From: Bordetella flabilis
GTDB lineage: Bacteria; Pseudomonadota; Gammaproteobacteria; Burkholderiales; Burkholderiaceae_B
Reading direction: 5' to 3'
Assembly (NCBI RefSeq): GCF_001676725.1
Contig: NZ_CP016172.1
Span: forward strand, 5,704,001-5,768,000
DNA: 64,000 nucleotides
Shown in pieces: positions 1 through 64,000 of this stretch (positions within the stretch are counted from its first letter, which is position 1; each line of letters starts with the position of its first letter). The position numbers and the translations under genes are program-made. The notes beneath the pieces were generated by a model. The model searched no databases and was not told where the DNA came from. It was given only the letters and a program-made list of their open reading frames with translations.

Positions 1-2095
1 CGGCCTTGTTGTAGGCGATGCGATGGGTGACGGTGTCGCGTCGTACCCCCGGTGGGCCGATCACGCGCCACACAGGACACTCGGCAGTGGCGGCATGTTC
101 GATGGCGATCTCCACATAGCTATCGGCGATGCGCGCGTAGGTTCTGTCGTCCAGCGTAATGGTGCCGTTGGCCGCCGGCTGGCGCGTACCGATCGCATTC
201 AACATGCGCGGATCGCCGATGCCATAGCGTTGCAGCGTCTCCACGGGCAGCGAGGGAAAGAGCGCGCCGTTGCGGTCGGCCAGTAGAACATAGCCCTTGG
301 CGTCTCCGGTGTCGGGGTCCATGCGGGTATAGGCGCGACCGCTGCCGCCATAAGGACGCAGTGCAATGGTGCCTCCGTCGCGGCTTTCGGCCTGGACGGT
401 TGTCGGCACTTCGATTTCGTCGTCGCCGGATACGGTAGCACTGCGTCCGGCAGGTACGCGCCACCAGCCGTCGGCCAGGCTGGGACCGCTCTCGCGGCGC
501 GCAGCCTGTTGCAAAGCGAACGCCAGCTGGGGATAGCACGGCCGCAGCGCTTCCGCCACGGCGCCGACATCCAGCGGGAGCGGGAAGCAATCACTCACAG
601 TGGTATTCACAGCCTTGAGCGCCGCCTGTAGCACGGCACTGATGCCGGTGCGCAGGTCGGCCGGACCGGCGGCGGCCGCCAGGTCGCCGCGCCGTACATT
701 CACGGCGACCTCGCCGCCGAGCGCACGCGCCCGCGGCCCGGTCGCCCGTCCAGCATCCGCGGCCTGACACAGCGCGGAACACAGCATGGGGATGCTAAAG
801 GCTACGACATCGACGCCACCGGACGACAGCGCGCCGTCGATGTCGTCGTTCTGCATGGCGATGAGCGCGCGCCGGAACGGAATGAAATGCGGCGGAGTGT
901 CTGTCGGCTGCGCGGCCTGAATATCCCCGCGGGCGGCCCCGGATGCTTTATCGAAATAGCTGCGGAGTACGGGTGTAAGCCACTGCGCGAGCTCATTGCA
1001 CCGGCCCTGAGCCAGGGGCTCCAGCACCACGCGGGCGTGTCCCCTGGGACGTCGCCCGGTGTCCAGGGGGCCGAAAACAGTGGGCGCATGGCGCTGCAGC
1101 CATTCGCTGATCGCATGGTTTGCGGCGCTGTCATTTGCCGCGCCGCCGCTTTCGGTGTTTCCATGCGCTATGCCCTCAGTCGCACCGCTGCCGTATACGG
1201 CTACGTCATGTGCAGCAACTTCATATGCGGCTGCGCCATGTGTACCCGCGCCCCGGCTAACCATAGGCAGCACGCTGCCGTCCCCAGCGTAAAGGAAAAA
1301 ATGGCGCAATCCGGTCGACGCATGGAGGGTGGCGATATAGCCGGGGGCCGGTGCCTCGTCCACGTCGACGTACATGAAGGCCGCGCCGGGCGATGCCTGG
1401 GCTTCGCGCCGGTAGTATCGCAGCCGGGCGGTGGCGATCTCCACCAATGCGGTGCCGAGGTCCAGCCCGTGTTGCGCGGCGATACAGGACAGCCAGGCAT
1501 CGACCAATTCAACCGTCTTGTCGGCTGCCACTTCGATATACCTGTCGAAGCGCTGGGAAAGCCCGGCATCCGGGTCGACCCGTTCCGATAGCTCGCGCGC
1601 CAGCGCCCGGGGGGTGGGCATGCACAGGCAGGCCAGTTCCTTGGCGGCCTGGGCGACGGCAAACTCGTCCTTGAATTCGGTTTTCAGGAAGGCATGGAGC
1701 TGCTCGGCAAGTTCGTTGTAATCGCCGCAAGCCGGGGCTTGGCCGTCCATCTGCTGGACGACGTTGGCCAGGGCTAGGAGCAGGCCGGTTCGAATATCGG
1801 CATCGCCGTGCAGGCTGTGTTCCAGGATCAGCCGCTCGCCCAGTGCCGCGAGCTCCCGAGGCGCGTGCAAAGCTGGGGTGCCGCCCAGTTCCTCGAGCGC
1901 ATTCCCGCCCAGGATAAGCGCCAATTGCTGCCGCCTGCGCAAAGGGGGATTCTGGCCCACCGGCAAGAGCGCGGCGTTGTCGACGTATGGCCCGGAGGCC
2001 AGCGGCGTAGCCCTGTTTGATGCCGGGGCTGGGATATCAATGGGTGGGAGGGAAACGGGCGCGGCCGTAAGCGCGGTGGAACTCGAAACATCCAT
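1..2095 (-). CDS. large toxin/effector-like protein of unknown function, 3' part cut by window edge
   Basis: An uninterrupted minus-strand frame runs from an ATG at 2095 to the left edge (698 codons, no stop), so the C-terminus lies outside the window. No catalytic motif, signal peptide or membrane segment is visible. The middle (about residues 290-330) is a low-complexity Ala/His/Gly stretch. Towards the edge the protein shows segments such as GGSGRAYTRMDPDTGDAKGY and a Tyr-rich stretch ending in WRVIGPP. These remind me of modules in very large secreted toxins of Pseudomonas and Burkholderia (dermonecrotic-toxin-like proteins), but that is family recollection and not proof. No good Shine-Dalgarno precedes the ATG (GGAAG about 10 nt upstream). 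It lies downstream of, and on the same strand as, the RelA/SpoT-like gene. Confidence 0.6.
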   Translation of the reverse strand, partial: MDVSSSTALTAAPVSLPPIDIPAPASNRATPLASGPYVDNAALLPVGQNPPLRRRQQLALILGGNALEELGGTPALHAPRELAALGERLILEHSLHGDADIRTGLLLALANVVQQMDGQAPACGDYNELAEQLHAFLKTEFKDEFAVAQAAKELACLCMPTPRALARELSERVDPDAGLSQRFDRYIEVAADKTVELVDAWLSCIAAQHGLDLGTALVEIATARLRYYRREAQASPGAAFMYVDVDEAPAPGYIATLHASTGLRHFFLYAGDGSVLPMVSRGAGTHGAAAYEVAAHDVAVYGSGATEGIAHGNTESGGAANDSAANHAISEWLQRHAPTVFGPLDTGRRPRGHARVVLEPLAQGRCNELAQWLTPVLRSYFDKASGAARGDIQAAQPTDTPPHFIPFRRALIAMQNDDIDGALSSGGVDVVAFSIPMLCSALCQAADAGRATGPRARALGGEVAVNVRRGDLAAAAGPADLRTGISAVLQAALKAVNTTVSDCFPLPLDVGAVAEALRPCYPQLAFALQQAARRESGPSLADGWWRVPAGRSATVSGDDEIEVPTTVQAESRDGGTIALRPYGGSGRAYTRMDPDTGDAKGYVLLADRNGALFPSLPVETLQRYGIGDPRMLNAIGTRQPAANGTITLDDRTYARIADSYVEIAIEHAATAECPVWRVIGPPGVRRDTVTHRIAYNKA

Positions 2096-2383
2096 GACGG
2101 GGATACTTCCACAAGAAGACAAGCGCGTTCGCCAGTGCAAAAAGCACCGACCACGAAAAGGCAGCTATGTACAAGTACCATCCGGATGGTTCACCGCGAT
2201 GCGCCTTGCGTTTACATGCTGGAACGCCGCCTGCTTATAGGACGAGCCGCAGGACATGGAAGTCGTTTCCGTATTCCACCTTATTTTCCCTTGCCCGACG
2301 GCTCTTACGCCCGGCAACATTACAGAATCCGCCGACGGCCTGTCTCCTGAATACCTGCAAGGCGGGCGGAGTTCCCGTCCATC
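2096..2383. other. intergenic region between toxin-like gene and RelA/SpoT-like gene
   Basis: This 288-bp stretch carries only overlapping short frames with no family resemblance. It must contain the 5' leader of the minus-strand gene starting at 2095. I see no clear hairpin terminator with a T-run and no convincing sigma70 promoter. Base composition is already lower in GC than the gene to its left, matching the RelA/SpoT-like gene to its right. Confidence 0.4.
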
Positions 2384-3346
2384 TCATGCGCCTATGGCTT
2401 GGAGCTTTCGCAAATTCGTCTTTACCCGCTCTGTGAAGAAGCGATACTCGGCGGGTGACAACTTTCTTTTATTCCTGAACGTCTCGAAGTCCATACCCTC
2501 CCACGCGAAGTTCAGATTCTCTGCGCCTATGGATCGCACCCACTCGTGGATGCCCAACGGGGTAGCAATTTGCTTGTACACGTTCCGCTGGGCCTCCTGA
2601 AGCTTCAATAGGTTGGTCCTGACGCTTTCATCATTCTTGGCGTATGCCCCTGACTCGATCCCGCGCTCGATCGCTCTTGCTTCCTCGTAGAGACCGTGCT
2701 CAGCGGACTTGAGCCTGAAACTCTGGGCCGTATGTAGTTGTATTTCAAATTGGGAGGACCGATCGGGAAGCAGGAAATTGGCATTGATTCCCCTGTAGCC
2801 GAGCCTGTCGTGGAACGTGTTCTTTATGCGGACAGCTTTGATCCCTCTACGCGACAATGTGTAGAACGTATAGGTGACTTTCTCAATGAATTCCTGCTGG
2901 TGTTCTATCGAGATGGCTTCGCCCTTTTCTCCATAGCGAAAGCCCACCGTATAACGCAATGCGTCCTTGATTTCGTCAGGCCTGGAGGCTGTCAGCTTGT
3001 CAGCCAATGACTTTGCGGTTTTGAGTCGATGCTGCAGCCCATAGAGTTCAGCTCCCAGCTCCGTGGCTATGTTCCTGAGGGTTTGGGTGATGGACGGTTC
3101 GAATCTTCTTATGTGGTCGAGCAGTTCTGTCGCAACGGCGAGGCGCGCCTCTTCTTCGACCTTCCCCGGCGGAGTATCGTCCCCATTGAAGAGGGGCGTA
3201 GACTGACCTCGCACCTTGTTATACGCGTTCTTCCAGCGTTGTTGAGCTGCCATCCAGCTTTGCGTATCTTTCCTGCCCTGCGTCCCTGCATGGAGGGCCT
3301 GGTTATCAATGTGCGGCAATGCCTTTACCTTTACTACGTTGATCAA
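2384..3346 (-). CDS. RelA/SpoT-fold nucleotidyl/pyrophosphotransferase-like protein
   Basis: The 320-residue product carries the core signatures of the RelA/SpoT synthetase fold: RLKTAKSLADKL (107-118), DALRYTVGF (128-136, matching the DxxGxR-type strand), DRLGYRGINANF (180-191), EIQLHT (201-206, with E201 at the position of the catalytic Glu of EvQIRT) and H217 in EHGLYEE. It lacks an HD hydrolase domain and the TGS/ACT regulatory domains of long RSH enzymes. The extra alpha-helical C-terminus (about 230-320) is unlike housekeeping small alarmone synthetases. Variants with an RYT strand and LH-T motif are known among polymorphic and secreted toxins, so it may make an alarmone, ppApp-like nucleotide or modify tRNA; which one is not decidable here. 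The listed start is a TTG without SD; a TTG at 3319 with AAGGTAAAGG upstream is a better-supported alternative. GC is visibly lower than in flanking genes. Confidence 0.7.
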   Translation of the reverse strand: MINVVKVKALPHIDNQALHAGTQGRKDTQSWMAAQQRWKNAYNKVRGQSTPLFNGDDTPPGKVEEEARLAVATELLDHIRRFEPSITQTLRNIATELGAELYGLQHRLKTAKSLADKLTASRPDEIKDALRYTVGFRYGEKGEAISIEHQQEFIEKVTYTFYTLSRRGIKAVRIKNTFHDRLGYRGINANFLLPDRSSQFEIQLHTAQSFRLKSAEHGLYEEARAIERGIESGAYAKNDESVRTNLLKLQEAQRNVYKQIATPLGIHEWVRSIGAENLNFAWEGMDFETFRNKRKLSPAEYRFFTERVKTNLRKLQAIGA

Positions 3347-3550
3347 TGAACAGCGTGGACATCGGAATTCTGGTTATCCCGCCACGTAAGCTTCGATCTT
3401 AGGAACAGCCTCCGACCCTGCATACCCGAAATTTCTTGGCCTCCGCATCGCCCATGCGGCAGGCCTCCGCGAACGCGGTGAAGCCCGAAATGGAATTTTC
3501 TTGTTGGGGCAGTTCTACCGCATGAAGAGGTCGACGTTCACGAGCACGCG
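3347..3550. other. intergenic accessory DNA, no supported gene
   Basis: Short frames on both strands show no recognisable family. On the minus strand a frame reads VNVDLFMR followed by a stop near 3520, which could be the tail of a lost gene, but nothing upstream of it continues as protein. The stretch sits between the RelA/SpoT-like gene and duplicated ssb-derived DNA, so it is probably recombination debris. Confidence 0.3.
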
Positions 3551-3553
3551 GAT

Positions 3554-3680
3554 CGTCGAAGCGATCAATCGATCCGGGATCGCCCCTTCCGGCGCGGCAC
3601 GTACAAAAAAGCGGAGCCCGGTTACAGGCCCCGCTTCCCTTTCCCTTTCGGGCGTTTATACAATCCACGCCTCAGAACGG
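3554..3680 (-). pseudogene. diverged duplicate of the ssb 3' end plus its terminator
   Basis: About 127 bp align with 10530-10666, the region containing the last codons and terminator of ssb. Shared blocks include TCGAAGCGA, ATCGATCC, CCCCTTCC, AAGCGGAGCC, GGCCCCGCTT, CTTTCCCT and CCACGCCT/AGAACGG. The copy differs by scattered substitutions and a deletion of about 13 nt. At its right end the minus strand still reads Pro-Phe-stop, as at the end of SSB, and homology stops right after. It directly abuts the IS3-type transposase remnant, so it marks an old recombination or duplication event. Confidence 0.75.
3605..3636 (-). terminator. second copy of the ssb-type rho-independent terminator
   Basis: The stem AAGCGGAGCC/GGCCCCGCTT (one G-T pair, 8-nt loop) is followed on the minus strand by a run of T. 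It matches the real ssb terminator at 10574-10612 in stem sequence and in loop length. It now has no intact gene in front of it. Confidence 0.6.
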
Positions 3681-3683
3681 TTA

Positions 3684-3880
3684 TGCCCACCAAAAGTGTT
3701 GGCAAGGCGCTTCATTGCTTGGCGGACCCACTATAACGAGATTTGTCCCCACTCCGCGCTGAAGTGGCAGGCACCTGCCGAATACGCGCGCCAGCGCTCG
3801 GCCGAGGGCCAAAACGCTGTCTCCAATGAGCCGGAAATTTCTACCTCTGATCCGCGTGGATTCAGACGGACCGGTTTCGG
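3684..3880 (+). pseudogene. IS3-family transposase (OrfB) C-terminal remnant
   Basis: The frame reads LARRFIAWRTHYNEICPHSA followed by WQAPAEYARQ, matching the end of IS3-group OrfB integrases (A..I..WR..YN..RPHSALG..PAEFA). The catalytic DDE core is absent: homologous reading begins just right of the ssb-derived duplicate, and about 60 codons remain. The canonical Arg of RPHS is Cys here. No terminal inverted repeats are seen, so the element is dead. The downstream part of the frame, to 4010, overlaps the end of the yghU-like gene and is probably not transposase. Confidence 0.65.
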
Positions 3881-3924
3881 GTTCGGGTCAACGCAGCCGC
3901 ATGGAATGAGCCGCGGACGCGCGC

Positions 3925-4800
3925 CTATCTGGTTCCCGACAAGGACTCGAAGTCGCTTGCCGCGTGGCGTTCGCGCAGGAACTCGCCTGGCGCACCGGAC
4001 GTACGGTTGACGACCCTGCCCCGCGCCACCGCAGGGCGCGCGGCGATCGCCTTGTACCAGCGCAGCAGATGCGTGTATTCCTTTACGGCAAGGAACTCGT
4101 GTGCGTTGTACACGCCGTAGAGACTGCCGGGATGCCACGGCCACACCGCCATGTCCGCGATCGTGTATTCATCGCCCGCGAGGAATTCATGCGACGCCAG
4201 GTGCGTGTCGAGCACGTGCAGCTGCCGCTTGGTCTCCATTGCGTAACGGTCGATCGCATACTCGATCTTGAACGGCGCGTAGGCGTAGAAGTGGCCCAGT
4301 CCGCCACCCACGAAGGGAGCCGATCCCATCTGCCACATCAGCCAATTGATTGTCTCGGTGCGCGCACGAGCATCGGCAGGAAGGAAAGCACCGAACCGCT
4401 CGGCCAGGTAGACCAGGATCGAACCGCTTTCGAACACGCGAGTGGCGGGGTCCGTAGAGTGGTCCACCAACGCCGGGATCTTCGAATTGGGATTGACGCC
4501 GACGAAGCCGCTACCGAACTGGTCGCCCTTGAAGATGTCGATAAGCCAGGCGTCGTACTCCGCACCCGAGTGCCCTGCCGCCAGCAACTCCTCCAGCAGG
4601 ATCGTTACCTTCTGACCGTTGGGCGTTCCCTGCGAATAGAGCTGCAACGGATGGTTTCCCACCGGCAACGCCTGCGTGAATCGAGGCCCCGAATCCGGAC
4701 GATTGATGCTGGCGAACGCGCCGCCACGGGCGGCCTTCGGCGTCCAGACCTTGGGTGGCGTGTAGGACGCCGGCTGGTTTTCGGGCTTGGGGTGGGACAT
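3925..4800 (-). CDS. yghU: glutathione-dependent disulfide-bond oxidoreductase (YghU/YfcG-like GST family)
   Basis: The 291-residue protein matches the length and layout of YghU: an extended N-terminus of about 45 residues (PPKVWTPKAARGGAFASINR), a thioredoxin-like GST domain (NGQKVTILLEELL, then NPNSKIPALVD and FESGSILVYLAERFG) and an all-helical C-terminal domain ending with VNRTSG. Family members reduce disulfide bonds and organic hydroperoxides with glutathione in the cytoplasm. The start at 4800 is chosen because AGGAG lies 5-9 nt upstream; the longer upstream frame has no SD. It is the last gene of the RND–ene-reductase–yghU run on the minus strand, 82 nt after the preceding stop. Confidence 0.9.
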   Translation of the reverse strand: MSHPKPENQPASYTPPKVWTPKAARGGAFASINRPDSGPRFTQALPVGNHPLQLYSQGTPNGQKVTILLEELLAAGHSGAEYDAWLIDIFKGDQFGSGFVGVNPNSKIPALVDHSTDPATRVFESGSILVYLAERFGAFLPADARARTETINWLMWQMGSAPFVGGGLGHFYAYAPFKIEYAIDRYAMETKRQLHVLDTHLASHEFLAGDEYTIADMAVWPWHPGSLYGVYNAHEFLAVKEYTHLLRWYKAIAARPAVARGRVVNRTSGAPGEFLRERHAASDFESLSGTR

Positions 4801-4882
4801 GATTTCTCCTGGGATCCGGGGTATCCGGGATATCGGGACGATTGGAAGGCCACAGGCCAAGGAAGGGTCGCGCGATGGCGGC

Positions 4883-5977
4883 TTAAGGGGATCCTGGCAA
4901 GACGAAGTTCTGCCAGCCACGCATGTGGGTGATGAAGCGCTCGCTCAACCCGCCCGAGCGCAGGTATTGAGCAGTCACGGGAAGCCTTGGGCTGTCATAG
5001 AACGGGTCGGCTTGCACTTGCAACGGGAAATCCCGTTGAAGAATGCCTGCGCGGCCAATCAGCACGAAGTCGCAGCCCTCTTCCAGCAACTGCGCCGCAC
5101 GCTGGGCGCTCATGATCCTGCCGGCGGTGCCGACACGCACACCCTTGCGGGGAATGGTCGTGAAAATACTCAGCAGGGTCCGCCCCTTGTACGTCCCATC
5201 TCGCACGATCTGCGCGGAATCCCACAGGGCCAGGTCCAGATAGTCGATCAGCTCCCGATCGAGTATGCCGGCAGTGACTTCACGCAGTTCTTCCAGCCGC
5301 AGCCCATAACGCTCGACCGACAGGCGCCAGCCGATCTGGAAGTCAGGCCCGCAGCAACGGCGGATGCCTTCGATGACCTCGATGGTGAAGCGCGCCCGCT
5401 TTTCCAGGCTGCCGCCATACTTATCCGTACGATCGTTCAGAAGCGGAGACATGAACTCGGACAATATCCATCCGAAGGCTCCATGGATGGCGACGCCGTC
5501 GAATCCCGCGCGTTCCGCCCTCATCGCGGCGGCAATGAAACTGTCGCGGATTCGCTCCACCTGCTCCGTCGTCAGCGCCTGGATACCGGGCAAGGTGAAG
5601 CGGGAAGCGGGAGATGGAATTCCCCCCGATTCCGGGCGCGCCCGGTGTCCGGCGTGATGCAGTTGCACCGCCGACAGGCCCCCGCCCTCCCGGATCGACG
5701 TGGCCATGCGGGCCAGGCCAGGCAGATGCGCGTCGTCGTGTATGCCCATCTGCCTGGCGAAGGCGATGCCGCCTGCCTCGACGTGCGCGGCGGCGGTGGT
5801 GACCAATGCGTAGCCGCCCTGTGCAACCTGGCCGATCCAATCCAGATCGAATTGGGACGCGGAGCCGTCGTGCTCGCTTTGCTGGTTCGTAAGCGGAGCC
5901 AAGACGAAACGATTCCTCATTGCCGGGCCATGCAAGAGCGTCAGCGGCTTGAACAGATCGGAAACCGGAGAGGTCAT
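4883..5977 (-). CDS. NADH:flavin oxidoreductase / Old Yellow Enzyme family ene-reductase
   Basis: A 364-residue FMN-dependent TIM-barrel protein. Visible signatures are NRFVLAPLTN near the N-terminus, QLHHAGHRA (the substrate-binding H-x-x-H-type loop), HGAFGWILSEFMSPLLNDRT and DKYGGSLEKRARF (the family hallmark), and GRAGILQRDFP near the C-terminus. Such enzymes reduce activated C=C bonds of electrophiles such as enones and nitro compounds using NAD(P)H. Its ATG overlaps the stop of the RND transporter gene (ATGA), so the two are translationally coupled. This supports a shared role in xenobiotic or electrophile handling. The physiological substrate is unknown. Confidence 0.9.
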   Translation of the reverse strand: MTSPVSDLFKPLTLLHGPAMRNRFVLAPLTNQQSEHDGSASQFDLDWIGQVAQGGYALVTTAAAHVEAGGIAFARQMGIHDDAHLPGLARMATSIREGGGLSAVQLHHAGHRARPESGGIPSPASRFTLPGIQALTTEQVERIRDSFIAAAMRAERAGFDGVAIHGAFGWILSEFMSPLLNDRTDKYGGSLEKRARFTIEVIEGIRRCCGPDFQIGWRLSVERYGLRLEELREVTAGILDRELIDYLDLALWDSAQIVRDGTYKGRTLLSIFTTIPRKGVRVGTAGRIMSAQRAAQLLEEGCDFVLIGRAGILQRDFPLQVQADPFYDSPRLPVTAQYLRSGGLSERFITHMRGWQNFVLPGSP

Positions 5978-8900
5978 GACCTGTCCTTCTGCTGCTCTGG
6001 CTCAGCACCGCCTTCAACGGGCACCGGTGCCGCATGATGCGCGGCAGAGTGCAACGGCTTGCCGTTGCCCAACGCGCGCACAAGCACGTAGAACAGCGGC
6101 GTCAGGAACAGGCCGAACAGCGTTACGCCCAACATGCCGAAGAACACCGAAACGCCCATTGCGTGCCGCATCTCCGAGCCCGCGCCCACCGACAGGACCA
6201 GGGGAATCACACCCATGATGAAGGCCATCGAGGTCATCAGGATGGGCCTCAGGCGCAGGCGTGCGGCCTCGATGACCGCTTTCAGCGTGGGCATGCCGGC
6301 GATCTCCAGCTCGCGCGCGAATTCCACGATCAGGATGGCGTTCTTCGATGCAAGGCCAACCAGCACGATGAGACCGATCTGCGTGAAGATGTTGTTATCT
6401 CCTTTCGTCAGCCACACGCCAAGCAGCGCCGAGAAGATGCTCATCGGGATGATGAGGATGACGGCCAGGGGAAGCGTCACGCTTTCGTACTGCGCTGCCA
6501 GGACCAGGAAAACCAGCAGGACGCACAGCGGAAGAATCCAGACCGCCGAGTTGCCCGCGATGATCTGTTGGTAGGTCAGGTCCGTCCACTCGTACCCCAT
6601 CCCGGACGGCAAGGTCTCGGCGGCGATTCGTTCGATGGCCGCCATCGCCTGGTCCGACGAATAGCCTGACGCGGGGCTTCCGCTAAGGTCGGCGGCCGTG
6701 AAACCGTTGTAGCGGACGACCTGGTCGGGGCCGTAGGTCTGGTTGACCTTCAGCAATGAACCGAGCGGCACCATCCTGCCGGACTCGTTGCGAACATGCA
6801 GCTGTCCGATATCGTCCGGCGCCGAGCGGAATTTGCTGTCGGCCTGCATCCGCACTTGGTACACGCGGCCGAGGAAGTTGAAGTCGTTCACGTAATACGA
6901 ACCCAGGAAGGCCTGCAGCGTGTTGAACACGGCCAGCGTATCCACGCCCAACTGCTGCGCCTTCTCACGGTCGACGTCGACCTTCAACTGGGGAACGTTC
7001 ACGGTGTATGTCGAAAAGAGCGGGCCAAGCTCCGGCGCTTCAGACGCCCTCCGGATGAAGGCCTGGGTCGCCTTGTAGAGCTCGTCGTAGCCCCGGTCCG
7101 CCCGATCCTCGATCTGCAGCTTGAAACCGCCCGTCGTACCCAAGCCGTATACCGGCGGCGCGGGAAACACCGCGGTGAACGCCTGGCGTATGCCGGCGTA
7201 TTCACGATTCAGGTCGGCCACAACCTGGTCGGCCGTAATTCCCCGGCGGTCCTTGAACGGCTTCAGCAGCACGAAAGTCAGGGCGGTGCTCGAACTCTTC
7301 GTAACCCCGTTGATCGACAGGCCGCTATAGGTCACGGTTTCGGCGACGCCTGGATGCTTCAGCGCGGCATCATTCATCTGCTTCATCGTCGCTTCGGTGC
7401 GGTCCAGCGTCGAGCCCTCGGGCAACTGGGCCAGGCTGACGACATACTCCTTGTCCTGTGCCGGAACGAAGCCGCCCGGAACATGGCCCGTCAGCCACCA
7501 GGTAGCGGCGAGCAGGCCCGCGTACACGGCCAGCAAGGCGCCCTTGTGCTTCAGCAGGCCTGCAAGCCTTACTCCGTATCCTTCGGAGGCTCTATCGAAC
7601 GCACGGTTGAAGCGCCCGAAGAAGCGGCCGAACACCTTCTGCGTCACCCGGGTGACCGCGTCGGGAGCGGCGCCATGGGCCTTCAACAACAAGGCGGCCA
7701 GGGCCGGCGACAACGTCAGTGAATTCACCGCCGAGATCAGCGTGGAGACGGCGATGGTGACCGCGAACTGCTTGTAGAACTCCCCGGTCAGGCCGCTAAG
7801 GAAGGCCAGCGGCAGGAAGACGGCGGATAACGTGAGCGCAATGGCGATGATCGGCCCGCTCACCTCCCGCATAGCCCTGTACGTTGCCTCGCGAGGGCTC
7901 AGGCCCCGCGCGATGTTTCGCTCGACGTTCTCGACGACGACAATGGCGTCATCGACGACGATGCCGATGGAAAGCACCAGGCCGAACAGCGACAGCGTGT
8001 TGATGGAGTACCCCGCCAGGTACAGGAAGGTGAAGGTGCCGACGATCGACACGGGCACCGCCAGCAGCGGAATGATCGAGGCGCGCCAGGTCTGCAGGAA
8101 GAGGAACACGACCAGCACGACCAGCGCCACGGATTCAAGCAGGGTTTGGACGACTGCATCGATGCCGGCCTGCACCGCCCGGGTGGGTTCATACACAACG
8201 CGATAGGCGAGGTCTTGCGGAAAATCCTTCTCCAGCTCCTTCATCACCCGATGCACCTCGCGGGAAATCTGAAGCGAGTTCGCGCCCGGCGATTCCTGCA
8301 CCGCCAACGCGATGGCGGGTTCGTTGTTCAGCGTGGCGCGCAGGCCGTAGTCTTCGGCGCCCAGTTCGACCCGCGCCACATCGCCCAGGCGGGTAATCGC
8401 TCCCTTGGCATCGGACTTGATGACGATACGCCTGAACTCCTCTGCCGACTTCAGGCGGCCGTCGGCGTTGACGTTCAACTGGAAGGCCGTCTCGGCAGAC
8501 GATGGCGAACTGCCGATGGTTCCAACCGCGGCCTGGATGTTCTGGCGCCGGATGGCGCCGGCGACGTCGCTCGTGCTCAAGCCCCGCTCAGCCATGGCGG
8601 CGGGATCCAGCCAGACACGCATGGCATAGCCGCCAGGCCCCCACGGCGCGACGTCGCCTACGCCTGCTATGCGGGCCAGGCGATCCTTCACGTGCAGGAT
8701 GGCGTAGTTGCTAAGGTAGTTGCCGTCATAGGTGCCCCTCGGAGACACCATGTGCACGGTAATGCTGATGACGGGAGAACTCTTGATCGCCGTTACGCCC
8801 AGGCGCTGCACATCCTCGGGCAGCCGCGGTTGTGCTTGCGACACGCGGTTCTGCACGAACTGCTGGGCGATGTTCGGATCGGTGCCCAGCTTGAAGGTCA

Positions 8901-9180
8901 CCGTCAGATATAGGTGGCCGTCGCCGCTTGCCTTCGACTCCATGTAGAGCATGCCCTCGACTCCATTGATGGCCTGCTCCAACGGCGCCGCGACGGTCTC
9001 GGCAATGGTTTTCGCATTGGCGCCGGGATATTGGGCATGGACGACAACCGAAGGCGGAATGACCTGCGGATATTCCGACACGGGCATATTGAGTCCCGCC
9101 ACGATGCCGGCCAGCAGGATCAGCGCGGACAGCACGCTGGCGAAGATGGGCCGGTCGATGAAGAACTTCGAGATGTTCAC
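5974..9180 (-). CDS. RND multidrug efflux permease (HAE1 family, MexF-like)
   Basis: The 1068-residue inner-membrane proton/drug antiporter has the normal length and order for AcrB/MexB/MexF. It has FFIDRPIFA at the N-terminus, a first periplasmic loop with PGANAKTIAETVAAPLE, the proton-relay pair in GIVVDDAIVVVENVE (TM4), and the TM10 lysine in GLASKNAILIVEFARE. It resembles MexF more than AcrB in the first 200 residues. The GTG start at 9180 overlaps the stop of a 30-codon ORF. It heads the operon with the ene-reductase and yghU and is divergent from a LysR regulator. Unusually, no periplasmic adaptor or outer-membrane factor gene is adjacent, so it must borrow partners from elsewhere or be an orphan. 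Confidence 0.95.
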   Translation of the reverse strand: MNISKFFIDRPIFASVLSALILLAGIVAGLNMPVSEYPQVIPPSVVVHAQYPGANAKTIAETVAAPLEQAINGVEGMLYMESKASGDGHLYLTVTFKLGTDPNIAQQFVQNRVSQAQPRLPEDVQRLGVTAIKSSPVISITVHMVSPRGTYDGNYLSNYAILHVKDRLARIAGVGDVAPWGPGGYAMRVWLDPAAMAERGLSTSDVAGAIRRQNIQAAVGTIGSSPSSAETAFQLNVNADGRLKSAEEFRRIVIKSDAKGAITRLGDVARVELGAEDYGLRATLNNEPAIALAVQESPGANSLQISREVHRVMKELEKDFPQDLAYRVVYEPTRAVQAGIDAVVQTLLESVALVVLVVFLFLQTWRASIIPLLAVPVSIVGTFTFLYLAGYSINTLSLFGLVLSIGIVVDDAIVVVENVERNIARGLSPREATYRAMREVSGPIIAIALTLSAVFLPLAFLSGLTGEFYKQFAVTIAVSTLISAVNSLTLSPALAALLLKAHGAAPDAVTRVTQKVFGRFFGRFNRAFDRASEGYGVRLAGLLKHKGALLAVYAGLLAATWWLTGHVPGGFVPAQDKEYVVSLAQLPEGSTLDRTEATMKQMNDAALKHPGVAETVTYSGLSINGVTKSSSTALTFVLLKPFKDRRGITADQVVADLNREYAGIRQAFTAVFPAPPVYGLGTTGGFKLQIEDRADRGYDELYKATQAFIRRASEAPELGPLFSTYTVNVPQLKVDVDREKAQQLGVDTLAVFNTLQAFLGSYYVNDFNFLGRVYQVRMQADSKFRSAPDDIGQLHVRNESGRMVPLGSLLKVNQTYGPDQVVRYNGFTAADLSGSPASGYSSDQAMAAIERIAAETLPSGMGYEWTDLTYQQIIAGNSAVWILPLCVLLVFLVLAAQYESVTLPLAVILIIPMSIFSALLGVWLTKGDNNIFTQIGLIVLVGLASKNAILIVEFARELEIAGMPTLKAVIEAARLRLRPILMTSMAFIMGVIPLVLSVGAGSEMRHAMGVSVFFGMLGVTLFGLFLTPLFYVLVRALGNGKPLHSAAHHAAPVPVEGGAEPEQQKDRS

Positions 9181-9269
9181 GATCGGCCCCCGTTGCCGGC
9201 ACGGCGCGGGCCGATCGGCGCGATTGCGGCCGCCTGGGCGGCCGGCGAATGCTCGTTGGGGAGGTTCAT
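9177..9269 (-). CDS. 30-residue ORF overlapping the RND gene; possible adaptor remnant or leader peptide
   Basis: ATG at 9269 (start of MNLPNEHSPAAQAAA) to TGA at 9177-9179, which overlaps the GTG of the RND gene in the GTGA arrangement typical of coupled genes. The Pro/Ala-rich tail resembles the floppy C-terminus of periplasmic adaptor proteins, which normally precede RND genes. The frame remains open upstream of the ATG only for about 22 codons, to a TAG. No SD is convincing. It may be the relic of a deleted mexE-like gene, a leader peptide or chance. Confidence 0.3.
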   Translation of the reverse strand: MNLPNEHSPAAQAAAIAPIGPRRAGNGGRS

Positions 9270-9349
9270 GGGACGTGCTTGACGATAGTTATGCAGCCCG
9301 CAGTCTGAGCTTGCGGCGCATGACTATCCAGCCCCAAAATTGGCTATGA

Positions 9350-9364
9350 TTATTGCCTTTCTTG
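9350..9364. promoter_or_regulatory. 15-bp direct repeat, copy 1 (candidate LysR-family site)
   Basis: TTATTGCCTTTCTTG here is repeated exactly at 9471-9485, 121 bp away, in the divergent spacer between the LysR gene and the RND operon. In this copy the dyad is imperfect (ATTGC-N7-GGAAA). Two sites of unequal quality are typical of a LysR recognition plus activation site. Confidence 0.5.
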
Positions 9365-9470
9365 GAAAAATACATGCCCAGGTAGCAGAGGGCGGTCCGT
9401 TGTGCCTCTAGAAGCCGTTAGAGAACTTTCGCTTCATGGCGCGATGATCCTCATCGTCAGATGCAACGAT

Positions 9471-9485
9471 TTATTGCCTTTCTTG
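9471..9485. promoter_or_regulatory. 15-bp direct repeat, copy 2, with T-N11-A dyad (candidate LysR box)
   Basis: Second exact copy of TTATTGCCTTTCTTG. With the next bases it forms ATTGC-N7-GCAAT, a perfect 5-bp dyad of the T-N11-A type used by LysR regulators. It ends about 30 nt before the TTG start of the LysR gene, a position suited to autorepression and divergent activation. Confidence 0.55.
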
Positions 9486-9514
9486 CAATAGATTCGCCAT
9501 TAAGGAAATGACCG

Positions 9515-10438
9515 TTGAACCGCCTGCAATGGATGCAGATCTTCGCCCGCGTCGTCGACATGCAGAGCTTCAGCCGAGCCGCCGAAAGCCTTTCTCTGCC
9601 GCCTTCGCGGGTAACGCGCGCGGTGAAGGAACTGGAGGCGTTCCTGGGCGTGCGCCTGCTGCAGCGAACCACGCGCCACATCAGCCTGACGGCAGACGGC
9701 ACGCTGTACTACGACCACTGCCGCAGGTTGCTAGCCGACATCGAAGCAGTCGAGGCCAGCTTCCCCGGGAGCGCCGGACAGCCGCGCGGTCGCCTGCGCG
9801 TCGACATGACACTCTCCCTTGCACGTCTGGTGGTCCTGCCTTCCATCAAGGACTTCCAATCGCGCTTCCCCGACGTCGAGCTCACGTTGACGATGTCCGA
9901 CCGAACCGTCGAGCTGGTCCAGGAAGGTGTCGATTGCGTTATCCGGGCCGGCACTCCCGAAGACTCGCCCACGCTCGTCGCAAAGCGCATCGGCGCATTC
10001 GACTGGGTAACCTGCGCCTCGCCGGAATACCTTGAGCATCATGGCACGCCGACATCGCTGGAGGACCTGGCGGACCACCATGCCGTAGGCTACCTGTGGA
10101 GTCGGACGGGGCGATCCCTGGAGTGGAACTTCGTCGTGAACGGCGAGAACCGTTCGATCAGGATGCGCGAACGACTTATTGTCAACGATACCGATGCGTA
10201 CGTGACATGCGGCCTGGAAGGCTTGGGGCTAATACGGCCGGGCAGCTATATGGTGCAGCAGCACCTGGCCAGCGGGCGCTTGCGGCGCGTGTTGGCCGAC
10301 TACGCGGCGCCCGCTGCGCCGCTGTCGGTGCTGTACCCCAGGAACCGGCATCTCTCACCGACCGTGCGTGCGTTCGTGGACTGGGTCGGCGACGTCGTGC
10401 GCAAGGCGGAAGCGGGATGGCGGCTTGAAGGCATTTGA
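9515..10438 (+). CDS. LysR-family transcriptional regulator
   Basis: The 307-residue protein has the LysR winged-helix domain (MQIFARVVDMQSFSRAAESL, then PPSRVTRAVKELEAFLGVRL and TADGTLYYD, residues about 5-65) and a periplasmic-binding-protein-like effector domain from about 90 (RGRLRVDMTLSLARLVVLP). The TTG start is preferred because AAGGA lies 8 nt upstream and MNRLQWMQIF is the usual family beginning; the first in-frame ATG would remove the start of helix 1. It is transcribed divergently from the RND/ene-reductase/yghU operon and probably controls it, as MexT controls mexEF-oprN and mexS. The inducer is unknown. Confidence 0.93.
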   Translation: MNRLQWMQIFARVVDMQSFSRAAESLSLPPSRVTRAVKELEAFLGVRLLQRTTRHISLTADGTLYYDHCRRLLADIEAVEASFPGSAGQPRGRLRVDMTLSLARLVVLPSIKDFQSRFPDVELTLTMSDRTVELVQEGVDCVIRAGTPEDSPTLVAKRIGAFDWVTCASPEYLEHHGTPTSLEDLADHHAVGYLWSRTGRSLEWNFVVNGENRSIRMRERLIVNDTDAYVTCGLEGLGLIRPGSYMVQQHLASGRLRRVLADYAAPAAPLSVLYPRNRHLSPTVRAFVDWVGDVVRKAEAGWRLEGI

Positions 10439-10573
10439 TGTTCATCGAGGGCGACACGGCCCAGTTCGGAGTACGCCCGGCCCAGGCGTAGGTCACATCG
10501 CCGCTTAAGTCTGTTGACCGTTTTCGGACATCGAAGCGAGTGATCGATCCCGGCCCCTTCCCGGCATTCCACG

Positions 10574-10612
10574 CACAATAAAAAGCGGAGCCAAGTTACT
10601 GGCCCCGCTTCT
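10574..10612 (-). terminator. rho-independent terminator of ssb
   Basis: Stem AAGCGGGGCC/GGCTCCGCTT (minus-strand reading, one G-T pair, 8-nt loop) followed by TTTTATTG. It lies 46 nt past the ssb stop codon and between convergent ssb and LysR genes. Confidence 0.85.
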
Positions 10613-10658
10613 CTTTCCCTGCTTCTGTTCCCTTTCAGGCGCTTCTACAACCCACGCC

Positions 10659-11180
10659 TTAGAACGGAATATCGTCATCCATATCCGTCAAATTCGCCGC
10701 GCCACCGCCGCCACCGCCAGCCGGCTGACTCGCCGGCCGCTGCGGCGCGGGTCGCTGTTGCTGCTGCCGTGCCGGACGCTGCTGCGGCGCATCCTCATAC
10801 CCGCCGCCGCCACCGCCGCCATACCCGCCTTCGCCGCCGCCTTCACGTCCGCCCAACATCTGCATCTGGTCGGCAACGATCTCGGTGCTGTAGCGATCAG
10901 CACCCGTATCCTTGTCCTGCCATTTACGAGTCTTCAGGCGGCCTTCGATATACACCGAGCGCCCCTTCTTCAGGTACTCACCGGCGATCTCGGCCAGGCG
11001 GTTGTACATGACGACGCGGTGCCATTCGGTTTCCTCGCGCTTTTCGCCGGATGCCTTGTCCTTCCACTGCGAGGTGGTGGCCAGGGACAGGTTGCAAATT
11101 GCGCTGCCTTCGGGGCTGTAGCGCACTTCGGGATCGCGCCCGAGGTTGCCGACGAGGATGACTTTATTGACCGATGCCAT
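10659..11180 (-). CDS. ssb: single-stranded DNA-binding protein
   Basis: The 173-residue protein has the OB fold at residues 1-110 ([20 protein letters not shown], then [24 protein letters not shown] and [17 protein letters not shown]). A Gly-rich and Gln/Arg/Pro-rich disordered linker (about 113-165) follows, then the acidic tip DMDDDIPF that binds replication and repair partners. SD AGGGAA lies 7 nt before the ATG. It is transcribed from its own promoter in the 303-bp gap behind the MFS gene. The ssb–MFS–uvrA neighbourhood is common in Bordetella-like genomes. A vestigial second copy of its 3' end lies at 3554-3680. Confidence 0.98.
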
Positions 11181-11483
11181 GCTGATTTCCCTTCAAGATT
11201 AACCGTCATTATCAGCGATAACGCCGAGCCTACCAAGCCGATTCCCGGATGGATTTGTCCCTTGAACGGCGCGGGGCCGTGAAGGGCCGTTAGGCTCATG
11301 CAAGGGCCCCTGCAGGGCCGGCCGCCGCCGGAGCACATCCGGGCCTTGTGCGGCCCCATTGCGGCCCCATAAACCTCTTCAGCCCGCGCCTGCGCAGCCC
11401 CTACCCGCCACCCGGCGCGCCAAGACGTCGGCCTTCGGCAACCGATCCGCCGGCCAGATCCGGACCGCCGCCAACCGCGCCCC
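11181..11483. other. intergenic region between MFS gene and ssb
   Basis: The 303 bp hold the ssb leader and promoter at the left end. The rest is GC-rich with several GGCC-type short inverted repeats (around 11270-11370), which could form the 3' hairpins of the MFS transcript; none is followed by a T-run. No supported gene is present. Confidence 0.4.
11208..11236 (-). promoter_or_regulatory. sigma70-type promoter of ssb
   Basis: On the minus strand TTGGTA (11231-11236), a 17-nt spacer and GATAAT (11208-11213) precede the ssb ATG by about 28 nt. This matches sigma70 consensus spacing. I see no CTG-N10-CAG LexA box overlapping it, so SOS control is not supported. Confidence 0.6.
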
Positions 11484-12668
11484 TCAAGGCAAGGGCTTCA
11501 TGCCCCAACTGGTCGCCAGCCACAGCACCGACAACCCCGCCACCGCCAGAAACACCGCACCCGGCCCGGCATGCGCCGCCAGCACACCCCCCACCGCGCC
11601 GCCGCAGAACAATCCCGCCGCCTGCGAGGTGTTATAGAACCCCAGCGCCAGCCCCTTGTACCCGGCAGGCGCCACCCGCGACACCAGCGACGGCTGCAGC
11701 GCCTCCAGCACATTGAACATCACGAAAAACCCGGTCAGCAGGATCACCATGGCCTCGAAGCTTGCCTGGCCCCAGGCCATCAGCCCCAGCACCACGATCA
11801 ACCCCGCCACGGCGGCCCGCAGCGCCCCGCGATGCGCGCGCCGCTTCTCTGCCACGAACACCACCGGCACCATGAAGACGAACGACGCCACGATCACCGG
11901 CAGATAAACTTCCCACAGCTGATCCGCGTTCAACCCACGCAGCCGGGCCAGCATCGCCGGGACGACGACGAACAGCGATACCTGGATCAGGTGCAGGCAA
12001 AACACCCCGAAATTCAGCCGCAGCAGGTCGCCATGCAGCAGCACCTGCATGGGCCTGGCGCCCCGCATGTCGCGGTCGCCCCCGTGCGGCGCCACCGGCA
12101 CCCACCAGCGCGCGACGGCCAGGCTCAGCAGGCCCAGGCACGCAATGGTCCAGAACAGTCCCGGCAGGCCCCACCAGCCCACCAGCACGGGCGCGGCGAC
12201 CAGCGATACGGCAAAGGACACGCCGATGGACGCGCCGACCATGGCCATGGCGCGCGTGCGCACCTCGTCCCGCGTGGCATCCGCCAGCCAGGCCGTGACG
12301 GCGGCGGAAATGGCCCCTGCCCCCTGCACCGCGCGCCCGATGGTGATCCAGAAGACATCCGGCGACAACGCGCAGATCACGCTGCCGATCACGAACAGCA
12401 CCAGCCCGAACAGCACCACGGGACGGCGGCCCCAGCGGTCCGACGCCAGGCCGAAGGGAATCTGCAAAAAGGCCTGCGTCAGCCCGTATATGCCCATGGC
12501 GAGCCCGACCTTGGCCGGGTCCGTGCCGCCCGGCAAACCGTGCGCCGCCACGGCAAAGACGGGCAAAAGCAGGAAAAGCCCCAGCATGCGGCAGGCAAAC
12601 AAACCCGCCAAGGCGATGCTGGTACGACGTTCGGTGGGGGTGAGCTGAAGTCTGGGTTGGGACGGCAT
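11484..12668 (-). CDS. MFS transporter (YajR-like)
   Basis: The 394-residue inner-membrane protein has 12 predicted hydrophobic segments. MFS signatures include GIYGLTQAFLQIPFGLASDR followed by WGRRPVV (loop 2-3 motif A), GRAVQGAGAISAAVTAWLAD, and SRVAPAGYKGLALGFYNTSQ in the second half. Sequence and order are closest to Escherichia coli YajR, but the cytoplasmic C-terminal YAM domain of YajR is missing: the protein ends soon after TM12. The start at 12668 begins directly before the ERR(T/A)-TM1 region; the longer upstream frame crosses the divergent uvrA start. The substrate is unknown. Confidence 0.9.
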   Translation of the reverse strand: MPSQPRLQLTPTERRTSIALAGLFACRMLGLFLLLPVFAVAAHGLPGGTDPAKVGLAMGIYGLTQAFLQIPFGLASDRWGRRPVVLFGLVLFVIGSVICALSPDVFWITIGRAVQGAGAISAAVTAWLADATRDEVRTRAMAMVGASIGVSFAVSLVAAPVLVGWWGLPGLFWTIACLGLLSLAVARWWVPVAPHGGDRDMRGARPMQVLLHGDLLRLNFGVFCLHLIQVSLFVVVPAMLARLRGLNADQLWEVYLPVIVASFVFMVPVVFVAEKRRAHRGALRAAVAGLIVVLGLMAWGQASFEAMVILLTGFFVMFNVLEALQPSLVSRVAPAGYKGLALGFYNTSQAAGLFCGGAVGGVLAAHAGPGAVFLAVAGLSVLWLATSWGMKPLP

Positions 12669-12778
12669 GCGGGGATGTCGTGTGGGTGCGGGGTTGGGCG
12701 CGCGCCTGGCATGCCCCGTACGGGAAGGAATTCGGCGCGCTATAGTACCAAGTTGGCCTTTGGAACTGCTTAAACCCG

Positions 12779-15676
<2,898 letters not shown>

Positions 15677-15702
15677 AACGGATACCGGACGAACGTGGAG
15701 CA

Positions 15703-16368
15703 ATGATGTATACCCTGTTGATCGGCAACAAGAATTACTCGTCGTGGTCCTTGCGGGCCTGGCTGGCGCTGAGCGCCGCCGGCATTCCGTTCCGCGAGGA
15801 AAAGCTGACCCTGTTCAGCCCGGCCTTCGTCGAGCGCCTGGCGCCGCTTACGCCATCCGGCACGGTGCCCGTGCTGCTCGATGGCGACTTCGCGGTCTGG
15901 GATTCGCTGGCGATCTGCGAGTACGTCGCCGAACGGAATCCGCAAGCGCAGCTCTGGCCGGCCGATAGCCGGGCGCGCGCCCGCGCGCGTTCGCTGGCGG
16001 CGCAGATGCACAGCGGCTTTCCGCATCTGCGCAATGCCCTGCCGATGAACATCGAGGCCCATCTGCCGGGCATTGCCGTGCCGGCTGAAGCGCAGCAGGA
16101 TATCTCGCGCGTACAGGCGATCTGGCAGGACACGCGCGCCGAGTTCGGCAGCGGCGGACCCTTCCTGTTCGGCGCGTTCAGCGTCGCCGATGCGTTCTTC
16201 GCGCCGGTCGTGTCGCGCTTCGTGACGTACGGCGTGGCGGCGGCGGGTCCGGTGCGGGACTATATGGAGGCCGTGCAGTCCTTGCCCGCGATGCAGGCGT
16301 GGATGCGGGAAGCCAAGGAAGAACACATCTTCGTCCCGGAGGACGAGCCGTACCGCACGCACCGTTGA
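15703..16368 (+). CDS. glutathione S-transferase family protein
   Basis: The 221-residue cytoplasmic protein has an N-terminal thioredoxin-like domain (NKNYSSWSLRAWLALSAAGI, then PSGTVPVLLDGDFAVWDSLAIC with the cis-Pro before VPVL and the glutathione-binding DS pair) and an all-helical C-terminal domain with FLFGAFSVADAFFAPVVSR, the N-capping/hydrophobic staple motif. The catalytic residue is probably the Ser of the SSWS segment. It starts 27 nt after uvrA, so the two may be cotranscribed. The substrate cannot be told from sequence. It converges on dgt. Confidence 0.9.
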   Translation: MMYTLLIGNKNYSSWSLRAWLALSAAGIPFREEKLTLFSPAFVERLAPLTPSGTVPVLLDGDFAVWDSLAICEYVAERNPQAQLWPADSRARARARSLAAQMHSGFPHLRNALPMNIEAHLPGIAVPAEAQQDISRVQAIWQDTRAEFGSGGPFLFGAFSVADAFFAPVVSRFVTYGVAAAGPVRDYMEAVQSLPAMQAWMREAKEEHIFVPEDEPYRTHR

Positions 16369-16439
16369 AACATCGGCTGAAGCAGCAGCCAGGTAATCCG
16401 CTGAAGCATCGGCCGACACCGCGGCTCACGCCGCGGCGC

Positions 16440-17567
16440 TCACGACATATCGAACAGCCGCCTGTGTTCCCGTATGGCGTAGCGGTCGGTCATGCCGGCG
16501 ATGTAGTCGGCGATGGCGCGCGCCTGGCCGCCGTCGAAACGGCGCTGGTAATCCGGCGGCAGCAGGCGCGGATCGGATAGAAACGCGGTGAACAGGTCGC
16601 GCACGATGCGGCGCGCCTTGGTCGTCATGCGCAGTACGCGGAAGTGCCGATACAGGTTTTCGAAGAGAAAACGCTTCAGCTCGTCCGCCTCGGCGCGTAT
16701 GCCTTCGGAGAAACCGACCAGGGGCGGCGCATCGCGCACGTCGTCCACCGTCTGCGGCCGGTACTGCGCGATGCGCGCCGCCGTGGTGGCGGTCAGGTCG
16801 ACGATCAACGTATTGATCATGCGCCGTATCGTCTCGGCCAGCAGGCGCCGGGGCGCGACGTCGGGATGCGCGCGCACCACGTCCGCATGGTGGCGGGCGA
16901 ACATGTCGATTTCCTGCAGTTGCTCCACCGTCAGCAGGCCGGAGCGCAAGCCGTCGTCGATATCGTGATTGTTATAGGCCACTTCGTCGGCCAGGTTGGC
17001 CACCTGCGCTTCAAGCGAAGGACGGCGCTTGCGCAGGAAGCGTTCGGCCACGGGCCCCAGTTGGCGGGCGTGCGCCAGCGAGCAGTGCTTGAGTATGCCT
17101 TCCCGCGTTTCGAAGCACAGGTTCAGGCCGTTGAAGGCGGCGTAGCGCTCTTCCAGCTCGTCCACCACGCGCAGGCTCTGCAGATTGTGCTCGAAGCCCC
17201 CGGCGCGCGGCGCCAGCTCGTGCATGCAGGCATTCAACTCGTCCTGCCCGGCATGGCCGAAGGGGGTGTGTCCCAGGTCGTGGGCCAGGGATATCGCTTC
17301 GGTCAGTTCCTCGTTCACGCGCAGGCTGCGCGCCACCGTGCGGGCGATCTGCGCGACTTCCAGGCTATGGGTCAGCCGCGTCCTGAAGAGATCGCCTTCA
17401 TGGTTGATGAAGACCTGGGTCTTGTACTCCAGGCGGCGGAAGGCGCCGCAATGGATGATGCGATCGCGATCGCGCTGGAATTCGGTGCGGTTCTGCGGCG
17501 GCGCTTCCGCATGCGCGCGGCCCTGGCTGCGCGCGGAATGCACGGCGTACGATGCGAGTTCTTCCAT
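16440..17567 (-). CDS. dgt: deoxyguanosinetriphosphate triphosphohydrolase (dGTPase-like, HD domain)
   Basis: The 375-residue HD-superfamily phosphohydrolase splits dNTPs to nucleoside and triphosphate. Metal-binding residues are visible in RLTHSLEV (H67) and [15 protein letters not shown] (H96, D97), with [13 protein letters not shown] later. The N-terminal [20 protein letters not shown] and LEYKTQVF is the family signature. It follows aroB by 43 nt on the same strand, so aroK–aroB–dgt probably form one unit, an arrangement common in betaproteobacteria. Length is that of the short dgt type, not the 505-residue E. coli form. Confidence 0.95.
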
Positions 17568-17610
17568 GACGGACCGCTTTCTCCTTGGTTCGGACGGGCC
17601 CCGGCGTGCT

Positions 17611-18687
17611 TCAGCCGACGGTGCGGGCCAGCACCCGGCGCACCGCGTCTTCCGGCGCGCCGCCGGTGATGGCGTGGCCGATACGTGGCGTCATCACGAA
17701 GCGGATCTCGCCGCCCTCCGCTTTTTTGTCCACCCGCATCAGGGCCAGCCAGCGTTCGACGCCGAGGTCGGGCGCCGTGGTGGGGCAGCCGATGGCCGCG
17801 ACCAGCTTCCTGACGCGTTCCACATCGGCGTGCGGAAAGCCCACCACTTCCGCGGACAGTTCGGCGGCCTGCACCATGCCGCAGCCGACCGCTTCGCCGT
17901 GCAGCCATTGTCCATACCCCAGGCCGGACTCGATGGCATGACCGAAGGTGTGGCCCAGGTTAAGGATGGCACGCAGGCCCGATTCGCGCTCGTCCTTGGC
18001 AACCACCTGCGCCTTCAGTTCGCAGGACACGCGGATGGCGTGGCCCAGGGTCTCGGGATCCAGGGCGCGCAGTTGCGCGGCATGGTCCTCGCACCAGGCC
18101 CAGAACGGCTCGTCCAGGATCATGCCGTACTTGATGACCTCGGCCAGCCCCGCCGATACCTCGCGCGGCGGCAGGGTGGCCAGCACGTCCGTGTCGATCT
18201 CCACCGCCACGGGCTGGTGGAAAGCGCCGATCATGTTCTTGCCCAGCGGATGGTTCACGCCCGTCTTGCCGCCAACCGATGAATCCACCTGAGCCAGCAG
18301 CGTCGTAGGCACCTGCACGAAGCGGATACCGCGCATATAGACGGCCGCGGCGAATCCCGTCATGTCGCCGATCACGCCGCCGCCCAGCGCCACCAGCACC
18401 GAGCGGCGGTCGAAGCCGCTGGACAGCAGCGTGTCGAAGATCCGGTTCAGCGTCTCCAGGTCCTTGTGCGCCTCGCCGTCGGGCAGTTCGATGCGCACCA
18501 CCCGGCGCCCTGTCGCCGCCAGCGCGCGCTCGGCCCGATCGCCGTAAAGCGCCGCCACGGTGGGATTGGTCACCAGCCCGATCGTGGTGGCGTCGGCGGG
18601 CACGGCCTCGTTCAAATGGTCGAGCCTTCCCGGTGCAATGCGTATGGGGTAGCGTGCGCCGGGCACATCGACATCGACAAGATTCAT
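17611..18687 (-). CDS. aroB: 3-dehydroquinate synthase
   Basis: The 358-residue NAD- and metal-dependent enzyme converts DAHP to 3-dehydroquinate, second step of the shikimate pathway. Signatures: [54 protein letters not shown], and the metal ligands in GLAEVIKYG and [10 protein letters not shown]. The ATG overlaps the aroK stop (ATGA), indicating translational coupling. The product acts in the cytoplasm upstream of aromatic amino acid and folate synthesis. Confidence 0.98.
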
Positions 18688-19310
18688 GCTTGCTTCTCGT
18701 AGGCTTGCAGTTTGGGCAGAAGGTGCTTGACCAGCGTGCTGATGGGCGTGCAGCCGGTTTCCATGGTCAGGTGCGCGACTTCGCGATAGAGCGGTTCGCG
18801 CAGCGTCAGCAGGTCCCGCAGGGTCCCGCGGGGATCAGCGGTGGCGAGCAGCGGCCGGTTGCGGTCGCGGCAGGTGCGGCGATACAGCTCGTCGACACTG
18901 GCGCGCAGGTAGACGACGATGCCCTGTTCGCGCAGCACGGCGCGGTTCTCGGGCGCCAGGATGGCACCCCCGCCGGTGGCCAGCACGATGCCGCGGCGCG
19001 CCGCGCAATGCGCCAGCGCGGTCGATTCGCGCTTGCGGAATCCGGCTTCCCCTTCGATCTCGAAGATCACCGGCACGCGTACCCCGCAGCGGGATTCCAG
19101 TTCGTGATCCAGGTCGACAAATTCGCGGCCCAGCACGCGTGCCAGCGAACGGCCGATGGTCGTCTTGCCGGCCCCCATCATGCCCACCAGGAAGATGGGC
19201 GTGTCGTAAGGCAGGGTGACCCGCTGCGGCGCGCATACGGGGGCGCAGGCATCGGATTCACGTTCGGCGGCTGGCATGGCGGCCGCACAATCGGGTCGGG
19301 GCGCGTTCAT
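18684..19310 (-). CDS. aroK: shikimate kinase
   Basis: The 208-residue P-loop kinase phosphorylates shikimate at O3. It has Walker A GMMGAGKT (43-50), the shikimate-binding FVDLDHELESRCG, FRKRESTAL and ATGGGAILAPENR. The first 35 residues are an extension over the roughly 175-residue core, rich in Ala/Pro/Cys. A later start is possible, but no ATG lies between M12 and the Walker loop apart from M45-M46. It is first in the aroK–aroB–dgt unit and divergent from mrcA with a 113-bp spacer. Confidence 0.97.
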   Translation of the reverse strand: MNAPRPDCAAAMPAAERESDACAPVCAPQRVTLPYDTPIFLVGMMGAGKTTIGRSLARVLGREFVDLDHELESRCGVRVPVIFEIEGEAGFRKRESTALAHCAARRGIVLATGGGAILAPENRAVLREQGIVVYLRASVDELYRRTCRDRNRPLLATADPRGTLRDLLTLREPLYREVAHLTMETGCTPISTLVKHLLPKLQAYEKQA

Positions 19311-19423
19311 TTGCGTATTATCCCATCCGGATCAGTTGCCGGGGCGCCACACTGAACCACGCTGTTACAGAAACCGGGCCCCCGGCGCAGGCCGCGTGCC
19401 CAGTTGCCCGTAAAATCGCGGCG

Positions 19424-21865
19424 ATGAGTAAGCCCCAGACTCCCCCGTCGAAGAAAGAAAAGCCCGATTCGAGCGGCTCCCCCTTTTTCCGTTTTTTCGT
19501 CAAGCTAGGCATCTTTTGCGGTGGTCTGGTCCTGTGCGGACTGCTGCTGGGAGGGATGGCGCTCGCGCTCGCCTGGCCCAATCTGCCCGACCTGCACGCC
19601 ATGACGGACTACCGTCCGCGCATTCCGCTGCGGGTGTACACCGCCGACAAGGTGCTCATCGGTGAATTCGGCGACGAGCGGCGCAATGTGCTGCGCTTCA
19701 ACGAGATCCCGGATGTCATGAAATCCGCCGTGCTGGCGGCCGAGGACGATCGTTTCTACCAGCATGGCGGCATCGACTGGATGGGCGTGGTGCGTGCCAG
19801 CCTGACCAACCTGGTCAATATGTCGAAGTCTCAGGGCGCCAGCACCATCACCATGCAGGTGGCCCGCAACTTCTACCTGTCCTCCGAAAAAACCTACACC
19901 CGCAAGTTCTACGAACTGCTGCTCACGTTCAAGATCGAGGCCAGCCTCGGCAAGGACCAGATCCTCGAGCTGTACATGAACCAGATTTATCTGGGTCATC
20001 GGGCCTACGGTTTCGCGGCTGCCTCCCGCACGTATTTCGGCAAGCCGCTCTCGCAGATCACACCGGCCGAAGCCGCCATGCTGGCGGGCATCCCCAAGGC
20101 CCCTTCCCGCTTCAATCCCATGTCGAACCTGCCGCGCGCCGAATTGCGCCAGCACTACGTGCTGGGGCGGATGCGCAGCCTGGGCTATCTGACCGACACG
20201 GAATACCAGCAGGCGATGGCCCAGCCCATCGTCATCAAGTCGGCGGAAGGCACGCCGGCGGGCGGCTATGCCATCCACGGCGAATATGTCGCCGAACTGG
20301 CGCGCCAGCTGTTGTACGGCGTCTACCAGGACAATGTCTATTCGCGCGGCCTGAACATCTACACCACGGTGCAGTCGAAGGACCAGGAATCCGCGTATCG
20401 CGCCGTGCGCGAGGGGGTTCTGGAATACACGCGCCGCGCGCCCTATCCGGGGCCGGAAGCCCAGCTCGACCTGCCGGCCGGGATCGAAAAAGACCCCCAG
20501 GCCCTGGACGAACTGCTCGATGGCGTGCTGGACAAGTATTCCGACAGCGACGACCTGCTGGTGGCCGTGGTGCTGTCGGCCAGCCCCACCGAAATCAAGC
20601 TGGTGCGCAGCTCGCGCGAAGTCATCACCATCAACGACAAGAAAACGCTGTCCATCGTCGCCCGTGCGCTCAATCCCAAGGCCAAGGACGATCTGCGCAT
20701 CCGCCGCGGATCCGTGGTGTACATCCACAAGCTCGGCGCCAACGACTGGGAAGTCATCAACATGCCGTCGGTGCAGGCGGCCTTCGTGTCGCTGTCGCCG
20801 CAGGATGGCGGCATCCGCGCGATGGTCGGCGGCTTCGACTTCTATCGCGGCAATTTCAACCGCGTGACGCAGGCCTGGCGCCAGCCGGGGTCGAATATCA
20901 AGCCCTTCGTGTACGCCGCTTCCCTGGAGCGCGGCCTGACGCCGGCCACGCAGATCTCCGACCAGCCGTTTTCGCTCAGCGCCGCCCAGACGGGCTCCAA
21001 GGCCTGGAACCCCAAGAACTACGGCAACGAGTACGAGCCCATGCTCACCATGCGGCAGGCGCTGTACAAGTCCAAGAACATGGTCTCCATCCGCATCATC
21101 CAGGCCATCGGGCCGCAGTATGCGCAGGACTATCTGACCCGTTTCGGTTTCGACAAGTCGCGCCAGCCGGCGGTCCTGCCTTTGGCGCTGGGAGCGGGGT
21201 CAGTGACGCCGATGCAGCTGGCCGGCGCCTACGCCGTCTTCGCGAACGGCGGCTACCGCATCACGCCGTACCTGATCGACCGCGTCACCGACGGCAGCGG
21301 CAAGATCATCATGCAGGCCAAACCGCTGATCGCGGGCGACTCGGCGGCGCGCGCCATCGACCCCCGCACGGCGTTCATCATGGACGACATGCTGCGCGGT
21401 GTCGCCACCTATGGCACCGCCGCACGCGCCCGCGTTGTCCTGAAGCGCAACGACATCGCCGGCAAGACGGGCACCACCAATGAGTCCGTCGACGCCTGGT
21501 TCTCGGGCTATACGCCGAGCCTGGTCGCGACGGCCTGGCTGGGTTATGACCAGCCACGCTCGCTCGGCGCGCGCGAAACCGGCGGCGGCGTGGCGATGCC
21601 GATCTGGTTGAACTATATGCAGGACATGCTGAAAGGCGTGCCGGAACAGAAGCAGCGGCCCAAGCCGGATGGCCTGATCGCCGAGGGCGGCGACTACTAT
21701 TTCGCCGAATTCCCGCCCGGCCAGGCCGTTGCCCGCCTGGGCCTGCCCGCGCCGGACGGCCTGGGCGATCTGTTGAACGCCCTGCGCACGTCGAACAACG
21801 ACGGGGATCCGAACCGCCGCCCCGCGGGGACGAGTTTCGGCGAAGGTTCGGTCCCGGGGCAGTAA
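19424..21865 (+). CDS. mrcA: penicillin-binding protein 1A (bifunctional class A PBP)
   Basis: The 813-residue inner-membrane enzyme polymerises and cross-links peptidoglycan. It has a short cytoplasmic tail, TM at about 21-51, GT51 transglycosylase with AAEDDRFYQHGGIDW (catalytic E107), an OB-like insert, and the transpeptidase motifs SNIK (S490-K493), SKN (S550-N552) and KTGTT (K681). The position divergent to aroK is the usual one for ponA/mrcA in proteobacteria. The C-terminus has a short Asn/Pro-rich tail. All catalytic motifs are intact. Confidence 0.97.
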   Translation: MSKPQTPPSKKEKPDSSGSPFFRFFVKLGIFCGGLVLCGLLLGGMALALAWPNLPDLHAMTDYRPRIPLRVYTADKVLIGEFGDERRNVLRFNEIPDVMKSAVLAAEDDRFYQHGGIDWMGVVRASLTNLVNMSKSQGASTITMQVARNFYLSSEKTYTRKFYELLLTFKIEASLGKDQILELYMNQIYLGHRAYGFAAASRTYFGKPLSQITPAEAAMLAGIPKAPSRFNPMSNLPRAELRQHYVLGRMRSLGYLTDTEYQQAMAQPIVIKSAEGTPAGGYAIHGEYVAELARQLLYGVYQDNVYSRGLNIYTTVQSKDQESAYRAVREGVLEYTRRAPYPGPEAQLDLPAGIEKDPQALDELLDGVLDKYSDSDDLLVAVVLSASPTEIKLVRSSREVITINDKKTLSIVARALNPKAKDDLRIRRGSVVYIHKLGANDWEVINMPSVQAAFVSLSPQDGGIRAMVGGFDFYRGNFNRVTQAWRQPGSNIKPFVYAASLERGLTPATQISDQPFSLSAAQTGSKAWNPKNYGNEYEPMLTMRQALYKSKNMVSIRIIQAIGPQYAQDYLTRFGFDKSRQPAVLPLALGAGSVTPMQLAGAYAVFANGGYRITPYLIDRVTDGSGKIIMQAKPLIAGDSAARAIDPRTAFIMDDMLRGVATYGTAARARVVLKRNDIAGKTGTTNESVDAWFSGYTPSLVATAWLGYDQPRSLGARETGGGVAMPIWLNYMQDMLKGVPEQKQRPKPDGLIAEGGDYYFAEFPPGQAVARLGLPAPDGLGDLLNALRTSNNDGDPNRRPAGTSFGEGSVPGQ

Positions 21866-21870
21866 GGCGC

Positions 21871-21891
21871 CGCGCGGGCCGGGCCCGCGCG
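21871..21891. terminator. GC-only hairpin between convergent mrcA and cyaY
   Basis: CGCGCGGGC and GCCCGCGCG form a 9-bp perfect stem with a 3-nt loop in the 43-bp gap between the two stop codons. No T-run follows on either strand, so it is at best a weak intrinsic terminator. Confidence 0.35.
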
Positions 21892-21908
21892 CTTGCACCG
21901 CTGCGGCG

Positions 21909-22238
21909 CTATACCTGTACTTTGATCGGTACGCCGGCCGCGTCCGAACAGATCTGCGACAAGGCGTCCGGCAACGCCGGCCCGCCGCGGGTGTCGAGCC
22001 ATTGCTGGCCATCGTAGCGGTAATGGAAGCCGCCGCTGCGCGCCGCCACCCACATTTCCTTCATGGCGGCCTGGCTGTTGACGACGACGTGCGTGTCGTC
22101 CTCGAAGACCAGCGTCAGCACGTTGCCGCTGCGGCTGGCCTCCACGTCGACGTCGAGCGACCCCGCCCAGTCGTCCGCCTGGCTTTCGATGCGGTCCAGT
22201 ACCTGCCCCGCCAACGCAAGGAATTCGGTTTCGTTCAT
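21909..22238 (-). CDS. cyaY: iron-sulfur cluster assembly regulator CyaY (bacterial frataxin)
   Basis: The 109-residue small acidic protein has the frataxin fold: acidic helix 1 (MNETEFLALAGQVLDRIES), DVEASRSGNVLTLVFEDDTH, VVNSQAAMKEMWVAARSGGF and DTRGG. It binds iron and modulates IscS during Fe-S assembly. It is divergent from lptM–lysA with a 31-bp spacer, the same neighbourhood as in many proteobacteria. Confidence 0.96.
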   Translation of the reverse strand: MNETEFLALAGQVLDRIESQADDWAGSLDVDVEASRSGNVLTLVFEDDTHVVVNSQAAMKEMWVAARSGGFHYRYDGQQWLDTRGGPALPDALSQICSDAAGVPIKVQV

Positions 22239-22269
22239 AATCCAGTCTGCAAGAATTACGGAGTTCCCA

Positions 22270-22497
22270 GTGTCCTATCCGGCATTCAGCCGTACCGCTC
22301 TTCGCATTGTAGCTACGCTGGCGAGCACCGCGTCGCTGGCGGCATGCGGGTACAAAGGCCCGCTCTACCTGCCGACGGGGCCGGCCGATTCCGACCGCCT
22401 GCCCAAGGTGATCGCCCCGCTCAGCTTCGGCGCGGCGCCCGGTGTCCACATCACCACCGCCTATCCCGATTATCCGCCGTCCGCCTCCCAACAATGA
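22270..22497 (+). CDS. lptM: small LPS-assembly lipoprotein LptM (YifL family)
   Basis: A 75-residue lipoprotein. The GTG start at 22270 follows GGAG by about 6 nt. A signal peptide leads to a lipobox SLAAC, then the family signature CGYKGPLYLP. LptM helps maturation of the LptD/LptE outer-membrane translocon. Its stop overlaps the lysA start (ATGA), the conserved lptM–lysA coupling. The GTG start is preferred over the longer frame because that frame runs through cyaY on the other strand. Confidence 0.92.
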   Translation: MSYPAFSRTALRIVATLASTASLAACGYKGPLYLPTGPADSDRLPKVIAPLSFGAAPGVHITTAYPDYPPSASQQ

Positions 22498-23786
22498 CGC
22501 CCTCCCTATCCGGGGCCGCCCTGCCGGCCGGCCACCCGCATTTCCATTTCCAGGACGGCGCGCTGTACGCGGAAGGCGTCCCGCTGCAATTGCTGGCCGA
22601 ACGGCTCGGCACGCCCCTGTACGTCTATTCGCGCGCCGCGCTGCAGGCCGCCTGGGCTTCGTATCGCGACGCCATCGGCAGCCGCGACATCCTGGTGTGC
22701 TACGGCATGAAGGCCAATTCCAACCTGGCGGTGCTGAAAGAATTCGCGCGCCTGGGCGCCGGCTTCGACATCGTATCGGGCGGGGAGCTGCAGCGCGTAC
22801 TGGCCGTGGGCGGTGACCCGGCCAAGATCGTTTTCTCCGGCGTCGGCAAGCAGGCCTGGGAAATACGCCAGGCCCTGGACGCCGGCGTAAAGTGCTTCAA
22901 CGTGGAATCGGAAGCCGAGCTGCATTTGCTTTCCGACGTGGCGGTGTCCATCGGCAAACAGGCCAATGTGTCGCTGCGCGTCAATCCGGACGTCGACGCG
23001 GGCGCGCATCCCTATATTTCCACGGGGTTGAAAGAGAACAAATTCGGCATCGCCATCGCCGATGCGTTGCGGGTGTACCAGTCCGCCGGCGCGCTGCCCG
23101 GTCTGCGGCTGACCGGCGTCGATTGCCACATCGGTTCGCAGATCACCGAAGTCGCGCCCTATCTGGACGCGCTGGATAAGTTGCTGGCCCTGATCGACAC
23201 CCTGAAGGCCAGCGATATCGAGATCGAGCATCTGGACCTGGGCGGCGGGCTGGGCATCCGCTACACCGACGAAACGCCGCTCGCGCCGGCCACCTTGCTC
23301 GACCAGGTCTATGCGCGGCTCCAGGCCCGCGGCCTGGACCATCTGAAGCTCATCCTGGAGCCGGGGCGTTCGATGGTCGGCAATGCAGGCGTGCTGCTCA
23401 CGACGGTGCAGTTCCTGAAGCATGCGGAAGCACGCAACTTCGCCATCGTGGACGCAGCCATGAACGACTTGCTGCGTCCGACCTTGTACGACGCCTGGCA
23501 TGGGGTTCTGCCCGTCAGCCCGCGTGACGGCGTGCCGCTCGAATACGATGTGGTCGGCCCGGTCTGCGAAAGCGGCGACTGGCTGGCCAAGGGCCGCGCG
23601 CTGGCCATCGAGCGCGGTGATGTCCTGGCCGTGGAATCCGCCGGCGCCTACGGCATGGTGATGGCAAGCAACTACAACACCCGTCCACGCGCGGCCGAGG
23701 TCATGGTCGACGGCGCCCAGTACCACGTGATCCGCCAGCGCGAAACGGTGACGGACCTGCTGCGCGGGGAATCCACGCTGCCTTGA
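22494..23786 (+). CDS. lysA: diaminopimelate decarboxylase
   Basis: The 430-residue PLP-dependent enzyme (alanine racemase fold type III) makes L-lysine from meso-diaminopimelate. CYGMKANSNLAVL carries the PLP lysine K73; further signatures are GAGFDIVSGGEL, CHIGSQITE, LDLGGGLGI, LEPGRSMVGNAG and GPVCESGD (the cysteine/substrate loop). The ATG at 22494 overlaps the lptM stop. A clean terminator lies about 60 nt after its stop codon. Confidence 0.98.
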   Translation: MTPSLSGAALPAGHPHFHFQDGALYAEGVPLQLLAERLGTPLYVYSRAALQAAWASYRDAIGSRDILVCYGMKANSNLAVLKEFARLGAGFDIVSGGELQRVLAVGGDPAKIVFSGVGKQAWEIRQALDAGVKCFNVESEAELHLLSDVAVSIGKQANVSLRVNPDVDAGAHPYISTGLKENKFGIAIADALRVYQSAGALPGLRLTGVDCHIGSQITEVAPYLDALDKLLALIDTLKASDIEIEHLDLGGGLGIRYTDETPLAPATLLDQVYARLQARGLDHLKLILEPGRSMVGNAGVLLTTVQFLKHAEARNFAIVDAAMNDLLRPTLYDAWHGVLPVSPRDGVPLEYDVVGPVCESGDWLAKGRALAIERGDVLAVESAGAYGMVMASNYNTRPRAAEVMVDGAQYHVIRQRETVTDLLRGESTLP

Positions 23787-23845
23787 CGCGGTGCGGCCGG
23801 ACGCTTCGCCGTTGCAAGGCCGCCGCCCCTCCAAGCCATGAAAGG

Positions 23846-23869
23846 AAAAGGCGCCGAAGCGCCTTTTTT
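23846..23869 (+). terminator. rho-independent terminator of lysA
   Basis: GGCGC-CGAA-GCGCC with flanking A- and T-runs (T6 on the plus strand). The A-run on the left makes it potentially bidirectional, so it may also stop ccsB transcription on the minus strand. Confidence 0.9.
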
Positions 23870-23913
23870 CCCTATGGCAGGGACGAAGGCGCGCTCAAAG
23901 CGCGCCTACGCCG

Positions 23914-25257
23914 CTACAGCTGTCCGTACGAGTGCAGGCCGGACAGGAACATGTTCACCCCCAGGAAAGCGAAACCGGTGACCAGCAGCCCGACCAGCGC
24001 CCAGTAAGCCGCCATGGCGCCGCGCAGGCCCTTGATCAGCCGCATGTGCAGCCAGGCGGCATAGTTCAGCCAGACGATCAGGGCCCAGGTCTCCTTGGGG
24101 TCCCACTGCCAGTAGGCGCCCCAGGCGTCGGCCGCCCACAGCGCGCCCAGTATCGTCGCGACCGTGAAAAACGCGAAGCCGATGGAAATCGCGCGGTACA
24201 TGATGTCGTCCAGCACGGCCAGCGGCGGCAGCGCGGCGGCGACCCGGCGCCGGCCCAGCAGAATGGCGCCGACGATGACGGCGCCCACGCCGAAGTACAG
24301 CATCCAGGCCGCCGACAGGCCGCCCGTACGGAACACCATGGGCTCCGCGCAGAGCAGCACGCCCAGCACGAACAGCGGCGTCAATTTTCGCCAGGACGTG
24401 GTTTCGCCGTGCTCCTTCACCAGGTAGGCGAAGCCGACCATGGCCGCCAGCGAAAAGGTGCCGTATCCAATGAAATTGGCCGGCACGTGCAGCTTCATCC
24501 ACCAGCTTTTCAGCGCCGGCACCAGCGGCTGGATCTGCGCGGCGTCGCGGGTGAAGGCGTACCACAGCAGGAACATCACGGCGGACGAGATGATCAGCAG
24601 GACGAAGCCGCCTAGCGCGCGCGTGGCGTAGCGGCGCTCGTAGTACAGGTAGAACAGGGCGGTGATCAGCGAGAACAGCACGAAGACTTCGTACAGGTTG
24701 CTGACCGGGATATGGCCCAGGTCGGGGCCCATCATGTGGCTTTCGCGCCACCGCACCAGCATGCCGGTCACGCCGGCGAAGACCGCGGCCCAGGTCAGCG
24801 CCGTACCCAGCCAGGCCGCCGTCGGGCTGAACAGGCCCAGCCAATAACAGGCCGTCGCCAGGACGAACAGCGCGGACATCCACAGAATGGCCGACTGCGA
24901 CGACAGCAGGTACTTCAGGAAAAACACCTGCTCGGCGCGCGCCAGGTCCTGCCCGTACAGCATTACGGCCAGGCCGGCGGCCAGCGCCACGGCAATCATC
25001 AACCGGCGCAGCGGGCGCCACAGCCACCCCAGCCACGTCAACACCACCACGGCGCCGCCCAGGATCAGCTTCTCGTAATAGTCCATGGACCCGGCGAAGC
25101 GAGTCAGCGCGTAGCCGGCGCCCGCGGCCAGCAGCAGGAAGAACACCGCGTCCGTCCAGTCGGGGCGGCCGCGCCGGATACGCGCGTCGCCGCTTTCGGC
25201 GATGTCCTGCTCCCAGAGCGTATCGTGCGACGAGGAGGATAGTGCGGATTGGGACAT
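23914..25257 (-). CDS. ccsB: cytochrome c biogenesis protein CcsB/CcsA (ResC-type heme handling)
   Basis: The 447-residue polytopic inner-membrane protein of System II cytochrome c maturation works with ResB to export heme and attach it to apocytochromes in the periplasm. The tryptophan-rich heme-binding WWD motif reads WAADAWGAYWQWDPKETW (about 374-391). Multiple hydrophobic helices and conserved His residues in the flanking helices fit the family. It lies 8 nt after resB, in the same transcription unit as resB and cytochrome c4. Confidence 0.95.
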   Translation of the reverse strand: MSQSALSSSSHDTLWEQDIAESGDARIRRGRPDWTDAVFFLLLAAGAGYALTRFAGSMDYYEKLILGGAVVVLTWLGWLWRPLRRLMIAVALAAGLAVMLYGQDLARAEQVFFLKYLLSSQSAILWMSALFVLATACYWLGLFSPTAAWLGTALTWAAVFAGVTGMLVRWRESHMMGPDLGHIPVSNLYEVFVLFSLITALFYLYYERRYATRALGGFVLLIISSAVMFLLWYAFTRDAAQIQPLVPALKSWWMKLHVPANFIGYGTFSLAAMVGFAYLVKEHGETTSWRKLTPLFVLGVLLCAEPMVFRTGGLSAAWMLYFGVGAVIVGAILLGRRRVAAALPPLAVLDDIMYRAISIGFAFFTVATILGALWAADAWGAYWQWDPKETWALIVWLNYAAWLHMRLIKGLRGAMAAYWALVGLLVTGFAFLGVNMFLSGLHSYGQL

Positions 25258-25265
25258 GTGCTACC

Positions 25266-27344
25266 TCACTGCTTCAGGCGCAGCAGCGCCGCTTGGAGTC
25301 TTTCGAATTCACGATGGAAGTCCAGTGTACGCCGCTGCGACGTCATGGCCGCGTGTACCGTACTGCCCTGGCCCTGCGGCCCCGGCGCGACCCACACCCA
25401 CACTCGCCGGTCGCGGATATAGAACATGCTGAACACGCCAAGGATCAGCAGCAGGCAGCCCAGGTAGACAATGCGCTTGCCGGGCGTGCGGCTGACCTGG
25501 AACACGCTGGCCTGCACTTGCTTGAAATCCGCCAGCGAATAGAAAACCGGTGCCGGGTACATGGCCAGGTCGGACAGCGCCGCCACGGCCACCCGCGACC
25601 AGACCGCGGCGCGTTCGCCGGCCTCGCCGTCCACGGGCAGCGGCGCCAGGCCGGCGCGCTCGCGCTCCATGACGCGCAGTTCGGCAACCGTCGCGCCGAT
25701 CAGGCGCACCACGATATCGGCGGCGCGTTCCAGCTCGGAGGGCGGCGCATTGCTTTGCAGGAAACCGGCCACGGCCTGCAGGCCGCCTTCCGAAAACGTC
25801 TGCAGGGCGCGCTCCGCCGCCGTCTGCAGGGGCTGGCGGTCGGTGCCTGGCGCCGCGTTCTTGTCGGCGAAACGGCGCGCGGCTTCCACCCTGGCCTGCG
25901 GGTCGGCCAGCAAGGCCCGCACACGCATGAATTCGGCCACGGAGTTGTCGTCGTCCGCCGGCAGGCGCAGGTAGCGATAGTTCTCGCCGGCGTTGTTGCG
26001 CACCCCGGCCAGGAACACCGGGAAGCCGTCCAGGACCACGGGCAGCATGTAGTTGCGGAACTCATGGGACTGGCCGCTGGCATCGACCAGGCGGTATTCG
26101 ACGCTGGGTCCCACATTGCGCAGGTGCTCGTTCTTCTTGCCTGCCGCGCTGCCCGCCACCGAGGCCACGTCCTGCGCGAAGTCGCGCGGCGCCTGCGGCG
26201 TGCCGCCGGAAAGGTCCTCGACATTGATGGGTCGCAGCGCCGTGATGTCCACGCGCAGGTCGCGGACATCCGCCGGCACGTCCTTGCCCTCTTCGGCCGC
26301 CTTGCCAACCGTGCCCGACACGCTGAAGGGCTGCGCGCTCGCGCCCTTCAAGGGGTAGCCCAGCAGCTTGACCGTGCTGCCGCCATCATCGAAGCTGGAC
26401 TGGTACACGGTCACGCCCTTGTAGCGCAGCGGCTCGTTCACCTCGATGGTCTGGTCGAAGGTCTTGCCGGTGTCGGGATCGCGCACTTCGACTTCGCTGG
26501 CGAAACGGCTCGGCATGCCGGTAGAGTAATAGTCGACGATGAACTTCTTCAGGGTCAGGGTGAAGGGAATCGGCTGCACCAGCGCGCCGTCGCCTACCAT
26601 CACCACCGCGTTGTTGGCGCGCCCCCCTTCCGGGATCATCATGCTGGACCGGAAGCTGGGGTTGTTCATCGAAAGCCGGCCGCTGGGGGGAACCTCGCTT
26701 ATAAGCATGTTCTCCACGATGGGATGCTTGCCCCCCAGCCAGACTTGCAGCCGCACCAGCATCTCGCTATCGAGCAGGCCGCCCACGCAGATCACGATCA
26801 TCGCGGTATGCGCGAACACATAGCCCAGCCGGTTGGCGCTTCCCTTTTTCGCAGCCAGCAGCACGCCGTCGCCGTCCTGGCGTTCCTTCAGCGCGTAGCC
26901 TTGCCGCTTCAACAGTTCGCGGACGCGCCCGGCGGTGTCGGCGGCCGGCGCGGCGTTGTCGAACTCCACGCGTTGCGGAAAGGCGCGCAGGCTGGATACG
27001 CGCACGTATTCGCGGAACGATACGGCGTCCCGCAGCATCTTCGGCGCGTTGCGCGTCAGGCATACCCCGGTGGAGACCACCAGGAAGGTCATGATCAGCA
27101 GGAACCACCAGCTGTTGTAGACGTGCCAGAGCGAGAATTTATCGAAGACGGCGTACCAGAAGGGGCCGAACTGGTCGATATAGGCCGACGACGACTGGTT
27201 CTGCACCAACACCGTCCCGACGATGCTCGCCACGCAGATGAACATCAGCAGGCTGACGGCAAAGCGCATGGAACCCATCAGCTCGAAAGCGTCGGCGGGC
27301 AGGGTGCGCAGGGAATGGCGGTGGGACGGCTGGTTCGGATGCAT
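25266..27344 (-). CDS. resB: cytochrome c biogenesis protein ResB (Ccs1)
   Basis: The 692-residue membrane protein is the System II partner of CcsB/ResC. N-terminal helices begin at about residue 20 (FELMGSMRFAVSLLMFICVAS), followed by more helices, a large periplasmic domain, and a last transmembrane helix near the C-terminus (YLGCLLLILGVFSMFYIRDR). These are the expected family features. The N-terminal sequence includes the typical SMRFA(V/I)SLL. A terminator-like hairpin separates it from cytochrome c4 upstream. Confidence 0.95.
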   Translation of the reverse strand: MHPNQPSHRHSLRTLPADAFELMGSMRFAVSLLMFICVASIVGTVLVQNQSSSAYIDQFGPFWYAVFDKFSLWHVYNSWWFLLIMTFLVVSTGVCLTRNAPKMLRDAVSFREYVRVSSLRAFPQRVEFDNAAPAADTAGRVRELLKRQGYALKERQDGDGVLLAAKKGSANRLGYVFAHTAMIVICVGGLLDSEMLVRLQVWLGGKHPIVENMLISEVPPSGRLSMNNPSFRSSMMIPEGGRANNAVVMVGDGALVQPIPFTLTLKKFIVDYYSTGMPSRFASEVEVRDPDTGKTFDQTIEVNEPLRYKGVTVYQSSFDDGGSTVKLLGYPLKGASAQPFSVSGTVGKAAEEGKDVPADVRDLRVDITALRPINVEDLSGGTPQAPRDFAQDVASVAGSAAGKKNEHLRNVGPSVEYRLVDASGQSHEFRNYMLPVVLDGFPVFLAGVRNNAGENYRYLRLPADDDNSVAEFMRVRALLADPQARVEAARRFADKNAAPGTDRQPLQTAAERALQTFSEGGLQAVAGFLQSNAPPSELERAADIVVRLIGATVAELRVMERERAGLAPLPVDGEAGERAAVWSRVAVAALSDLAMYPAPVFYSLADFKQVQASVFQVSRTPGKRIVYLGCLLLILGVFSMFYIRDRRVWVWVAPGPQGQGSTVHAAMTSQRRTLDFHREFERLQAALLRLKQ

Positions 27345-27348
27345 ACGA

Positions 27349-27383
27349 AAAGGGGGTCGCCGATGAACCCGACGGCCCCCTTC
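27349..27383 (-). terminator. hairpin between cytochrome c4 and resB (terminator or attenuator)
   Basis: AAGGGGGCCG and CGACCCCCTT (minus-strand reading, one mismatch) pair across a 13-nt loop, followed by TTTCG. It sits between the stop of the cytochrome gene and the resB ATG and could reduce read-through into resB. Confidence 0.5.
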
Positions 27384-27429
27384 CTTCAGACAGTGCGATC
27401 CCGGGATGGTTCGGGACCGGCGGTTTCGG

Positions 27430-28131
27430 TCAGCGCAAGCCCGCGGCGTAGTCCGAGACGGCCTTGATGTCGTCGGCGGTCATGCGACTGGCAATGCTGT
27501 GCATGGGTTCGCTGTTGTTGCGATACCCGTTCTGGAAGAGGACCAGTTGTTCCTGGATATACGAAGGAAACTGGCCCGACAGGCGCGGATACTGGGCCGG
27601 GATACCGGCCCCGTTGGCGGCGTGGCAGCTGGCGCAGGCGGGCACCTGGCGATCGGCCAGGCCGGCGCGCCAGATACGTTCGCCGCGTTCGACCAGCGAT
27701 TTCTGCCCGGCGGTGGCGGGCTCCTTCAACTGCTGGGTGGACAGGTACAACGCGACGTTGGCCATGTCCTGCGGCGTGAGCTGCTGGACGATGGCGGTCA
27801 TCGGCGTGGGGTTGCCTTCCGGTCCGCTACGAACGGGTACCTTGGCGCCTTCCTTGAGCTGGAAGTCGCTCAATTGCTTGGCAAGGTATTCGTGCGGCTG
27901 GGCAGCGATATTCGGATTGGCGGGGATGGTGCTATTGCCGCCCGCCCCATGACAGCTGACACAGGCCAGGACGCCGCGCGAGGGATCGCCATTGGTGTAG
28001 AGCTGTTCGCCCTTGGCCGCGTCCGGCTTGGCCGCGGGCGCCGTTGCATCGGCCGCGAAACTGGGGAAAACGGCGGTCGTACCCAGCATCAACCCGCCTA
28101 CTACCAACATCCGGGACAGCACACGCTTCAT
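27430..28131 (-). CDS. diheme cytochrome c4
   Basis: The 233-residue periplasmic protein has a Sec signal peptide (MKRVLSRMLVVGGLMLGTTA, probable cleavage at FAA-DA near residue 27) and two CxxCH heme sites, CVSCH (57-61) and CASCH (166-170). Each is followed by PANPNIAAQPHEY or PAQYPRLSGQFPSY, the repeated cytochrome c4 domain signature. It carries electrons to terminal oxidases. Its place directly upstream of resB–ccsB couples substrate and maturation machinery. Divergent from engB. Confidence 0.95.
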   Translation of the reverse strand: MKRVLSRMLVVGGLMLGTTAVFPSFAADATAPAAKPDAAKGEQLYTNGDPSRGVLACVSCHGAGGNSTIPANPNIAAQPHEYLAKQLSDFQLKEGAKVPVRSGPEGNPTPMTAIVQQLTPQDMANVALYLSTQQLKEPATAGQKSLVERGERIWRAGLADRQVPACASCHAANGAGIPAQYPRLSGQFPSYIQEQLVLFQNGYRNNSEPMHSIASRMTADDIKAVSDYAAGLR

Positions 28132-28347
28132 GAAAACCTCGACGTTCGCAGCATCGATACACGGCGCTCGATGCGCGCCGCTTATGATTTGCCTATGTTT
28201 TCCATTCGCCTGCCACCTGTCGGTGTTCCGCGGTGTTTTCCGAGATTGGTGATGCGACGCGGCGTGCTACACCGAGGGGGCTGGCGCCCACCCTTGCAAA
28301 CGCCGGATTATACAATAGGGCCCACAGCCCTCCTTGACCCCTCTCCC

Positions 28348-29993
<1,646 letters not shown>

Positions 29994-30077
29994 CGTCCGG
30001 GGGGCCGGCTTCTTCGAGGCTACCGTTTCCCGCGCTGGTTTCGGGGGGCTGGCCGTGGATCGCTGGCGGGCCTGCTG

Positions 30078-30500
30078 CTAGCGCCAGCAGCTTGTCCATA
30101 TCGACGCGCCTTTGCGCCCGCGCAGTTTACGGTCCACTTCGATAAGGCGCTTGGTGAAGTCCTCGGCGTCTTTCCTCAACGCGGGATTGGGGCTTGCCAG
30201 CATCCTCGGCTCGACCCTCCGGAGATACTCCCAGGCCTGGTCGCGTGCGCGATCCGCTTTTTCCTTGAGGCCGGGCCTGTGGGCAAGGCGGGGATCCGCC
30301 GCCTTGTCGGCAAGATCGCCGGCAATGTAGATGAGACCCGCCACATGGTCCCGCAAGGTTTCGGGCGGCGCGGTCGGCAAGGGCGGCCGCCCCGGAAACG
30401 CCGTGCGGTCATACTCGCTCCGGCCCGCCACGGGATGTACGGTGTTGCGAGTCAGGTCGAAAGCGACCCGGTGGGAAGTGGGCGTGCTGACTCGGCGCAA
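30078..30500 (-). CDS. hypothetical protein
   Basis: 140 residues, not recognised. The TTG start at 30500 is supported by AGGAG 5 nt upstream. The N-terminus (about 1-45) is polar with Ser/Thr/Pro and looks unstructured; residues about 48-140 are predicted helical and charged (GDLADKAADPRLAHRPGLKE, then RARDQAWEYLRRVEPR and FTKRLIEVDRKLRG). There is no signal peptide or membrane segment. It lies 160 nt downstream of dsbD on the same strand and converges on hemB. A disordered polar N-terminus with a helical body can be a secreted-effector layout, but nothing here proves that. Confidence 0.55.
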   Translation of the reverse strand: MRRVSTPTSHRVAFDLTRNTVHPVAGRSEYDRTAFPGRPPLPTAPPETLRDHVAGLIYIAGDLADKAADPRLAHRPGLKEKADRARDQAWEYLRRVEPRMLASPNPALRKDAEDFTKRLIEVDRKLRGRKGASIWTSCWR

Positions 30501-30660
30501 AAGGGCTCCTGGATGCGGTGTGGCTGTGTGCGTCTCGCTGTCCGTATGCGACCGATGGCCGGCACATCATTCGAACCTCGAAAGCCCCGCAAGATAGCGA
30601 GCCCGTCTTGCCGCCGCTACCAGAAAAGCCTCATGCGCGAGCCATGCCCGCACGGCAACG

Positions 30661-32742
30661 CTATTTCGGCCCACCGTCTCCGGCCGGGGAAGCGCGCGCG
30701 ACCCGATCCAGCGATTCGACGAACCGCCCTGCGTCCTGGAAACCGATCACGCGGATATCGCTCAGCTCGCGGCCTCCGGCACTGAAGAACATGATGCCGG
30801 GCGGCCCGAAAAGACGGAACCGCTTCAGCAGCGCGCGATCGTCGGCGTTATTCGCCGTCACGTCGGCACGCAACAGCAGCATGCCGGACATGCGTGCCGC
30901 CACTGCCGGATCGGTGAAGGTGAACTGCTCCATCTCGCGGCAGGACACGCACCAGTCCGCATAGAAATCCAGCAGAACCGGGCGGTCGGCATTGGCCAGC
31001 ATGGCATCCAGCTCGGCCACCGATCGCACCGGCGCGAAGGCAAGGCCGTGGGCCGTCGCCGCCGGGATATCGCCACGCGCGCCCGCCAGCGCCGGTCCCG
31101 CACCGGCGCTGGCGGGTAGCCCGCTGGCACCCGCCACGACGTAGCGTGCGTCGCCTTGCGCCAGGTGCGACAGCGGCCGCCATACGTCGCGGCCACCGCT
31201 GGCGGCGCCCACCACCCAGATGACTGCGACCAGGGCCAGCAGCAGCCCCAGGCCCTTGGCGAACATTCTTCCCGCCCCGCCCCCGGCCGGCAGCGCTTCG
31301 AAGGCGCGCAACATCACCGCGCCGACAATGGCAAGAAAGCCCCAACCCACCATCTGGACCCAGACGGGCAGCAAGGGGATCAACATCCACCATGCAGTGC
31401 CCAGCAGCAACATGCCGAACAGCCGCTTGACCCCATCCATCCACGCCCCTGCCCGCGGCAGCACGCTGCCCGCCGACGCCCCAACCACCAGCAGGGGAAC
31501 GCCCATGCCCCACGCCATCACAAACAACGCCACGGCGCCCAGCATCACATCGCCCGTCTGCGAGATATACAGCAACGCCCCGGCCAGCGGCGCCGCCACG
31601 CACGGCCCGACGATCAGCGCGGACACCGCCCCCATCAGGAACGCCCCCGTGGCCCGGCCGCCCGGAATACGCCCCGCCCGCGCCGACAGGCCGCTCTGCA
31701 GCCAGGCCGGCGCCTGGAAGGTATACACGTCGAACATCGCCAGCGACAGCGCGGCCAGCAGGGCCGCGAACAGCATCAGTATCCAGGGCGTCTGCAGCCA
31801 CGCAGCCAGGCCGGCGCCGCTCAACCCGGCGGCCACGCCAAGCGCCGTGTAGATGATCGACATGCCCAGCACATACGCGGCCGCCAGGCCCAGGCCACGG
31901 CGCCGCGACGGTCCACCATGCGCGTGGCCTCCAACGACCAGCGACGACAGGATGGGAATCATGGGCAGGACGCAAGGCGTCAGGGACAGCAACACGCCCA
32001 GCACCAGGAATACCGCCGCGGTCTTCAGCAAGCCCATCCCGGCGATGGCCCCCGCCAGGCCCACATCGTCGCTGCGCGCCAGGGCGGCGAGGCCGCCGGA
32101 CGTGGTAGCGCCCGGCGCTGCGCTGGCCGAGCCGGGCCCGGCGGACGAGGCAAGAGCCGCACTGCCGCTGGCCGACGTCAGCCCAAGACCGGTGCCGCTC
32201 GACGGTGCGGCGGAGAAGCCGCCCGGCTGCGTTCCGGCGATCTGGTAGCCCCCCGCCACCGCGCGCAGCGCCACCGTGTGAGTCATGGGCGGATAGCACA
32301 CGCCCTTGTCGGCGCAGCCCTGGCCCGTCACCGCGAGGGTGAAGGTCCCGGCGCCCGGGCCCAAGGGCAGTTGTATCGAAAGGGGACGGTGATAGACCTC
32401 CATATTTTTTTCGAAGGTCGGGTCGTACTTCACCTCGCCTGGCGGGAAGACCGCCTCGCCGAGCGTCACCGCGCCCTCGGGCTGCACGGCGAAGGCGAAC
32501 CGCTCCCGATACATGTAATAGCCCCGCGCCACCTGGTAGTCGATGCGGAGGGTATTTGGCGACGCCATCGTGGCCGAAAAAACAAAAGCCTGCTCCGGCG
32601 GCAGGAAGTCGTCGGCGGCGCGCGCGGCCTGCAAGGGCATGGCCAGGCTTGCCAGCATCAGCCAGAGCCATAGCATAAGCCGCGTCCGCGTCCGTGAGCG
32701 GACGGCGCATCCGTGACTAGCCCTGGTCAACGCAAACCGCAT
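30661..32742 (-). CDS. dsbD: thiol:disulfide interchange protein DsbD
   Basis: The 693-residue inner-membrane reductase moves electrons from cytoplasmic thioredoxin to periplasmic DsbC and CcmG-like partners. Signal peptide to about residue 42, then the alpha domain with the CADKGVC cysteine pair, a linker rich in Ser/Ala/Gly, eight transmembrane helices (LTPCVLPMIPILSSLV and GPCVAAPLAGALLYISQTG carry the paired membrane cysteines), and the gamma thioredoxin-like domain with DWCVSCREME. All three Cys pairs are present. It follows cutA by 9 nt, the same cutA–dsbD order as in E. coli. Confidence 0.96.
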   Translation of the reverse strand: MRFALTRASHGCAVRSRTRTRLMLWLWLMLASLAMPLQAARAADDFLPPEQAFVFSATMASPNTLRIDYQVARGYYMYRERFAFAVQPEGAVTLGEAVFPPGEVKYDPTFEKNMEVYHRPLSIQLPLGPGAGTFTLAVTGQGCADKGVCYPPMTHTVALRAVAGGYQIAGTQPGGFSAAPSSGTGLGLTSASGSAALASSAGPGSASAAPGATTSGGLAALARSDDVGLAGAIAGMGLLKTAAVFLVLGVLLSLTPCVLPMIPILSSLVVGGHAHGGPSRRRGLGLAAAYVLGMSIIYTALGVAAGLSGAGLAAWLQTPWILMLFAALLAALSLAMFDVYTFQAPAWLQSGLSARAGRIPGGRATGAFLMGAVSALIVGPCVAAPLAGALLYISQTGDVMLGAVALFVMAWGMGVPLLVVGASAGSVLPRAGAWMDGVKRLFGMLLLGTAWWMLIPLLPVWVQMVGWGFLAIVGAVMLRAFEALPAGGGAGRMFAKGLGLLLALVAVIWVVGAASGGRDVWRPLSHLAQGDARYVVAGASGLPASAGAGPALAGARGDIPAATAHGLAFAPVRSVAELDAMLANADRPVLLDFYADWCVSCREMEQFTFTDPAVAARMSGMLLLRADVTANNADDRALLKRFRLFGPPGIMFFSAGGRELSDIRVIGFQDAGRFVESLDRVARASPAGDGGPK

Positions 32743-32751
32743 GGGTACCCC

Positions 32752-33096
32752 TCAATGGCCGGTCTCGCGCAAGGCAGTTTGCTCACGCACCCAGTCGCGA
32801 TACGGCTGGGCGGCGCCGATTATCGGCACCGCGATGATCTCCGGTACTTCATAAGGATGAAGGCGGGTGATCGCCTCCATCAACGCGTCCATGCGCGCCG
32901 CCGTGGTCTTGAACCACATGGGCACCTCTTCCGCGCCTTCAACCTCGCCCTTCCAGGTGTAGATAGACAGCATCGGCGCACCGAGGTTCACGCACGCGGC
33001 AAGCCCGTCCTCGACCACCACGTGCGCAATGCGCTTGGCCAACAGAAGATCGGGTGCATTGCTGATCACCAGCACTATATCGTCGTCGGACATCAC
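32752..33096 (-). CDS. cutA: divalent cation tolerance protein CutA
   Basis: The 114-residue trimeric signal-transduction-like (PII fold) protein shows LVISNAPDLLLAKRIAHVVV, LAACVN, IYTWKGEVEGAEEVPMWFKT and PYEVPEIIAVPI, all hallmark CutA1 segments. It is linked to copper and other metal tolerance, although its biochemical role is unsettled. First gene of the cutA–dsbD pair. Confidence 0.95.
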   Translation of the reverse strand: MMSDDDIVLVISNAPDLLLAKRIAHVVVEDGLAACVNLGAPMLSIYTWKGEVEGAEEVPMWFKTTAARMDALMEAITRLHPYEVPEIIAVPIIGAAQPYRDWVREQTALRETGH

Positions 33097-33200
33097 ACTC
33101 TCCTGTTCACTGGGGCCGGCCGGCGCCGGTCATGGCCACGACTGCATTTTATCGGCTGGCGCGGCCCGGCCGCCGCGGCGTGGCATGACGTGGCGCGCCG

Positions 33201-33236
33201 CAAAAACAAAAGGCGAGCCGCCAGGCTCGCCCTTTG
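33201..33236 (-). terminator. rho-independent terminator of the alpha operon (after rplQ)
   Basis: GGCGAGCC-TGGC-GGCTCGCC (minus-strand reading) is a perfect 8-bp stem with a tetraloop, followed by TTTTGTTTTTG. It lies about 20 nt after the rplQ stop and closes the whole ribosomal locus. Confidence 0.9.
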
Positions 33237-33257
33237 TCGTGCAGACACCAGCCGGTT

Positions 33258-33653
33258 TTACTCGGCGGAGCCTTCCGCTTCCGTTTCCGCGACTTCGGGA
33301 CGGTCCACCAGCTCCATGAAGGCCATGGGAGCGTTGTCGCCCTGACGGAAACCCATCTTCAGCACACGGGTGTAGCCGCCGTTGCGGGCAGCGTAGCGCG
33401 GGCCGATTTCGGCAAACAGCTTGACCACGGCGTCGCGATCGCGCAGACGGGCGAATGCCAGCCGCTTGTTCGCCAGCGTGGGCTCTTTGCCCAGCGTGAT
33501 CAGGGGCTCGATGACGCGGCGCAGTTCTTTCGCCTTGGGCAGCGTGGTCTTGATTGCTTCGTGAGTGATCAGCGAAACAGCCATGTTGCGGAACATGGCA
33601 AGACGGTGGCTGCTGGTGCGGTTGAGCTTGCGCAAACCATTACCGTGACGCAT
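33258..33653 (-). CDS. rplQ: 50S ribosomal protein L17
   Basis: 131 residues. The conserved N-terminal [39 protein letters not shown] and the core around [14 protein letters not shown] identify bL17, which lies near the peptide exit tunnel. The C-terminal tail is acidic (EAEGSAE). It is the last gene of the alpha operon, 140 nt after rpoA and just before the locus terminator. Confidence 0.98.
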
Positions 33654-33793
33654 AACGACTTCCTTTTTGAATCTAAAGACGGCCTTGCGGCTGCCGGGTT
33701 ATCCGGATCTTCTATCGGCATGCAGGCATGTCGCGGTCCGGTGCGGGAAGCAGGACCGCCCTTGCGGTCCCGCCTGTACGAAACAACAAACGA

Positions 33794-34780
33794 TCAGGGA
33801 CGTTCCAGGCCCAGGGGCGGCCAGCTCTCCAGCTTCATGCCGAGCGTCAGGCCGCGCGCCGCCAGGACTTCCTTGATTTCGTTCAAGGACTTGCGGCCCA
33901 GGTTGGGCGTCTTCAGCAATTCGTTCTCGGTACGCTGGATCAGGTCGCCGATATAGTAGATGTTTTCGGCCTTCAGGCAGTTGGCCGAACGCACCGTCAG
34001 CTCCAGGTCGTCCACCGGACGCAGCAGCACCGGGTCGATCTGCGGCGTGCCGCGGACCGGGGCTTCGTACGAATCGCCCGCACCTTCCAGCGCGGCGAAC
34101 ACGGAGATCTGGTCCATCAGGATGCGCGCGGCTTGCCGCACGGCTTCCTCGGGCGAGATCACGCCGTTGGTCTCGATGTCCAGCACCAGCTTGTCCAGGT
34201 CGGTGCGCTGTTCAACACGCGCGCTTTCCACGGCATAGCTGACGCGGCGCACGGGGCTGAAGGACGCGTCCAGGACGATGCGGCCGATGGTATGCGTGCG
34301 GTCTTCCGACAGCGCGCGCACATTGCCCGGCACATAGCCGCGCCCCTTCTCGACCTTGATCTGCATCTCGATCTTGCCGGCTTCCGTCAGGTTGCACAGC
34401 GTGTGATTCGGATTGATGATCTCGACGTCGTGGGGCAGTTCGATATCGCTGGCCAGCACCGCGCCTTCGCCCTGCTTGCGCAGCACCAGGGTGACTTCAT
34501 CGCGATTGTGCAGCTTGAAGACCACACCTTTCAGGTTCAGCAGGATGTCGACGACATCCTCGCGCACGCCCGGAATGGTGGAGTATTCGTGGACCACACC
34601 GGTCATCTGTACTTCGGTCGGCGCATACCCCGTCATGGACGAGAGCAGGATGCGGCGCAGGGCGTTGCCCAGCGTATGGCCGTAACCGCGCTCGAAGGGC
34701 TCCATGACGATCTTCGCATGGTGGGTCCCAACGGGCTCGACTTCGATGGAGCGCGGTTTCAGAAAACCTTGAGTGGACAT
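33794..34780 (-). CDS. rpoA: DNA-directed RNA polymerase subunit alpha
   Basis: 328 residues, the normal length. The N-terminal assembly domain (about 1-235) includes [20 protein letters not shown] and the beta/beta-prime-contacting surface. The C-terminal domain (about 250-315) has [20 protein letters not shown], with the Arg and Asn-Cys residues that contact UP elements and activators, and [12 protein letters not shown]. It follows rpsD after a 234-bp gap that contains a strong hairpin, so its expression may be partly uncoupled from rpsD. Confidence 0.98.
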
Positions 34781-34905
34781 TGCCTTGTTTCCTTTTCAAT
34801 ACCCTCGGCTCGTTACACCGATAAGGCTGATGGAAGTGGATATGGAATATGGCGGTTCTTCCGCAGGACTTGCCCCACGAAAAGCACCACTTTCAAAAAC
34901 CCGTA

Positions 34906-34938
34906 GACCCGCAGCGTCCGGAAGGACGTTTGCGGGTC
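34906..34938 (-). terminator. strong hairpin in rpsD–rpoA gap (attenuator or processing site)
   Basis: GACCCGCA and TGCGGGTC with inner GCGTCC/GGACG pairing form about 13-14 bp with one bulge around a GGAA-type loop. On the minus strand TTTTT follows after about 7 nt. Its place inside the alpha operon suggests partial termination or RNase processing between the ribosomal and RNA polymerase genes. Confidence 0.5.
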
Positions 34939-35014
34939 GATCGAACGGGCAATACGGACGAACGCGGGAATGCGCGTCGCGCCGGCAGCGCTGCGTCGCC
35001 GCAGCGCGACCTTA

Positions 35015-35638
35015 TCAGCGCGAGTACAGTTCCACGACCATCGATTCGTTGATGTCGCGAGCGACGTCGGCGCGATCGGGGGCCTGCTTGAAGACACCGG
35101 CCATCTTGCTGGTGTCGACTTCGACCCACTGCGGCAGGCCGATGCTGGTCGCCAGATCCAGCGATTCGCGGATACGGCCTTGCTTCTTGGCCTTCTCGCG
35201 AACCGTGATGACGTCGCCGGCCTTGACCAGCATCGAAGCGATGTCGGCGGTATGGCCGTTCAGCTCGATGGCGCGGTGGCTGACGAGCTGGCGCGCTTCG
35301 GCACGCGTGGAGCCGAAGCCCATGCGATACACCACGTTGTCCAGGCGCGATTCCAGCAGCTGGATCAGCTTTTCGCCGGTGTTGCCACGCAGGCGGTCGG
35401 CTTCCTGGAAGTACTTGCGGAACTGCTTTTCCAGCACGCCGTACATACGCTTGAGTTTCTGCTTCTCACGCAGCTGCAGACCGTAGTCGGACGTGCGAGC
35501 GCCCGAGGTACGGCCATGCTGGCCGGGCTTGGAGTCCAGCTTGCACTTGGAATCCAGCGAACGGCGAGCGCTCTTCAGAAACAGGTCGGTGCCCTCGCGC
35601 CGCGAGAGCTTGCATTTGGGTCCAATATAACGTGCCAC
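35015..35638 (-). CDS. rpsD: 30S ribosomal protein S4
   Basis: 207 residues. [41 protein letters not shown], and the S4 RNA-binding domain [20 protein letters not shown] identify uS4. It nucleates 16S 5'-domain assembly and is the classical translational repressor of the alpha operon in E. coli. Only two cysteines remain in the N-terminus, so it is the zinc-free form. 11 nt after rpsK. Confidence 0.98.
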
Positions 35639-35649
35639 GAGGATTCCCC

Positions 35650-36051
35650 TTAAATACGACGACGCTTGGGCGGACGGCAGCCGTTGTGCGGAACGGGCGT
35701 GATATCGGCAATGCTCGAAATCTTGATGCCCAACGCATTCAACGCACGCACCGACGACTCACGGCCGGGGCCGGGTCCCTTGATGCGCACTTCCAGGGTC
35801 TTGATGCCGTATTCCAGCGCGACGCGGCCGGCCGTTTCGGCGGCAACCTGAGCCGCGAACGGAGTCGACTTGCGCGAACCCTTGAAGCCCGCACCACCCG
35901 AGGTCGCCCAGGACAAGGCGTTGCCCTGGCGATCGGTAATGGTGATGATGGTGTTGTTGAAGGACGCGTGGACGTGCGCGATGCCGTCCGAAACGTTCTT
36001 CTTTACCTTTTTGCGCACGCGTGAGGCGCCGCTGGTGGAAGCTTTCGCCAT
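35650..36051 (-). CDS. rpsK: 30S ribosomal protein S11
   Basis: 133 residues. [40 protein letters not shown], and the C-terminal [17 protein letters not shown] are the uS11 signatures. It forms part of the platform near the mRNA exit. The Asn of PHNG is the residue prone to isoaspartate formation in this protein. 15 nt after rpsM. Confidence 0.98.
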
Positions 36052-36066
36052 AATCCTGTTCCTCGA

Positions 36067-36432
36067 TTATTTCTTCAGGGACGCCGCAGCACGACGCGGA
36101 CCCTTGCGGGTACGGGCGTTGGTGCGGGTGCGCTGGCCGCGCACGGGCAAACCGCGCTTATGACGCATGCCACGATAGGTTCCCAGGTCGATCAAGCGCT
36201 TGATCGACAGTTGAACCTCGCGACGCAGATCACCTTCGACGGTGAACACACCGACGTGTTCGCGGATACGCTCCAGCTCGGCGTCGGTGAGATCCTTGAC
36301 CTTTTTGGACAGCGGCACATTAGCAGCTTCGCAAATCTTGCGGGCGCGCGTACGACCGATACCAAAAATGGCGGTCAGGCCGATCTCGGCGTGCTGATGC
36401 GGCGGGATATTAATGCCAGCAATACGGGCCAT
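36067..36432 (-). CDS. rpsM: 30S ribosomal protein S13
   Basis: 121 residues. [54 protein letters not shown] and the basic tail [14 protein letters not shown] define uS13, which forms intersubunit bridges at the head of 30S and contacts the P-site tRNA with its tail. Follows rpmJ. Confidence 0.98.
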
Positions 36433-36472
36433 GACTATTCCTTGAATAAATCTGTTGCGTTATGGCTGGCGC

Positions 36473-36586
36473 TCAGCCCTGACGCTGCTTGTGCCGCGGG
36501 TCGGTGCAGATGACCCGCACCACGCCGTGGCGTTTGATGATTTTGCAGTTGCGGCAGATCCGCTTAACCGATGCCAATACTTTCAT
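36473..36586 (-). CDS. rpmJ: 50S ribosomal protein L36
   Basis: 37 residues, from the ATG at 36586. [20 protein letters not shown] continues with a C-x12-C-x4-H arrangement (Cys 11, Cys 14, Cys 27, His 32 region), so this is the zinc-binding form of bL36. It sits in its conserved place between infA and rpsM. Confidence 0.95.
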
Positions 36587-36619
36587 GGGTGACTCCCTGT
36601 TATTCCGTAAACCGCCCGC

Positions 36620-36838
36620 TTACTTCGCGCGGAAGACGATCCTGGCTCGCGACAGATCATAGGGCGTGAGCTCCACTGTGACCTTGTCGCCCGGCAGGAT
36701 CCGGATGTAATGCATGCGCATCTTGCCGGATATATGGCCAAGAACCATGTGGCCATTTTCGAGCTTGACGCGAAACGTCGCGTTGGGCAGGTTCTCCACA
36801 ACCTCGCCTTGCATCTGTATGACGTCGTCCTTTGACAT
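36620..36838 (-). CDS. infA: translation initiation factor IF-1
   Basis: 72 residues, from the ATG at 36838, beginning [20 protein letters not shown]. It is a single S1-like OB fold that binds the ribosomal A site during initiation. The longer upstream frame runs into secY and is not used. Location between secY and rpmJ is the usual betaproteobacterial order. Confidence 0.97.
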
Positions 36839-36846
36839 TCTCTTCG

Positions 36847-38178
36847 CTAACGCATCGGCAGGTTCGAGTTCGAGCCCTTGAAGTTCGCCTTCTTGAGCAG
36901 TGAATCGTACTGGTGGGACATCATGTAGGCCTGGACCTGAGCCATGAAGTCCATTGTCACCACGACAATAATCAACAGCGACGTACCGCCGAAATAGAAC
37001 GGCACGTTCCAACGCATGACCAGAAACTCGGGGAACAGGCACACCAGCGTGATGTACAACGCTCCCGCCAGCGTCAGGCGCATCAATATCTTGTCGATAT
37101 AGCGTGCGGTCTGCTCGCCGGGGCGGATGCCTGGAACGAAGGCACCGCTCTTCTTCAGGTTGTCTGCAGTTTCGCGGCTGTTGAACACCAGGGCCGTATA
37201 GAAAAAGCAGAAGAAAATGATCGCGGCCGAATACAAGGTGATGTACAGCGGCTGGCGCGGCGACAGCGCCGCGGCCAGGTCACCCAGCCAGCGCATGTGC
37301 TCGCTGCTGGAGAACCAGCTGGTGATCGTCGCCGGGAACAGGATGATCGACGAAGCGAAGATGGGCGGAATCACGCCGGCCATGTTCAGCTTGAGCGGCA
37401 GATGCGAGCTCTGGCCGCCGTAGACCTTGTTCCCCACCTGGCGCTTGGCGTAGTTCACCGTGATCTTGCGCTGACCGCGCTCGACAAACACGACGAACGC
37501 CGTCACCACCACCACCAGGGCCACGATGAACAGGGCCGACAGCACCGACATCGAGTTCGTCCGCACCAGGTCCAGCAAGCCCGCCAACGCCGAGGGCAGC
37601 CCCGCCACGATACCGGCGAAGATCAGGATGGAAATACCATTGCCCAATCCCCGTTCGGTGATCTGCTCGCCCAGCCACATGATGAACATGGTGCCGGTCA
37701 ACAGCGTCACGACCGTGGTGAAACGGAACAACATGCCGGGGTCCGTCACCAGGCCCGGCTGCGATTCCAGCGCCACCGAAATACCCACCGCCTGCACCAG
37801 CGCCAGCACGACCGTGCCGTAGCGCGTGTACTGCGTGATCTTGCGGCGGCCGGCCTCGCCTTCCTTCTTCAGCGCTTCGAGCGATGGAACGACCACCGAC
37901 ATCAGCTGCATGATGATGGATGCCGAGATGTACGGCATGATCCCGAGGGCGAAGATGGAGAAACGCGACAGCGCTCCGCCCGAGAACATGTTGAACAGGC
38001 CCAGGATCCCGCCCTGATTCTGTTGGAACAGATCAGCAAGCGCGTCCGGATTGATGCCCGGAACGGGAATATGGGTGCCCAGGCGGTACACCACCAGGGC
38101 GAGCACGAGGAACACGAAACGGCGCTTCAGATCGCCGTATCGCGTGCCGGTCTTGCCCAGTGCCTGTGCGTTAGCCAA
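36847..38178 (-). CDS. secY: preprotein translocase subunit SecY
   Basis: 443 residues with 10 predicted transmembrane helices. [20 protein letters not shown] and [12 protein letters not shown] form the plug/TM2 region; [19 protein letters not shown] is the cytosolic loop contacting SecA and ribosome; the C-terminus ends in a short basic tail. It is the channel of the Sec translocon for export and membrane insertion. 13 nt after rplO. Confidence 0.98.
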
Positions 38179-38191
38179 TCTTCACCTCACG

Positions 38192-38632
38192 TCAAGCGAG
38201 CGAGCCGCCCGCGGCTTCGATGGCGGCGCGAGCGCCCGCCGTCGCGGTAATGCCTTTGAGCACCACCTTGCGCGACAGTTCACCAGACTTGATGACCTTG
38301 GCGTAACGAACCTGCTGGCCGACCACGCCGGCCTGCTTGAGCACTTGCACGTCGATTTCGTCGACCGGGACCTTCTGCAGGTCGGACAGGCGGACTTCCG
38401 CATACAGGTGCTGGCCGAGCGGGGTGAACCCACGCTTGGGCAGGCGACGCTGCAGCGGCATCTGACCGCCTTCGAAACCGACCTTGTGGAAGCCGCCCGA
38501 ACGCGATTTCTGGCCCTTGTGACCGCGACCGGCGGTCTTGCCCAGGCCCGAGCCGATGCCGCGGCCGACACGGCGCTTGGCATGCTTGGCGCCTTCGGCG
38601 GGCTTCAGCGAGTTGAGTTGAATATCCGACAT
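38192..38632 (-). CDS. rplO: 50S ribosomal protein L15
   Basis: 146 residues. The Gly/Arg/Lys-rich N-terminus ([20 protein letters not shown], then [20 protein letters not shown]) threads into 23S r[21 protein letters not shown] is the uL15 signature. A late-assembling protein of the central protuberance region. Confidence 0.98.
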
Positions 38633-38641
38633 CGCGATTCC

Positions 38642-38827
38642 TTAGACTTCCGTGACGGTGACGAGATAATCCACTTTACGGATCATGCCGCGCACCTCGG
38701 GCGTATCCTGCAGGATGCTCGTGCTGTTGATACGACGCAGGCCCAGGCCGCGCACGGTGTCGCGGTGGGATTGCTTGGTACCAATGACCGAGCGCACCAG
38801 GGTGACTTTGATCTGCTTCTGAGCCAT
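38642..38827 (-). CDS. rpmD: 50S ribosomal protein L30
   Basis: 61 residues. [20 protein letters not shown] and [13 protein letters not shown] identify the short bacterial uL30. It lies 3 nt after the rpsE stop. Confidence 0.97.
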
Positions 38828-38830
38828 GAT

Positions 38831-39352
38831 TTACCCCAAGATCTCTTCGACGGTCTTGCCACGCTTGGCGGCAACTTCCGACGGGGTCATGGAGGCGCGC
38901 AGGCCGTTCAGCGTGGCGCGAACCATGTTGTACGGATTGCTCGAGCCCAGGCTCTTCGCAACCACGTTGCGAACGCCCATCACCTCGAAAATGGCGCGCA
39001 TCGGGCCGCCAGCGATCACGCCGGTACCTTCAGGAGCGGGCGAGATCATCACGGTGGAGGCGCCATGCTTGCCCACCACGGTGTGATACAGCGTGCCGTT
39101 CTTCAGGGCAACCTTGAACAGGCCGCGGCGGGCCTGTTCCATCGCCTTCTGCACCGACACCGGCACTTCACGCGCCTTGCCCTTGCCCATGCCGATACGG
39201 CCATCGCCGTCACCGACCACGGTCAAGGCGGCAAAGCTCATGGTGCGACCACCCTTTACCACCTTGCTGACGCGGTTTACCGCGATCATTTTTTCGCGCA
39301 GGCCGTCGTCGTTCTCTTTTTCCACGGCGCCTTTGCCTTGTGGTTTAGCCAT
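38831..39352 (-). CDS. rpsE: 30S ribosomal protein S5
   Basis: 173 residues. The double-stranded RNA-binding-like N-terminal domain has [20 protein letters not shown] and [23 protein letters not shown] and the [19 protein letters not shown] part form the C-terminal domain. uS5 helps decoding accuracy and mRNA helicase activity at the entry tunnel. Confidence 0.98.
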
Positions 39353-39367
39353 TTGACTGATCCTCGC

Positions 39368-39727
39368 TTAGAACTTGAGGCCGGCTTCACGCGCGGCATC
39401 GGCCAGCGCCTTCACGCGGCCATGGTAACGGAAGCCCGAGCGATCGAAGGCGACCAGTTCGATACCGGCGGCCTTGGCCTTTTCAGCCACGCGCTTGCCG
39501 ACGATTTCCGCGGCAGCTTTGTTGCCGCCCGATTGGCCGGCCAGCTGCGTACGCACTTCGGGCTCGACGGTGGAAGCGCTGACCAGCACGCGATCGCCTT
39601 CCGGCGAAATGATGTTCGCGTAGATGTGCAGGTTCGAGCGGAAGACCGACAGGCGATGAACGCGCAGTTCGTTGATCTTCCGGCGGGTGGGAACCGCACG
39701 ACGCAAACGGGATGTTTTCTTGTCCAT
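39368..39727 (-). CDS. rplR: 50S ribosomal protein L18
   Basis: 119 residues. [39 protein letters not shown] and [20 protein letters not shown] are the uL18 signatures. It binds 5S rRNA in the central protuberance with L5. Confidence 0.98.
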
Positions 39728-39748
39728 GATTCGTCCTTGCGTCCGCCG

Positions 39749-40282
39749 TTACTTCTTCTTGGTTTCTTTGATGACGACGCGTTCGTCCGCATAGCGCACG
39801 CCCTTGCCCTTGTAGGGTTCGGGTTTGCGGTAGGCGCGGATTTCGGCCGCCTCTTGACCAACAACCTGCTTGCTGGCGCCACGGATGATGATTTCCGTCT
39901 GGGTCGGGCATTCCGCCTTGATCCCGGGGCGCAGCTTGTGCTTAAGGTCGTGGGAGAAACCAAGTTGAAGGTTGACGACGTCGCCTTGCACCTGGGCGCG
40001 GTAACCCACGCCCACCAGGTTCAGCTTGCGTTCGAAACCCTTGCTGACGCCCGTCACCATGTTGGCGACCAGCGCGCGCACGGTGCCCGACATGGCGTTC
40101 GCATGACGGCTTTCGTTCGCGGCGACAAACGTGAGTTTGCCTTCGTCGAGCTTGACCGTGACGTCGCCCGTCAGCGCCTGGCTCAGCGTACCGAGCGGGC
40201 CCTTCACGGTGATCTGGTCTTCGGCCAGGGTCACTTCGACATTCTTCGGCACTTCGACCGGGTATTTGGCAATACGTGACAT
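39749..40282 (-). CDS. rplF: 50S ribosomal protein L6
   Basis: 177 residues in two tandem RNA-binding-like domains. [40 protein letters not shown] and [20 protein letters not shown] identify uL6, located near the sarcin-ricin loop and the factor-binding site. Confidence 0.98.
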
Positions 40283-40292
40283 TCGACTCTCC

Positions 40293-40688
40293 TTAGGCCA
40301 CGTAGCACAGGACTTCGCCGCCCACGCCGGTGGCGCGAGCCTTGCGGTCGGTCATCACGCCGCGCGAAGTCGACACGATGGCCACGCCCAGGCCATTCAT
40401 GACCTCGGGGATGCTGGTACGGCCCTTGTAGATCCGCAGACCGGGGCGCGAGACGCGTTCGATGCGCTCGATGACCGGACGGCCCGCGTAGTACTTCAGG
40501 GAGATCTCGAGCTCAGGCTTGGCCTGGCTGCCCTTGATCTCGAAGCCATCGATGTAGCCCTCGTCCTTCAGCACGGAGGCAATGGCCGCCTTCAGCTTCG
40601 AGGACGGCATGGTCACCGTGACTTTGTCAACTTGCTGCGCATTCCGGATGCGGGTCAGCATATCGGCGATCGGATCGCTCATGCTCAT
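40293..40688 (-). CDS. rpsH: 30S ribosomal protein S8
   Basis: 131 residues. The ATG at 40688 ([17 protein letters not shown]) is chosen because AGGAG lies 7 nt upstream; a second ATG follows two codons later. [20 protein letters not shown] is the uS8 C-terminal signature. It binds 16S h21; in E. coli it also represses the spc operon by binding near rplE. Confidence 0.98.
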
Positions 40689-40698
40689 ATTCGTTCTC

Positions 40699-41004
40699 CT
40701 ACCAGCTGGCCTTGGTGATGCCGGGGATTTCACCCTTCATCGCCATTTCGCGAAGTTTGTGGCGCGTCAGGCCGAACTTGCTGAACACGCCACGCGCACG
40801 TCCCGTGACCGCGCAGCGATTGCGCTGGCGGGTGGGATTGGCGTTGCGCGGCAGCTGTTGCAGCTTGAGCCGAGCTTGGTAACGTTCTTCGTCGGTCTTC
40901 GACTGATCGTCGATGATCGCCTTCAGTGCGACGCGCTTCGCAGCATATTTGTCAGCCAGCTTGGCGCGCTTGATGTCGCGATTGATGAGTGAGAGTTTGG
41001 CCAC
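40699..41004 (-). CDS. rpsN: 30S ribosomal protein S14 (zinc-free form)
   Basis: 101 residues. The long form without CxxC zinc knuckles: [20 protein letters not shown] and [17 protein letters not shown] at the C-terminus. It sits in the 30S head. 10 nt after it lies rpsH. Confidence 0.98.
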
Positions 41005-41015
41005 GTCATCGTCCC

Positions 41016-41555
41016 TTAATTACGAAACGGGAAGCTGAAGGCGGTCAACAGCGCCTTGGCTTCTTCGTCGGTCTTGGCAGTGGTCGTGATGCTGATGTTC
41101 AGCCCACGCAGCGCGTCGATCTTGTCGTACTCGATTTCGGGGAAAATGATCTGCTCTTTCACCCCGATGTTGTAGTTGCCGCGGCCATCGAAGGCGCGAC
41201 CCGACACCCCGCGGAAGTCACGCACGCGGGGGAAGGCCACCGCCACGAGACGATCCAGGAATTCGTACATCTTGACGCCGCGCAGCGTGACCATGCAGCC
41301 GATCGGATAGTTCTCGCGGATCTTGAAACCGGCGATAGCCTTGCGCGTCTTGGTGATCACGGGCTTCTGGCCAGCGATCTTGGTCAGATCCGACACGGCA
41401 TGCTCGATGACCTTTTTGTCGGCCACGGCTTCGGACACGCCCATATTCAGCGTGATCTTCGTGATCCGCGGCACTTCCATCGGGCTCTTGTACCCGAACT
41501 GGGTCTTCAGATCGCCGACGATCTTGTTGCGGTAGATGTCTTGCAAACGACTCAT
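41016..41555 (-). CDS. rplE: 50S ribosomal protein L5
   Basis: 179 residues. [36 protein letters not shown] and [20 protein letters not shown] identify uL5, which binds 5S rRNA and contacts P-site tRNA and S13. Confidence 0.98.
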
Positions 41556-41567
41556 GTCCTTCGCTCC

Positions 41568-41888
41568 TTACGCCTTGGCGCCGACTTCGGCACCATTGGA
41601 ACGGAAGACGCGAACCTTGCGGCCGTCGGCTTCCTTGACGCCCACGCGGTCGCCCTTGCCCGTTGCCGGGTTGAACAGCGCGACGTTCGAGATGTGGATG
41701 GGCATCGTCTTTTCGACGATGCCGCCGGGATTGTTCGCCATGGGGTTCGGCTTGGTGTGCTTCTTGACGACGTTCACGCCTTCAACGAGCACATAGTCGG
41801 CGCTCACGACCTGCAGCACCGTGCCGCGACGCTTCCTGTCGCGACCGGTCAGGACGATGACTTCGTCACCTTTGCGGATGTTGTTCAT
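41568..41888 (-). CDS. rplX: 50S ribosomal protein L24
   Basis: 106 residues with an N-terminal KOW motif ([20 protein letters not shown]) and [15 protein letters not shown]. uL24 is an early assembly initiator at the tunnel exit. 10 nt after rplN. Confidence 0.98.
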
Positions 41889-41898
41889 CGAGGGCTCC

Positions 41899-42276
41899 TT
41901 ACAGCGTTTCGGGCGCCAGCGACACGATCTTCATGAACTGCTCGGTACGCAGTTCGCGCGTCACGGGTCCGAAGATGCGGGTACCGATCGGTTCAAGCTT
42001 GGCATTCAGCAGAACGGCGGCATTTCCGTTTTTGCCAGGAAAACGGATGAGCGAGCCGTCCGGGCGGCGTACGCCGCTGGCGGTACGCACCACCACGGCG
42101 TTGTAGATTTCGCCCTTCTTGACGCGTCCGCGCGGCGCGGCGTCCAGGACGCTGACTTTGATGATGTCGCCGATGCCGGCATAACGGCGCTTGGAACCGC
42201 CGAGCACCTTGATGCACCGCACTCGGCGCGCACCGGTGTTGTCGGCCACGTCCAGCGTGGTCTGCATTTGGATCAT
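41899..42276 (-). CDS. rplN: 50S ribosomal protein L14
   Basis: 125 residues, two or three more than most: an extra Gly-Lys-Asn-Gly-type insertion follows FP in the loop before the C-terminal [38 protein letters not shown] and [18 protein letters not shown] are canonical. It is the first gene of the spc half, here placed directly behind its own promoter instead of rpsQ. Confidence 0.98.
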
Positions 42277-42684
42277 GATTTTTCCTGTTCCAACTTAACG
42301 GAAAGCTTGGTACCGACCCCTGCGGGTTGCCGCGATGGGGGCAAGCGGTACTGCCCTTTCCGTCAGTTTTGGTCCCGTAAGGGTTTGATACCCCGGTCTG
42401 CCTAGTGAACCGACCCGACCGAACCGCCTGCCGCGGCCGCCCGAATCTGGATCGCACTGCGCGAACCAGGGTTGATATCCTGCGGATTCTTCCCACCGAT
42501 TCCCATTCGCCGAACACCCGCACTACCTTGCACACCCCCGCACTCGATGCGGAAAGCTGCACGATGGACTGACGCGTACACCACTACTCTGAAGTACGGT
42601 CGCAATCCGGGCGATTCGCCAAAGAGATTCTTTGGGAAAGCTGGCTATTCTATCGCCTTGGGGCAACCCGCGCAAGGGGAAACT
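42277..42684. other. rplN leader and spc-operon promoter region
   Basis: 408 bp between the hydroxylase stop and rplN. It holds the sigma70-like promoter at 42647-42675 and an untranslated leader of about 365 nt. The leader contains short complementary segments but no obvious terminator or L4/S8-like element that I can recognise by eye. Frames in it are not protein-like. Confidence 0.45.
42647..42675 (-). promoter_or_regulatory. sigma70-type promoter for the spc half of the ribosomal locus
   Basis: Minus strand: TTGCGC (42670-42675), 17-nt spacer, TAGAAT (42647-42652). It lies just past the hydroxylase stop codon and points at rplN. It explains how rplN and later genes are expressed despite the terminator after rpsQ. 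Confidence 0.6.
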
Positions 42685-43440
42685 TCAATCGGCCCCGTAG
42701 TAGCCTTTTTCCCACATATCGTGGTTTGCCTTGGAGCGCCGGATCTCCGGCGTCAGCGGCGCCAGCGCGAGGATCAGGCGGTTGATCCAGCGCATGGGCG
42801 CCCTGCAGGGGCGCTCGAAGTCAATGAAGAGCACCGCGCGCAGCTGGTCGGTATCGTTGTGGACCTGGTGCGGGTACAGGTCGTCGAAGACGACTGCCTT
42901 GCCTTCTTCCCAGACGTGGCGCCGGCCGTCCACCTCGATCCAGCAACGCTCCCGTTCCCGCGGCACGACCAGCGCCAGGTGAAGGCGCAGCACGCCGTTA
43001 TAGGGGCCGCGGTGCATCGGTATGCGCTTGCCGGGCTCCAGGATGGAAAAGAAGGCGGTGCGCAGCCCCGGGATGCCGCCTATGGCGCGTGCCGTGGCGG
43101 GGCAGCGGGCCAGGTTGCGTTCCGAGCGCATGCCATAACCCATGAATACGAAGGTTTTCCACTGGCTGTCACGCGTGATCGTGCCCACGTCGGGGGACAG
43201 CTCATGGAAGGCGGGCAGCTTTTCCCGCTCGCGCAGGACCTCGTCCAGCTCGGCGCGGATGGCGTCCGCCTGGGCTTCCAGGGCCGGGACCCAGGGAAAC
43301 GCCGCGTTATCGAAGATGGGACGGTCCCCGACCAGCGAGGCCCGCGCGATGCCGTTGCGCAAGGCGTCGATGGCGCCGAAAAAGATACGCGAAAACAGAG
43401 TCTGGTCGGTTTTCAGCGGGAGGGAGTCGAGGGGTTGCAA
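42685..43440 (-). CDS. aspartyl/asparaginyl beta-hydroxylase-family dioxygenase
   Basis: The protein has the PF05118-type double-stranded beta-helix: [40 protein letters not shown] (first metal His), [16 protein letters not shown], and [20 protein letters not shown] (second His), ending RFPM-like [11 protein letters not shown]. These Fe(II)/2-oxoglutarate enzymes hydroxylate aspartyl residues or lipid A acyl chains (LpxO); the substrate here is unknown, and no LpxO-type membrane helix is seen. The frame is open back to 43680, but the extra 80 codons look like promoter DNA of the divergent dehydrogenase. No ATG exists upstream of the domain; a TTG at 43440 is my best guess and has no SD. It sits inside the ribosomal locus. 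Confidence 0.8.
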
Positions 43441-43694
43441 TTTCGTCGCGGGTATCGGATCGATCGATGGAGCTGCCTTGCATGCCCGGTATTGACTGCC
43501 GCCACCCGGCAAGGTTCCAGGCCCGGGAGGATAATAGCGCGACGCGGTGTCCGGCGCTTTGTGCGCCAGCGCCAGCGCCGTCGCCTGCCCGACCTGGACG
43601 CGCGGCCTTCCGGCGTTTCGCCCGGCCCCGGCAGGCGTTAGACTGGCGGTCGAGGCTACGGCCACGATCCAATTTTCCAACGAGGGACACGAGC

Positions 43695-45122
43695 ATGTAC
43701 GAACAGTTGGCGTTGTATATCGACGGTGAATTCCTGTCCGGCGACGGCCGCAAGACGCAGGACATCACCAACCCGGCCACTCTGGAAGTGCTGGGCCAGT
43801 TGCCGCACGCGACGGAAGCGGACCTGGACCGCGCCCTGCAGGCCGCGCAACGCGCCTTCGAATCGTGGCGCCGTACCTCGCCGATGGAACGTTCCCGCAT
43901 CCTCCGCAAGGTGGCGGAGCTGTCGCGTGAACGCGCCCAGGAAATCGGCCGCAACATGACCATGGACCAGGGCAAGCCCCTGGCCGAGGCCGTGGCCGAG
44001 ATCGTCAGTTGCTCCGAACATGCGGAATGGCATGCCGAAGAATGCCGCCGCATCTACGGCCGCGTGATTCCGCCGCGCAACCCCGACGTCCGGCAGTTCG
44101 TCGTGCGCGAGCCCATCGGCGTATGCGCCGCCTTCACGCCCTGGAACTTCCCCTATAACCAGGCGATCCGCAAGGTGGCCGCGGCGCTGGGCGCAGGCTG
44201 CACCATCATCCTGAAGGGCCCGGAGGATTCTCCCAGCGCCGTGATGGCCATCGCCCGCATGTTCCATGACGCCGGCCTGCCGCCGGGCTGCCTGAATATC
44301 GTCTGGGGCGAGCCGCCCAAGATCTCGGAGTACCTGATCCGCTCGCCGATCGTGCGCAAAGTGTCGTTCACCGGATCCGTGCCGGTCGGCAAGCACCTGG
44401 CCGCCCTGGCGGGCGCGCACATGAAGCGCTGCACGATGGAGCTGGGCGGACACTCGCCCGTGCTGGTATTCGACGACGCGGATATCGATCGCGCTGCCGA
44501 AATGCTGGCGCGCTTCAAGATCCGCAACGCCGGCCAGGTTTGCGTCTCACCGACGCGCTTCTACGTGCAGAAGGGCGCGTATGACAAGTTCCTGGCCAAG
44601 TTCACCGACGTGCTGAAGAACATCAAGGTCGGCAACGGCCTGGAGGCCGGTACGGAGATGGGGCCGCTGGCCCACGAGCGCCGCGTGCCCAGCATGACGC
44701 GCTTCGTCGAGGACGCACGCGAGAAGGGCGCCAAGGTCGTGCTGGGCGGTGCGCCGCTGGAGCGCGCCGGCCACTTCTTCGCGCCCACGGTCATCACGGA
44801 CCTGCCCGAGGACTCCATGCTGATGACGGAAGAGCCCTTCGGCCCCCTGGCGCCCGTCGTGCCCTTCACGGACACCGACGACGTGCTCAAGCGCGCGAAC
44901 AGCCTGCCCTTCGGCCTCTCGTCCTATGTATTCACCAATTCGCTGAAAACGGCGACCAAGGTCTCCAATGCGCTGGAGGCCGGGATGGTGAACATCAACC
45001 ATTTCGGCAGCGCCCTGGCGGAAACGCCGTTTGGGGGGGTCAAGGACAGCGGCATCGGCAGCGAAGGCGGCACCGAGACCTTCGACGGCTACCTGGTGAC
45101 CAAGTTCATCACGCATATCTGA
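43695..45122 (+). CDS. NAD(P)-dependent aldehyde dehydrogenase (succinate-semialdehyde dehydrogenase-like)
   Basis: The 475-residue tetrameric ALDH-superfamily enzyme. [20 protein letters not shown] (cofactor site), the catalytic general base in [12 protein letters not shown], and the nucleophile cysteine in [14 protein letters not shown] are intact. It resembles gabD/ketoglutarate-semialdehyde dehydrogenases, but substrate assignment is not secure. The ATG at 43695 follows GAGGGA by 7 nt. It is the only plus-strand gene in the 23-kb ribosomal block, inserted between rpsQ and rplN, and has its own terminator. Confidence 0.92.
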
Positions 45123-45147
45123 GCGGGCCTGGAAACGCCCTGCCCAT

Positions 45148-45187
45148 ATCGGCCAACGCGGCGGCTCGCCGTGTTGGCCGATTTTTC
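45148..45187 (+). terminator. rho-independent terminator of the aldehyde dehydrogenase gene
   Basis: ATCGGCCAACGCGGCG pairs with CGCCGTGTTGGCCGAT (one G-T) around a 3-nt loop, followed by TTTTCTT. It lies about 25 nt past the stop. Confidence 0.9.
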
Positions 45188-45343
45188 TTCATGTCGGCGC
45201 GCACGAGCTCCGACACGGCGGCAGGCAACCAAACGCGCGCTCGGGCAGTGCGCGCAGGGTCAGCGGCGTCGGGTGTGGGTCCGGATATGGGTCTGTATGG
45301 GCTTGGATATGGACACGGCGCGCGCCGAGCAGCCTGGCCGCGA

Positions 45344-46618
45344 TTACTGGCCTGCCCCGGGCTTGCGGCGGGGCGCCGGTGTGGGAGCGTCCGCCGGAGC
45401 GGATGCCGAACCGGGAGCCGGCAGGGGTTCGGCAAGCGGACAGCGGCCCTCCAGATATTCATCCTGCCATCTGACATAGCGCGCCACCCCGTTCACGCCG
45501 CCGATGTCGTTCAAGGCACGCCGGGTTTCGTCGTTCAGGCGGCCCAGCCCCAGGCGAGGATGCGGCCCGCTGGCGAGGTTGCTGTCCCCGAACGGCAAGG
45601 CCGACAGCCACGGTGCCCCGCTGGGAAATAGCTCCCGTACCATCCGCTGCACCAGATACGCGACCGCACCGCGCTCCCCCGCTCCCCATTCCCGTATCCG
45701 CCGCGGATCGATACCCCCGGCGCCGTCCATCCAGGCGGCATGCTTGCGCGGCTCGATCCCGGCAAGTATCGAAATGATGGCATGCATGGTGGCGCAACTC
45801 GCTCCCACGGCCGTAACGGCACCTTCCGCGGCCAGAAAATAGCGTCCGGCGATCAACGGGCTTTCGATCGACGGCACGATCAGCGCCCGCTGCACCTTGT
45901 CCGGAACGAAGTCCGCGCGGAACACGGAAAGGCCGTCCCGAAAACCCGCCGGCGGGACAACGCGTAGCGTCCAGCGATGGTCCGCGTCCGTGCCGAGGCG
46001 CCCCGCATGAACCGCAAACCGGATCAACTGGCGCAATGTTGCGGAACGCTCCAACACGGCGAACTCCGCTTCAAGCGCCGCCTTGGCCCGCGCCGCATGG
46101 TTGCGCAGGAAGTCCCCATACTCGGCCGGAGGCGGGAATATCGGGTTCCCGACGGGCTCCACCTCGATGTCCAGATACGACGATAGCGGACTGTCGCCGC
46201 CCGGTGGCACAGGCGCCCGTTGCGCGGCGCAGAGCACCTGCAGCGCCGTCCACACCGTTTCCGACTGCGATATGCGGCCGTTGGGATGCCGCTGCACACC
46301 ATCGACATCGATATAGGGCGTGCGCCCCATCCGCGTTTCGTGCGGAATGATGTAATCGAAGCCCCGGGCGTCCGCGTGCGCCGGGTGCCCGGGCGCTACG
46401 AGCGGCGCCACACTGGGGCGGGGCGGCGGCAGTGGAACGGCGCGCGGGACGCCGGGCCGCACCTTGCTCGGGATCGCCCGGGGAGTCGATGGGAACCGTC
46501 CGCGTCCGGCCGCACGCGGGCTGGCGGCCTGGGCGCGGAATTTGGGACCTGGCCCGGAACCCGAGTTGAGGCCGGCCTCGGGTAGGCCGCGAGTTGGATC
46601 GGGCGAAGCAGTCAGCAC
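45344..46618 (-). CDS. unknown proline-rich protein inside the ribosomal locus (secreted-effector-like layout)
   Basis: 424 residues, no family recognised. The GTG start at 46618 has AGGGAG 6 nt upstream. Residues 1-82 are disordered and rich in Pro/Arg/Ala/Ser; the folded body (about 85-397) includes FDYIIPHETRMGRTPYIDVD, SPLIAGRYFLAAEGA, GASCATMHAIISILAGIEPR and KHAAWMDGAGGIDPRRIREW; the last 27 residues are again Pro/Ala-rich. There is no signal peptide or membrane helix. The Cys and His in GASCATMH are possible catalytic residues, but this is only a guess. Disordered N-terminus plus compact domain is a layout of type III effectors. It lies between terminators, on the same strand as the ribosomal genes. 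Confidence 0.7.
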   Translation of the reverse strand: MLTASPDPTRGLPEAGLNSGSGPGPKFRAQAASPRAAGRGRFPSTPRAIPSKVRPGVPRAVPLPPPRPSVAPLVAPGHPAHADARGFDYIIPHETRMGRTPYIDVDGVQRHPNGRISQSETVWTALQVLCAAQRAPVPPGGDSPLSSYLDIEVEPVGNPIFPPPAEYGDFLRNHAARAKAALEAEFAVLERSATLRQLIRFAVHAGRLGTDADHRWTLRVVPPAGFRDGLSVFRADFVPDKVQRALIVPSIESPLIAGRYFLAAEGAVTAVGASCATMHAIISILAGIEPRKHAAWMDGAGGIDPRRIREWGAGERGAVAYLVQRMVRELFPSGAPWLSALPFGDSNLASGPHPRLGLGRLNDETRRALNDIGGVNGVARYVRWQDEYLEGRCPLAEPLPAPGSASAPADAPTPAPRRKPGAGQ

Positions 46619-46923
46619 AAGGCACTCCCTGGAACAAGCGTTGTGTGCAAGCCATGCGGGCCGGGGGATGCGGTGGCATCCTGAAAGCCATGCGTGGGAA
46701 TTTTCCTTGGTACGAACTGCGGGATTGCGGTTCCCATGGGCGGTTGCGCCGATGCGTGGCGCGGTCCCCCATGCACAAGCAAAAAAAAGCCAAGGCGGGT
46801 AGCCTCGGCTTTTTGCTGCAGCGGCACGGCGGCCCGTCGTAACTGGGACACGCCCGGGTGAGGTTCCGGCACCAGGCCGGTATCACCCTGCAAGCCGCAC
46901 ACGGAGCGCGGCCGCCATTGCGA
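46619..46923. other. gap after rpsQ containing the S10-operon terminator
   Basis: 305 bp. It holds the terminator at 46782-46815 and, nearer 46619, the leader of the unknown proline-rich gene. Other frames are short shadows. Confidence 0.5.
46782..46815 (-). terminator. rho-independent terminator after rpsQ
   Basis: AAAAAGCCGAGGC and GCCTTGGCTTTTT (minus-strand reading, one mismatch, short loop) with an 8-nt T-run. It ends the S10 half about 110 nt after the rpsQ stop and separates it from the inserted genes. Confidence 0.9.
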
Positions 46924-47205
46924 TCAGATGATACGAGCGGCTTCGACCAGACGCACCACGCTCCACGACTTCGAGCGGGAGATCGGACGGCCTTCCGCGA
47001 TTTCCACGGTGTCGCCTTCGTTGATCTGGTTGGTCTCGTCGTGCGCCTTGTACTTGTTCGAGCGCATGACGATCTTGCCGTAGATGGGGTGCTTCACGCG
47101 TCGTTCGACGAGAACGACAACGGTCTTGTCCATCTTGTTGCTGACGACCTTGCCGACCAGCGTACGCTGACGCTTGGCTTGTTGGGTGTTTTGCGTTTCG
47201 CTCAT
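46924..47205 (-). CDS. rpsQ: 30S ribosomal protein S17
   Basis: 93 residues from the ATG at 47205, preferred over one two codons upstream because AGGG is 8 nt away. [39 protein letters not shown] and [20 protein letters not shown] define uS17. Slightly extended at the N-terminus (Gln/Thr-rich). Last gene of the S10 half; the usual next gene, rplN, is 4.6 kb away. Confidence 0.97.
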
Positions 47206-47207
47206 GA

Positions 47208-47399
47208 TCATTTCCCTGCCTTCTCGGTCAGCAAGGTACGGACGCGCGCGATGTCGCGGCGCACGTTGCGCAGCTGGCTGTGGTTGGCAAGTTGCTGCGT
47301 GGCCTTCTGCATGCGCAAGCCGAATTGGGCCCGGAGCAGGCTTTCGAGCTCTTTGCGCAGCTCGGCGTCATCTTTCGAACGGAGTTCGCTGGCTTTCAT
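47208..47399 (-). CDS. rpmC: 50S ribosomal protein L29
   Basis: 63 residues: [20 protein letters not shown], then [20 protein letters not shown] and [12 protein letters not shown], the two-helix uL29 hairpin at the tunnel exit that binds trigger factor and SRP. Stop lies directly before the rpsQ start. Confidence 0.97.
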
Positions 47400-47409
47400 T
47401 TAGGACTCC

Positions 47410-47826
47410 TTAAGCACCGATATGACGCGCGACGAACGTCGTCGAGATCGGCAGCTTGGCGGCGGCCAGGCGGAAAGCTTCGCGAGCGAGCTCTTCACTG
47501 ACCCCTTCCATTTCATACAGCACCTTGCCGGGCTGGATTTCGGCGACCCAATATTCCGGGTTGCCCTTGCCGTTACCCATACGGACTTCCGCAGGTTTCT
47601 GGGAAATCGGCTTGTCCGGGAAGATACGGATCCAGATGCGACCACCACGCTTGATGTGGCGGTTGATGGCACGACGGGCGGCTTCGATCTGGCGAGCGGT
47701 CAGGCGGCCGCGACCGGTCGCCTTCAGCCCATACTCGCCGAACGACACGTTGGTGCCGCGCGTGGCCAGGCCGGTATTACGGCCTTTCTGCTCTTTGCGA
47801 TACTTTCTGCGTGCGGGTTGCAGCAT
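47410..47826 (-). CDS. rplP: 50S ribosomal protein L16
   Basis: 138 residues. [40 protein letters not shown] and [20 protein letters not shown] identify uL16, needed for late 50S assembly and A-site function. Two nt after rpsC. Confidence 0.98.
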
Positions 47827-47828
47827 GG

Positions 47829-48620
47829 TTATTCTCCTTCAGGCGCCGGGGCTGCATCCGCCTTGCGGGGACCGCGGCCACGACCGCCGGGGCGTCCGGG
47901 ACGACCGCCATCAGGACGGTCACCGCGCGGGGCGCGACGGGGGCGACGCTCTTCTTCGCGAGGCGTCGCGGTCTCGGGCGGCAGTTCGCCGTTGGCCAGC
48001 ATATCGCCCTTGTAGACCCAGACCTTGATGCCGATCACACCGTAGGTGGTGTGGGCTTCGGAAGTGCCGTAGTCGATGTTCGCCTTCAGCGTGTGCAGCG
48101 GCACACGGCCTTCGCGATACCACTCGGTACGGGCAATTTCGATGCCGTTCAGGCGGCCCGAGCTCATGATCTTGATGCCCTGGGCACCCAGACGCATGGC
48201 GTTCTGCATGGCGCGCTTCATGGCGCGGCGGAACATGATCCGCTTTTCCAGCTGCTGCGAAATCGAATCGGCGATCAGTTGCGCGTCGGTTTCCGGCTTG
48301 CGGATTTCCTCGATATTGACGTGCACGGGCACGCCCATCAGACGCTGCAGATCGGCCTTCAGGTTTTCGATATCCTCGCCGCGCTTGCCGATGACCACGC
48401 CCGGACGCGCCGAGTACACCGTGATGCGGGCATTCTTGGCGGGACGCTCGATGACCACACGGCCGACGGACGCGCTCTTGAGCTTCTTCTTCAGGTACTC
48501 GCGAACACGGATGTCTTCGGCCAGCATACCGCTGAAGGCCTTGTCATCAGCGTACCAACGCGAGGACCAGTTACGGGTGACCGCAAGGCGGAACCCAGTG
48601 GGGTGAATTTTCTGACCCAT
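47829..48620 (-). CDS. rpsC: 30S ribosomal protein S3
   Basis: 263 residues. [20 protein letters not shown], the KH-type [20 protein letters not shown], and [20 protein letters not shown] are canonical. The C-terminus extends about 45 residues beyond the core with an Arg/Gly/Pro-rich, then acidic tail ([19 protein letters not shown]), longer than the 233-residue E. coli form. uS3 lines the mRNA entry channel. Confidence 0.98.
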
Positions 48621-48629
48621 CGTGACTCC

Positions 48630-48959
48630 TTAGGCGCCGACCTTGACCGTGATATGGCAAGTCTGCTTCTCGATACGATTGCCGCGGCCCTTGGCGCGAG
48701 CGGAGAAGCGCTTCAGCGACTCGGCTTTGTCCACGTAAATCGTGGTGATCTTCAGCTCGTCGATATCGGCACCGTCGTTGTGCTCGGCGTTGGCGATGGC
48801 GGACTCGACAGCCTTTTTCAGGATGCCGGCGGCCTTCTTCGGGGAGAAGGTAAGGATGTTCAGGGCTTGCGCCACCGACTTGCCGCGGATCAGGTCCGCG
48901 ACCAGACGGGTCTTCTGAGCCGAGATGTGAACACCACGGATAATGGCAGTCGTTTCCAT
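48630..48959 (-). CDS. rplV: 50S ribosomal protein L22
   Basis: 109 residues. [38 protein letters not shown] and the beta-hairpin [20 protein letters not shown], which lines the exit tunnel at the macrolide-sensitive constriction. Normal length. Confidence 0.98.
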
Positions 48960-48962
48960 CGC

Positions 48963-49238
48963 TTACCTCTTGGCCTTTTTGTCCGCCGCGTGGCCCTTGA
49001 ACGTACGGGTCAGCGCGAACTCGCCCAGTTTGTGACCGACCATGTTCTCGTTGATATAAACGGGAACGTGCTGACGGCCGTTGTGCACAGCGATCGTCAG
49101 CCCGATGAACTCGGGCAGGATCGTGGAACGGCGCGACCAGGTCTTGATCGGCTTCTTGTCTTTGACCGCAGTCGCCGTATCGACCTTCTTGATCAGGTGC
49201 GAATCGACAAACGGGCCTTTCTTGATCGAACGTGACAT
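48963..49238 (-). CDS. rpsS: 30S ribosomal protein S19
   Basis: 91 residues. [40 protein letters not shown] and [20 protein letters not shown] are the uS19 signatures; it pairs with S13 in the head. 3 nt after it lies rplV. Confidence 0.98.
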
Positions 49239-49250
49239 AGTGTTCGCCTC

Positions 49251-50078
49251 TTACTTGCGCTTGCGCCGTTGGACGATCATGTTGTTCGTCCGCTTGTTGC
49301 GACGGGTCTTGTAACCCTTCGACGGAGTGCCCCAAGGGCTGACCGGTTCGCGTGCTTCACCGGTGCGGCCTTCACCACCACCGTGCGGGTGATCGACCGG
49401 GTTCATGGCCACGCCACGAACCGTCGGGCGGACACCGCGCCAACGCATTGCACCGGCCTTGCCGATCTGGCGCAGGCTGTGTTCTTCATTGCCGACTTCA
49501 CCGATCGTGGCGCGGCATTCGATGTGAACGCGGCGCACCTCGCCGGAGCGCAGGCGCACCTGGGCGTACGTGCCTTCACGAGCCAGCAACACGGCCGACG
49601 CACCGGCCGAGCGCGCCATCTGGGCGCCCTTGCCCGGCAGCATCTCGATGCAGTGGATCGTCGTACCGACCGGGATGTTGCGGATCGGCAGCGTATTGCC
49701 GGCGCGGATCGGCGCCTCGATACCCGACACCAGCGACGCGCCCACTTCCAGGCCACGCGGCGCAATGATGTAGCGACGTTCGCCGTCGGCGTAGCACAAC
49801 AGTGCCAGGTGCGCCGTACGGTTGGGGTCGTATTCCAGGCGCTCGACCTTGGCCGGGATGCCGTCCTTGTCGCGACGGAAGTCGACGATACGGTAGTGCT
49901 GCTTGTGACCACCGCCACGATGGCGGACGGTGATGTGGCCGTTGTTGTTGCGGCCGGAACCACGCTTCTTCTTTTCGAGCAGCGAGGCCAGGGGGGCGCC
50001 CTTGTGCAGATTCGGGCTGACCACCTTCACCATGCCGCGGCGGCCCGCGGAGGTCGGTTTAACTTTTACGAGGGCCAT
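49251..50078 (-). CDS. rplB: 50S ribosomal protein L2
   Basis: 275 residues. [40 protein letters not shown], and [20 protein letters not shown], which carries the conserved His near the peptidyl-transferase centre. Its ATG follows the rplW stop directly. Confidence 0.98.
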
Positions 50079-50375
50079 TTACTTCACCTCCGCAAAGTCG
50101 ATTTCCTGCCCTTCGGCCAGCGAGACATAGGCCTTGCGCTCGTTGCGACGACGGCCCATGAAGCGGCCAAAGCGCTTGACTTTGCCTTTGCGATTGAGGA
50201 CCTGCACGGATTCGACCTGCACGTTGAAGAGCAGTTCGACGGCAGCCTTGATTTCCGGCTTGGTGGCCGTGTCGACCACGCGGAAAGCGACTTGCTGATT
50301 TTTCTCGGCGACGAACGTGGCCTTTTCGGTCACGACCGGAGCCAGGAGCACCTGCATCAAGCGTTCGCGGTTCAT
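50079..50375 (-). CDS. rplW: 50S ribosomal protein L23
   Basis: 98 residues. [40 protein letters not shown] and [20 protein letters not shown] are uL23 signatures. It is the docking site for trigger factor and SRP at the tunnel exit. Its start overlaps the rplD stop (ATGA). Confidence 0.98.
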
Positions 50376-50989
50376 CCCAGCATCTCCTCGAGTTGCGCGA
50401 TGGCCGGCTTGGTGATCAACACCTTGCGATAGTGGATCAACGACAGCGGATCGGCATAACGCGGTTCGACCACGGCAACGTGCGGCAGGTTGCGGGTGGC
50501 GAGGTAAACATTTTCATCGACGCTGTCGGTGATGATCAGCACCGAATCCAGGCCCAGGTCCTTCAGCTTGGCCGCGGCCAGCTTGGTCTTGGGCGTATCC
50601 AGCGTGAAGGCGTCGACGACGGCGATACGATCTTCGCGGGCCAACTGCGACAGGATCGAACGGATCCCGGCACGGTACATCTTCTTGTTGACCTTCTGGC
50701 TGAAGTTCTCTTCGGGCGAGTTCGGGAAAATCCGACCACCCCCACGCCACAGCGGCGACGAGGTCATACCGGCACGCGCACGGCCAGTACCCTTCTGGCG
50801 CCAGGGCTTCTTGGTGGAGTGCTTGACTTCGGCACGATCCTTCTGGGCACGGTTGCCGCTACGGGCATTGGCCTGGAAAGCCACGACGATCTGGTGGATC
50901 AGCGCTTCGTTGTAGTCGCGGCCGAAAACGGTGTCGGGCGCGCTGAACGTGGCGGCTTGACCTTGGTCATTCAGGAGCTTGAGTTCCAT
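50372..50989 (-). CDS. rplD: 50S ribosomal protein L4
   Basis: 205 residues. The extended loop [20 protein letters not shown] and [13 protein letters not shown] lines the exit tunnel; the C-terminal Rossmann-like domain ends [15 protein letters not shown]. In E. coli L4 represses its own S10 operon; whether the leader element exists here is unclear. Confidence 0.98.
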
Positions 50990-50992
50990 GGC

Positions 50993-51682
50993 TTATGCCC
51001 CCTTCTTGGCGGGGGCCTTGATGGCCGGACGCACGACGACATCCCCGCCCTTGTGGCCGGGAACAGCGCCCTTGACCAGCAACAGGCCGCGCTCAGCATC
51101 GACCCGCACGACGTCCAGGTTCTGGGCCGTACGCGTGACGTCGCCCAGGTGACCGGACATGCGCTTACCCGGGAAGATGCGGCCCGGATCCTGCGCCTGG
51201 CCAATGGAGCCAGGCACGCGGTGCGAACGCGAGTTACCGTGCGAAGCACGCTGCGAACCGAAGTGGTGGCGCTTGATCGTACCGGCGAAACCCTTACCGA
51301 TCGTGGTGCCGGTGACATCGACCTGCTGGCCGACTTCGAACAGGCTTTCCACGCCGATCACGCTGCCGGCCGCGAATTCGGCGGCACGGGCGGGGTCGAG
51401 ACGGAATTCCTTGAGGATGCTACCGGCTTCGACGCCGGCTTTTGCATAGTGGCCGGTTTGAGCCTTGGCCACGCGCGAGGGACGGCGCGTGCCGTAAGCC
51501 ACCTGGACCGCGGCGTAGCCGTCGGCTTCCAGAGACTTGACCTGGGTCACACGGTTGTTGGACACGTCCAGCACGGTCACCGGGACGGACACGCCGTCTT
51601 CGGTGAAAATGCGGGTCATGCCGACCTTGCGACCCACCAGCCCGAGCCGATACGCGGCGGGCGTGGGTGTCGAATTCGACAT
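50993..51682 (-). CDS. rplC: 50S ribosomal protein L3
   Basis: 229 residues from the ATG at 51682, chosen for GGAG 7 nt upstream. [40 protein letters not shown] and [15 protein letters not shown] identify uL3, with the loop that reaches towards the peptidyl-transferase centre (the methylated Gln region). It is separated from rpsJ by an unusual 369-bp gap with a palindrome and candidate promoter. Confidence 0.98.
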
Positions 51683-51915
51683 CGTTTTCTCCATTCCCGA
51701 CTGCGATTGGTCGGGGCTAATCAGGCAAGGTAACGGCTTGCCCTACAGTTATTTGCTGCTCTGGCAGGCCCATGCCACAAATTGCGTCGGGCATGGAATC
51801 ACCAGGCAGGCACTTCAAATTCAGCATTCTCGCCACATGGCGGCACCCGGACACTTCGCGCCCGGACATTACATAACCGTCCAGGCATCGGGCAAACCAA
51901 AATGGCAAGCTTTGC

Positions 51916-51945
51916 ACTATAGCATGGCGCGAGCCACAAATGCAA
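51916..51945 (-). promoter_or_regulatory. candidate internal promoter for rplC-rplD and the rest of the S10 genes
   Basis: Minus strand TTGCAT (51940-51945), 18-nt spacer, TATAGT (51916-51921). The -35 lies inside the right arm (minus-strand reading) of the 18-bp inverted repeat, so a protein or structure formed at the repeat would block it. Confidence 0.45.
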
Positions 51946-51982
51946 TGACCGCAGCCCATGAGAACTGCGGTCATTGCATTTG
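51937..51982. repeat. 18-bp perfect inverted repeat
   Basis: CAAATGCAATGACCGCAG (51937-51954) and its exact reverse complement (51965-51982) are separated by 10 nt. No T-run follows on the minus strand, so it is not a standard terminator. It may be an operator, a recoding/processing hairpin, or a leader element for ribosomal protein feedback. Confidence 0.8.
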
Positions 51983-52051
51983 CGCGACGCCGGCAACGCC
52001 GGCGTGATCGCCGGGCGCCCTTCACACGGAAGACGCCGGCAACGTGTACGC

Positions 52052-52363
52052 CTACTCCAGCGCGATTTCGACGTCCACGCCGGCGGCCAGGTCCAGGCGC
52101 ATCAGCGCGTCGACGGTCTTGTCGGTGGGATCGACGATGTCCATCAGGCGCTGATGGGTACGGATTTCGAACTGGTCACGCGACGTCTTGTTGACGTGCG
52201 GCGAACGCAGGACGTCATAACGACGGATACGCGTAGGCAGCGGGACCGGACCACGCACGACCGCACCGGTACGCTTGGCGGTATCGACGATTTCAGCAGC
52301 CGACTGATCGATCAGCTTGTAGTCGAACGCCTTCAAGCGGATACGGATCTTCTGGTTTTTCAT
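52052..52363 (-). CDS. rpsJ: 30S ribosomal protein S10 (NusE)
   Basis: 103 residues from the ATG at 52363. [40 protein letters not shown] and [20 protein letters not shown] are canonical. Besides its ribosomal role, S10 is NusE in antitermination with NusB and NusG. It follows tuf by 66 nt. Confidence 0.98.
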
Positions 52364-52429
52364 GGTGTTTCCTAAAGAACGAGGAACGGGGCGCACCGTG
52401 CAGGCGGTGCCGCCCCGCGGCGGCGTGGA

Positions 52430-53620
<1,191 letters not shown>

Positions 53621-53695
53621 GATCTTCCATCCTTTGAACTTTCAAGGAAACTGTGGTGTGCGACGTCCTGGCATAGCCAGGGCGTCGCGGATGAT

Positions 53696-55801
<2,106 letters not shown>

Positions 55802-55821
55802 GATTGCTTGAAATCCTTTAA

Positions 55822-56292
55822 TTACCAGCGGAAGTGGCTGAAGGCCTTGTTGGCTTCGGCCATCTTGTGGGTGTCTTCACGTTTCTTCATCGCGGCGCCG
55901 CGACCTTCGGACGCATCGATCAACTCGCCGGCCAGACGCAGATCCATCGACTTTTCGCCACGCTTCTTGGCGGCTTCGCGCAGCCAGCGCATGGCCAGGG
56001 CCAGGCGGCGCACGGGGCGCACTTCAACCGGCACCTGGTAGTTCGCGCCGCCGACACGGCGGCTCTTCACTTCGACGATGGGCTTGATGTTGTTGATGGC
56101 GGTACCAAAGACTTCGATCGGATCCTTGCCGGTCTTGGTCTGGACCTGCTCCAGCGCACCGTAGACGATGCGCTCGGCGACGGCCTTCTTGCCGTCCAGC
56201 ATCACAACGTTCATGAACTTGGCGAGCTCGACGCTGCCGAACTTGGGATCGGGCAGTATCTCGCGCTTGGGGACTTCGCGACGACGGGGCAT
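55822..56292 (-). CDS. rpsG: 30S ribosomal protein S7
   Basis: 156 residues. [40 protein letters not shown] and [20 protein letters not shown] identify uS7, head nucleator and classical translational repressor of the str operon. 20 nt before fusA. Confidence 0.98.
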
Positions 56293-56445
56293 TGCTTGCT
56301 TCCTTGTGTCAGTTCAGTTGAACCGCGACTGTCGCCGCGGCCACGGCCATCCAGGGGGAAGGCCACTTACGTGCCGCGCCAGACCGGGCGCGGCTGCACG
56401 GATGGCGAGCGCGGACGCTCGCCGGTGAAATCGACGACGCGTCGA

Positions 56446-56823
56446 TCAGGCCTTCTTCGGGCGCTTGGCGCCGTACTTCGAACGAGCCTGCTTGCGATCC
56501 TTCACGCCTTGCAGGTCGAGGGAACCGCGAACGATGTGGTAGCGCACACCGGGCAGATCCTTCACACGGCCGCCGCGCACCAGCACGACAGAGTGTTCCT
56601 GCAGGTTGTGGCCTTCGCCGCCGATGTACGAAATGACTTCGTAGCCGTTGGTCAGGCGAACCTTGGCCACTTTACGCAAGGCGGAGTTAGGCTTCTTGGG
56701 GGTGGTGGTGTACACACGGGTGCACACGCCGCGTCGCTGAGGGCAGTTTTCGAGCGCGGGGCTCTTGCTCTTCACGATGCTGACTTCGCGCGGCTTGCGC
56801 ACGAGCTGGCTGATGGTAGGCAT
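56446..56823 (-). CDS. rpsL: 30S ribosomal protein S12
   Basis: 125 residues. [15 protein letters not shown] start [20 protein letters not shown], the decoding-site loops [13 protein letters not shown] (K43 region) and [14 protein letters not shown] (K88 region) are wild-type, so no streptomycin-resistance change is seen. First gene of the str operon and of the whole locus; 153 nt before rpsG. Confidence 0.98.
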
Positions 56824-57168
56824 GACCTTTGGAATCCCTTTTACGTACTACGGTAAGTACTTCCGTACTATGTACTTTGGTACTAGCTGACCCTCCGCTC
56901 CGGCGGGCTGTGGCCGCGGCTCGCAGGGGAGGCAGTTCGCGCAAAACCGCCTCAAACGTATACGTAAAAGAGCGGGTCTTGCAGACAAATAAAGCGCACA
57001 ACCCGGTAACCCAGGATCACTGCTCGAACATCATCGCCTGCGAATCATTGCCTGCGACAACTTGAGCGTGATCTGGCCGGCTTGCGCGCGGATAAATCAG
57101 TAAGCCCATGAATTTAGCGCAGTTCCGTGCCACTGTCAAAGGCTTTATCCGGGGAAACCCCCAGGGCG
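56824..57168. promoter_or_regulatory. rpsL leader with five GTAC motifs; str-operon promoter region
   Basis: 345 bp. The 39-bp stretch 56845-56883 holds five GTAC tetramers (starts at 56845, 56857, 56865, 56872, 56880), 20-60 nt upstream of the rpsL start. Farther out, TTGTCT at 56983-56988 with a TACGTA-like -10 about 16 nt downstream is a weak promoter candidate on the minus strand. The part near 57100 is the 3' flank of the pseudokinase gene and holds nothing I can name. Confidence 0.4.
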
Positions 57169-58455
57169 CTACTGGAATACGTGCCGCAGGGTCAGGGGCT
57201 GGCCCGGCTTCAGGTCCACGACCACTCGGTACGCCGGCAGGTCGGCGTTGCGCACCACCACCGTGTGCCGCCCGGCGGGCAGCGACAGCGTCTTCAACGG
57301 CGGACTGACACCGCGCGATTTGCCGTCGACGAAGATTTCGCCCCACGGGCGCACATCGAGGTTCACGGTGACGGCGACTGGCCGCGCCGGCTTGGCGGGC
57401 GCGGTCGCCGGCGCATTCTCCGCCACGCCGCCGTTCGCCCCTTCCTGCAGGGGTGCGGCGCCGGAAGGGGGACTCGCCGGCATGCCGCCGGCGCTTACCC
57501 CTGCGCCCGGCGCCGGCCCGGGCAACGGAGCGGTCGCCGTACCAGGCACGGGGACGGCGGGAACGCCCGGCACGCCCTGGCCAGCCGGGGCCACCGGCAA
57601 CGCGGCCGGGTGGCCGATGCGGGGAACGGCCGGATTGCCCGGCCCCGTGGATGGGCGGGAAGCCATCACGATGGGGCTCGATCCAGCGTCCTCGGGCGCA
57701 TCGTCGCCGTTCATCCAGGCCCAGACGCCTGCCACCGCGACGACGCCGGCGACCACCGCCAGCACGCCGGCCGCGCGGCGCCGGCGCTCCATGCCCGCAC
57801 CACCTTGCCGGACCCCGTCATTGGCGGCCGGTACGAAGGCCTTGTCGCTGGGCGCCAAGGGCGCCACGCCGACCTCGGCCGCATAGGGAACGCCGAGGGC
57901 CGTATACAGGTCGGCGATCGATTGCGGACGTTGCGCCGGGGTCATGGACAAGCCGCGGTCCACCGCCCCCAGGAAGGCTTCGTCATAGCCCTTCGGCCTG
58001 CGGATGGCGAGCGGCACGTAGTTGTCCTGCGCGCGCCGCGCCAGCGCATGAGGCGGCGGCGAGCCACTGATCAGCGAGCAGGCGACTGCGCTCAGCGCAT
58101 AGACATCGGTCCACGGGCCGCAGGCGCTTGCCGGCTCCGGATCGAACTGCTCTGCCGCGGCAAAGCAGGACGCCGGCTCCATCGCGCCGGAGTGATCCGG
58201 GTACAGGGCCGGCACCAGCAGGTGGGCATGGCCGAACTCGTCCAGGCCGACGGTCTGCACGGAGATGGCCCCATGGACCTTGCCCTGCTGATGCACGGCG
58301 ATCAGGCCGGGCGCCAGTTCCGCCAGCACACGTCCGATCCGTTTCTGGGGCACGCCTCCCGCGGCGGCCGCGGCGATCGCGGCCAAAGGCCTGTACCCGA
58401 ACGGCTCGGGTGCCGGGTGGCCGACCTCAGGCACGAACGCCCTGGATACAGACAT
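57169..58455 (-). CDS. T6SS-linked membrane pseudokinase with C-terminal PEGA domain
   Basis: 428 residues from the ATG at 58455 (GGAG 8 nt upstream; a further ATG at 58476 is possible). Residues about 20-190 match the C-lobe of Ser/Thr kinases: KVHGAISVQTVGLDEFGHAH at the catalytic-loop position, WTDVYALSAVACSLISGSPP (helix F) and AVDRGLSMTPAQRPQSIADL (helices H-I). The glycine loop and VAIK lysine are absent, the catalytic HRD reads HGA, and DFG is missing, so it should not phosphorylate. One TM helix (about 229-248), a Pro/Gly/Ala linker (250-358), then a PEGA domain (360-428; WGEIFVDGKSRG, LPAGRHTVVVRN) facing the periplasm. It is divergent from the FHA gene in a T6SS cluster. Confidence 0.75.
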   Translation of the reverse strand: MSVSRAFVPEVGHPAPEPFGYRPLAAIAAAAAGGVPQKRIGRVLAELAPGLIAVHQQGKVHGAISVQTVGLDEFGHAHLLVPALYPDHSGAMEPASCFAAAEQFDPEPASACGPWTDVYALSAVACSLISGSPPPHALARRAQDNYVPLAIRRPKGYDEAFLGAVDRGLSMTPAQRPQSIADLYTALGVPYAAEVGVAPLAPSDKAFVPAANDGVRQGGAGMERRRRAAGVLAVVAGVVAVAGVWAWMNGDDAPEDAGSSPIVMASRPSTGPGNPAVPRIGHPAALPVAPAGQGVPGVPAVPVPGTATAPLPGPAPGAGVSAGGMPASPPSGAAPLQEGANGGVAENAPATAPAKPARPVAVTVNLDVRPWGEIFVDGKSRGVSPPLKTLSLPAGRHTVVVRNADLPAYRVVVDLKPGQPLTLRHVFQ

Positions 58456-58907
58456 CGTCTTGACTCCGAATCCCATTCACTGCATCTCCCGCCGGTGTGC
58501 GCTTCGGCGCAGCACGCAACGATCTGGCATGGCGTGCCGGCGCGCATATCAGGCGCTTCGGCCGTATCGGGCCCCGGCTGCCAAAATTTTCGTATGAAAT
58601 GAATTGAAGCATGAAGTGAACGTGCTGACACGCTCCGGCGTACTTTTTACATCCGCTGTCGCCCAATGACATCATGCGTTCCCGCATGGGCGCCGAGGGA
58701 CGGAAGCCCTCAGACGGGCCCCGCGGCCACCGCAGGATGAGCGATTCAGTTATGTTTTGCAACGATTAGACGCAGCACGACGCCCATGCGTGGATCTCCT
58801 TCACTATCATCGTCGGCGGCGTCCATTCCGTCCTGCCGGCCGGGTCGCGGGCGCCAGGCATCACGCTTTGCCCAAGTCCTGCCACTCTGCTGCGGAGGCC
58901 CGACGCC
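58456..58907. other. divergent regulatory region between pseudokinase and FHA genes
   Basis: 452 bp carrying both leaders. The middle (58560-58660) is AT-richer than the surroundings, with AAAATTTT and ACTTTTTAC tracts, a likely promoter zone for one or both genes. I see no unambiguous -35/-10 pair and no gene; the long minus-strand frame at 58746-59678 is a shadow of the FHA gene. Confidence 0.4.
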
Positions 58908-59633
58908 ATGAAGCTCGCCTTGATCGGTCGCACCGACAACCAGCCGACCCACCCATTGGAAGCCACCTTCCAAGCCCCTGGCGGCACCATAGGCCGTGGC
59001 CAGCACAACCGGATGATCCTGCCCGATACGCAGCCGCCGCTGTGCCGCGTACAAGCGGTGGTCAGGCAGGACGATAACGGCTGGCACCTGGCGAACCTCA
59101 GCGAGATGGCAGCGGTGACCGTCAACGGCCAGCCCCTGCGCCGCCGCGACGACGCCCGCTTGCGCCATGGCGACAAGGTGACGATCGGCAATTACGTTCT
59201 GCAGGCCCACGACGAAGCGACGGGCGATGGCGCGGCATGTTCCACGTCCGATGTGTTCGGCGACCTGATCGGCCCCGGCACATTGCCGGTGGCCAGTGTC
59301 TCCGACCTGACCATGCATCCCTTTGACATGGAAAGCGCGGCGGTGCGTAATCCCGACGATCCGCTGACACAGCTGCCCGTGGCGGACTGGCACGGCGATG
59401 GATTGCCACGCGACCCCTTGGCGCTGTTCCCGCATACCGGTGAAGCGACGCATCAGCCTCTGTCCGACCCGACTCCCGCCATGCTGCCCGCCGAAGACCC
59501 ACTGGCGAGCCGACGCACCGGCGCCATTGCGGACGCGCTCCGCTCCGACAGTCCTGCCTGGCGGGATGCGCCCATGCGCGACGACACGCCGGAGTATGGC
59601 AACCCGTTGCCGCCGCCGAAAATACGCCGCTGA
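58908..59633 (+). CDS. FHA-domain protein (T6SS-associated), degenerate binding motif
   Basis: 241 residues; GGAGG lies 9 nt before the ATG. Residues 1-100 form an FHA domain: GGTIGRGQHNRMILPD (25-40, Arg30 conserved), WHLANLSEMAAVTVNG (59-74, Asn73-Gly74) and LRHGDKVTIGNYVLQ. The usual Ser-Arg-x-x-His of the phosphothreonine pocket is CRVQ at 46-49, and the StNGt Ser/Thr is also replaced, so phosphopeptide binding is doubtful. Residues 100-241 are Asp/Pro/Leu-rich and look disordered, with a basic end (PPPKIRR). T6SS FHA proteins (TagH/Fha) normally act downstream of the PpkA kinase. It converges on the DUF4150 gene. Confidence 0.85.
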   Translation: MKLALIGRTDNQPTHPLEATFQAPGGTIGRGQHNRMILPDTQPPLCRVQAVVRQDDNGWHLANLSEMAAVTVNGQPLRRRDDARLRHGDKVTIGNYVLQAHDEATGDGAACSTSDVFGDLIGPGTLPVASVSDLTMHPFDMESAAVRNPDDPLTQLPVADWHGDGLPRDPLALFPHTGEATHQPLSDPTPAMLPAEDPLASRRTGAIADALRSDSPAWRDAPMRDDTPEYGNPLPPPKIRR

Positions 59634-59716
59634 ACTCCGCGCCGGCACGTCCGGCGCAGCGCCCTTGCCGTATGCCACAACGGCACGCCTACACGGTTGC
59701 TGGCTGCCGTGCTCGA

Positions 59717-60109
59717 TCAGGGCGCCAGCATCAATACTTTGAATTGGCTCGGCACGATACGCATGCCCAGGGCGTTGACGCGATTCTGCAGCGTCAGGCT
59801 GGTCAAGCGCGTCGCTGGTGTGCCACGGATCAAGACAGTGAACGCGCCGGTGAGGTGGCGTGACTGGCTCATGAAAGTCTGCGACAGCAGCCCGCCGCCC
59901 GCCCCTGGCGTGTCGCCGTTGGTAATGGGCGTAAGCGTGGCCATGTTATGCGCGGGTGCGGCCATGAACAGAATGTTCCAGGCGTTTGGAATGGCCGTCG
60001 GCCCCACGGCGATGTTGGGGTATGGAAGGGGCGCCATGGCTGCCGGCGGCGTCTTGCAGACGTCGGGAAAGGCCAGGTCGACACCCATCAATTGGCAGTT
60101 CGCGAACAT
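59717..60109 (-). CDS. DUF4150 PAAR-like T6SS protein
   Basis: 130 residues from the ATG at 60109, with GGAG 6 nt upstream. FPDVCKTPPAAMAPLPYPNI, then GDTPGAGGGLLSQTFMSQSR and RGTPATRLTSLTLQN, match DUF4150 proteins, a PAAR-like family that caps VgrG and recruits effectors. There is no C-terminal toxin extension: the protein ends right after the core. It lies 13 nt after the DUF2169–pentapeptide gene. Confidence 0.85.
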   Translation of the reverse strand: MFANCQLMGVDLAFPDVCKTPPAAMAPLPYPNIAVGPTAIPNAWNILFMAAPAHNMATLTPITNGDTPGAGGGLLSQTFMSQSRHLTGAFTVLIRGTPATRLTSLTLQNRVNALGMRIVPSQFKVLMLAP

Positions 60110-60122
60110 GATGTGCTCCAGG

Positions 60123-62762
60123 TCATTGCGTTGCGTCCGGGACAGGCGCGCGCCGTCGCGGCCATAGCTTGGCGCCGGCGGTATAGGCTCCGTGCATCGC
60201 CGTCGTATCGTCCAGAAGGGCCTGGCCGAGATCGGCGCGGAACAGGTTGGCCTCGCCCAGGTCGGCACGCGTGAAAACCGCCTTCGTCAGAATGGCGTTG
60301 ACGAGGTTGGCGCCGCGCAGCGACGCGCCGTTGAAATCGGCGCGCGTGAACAGGCTTTCGGCGGCCTCGATATGGTCCAGACGCGCATCGACGAACGTGC
60401 ATTCGGAAAAATCGCTGCCGTACAGCCGTGCGTGGGAGAAGCGGCCGCCGTCCAGCTTCACCCCGCGCATGCCACAGTGCCGCAACTCGGCCCCTTCGAA
60501 CACCACCGCTTCGAGCGCCGTGCCGCTGGAAAAAGAGGAGGCCTCCAGCCGCGCATGCGAAAAATCCATTCCGGCGCAGCGCGTATTGATGAAGGCGCAG
60601 CGCGTCAGCCGCGCACGACGCAGCGCCAGCGATGCGAAGGCGCATTCCATCCAGCCGCAGCCATCGAAAACGGCATCCTCGAAACCGCTGTCATGAAACG
60701 TGGCGCGAACCGCCAGCACGTCGGCCCACGACGTCGCCTGGAAATCGCACGCCTCGAAGCGGCTTTCATTCATGCGCGGTCGCCGCAGTGCGGCGCCGGC
60801 GAATGAACATGCAAGAAAATGCGCGCCTTCCAATTGCGTTTCTTGCAGCGCCGCGCCAGCCATCTCGACGCCTTCGAGCCTGGCCTGGGCGAGGCTGGAC
60901 TGCACGAGGCGCGCACGCGCGAGGGACCCGCGCTTCATCGACGCGCGTGCCAGTACGGCTTGCGTGAAGTCACAGTCATCCAGGCACGCGCCATCCAGCG
61001 TCGCGCCTTCCAGCGACGCCCCGCGAAAACAACTGCCGCGCAGATCCATGCCCGACAGGTCCGCGCCGACCAGGCTTGCGCCGCTGAAGTCGCGGTCGCG
61101 CTGATAGCGCGCGGCGACGCGGCGGCGCGTGCGCTGCGCGCGATGCGGCGCAAGCCCGGACGGCCGATCGTTGGTGTGCGCAGACAGCAGGTACATGCGG
61201 TCGAGCGACGCACTGAACCGGTCATGCAATCCCGGGCGTGCCGGCGTCCTGGGATCACCCGCAGATCCGCCTGCGGGCGCCGTCATCATGGCGGCGTGGG
61301 CATCGTAGTCACGCAGCTGGCGCCTGAGCGTACGCACGTCGAAGCCGCTGGGGGTTGCGCCCTGCCTGGCCTGCGCGACCGCATCCAGATCGATGTCCGC
61401 GCGCACCGCGAAGGCGCGCATATCCGCATCGGCCAGCAATTCGGCGCGGCCGCGCGCCAGCAGCGCCTCACCCTGCGCGCGCTCGCGCTCCAGCCATTCC
61501 AGTCGCGCGGCCAGGTCCTGGACAGGCGGTGGACCCTCGTCGGCTTGCAACGCGGGCAGATACAGGTCCGGGTCCAGGCCCTCCGCAGCCAGCGTCGCCC
61601 GATGCGCGTCGCGCCGGCGTGCCGCGCCCGCAAGCATGTTGCTCGCGGCGGGCCGCGCCATGACATCCGGCAGCGCGGCATCCGGCGCCCGTTCGTAAAG
61701 TGCTGCCGCGACGAGATCCGACTCCCGCAACGCATGCAAGGCGCCCTCACGCGTATGCACACGGCGGCGCAATACGTTGTCGTAGTGCCCCTTGTCGCGA
61801 TGTTCTCCGGAGAGTTCGATCGCCGGCATCAGATGCGCGATATCGGCCGCATCGTCTTCCTGGATGCGCAGCGCGCCATGCCAGATCATCGCGACGCGAT
61901 CGCGATGCGGAAAGAACCACACGGTGGTCAGCCGCAGGTCGATCTCCTCCAGCGCACCGCCGGAATGGCGGCTGGCGAAACAGCGTGCGCGCCAGTCCGG
62001 AAGATGCCCGTGCTGCACGGCACGATGCGGATGCATGTTATGGATTTCGTAAGCGGCCCGCGCGGGGACCTCCCGCCGTTCGCTCCACCACTGGTCCTCG
62101 GGCGCCGCATTGAAGAAGCGGAGGTCCATATCCGCCGGGAATCCCGGAAAAGACTGCTCCAGCCAGGCCTGCCCGTAGGCGGACCCCATGCGCGCCATGC
62201 GTTGCGGCCAGTCCGGAGGAATGGCGTCGAAGCCGGCCGGCGGCGTATTGGCATCCGGCCTGGATATGCGCTGCCTCGGCGACTCCACGTTGGGCAAGGG
62301 CACGACATCCATGCCGTTGATCCGCCGTGGCGCGCTGCCGATGCCCAGCGGATTTTCGGCGCATTGCGGACCGCCGCGTGCGTGCCGCCAATCCACGCGC
62401 ATCGCATCGAAAGGGGCCGGCGCCGTGGCATGCCCGTCCAGCCAGTACCGATCGCCGAATACCAGCAGCGATTTCTCCAGGCCCCCGACGTGCGCGCGCA
62501 CCGCGCAAGCGGTCTTGTCGGCCTGATGGGCGGTATAGCCCTGGCCGCTGACCAGGAACTCCGGGCACGGCTTCGGGATACCGAGGTCCAGCAGACCGCC
62601 AGCCTCTTCGGCCGCGAGCTGCCACAGCGCCTGCTCGGTCAAAAGTACAGGCTGCGCGTCCAGTGTTGCCATGGCGAGCACGGCGGTACCCAGCATATCG
62701 ACGCCTTGCCAGCGATACGGCCGCATCAGCAGGCTGAGCCTGGCGGGTTTTACGACACGCAT
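60123..62762 (-). CDS. DUF2169 domain fused to a long pentapeptide-repeat region (T6SS-associated)
   Basis: 879 residues from the ATG at 62762; the upstream frame crosses the small membrane protein gene and is not used. Residues about 1-330 are DUF2169-like (MRVVKPARLSLLMRPYRW, FGDRYWLDG, PMGIG-type NPLGIGSAPRR, PSQR-type FNAAPEDQW), a domain that escorts effectors to VgrG/PAAR. A helical linker (about 400-550) follows, then nearly 60 A(D/N)LxG-type pentapeptides (about 558-850) such as ADLSGMDLRGSCFRGASLEG, predicted to form a right-handed beta-helix. Gene order vgrG–membrane protein–DUF2169/pentapeptide–DUF4150 is a T6SS cargo-loading cassette. The long repeat could be structural or the cargo itself. 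Confidence 0.85.
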   Translation of the reverse strand: MRVVKPARLSLLMRPYRWQGVDMLGTAVLAMATLDAQPVLLTEQALWQLAAEEAGGLLDLGIPKPCPEFLVSGQGYTAHQADKTACAVRAHVGGLEKSLLVFGDRYWLDGHATAPAPFDAMRVDWRHARGGPQCAENPLGIGSAPRRINGMDVVPLPNVESPRQRISRPDANTPPAGFDAIPPDWPQRMARMGSAYGQAWLEQSFPGFPADMDLRFFNAAPEDQWWSERREVPARAAYEIHNMHPHRAVQHGHLPDWRARCFASRHSGGALEEIDLRLTTVWFFPHRDRVAMIWHGALRIQEDDAADIAHLMPAIELSGEHRDKGHYDNVLRRRVHTREGALHALRESDLVAAALYERAPDAALPDVMARPAASNMLAGAARRRDAHRATLAAEGLDPDLYLPALQADEGPPPVQDLAARLEWLERERAQGEALLARGRAELLADADMRAFAVRADIDLDAVAQARQGATPSGFDVRTLRRQLRDYDAHAAMMTAPAGGSAGDPRTPARPGLHDRFSASLDRMYLLSAHTNDRPSGLAPHRAQRTRRRVAARYQRDRDFSGASLVGADLSGMDLRGSCFRGASLEGATLDGACLDDCDFTQAVLARASMKRGSLARARLVQSSLAQARLEGVEMAGAALQETQLEGAHFLACSFAGAALRRPRMNESRFEACDFQATSWADVLAVRATFHDSGFEDAVFDGCGWMECAFASLALRRARLTRCAFINTRCAGMDFSHARLEASSFSSGTALEAVVFEGAELRHCGMRGVKLDGGRFSHARLYGSDFSECTFVDARLDHIEAAESLFTRADFNGASLRGANLVNAILTKAVFTRADLGEANLFRADLGQALLDDTTAMHGAYTAGAKLWPRRRAPVPDATQ

Positions 62763-62880
62763 GCAACCGCCTGAAGTAGTTCGACCCCAATCCGGGGTTG
62801 TGCTGTCCGCGCCACCATCGCCTGCCGTTTCCGGCACTGCGACGACAAACGCCGGACCATTGGACGACCGCCTGCGCGCA

Positions 62881-63285
62881 TCATTCCGTGTGCTGGTCCA
62901 CGACCACTTCGCGCGTTCGCACGTCCATGCGGACCCGGATGTCGCGGCCTTCGGAGAAGTCACCGAAACGCGTCGGCGATAGCGGCACGCTGATTTCCGT
63001 TTCGAACGGCGTGGCCGCCATCGGGTGCACGGACAGCCGCAGCTTCCAGATGAAGTATTGCTCCGCCCCGAGCCGCGCGCCGGTATCGAGCGACTGCAGG
63101 ATACGCGCGGTGGCGGGCATTCCATTGCGTTGGATGGCATGCTGCGCGCGCGCCGCCTGGGCCTTGCGGTCGTTGTGCCGCCATACCGAATATATGGCCA
63201 GGGCGGCTTCCGCCGCGATCACGATCGCGACCGCGATCGACCACCCCGCCCAGTCAGGCAATCCCCAGCGTTCCATGATGCCCAT
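62881..63285 (-). CDS. hypothetical inner-membrane protein in T6SS cassette
   Basis: 134 residues; ATG at 63285 with GGAGG 10 nt upstream. One transmembrane helix at about 13-35 (AGWSIAVAIVIAAEAALAIY), then a cytoplasmic or periplasmic part with beta-strand character: GMPATARILQSLDTGARLG, KLRLSVHPMAATPFETEISV, and GRDIRVRMDVRTREVVVD. The second half resembles small DUF3592-like domains, but I cannot name a family. It is 36 nt downstream of vgrG and 118 nt upstream of the DUF2169 gene. Confidence 0.7.
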   Translation of the reverse strand: MGIMERWGLPDWAGWSIAVAIVIAAEAALAIYSVWRHNDRKAQAARAQHAIQRNGMPATARILQSLDTGARLGAEQYFIWKLRLSVHPMAATPFETEISVPLSPTRFGDFSEGRDIRVRMDVRTREVVVDQHTE

Positions 63286-63321
63286 TGTTGTCGCGCCTCC
63301 CGTGTCGGTCCTGCCGTACGG

Positions 63322-64000
63322 TCAGATGATGGTGAACAGGCCGGTGAGCAGGCTTTTGGCGCCCGCGGTTTCGGTCGTGAGGCCTGTGTTGCGGTACTCG
63401 ACCGCGCCCATCTTGGTTGCGGTCGCGAAGATGTCCATCTTGACGGTGGTCAGGTCGACCTTGGAGATGGTCACCCCCAGGTTGGAGCGCCAGATCGCGG
63501 CGTTGGCCAGTCCCATCGTGGCCTGCGCCACGGTCAGGTTCAGGCCGAACGGCGTGGCCTTGAGCCAGCTTTTCGTCGACAGGTCCTTGACCTGCTTGCC
63601 ATTGAGCACCACGTCCGTGTCGCTGGTAATGGTGATGGGCTGCGGCGCGGTGATGTCGATACCGGCGCTGGACGAAGTCATCGTGATCTGGTTGGCCGCC
63701 GTCGCATCCATGCCGGCGGCCGTCGACGCCATCGTGACCTGGCCCTGCGCCTTCAGGTCCATGCCCGCCCCCACGGATTCGACGTGGACCTGGCCTTGCG
63801 CCTTCTCCGTCAGTGATCCGGTCTGCACCTGGTGCAACGCGTCTCCGGACGTCACCTGCACCTCTTCGCCGTCGTTCAGCGTTTCGATGAAGGCGCCCGT
63901 CACGTTGCGGCGCTCGCCGCCGGCCGCGATGGTGGTATCCAGGCCCTGGTCGAACTTCTCGGTGGTCATACCGCCCGACACATGCAGGATGCGGGCACCG
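63322..64000 (-). CDS. vgrG: type VI secretion spike protein VgrG, C-terminal part (5' end outside window)
   Basis: The frame is open through the right edge; the visible 226 codons form the C-terminus. Reading begins ARILHVSGGMTTEKFDQGLD, then repeated V-x-x-G-x/strand segments (AGMDLKAQGQVTMASTAAGM, then GIDITAPQPITITSDTDVVL), typical of the DUF2345/gp5-type beta-helix needle of VgrG. The last 70 residues (SWLKATPFGLNLTVAQATMG and later TISKVDLTTVKMDIFAT) form an extra region after the needle, which can bind PAAR or adaptors. No enzymatic extension is recognised in the visible part. Confidence 0.8.
   Translation of the reverse strand, partial: GARILHVSGGMTTEKFDQGLDTTIAAGGERRNVTGAFIETLNDGEEVQVTSGDALHQVQTGSLTEKAQGQVHVESVGAGMDLKAQGQVTMASTAAGMDATAANQITMTSSSAGIDITAPQPITITSDTDVVLNGKQVKDLSTKSWLKATPFGLNLTVAQATMGLANAAIWRSNLGVTISKVDLTTVKMDIFATATKMGAVEYRNTGLTTETAGAKSLLTGLFTII

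What the first reader, a model, noticed from the sequence alone, without database searches (positions are those of the whole stretch)
57169..59633. Degenerate kinase/FHA pair in a T6SS cluster: a non-catalytic threonine-phosphorylation pathway?
The kinase-like protein lacks the N-lobe, the VAIK Lys, HRD (HGA) and DFG, and the divergent FHA protein lacks the Ser and His of the pThr pocket. In known T6SS, PpkA kinase and Fha protein activate the apparatus through phosphorylation. Here both signatures seem lost together while folds, TM helix and periplasmic PEGA domain are kept, suggesting coevolution to phosphorylation-independent sensing through the PEGA domain.
Basis: partly seen in the sequence, partly recalled or inferred. 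Interest (0 to 1): 0.8.

Follow-up and report, generated by a model that had tools for sequence, protein, structure and literature searches.

The report
Retired kinase relay beside T6SS genes
A Bordetella-type bacterium carries a kinase that has lost its whole ATP-binding half next to a trimmed partner protein that has lost its phosphate-reading parts, remains of a phosphorylation switch that close relatives seem to have abandoned while keeping the secretion machine it used to control.

The parts
57169..58476 (-). PpkA remnant (pseudokinase), 435 aa: C-lobe, TM helix, Pro/Ala linker, PEGA
57877..58386 (-). kinase C-lobe, residues 31-200; HRD replaced by HGA (residues 68-70), DFG absent; Glu109, Trp122, Asp124 and Arg183 invariant
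57709..57789 (-). predicted transmembrane helix, residues 230-256
   Evidence: hydropathy maximum 2.3 after the C-lobe
57175..57381 (-). PEGA-like domain, residues 366-434, predicted periplasmic
   Evidence: AF2 block means 86-97; profile made from the family's own C-terminal region, 106 bits
58477..58907 (.). 431-bp intergenic stretch between divergent genes; no N-lobe remnant in any frame
58908..59633 (+). T6SS Fha-type protein, 241 aa, without the C-terminal domain PF20232
58908..59207 (+). FHA domain, residues 1-100: Arg30 kept, Ser46->Cys, His49->Gln, NGT motif absent
59208..59630 (+). low-confidence (probably disordered) tail with conserved GPGTLPV, HPF, RNPxDPL and DPLALF motifs
   Evidence: lower dN than the FHA domain
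59717..60268 (-). PAAR-like spike-tip protein (start codon unsure)
   Evidence: PF13665 1.2e-34
60123..63140 (-). DUF2169 plus pentapeptide-repeat protein (putative VgrG/PAAR adaptor; start unsure)
   Evidence: PF09937 2.6e-75
62881..63285 (-). small predicted membrane protein of the island; start and overlap with the DUF2169 ORF unsure
63322..64000 (-). VgrG C-terminal part (DUF2345), cut by the window end
   Evidence: matches the VgrG of L119
56446..56823 (-). rpsL, conserved left border of the interval

Best explanation
The ORF at 57169-58476 descends from the T6SS kinase PpkA but has lost the whole ATP-binding lobe and the catalytic motifs, so it should not phosphorylate anything; what remains is a membrane-anchored C-lobe platform joined to a periplasmic PEGA domain. 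The ORF at 58908-59633 descends from the T6SS Fha protein but has lost the phospho-Thr serine and the C-terminal domain that probably carries the acceptor Thr. Together they are what is left after the PpkA-PppA-Fha phosphorylation switch was dismantled in an ancestor of Bordetella, Achromobacter and Advenella. Shown by sequence: the losses, their extent across the clade, the occupied ppkA slot next to TagF-TssM-TssL-TssK in core clusters of relatives, selection for keeping the proteins, and the island position in the two closest relatives. Inferred: the remnant works as a phosphorylation-independent scaffold or sensor, with PEGA reading the periplasm or wall and the C-lobe and Fha tail recruiting or holding T6SS parts, perhaps opposed by the still present TagF. 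The adjacency in the window is probably secondary: a T6SS cluster once lay between rpsL and rpoC and its TagF-TssM-TssL-TssK middle went, leaving the two end genes side by side; in two relatives the island copy is the only T6SS-type Fha found.
For: N-lobe absent and PEGA kept in 45 of 45 remnant rows from 36 genomes, the window's included (rows were picked as remnants beforehand, so this measures uniformity, not prevalence). C-lobe = PpkA 122-296 by fold and by profile, E 1e-69. Same operon slot, TssK-TssL-TssM-TagF-kinase, with an intact kinase in G075 and, for TssM-TagF-kinase, in G045. Ser46 in 38 of 39 intact-kinase clusters against 3 of 25 remnant genomes. PF20232 in 0 of 22 remnant genomes and 4 of 4 intact-kinase genomes examined. 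In 21 relatives no PP2C hit and no over-cut-off Pkinase lies within 80 kb of a TssC gene on the same contig. Purifying selection on C-lobe, PEGA and Fha tail. T6SS core between rpsL and rpoC in G020 and G058 (these two have identical C-lobes, so hardly two independent cases). Island FHA nests among core FHAs, with modest support 83/88. G008 and G012 core stretches have no FHA although searched without filters. Published precedent: in A. tumefaciens secretion is at wild-type level without PpkA and TagF-PppA (PMC5995506, passages), and in A. citrulli PpkA also acts as a structural recruiter (PMC12607579, abstract and passages).
Against: In A. citrulli a kinase-inactive PpkA does not restore killing (PMC12607579), so a dead PpkA is not automatically enough. 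Arg30 is still present in 20 of 25 remnant-genome FHAs, and Cys at 46 may not abolish phosphate binding; two remnant genomes (G033, G092) keep both Arg30 and Ser46. No structure of a complex, no binding or activity data. The association is mainly one clade. Activity of a T6SS that carries this remnant is not shown: A. xylosoxidans TAX-1 is active (PMC9245596) but I could not establish that TAX-1 is the remnant-bearing cluster. Many relatives carry an rpsL-rpoC remnant gene without T6SS genes near it.
Confidence: 0.6

Rival explanations
1. Decaying relic: the island pair is left over from a lost T6SS cluster and has little present function.
For: Island order equals the two ends of a core cluster with the middle missing. 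The FHA domain of the island copy evolves fast: window-G008 dN 0.462 / dS 0.78, window-G012 0.417 / 1.26.
Against: Open frames in window, G008 and G012; C-lobe dN/dS 0.18 and 0.11, Fha tail 0.18 and 0.32; G008 and G012 have no other FHA of this type (for G012); the island kinase copies form a supported clade of their own (100/97).
Confidence: 0.17
2. The FHA domain still reads phospho-Thr, written by another kinase outside the cluster, with Arg30 and Cys46 binding phosphate; only the PpkA input was lost.
For: Arg30 kept in 20 of 25; 7 of 21 relatives have a PP2C-kinase fusion elsewhere; A. tumefaciens Fha S46A alone only reduces secretion (PMC3953482, passages).
Against: G008 and G012, the closest relatives examined, have no Pkinase hit over cut-off; Fha domain PF20232 with the likely acceptor Thr is gone; Arg30 itself is lost in 5 of 25.
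Confidence: 0.12
3. The island kinase remnant belongs to an envelope-signalling locus and not to the T6SS: in many relatives the gene at rpsL-rpoC sits with a CHASE2 histidine kinase and a LysM/FecR protein.
For: Of 14 rpsL-rpoC remnant loci without tss genes, 10 have a CHASE2-kinase homologue and 9 of these also a LysM/FecR homologue; in L131 the domains and two response regulators were confirmed by Pfam; one remnant genome, G039, has no TssC hit.
Against: Window, G008 and G012 have T6SS Fha, PAAR, DUF2169 and VgrG there instead; the 10 CHASE2-linked kinase copies are one clade (96/91) that does not include the window's.
Confidence: 0.11

Closest known systems
PpkA, T6SS Ser/Thr kinase (structures 5hnv, 5x1r)
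   Different: No N-lobe, no VAIK Lys, HGA for HRD, no DFG; no PP2C partner found near T6SS in relatives
Fha/TagH of T6SS (TIGR03354; A. tumefaciens Fha with R30 and S46)
   Same: N-terminal FHA domain of the same subfamily, shared DPLALF-type linker motif, core position next to TssK in relatives
   Different: Ser46->Cys; PF20232 domain with the likely acceptor Thr absent; 241 aa; TIGR03354 55 bits against a cut-off of 120
TagF-Fha, phosphorylation-independent control of T6SS (A. tumefaciens, P. aeruginosa; PMC5995506)
   Same: TagF lies next to the remnant kinase in core clusters of relatives; Fha kept
   Different: There it coexists with a working PpkA; here catalysis is gone
MviN/Rv3910 pseudokinase with FhaA, mycobacteria (Gee 2012, seen only as a reference entry; complex 3oun listed)
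   Same: A pseudokinase paired with an FHA protein
   Different: That pairing depends on phosphorylation of the pseudokinase (title only; details recalled); here the FHA serine is lost
FHA-like domains not expected to read phosphate, e.g. YscD of T3SS (recalled)
   Same: FHA fold in a secretion machine (PF16697 22.8 bits, under cut-off)
   Different: Different machine and partners

Membership tests
PpkA (T6SS Ser/Thr kinase) | homologous C-lobe and ppkA slot in the tss operon | tested here: met
   C-lobe. Slot TssK-TssL-TssM-TagF-kinase: met by core copies in relatives; the island copy itself is not in a tss operon
PpkA (T6SS Ser/Thr kinase) | catalytic kinase: N-lobe, VAIK Lys, HRD Asp, DFG Asp | tested here: not met
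PpkA (T6SS Ser/Thr kinase) | phosphorylates Fha or TssL | not testable with these tools
   needs biochemistry
Fha/TagH | FHA domain fold | tested here: met
   PF00498; AF2 and Foldseek to known FHA domains, only 1 match at E <= 0.001
Fha/TagH | phospho-Thr pocket Arg and Ser | tested here: not met
   Arg30 present, Ser46 replaced by Cys
Fha/TagH | C-terminal domain PF20232 | tested here: not met
   absent in the window protein and from 22 of 22 remnant genomes
Threonine phosphorylation pathway (PpkA-PppA-Fha) | PppA phosphatase with the T6SS | tested here: inconclusive
   no PP2C_2 hit within 80 kb of TssC on the same contig in 21 relatives; window genome not held; some assemblies are fragmented
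T6SS core cluster | tss core genes beside the pair | tested here: not met
   none typed in the window next to the pair; relatives G008 and G012 show an orphan VgrG island; what lies beyond 64000 is unseen

The most novel reading that the evidence does not exclude
Much of a bacterial family (Alcaligenaceae, as far as the named members tell) has converted a phospho-relay into a phosphorylation-free switch: a PEGA-gated, half-kinase membrane protein and a tail-only Fha control T6SS assembly directly, with TagF as the remaining brake. Fha can be supplied in trans from an island between rpsL and rpoC, which would place a T6SS assembly factor between two of the main translation and transcription gene blocks.
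Probability: 0.3. Interest if true: 0.8.

Novelty: new variant of a known kind. Interest (0 to 1): 0.55.

Why it matters
Phosphorylated Fha is described as required for a functional T6SS in P. aeruginosa and S. marcescens (PMC10482370, passages), and PpkA activity and Fha Thr640 as required in A. citrulli (PMC12607579). A clade that keeps half of PpkA and half of Fha but none of the phosphorylation parts is a natural experiment that separates the structural from the catalytic role of these proteins. It names the parts that evolution keeps: C-lobe, TM helix, PEGA and the Fha tail motifs. A C-lobe-only kinase, without any N-lobe, is also an unusual kind of pseudokinase (recalled: most keep both lobes). 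My searches found no paper that describes this (listings from a library of open PMC papers only; the one use of 'pseudokinase' in PMC3953482 is a reference title).

Tried and rejected
Rejected: (a) sequencing or frame error hiding an N-lobe: no N-lobe match in six frames of 57100-58960, and 45 of 45 remnant rows agree. (b) Loss of His49 as a marker: Gln there in 24 of 25 intact-kinase genomes and 3 of 14 new clusters. (c) Enterobacterales pseudokinases (L025, L026, L032, L040) as a second T6SS case: no T6SS marker within 10 kb (with Bordetella-derived queries that could miss diverged genes), so I do not count them as independent support. (d) NCBIfam hits of the kinase-like ORF to lanthionine synthetase LanL and defence proteins: far under cut-off. 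(e) Pfam GH75 hit: 12 bits.

Counter-examples kept in the counts: L250 has an intact kinase with Ala46; G033 and G092 have the remnant with Ser46 and Arg30; G016 also aligns Ser at 46 but with a poor FHA match (26 bits) and Arg30 lost. Left out of the counts: loci that repeat a genome (in one search L089, L090, L162, L163 and one of L113/L216; L235; L233 and the cut piece in L137); L264 (one frame holding both domains, Lys replaced by Arg, no PF20232-like tail, Ser46) and L265 (intact kinase, no PF20232-like tail, no T6SS marker, Ser46; with it the count would be 39 of 40), and the 18 of 36 loci without a kinase hit. G080 has the remnant but no FHA in the 20 kb fetched. Five of the 25 intact-kinase genomes (L004, L014, L046, L052, L212) show no other T6SS marker in the stretch held.
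Full report
What is there. The window is from a Bordetella-type genome: the str ribosomal operon (rpsL, rpsG, fusA; tuf by recall of its sequence) lies directly left of the finding, and the closest named protein relatives are Bordetella and Achromobacter. The genome itself is not held, so everything beyond position 64000 is argued from relatives.

How uniform it is. I gathered 45 such genes from 36 genomes, the window's included; they were picked as remnants by tree or locus, so the following measures uniformity, not prevalence. 45 of 45 have no N-lobe match, 45 of 45 have the PEGA domain (profile made from the family's own alignment), and 40 of 45 have a strong hydrophobic segment after the C-lobe; the other five score 1.65-1.80 against a threshold of 1.8. 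In the most eroded C-lobe PEGA is still clear: G016 has 36 bits for the C-lobe and 88 for PEGA. On a tree of 46 rows the 35 remnants are one clade apart from 11 intact kinases, 100/100; window, G008 and G012 form a clade, 100/97; its sister is not resolved and the bootstrap had not fully settled. Among relatives of the same draw, G075 has TssK-TssL-TssM-TagF followed by an intact kinase and G045 has TssM-TagF-intact kinase, so the remnant sits in the ppkA slot, and not every relative has lost the kinase.

The Fha-like protein. 58908-59633(+), 241 aa, PF00498 2.4e-9 and TIGR03354 1.2e-14, which at 55 bits is under its cut-off of 120 and matches profile positions 11-156 of 420. By AF2 the FHA part is fair and the tail poor; Foldseek finds known FHA domains, Ki67 and GarA first, but only one at E <= 0.001. 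Arg30, Asn34, Cys46, Gln49 and Met67 are invariant in the 31 rows. In A. tumefaciens Fha, R30A or S46A reduces and R30A/S46A abolishes Hcp secretion (PMC3953482, passages). Intact Fha proteins have a C-terminal domain, PF20232 (3 of 3 scanned; 0 of 2 remnant-linked Fha proteins scanned). In two Serratia relatives a Thr at 435 or 439, counted from the first Met, lies in an MTMIL stretch of that part; S. marcescens PpkA phosphorylates Fha Thr438 (PMC6082577, passages), which I take to be the same residue by position only. PF20232 is absent from 22 of 22 remnant genomes, from 3 of 3 Enterobacterales pseudokinase genomes, and present in 4 of 4 genomes with intact kinase clusters.

Kinase state against pocket state. 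One search looked at every locus then held that has both genes; after removing repeats of a genome: intact kinase (Lys, HRD Asp, Asn, DFG Asp all present) 25 genomes, of which 25 have Arg30 and Ser46 and 24 have Gln at 49; remnant 18, of which 13 have Cys46 and 5 Gly46, and 2 have also lost Arg30 (recounted). These 25 were found mostly through kinase patterns, so they lean to close PpkA kin. From the FHA side, an even draw of 300 genomes of the order gave 54 with a match and 68 listed places; I fetched 36 loci around 36 of them. 18 of the 36 hold a kinase hit: 16 intact at the four positions, one with Arg for the Lys (L264), one remnant (L268). Of the 16, one repeats a genome already counted (L235) and one has no PF20232-like tail and no T6SS marker (L265, Ser46) and was dropped; of the remaining 14 clusters 13 have Ser46 and one (L250) Ala46, all have Arg30, and 3 have Gln at 49. 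Seven more remnant genomes: Cys46 in G058 and G077; Ala46 with Arg30 lost in G034 and G067; Ser46 with Arg30 kept in G033 and G092; G016 too eroded to be sure (Ser by alignment, Arg30 lost). Total: Ser46 in 38 of 39 intact clusters and 3 of 25 remnant genomes; Arg30 lost in 0 of 39 and 5 of 25; both kept in 2 of 25 remnants; Gln49 in 27 of 39 intact clusters. Because the remnants are one clade, these are not independent counts.

Other parts of the pathway. In 21 relatives, each with a remnant, every over-cut-off Pkinase, 10 places in 9 genomes, lies on another contig than TssC or more than 80 kb away; seven are PP2C-kinase fusions by shared reading frame. No PP2C_2 hit lies within 80 kb of a TssC gene on the same contig in these 21. 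In 12 further remnant genomes 10 have no PP2C_2 hit and two have one on another contig than their T6SS; of the four intact-kinase genomes in that call, G102 and G133 have one beside Fha and kinase, G075 one about 13 kb from the kinase, G045 none nearby. In eight Enterobacterales with intact PpkA, Fha is followed by a PP2C gene in 8 of 8. TagF is kept next to the remnant in core clusters (PF09867 in the 2 proteins scanned; homologues in others). Some assemblies are fragmented, so absence near TssC is not absolute.

Where the pair sits. In G008 and G012 the order is rpsL, remnant(-), FHA(+), PAAR-like(-), DUF2169(-), VgrG(-), MEKHLA protein(+), a 550-580 aa protein(+), then rpoC. The tss core is elsewhere, carries its own remnant next to TagF, and the core stretches fetched have no FHA although searched without filters. 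By PF00498 G008 has one other FHA, of an unrelated type with a long frame; G012 has one such and one weak partial hit at C1:1086095 that I did not fetch, and which the T6SS-FHA alignment did not find in G012. So the island copy is the only T6SS-type FHA found in these two genomes. In G020 and G058, which have identical C-lobes and so are close kin, a T6SS core lies between rpsL and rpoC: remnant, TagF, TssM, TssL, TssK, FHA(+), then ORFs that look like ClpV and TssF by eye, TssC, TssB, further genes, then rpoC. The island FHA nests among core FHAs with modest support, 83/88. I read the island as such a cluster with the middle gone. Joint insertion of a VgrG-Fha module next to a resident remnant gene is not excluded: 14 other loci have a remnant gene at rpsL-rpoC without tss genes, 10 of them with a CHASE2 histidine kinase homologue (9 also with LysM/FecR); these 10 are one clade, 96/91, without the window's copy.

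Selection. Window against G008, NG86 dN/dS: C-lobe 0.159/0.90, PEGA 0.284/0.73, linker 0.664/1.41, FHA domain 0.462/0.78, Fha tail 0.324/1.77; against G012 0.170/1.57, 0.214/1.56, 0.684/1.26, 0.417/1.26, 0.311/0.98. dS values above 1 are rough. Seven other kinase-remnant pairs have ratios 0.14-0.50 and five other FHA pairs 0.16-0.27. The FHA domain of the island copy has a higher dN than its tail in both comparisons; by ratio the contrast holds against G008 (0.59 and 0.18) but not against G012 (0.33 and 0.32).

Mechanism. Shown: catalysis cannot work as in any kinase known to me, and the phosphate-reading and phosphate-carrying parts of Fha are lost or replaced. Inferred: a structural role. 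Support from print: PpkA of A. citrulli recruits T6SS parts and forms condensates as well as phosphorylating Fha (PMC12607579, abstract and passages), and A. tumefaciens without PpkA and TagF-PppA secretes at wild-type level with Fha described as probably a core component (PMC5995506, passages). Against: only wild-type PpkA restores killing in A. citrulli, and phosphorylated Fha is required in P. aeruginosa and S. marcescens (PMC10482370, passages). RtkS binding to the periplasmic part of Serratia PpkA (PMC6082577, passages) shows that this side can take an input. Whether a T6SS of the remnant type fires is open: A. xylosoxidans TAX-1 secretes Hcp and kills (PMC9245596, abstract, passages and section 5), and 'Fha' and 'PpkA' do not occur in its main text, but I did not establish that TAX-1 is the remnant-bearing cluster. 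The B. bronchiseptica locus paper (PMC3470547, passages and section 17) does not settle it either.

Novelty. Searches for PpkA or T6SS with pseudokinase, for Bordetella with Achromobacter and threonine phosphorylation, and for Alcaligenaceae with Fha/PpkA gave nothing on this (listings only, apart from the papers named; the word 'pseudokinase' in PMC3953482 is a reference title). It is a new variant of a known kind.

Noticed in passing
L025, L026, L032, L040 (Escherichia sp. ESNIH1, Buttiauxella, Siccibacter, Enterobacter sp.): A different full-length PpkA pseudokinase (P-loop, Lys and most catalytic residues lost) sits away from T6SS markers with homologues of the gene that lies next to ppkA in Pantoea T6SS loci (probably RtkS, by recall) and an SH3 lipoprotein; three of the four genomes have no VI_FHA hit, and none of those three has PF20232.
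   Followed up: partly
L035, L036, L129, L130, L131, L134, L136, L201, L202, L204: At rpsL-rpoC these Bordetella/Achromobacter-type genomes carry the kinase remnant with a CHASE2 histidine kinase, in 9 of 10 also a LysM/FecR protein, instead of T6SS genes: a possible envelope-stress locus with a pseudokinase member; response regulators confirmed in L131.
   Followed up: partly
L208, L217, L218 (G020) and L207, L220, L221 (G058): A T6SS core is inserted between rpsL and rpoC, usually a very conserved gene neighbourhood.
   Followed up: partly
L199 (G039): A kinase remnant with PEGA in a genome without a TssC hit.
   Followed up: no
L250 (G243): Intact PpkA beside an Fha with Ala at the phospho-Thr serine but His kept: a single counter-example.
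   Followed up: no
window 59208-59630 and FHA tails of relatives: The tail has repeated DPL motifs; a DPLALF-type motif also occurs in linkers of intact Fha proteins, so it may be a docking motif.
   Followed up: partly
L213 (G012:C1:1297913-1299367): A strong PP2C hit next to a weak kinase hit, about 330 kb from the nearest TssC; not a T6SS pair by position.
   Followed up: no
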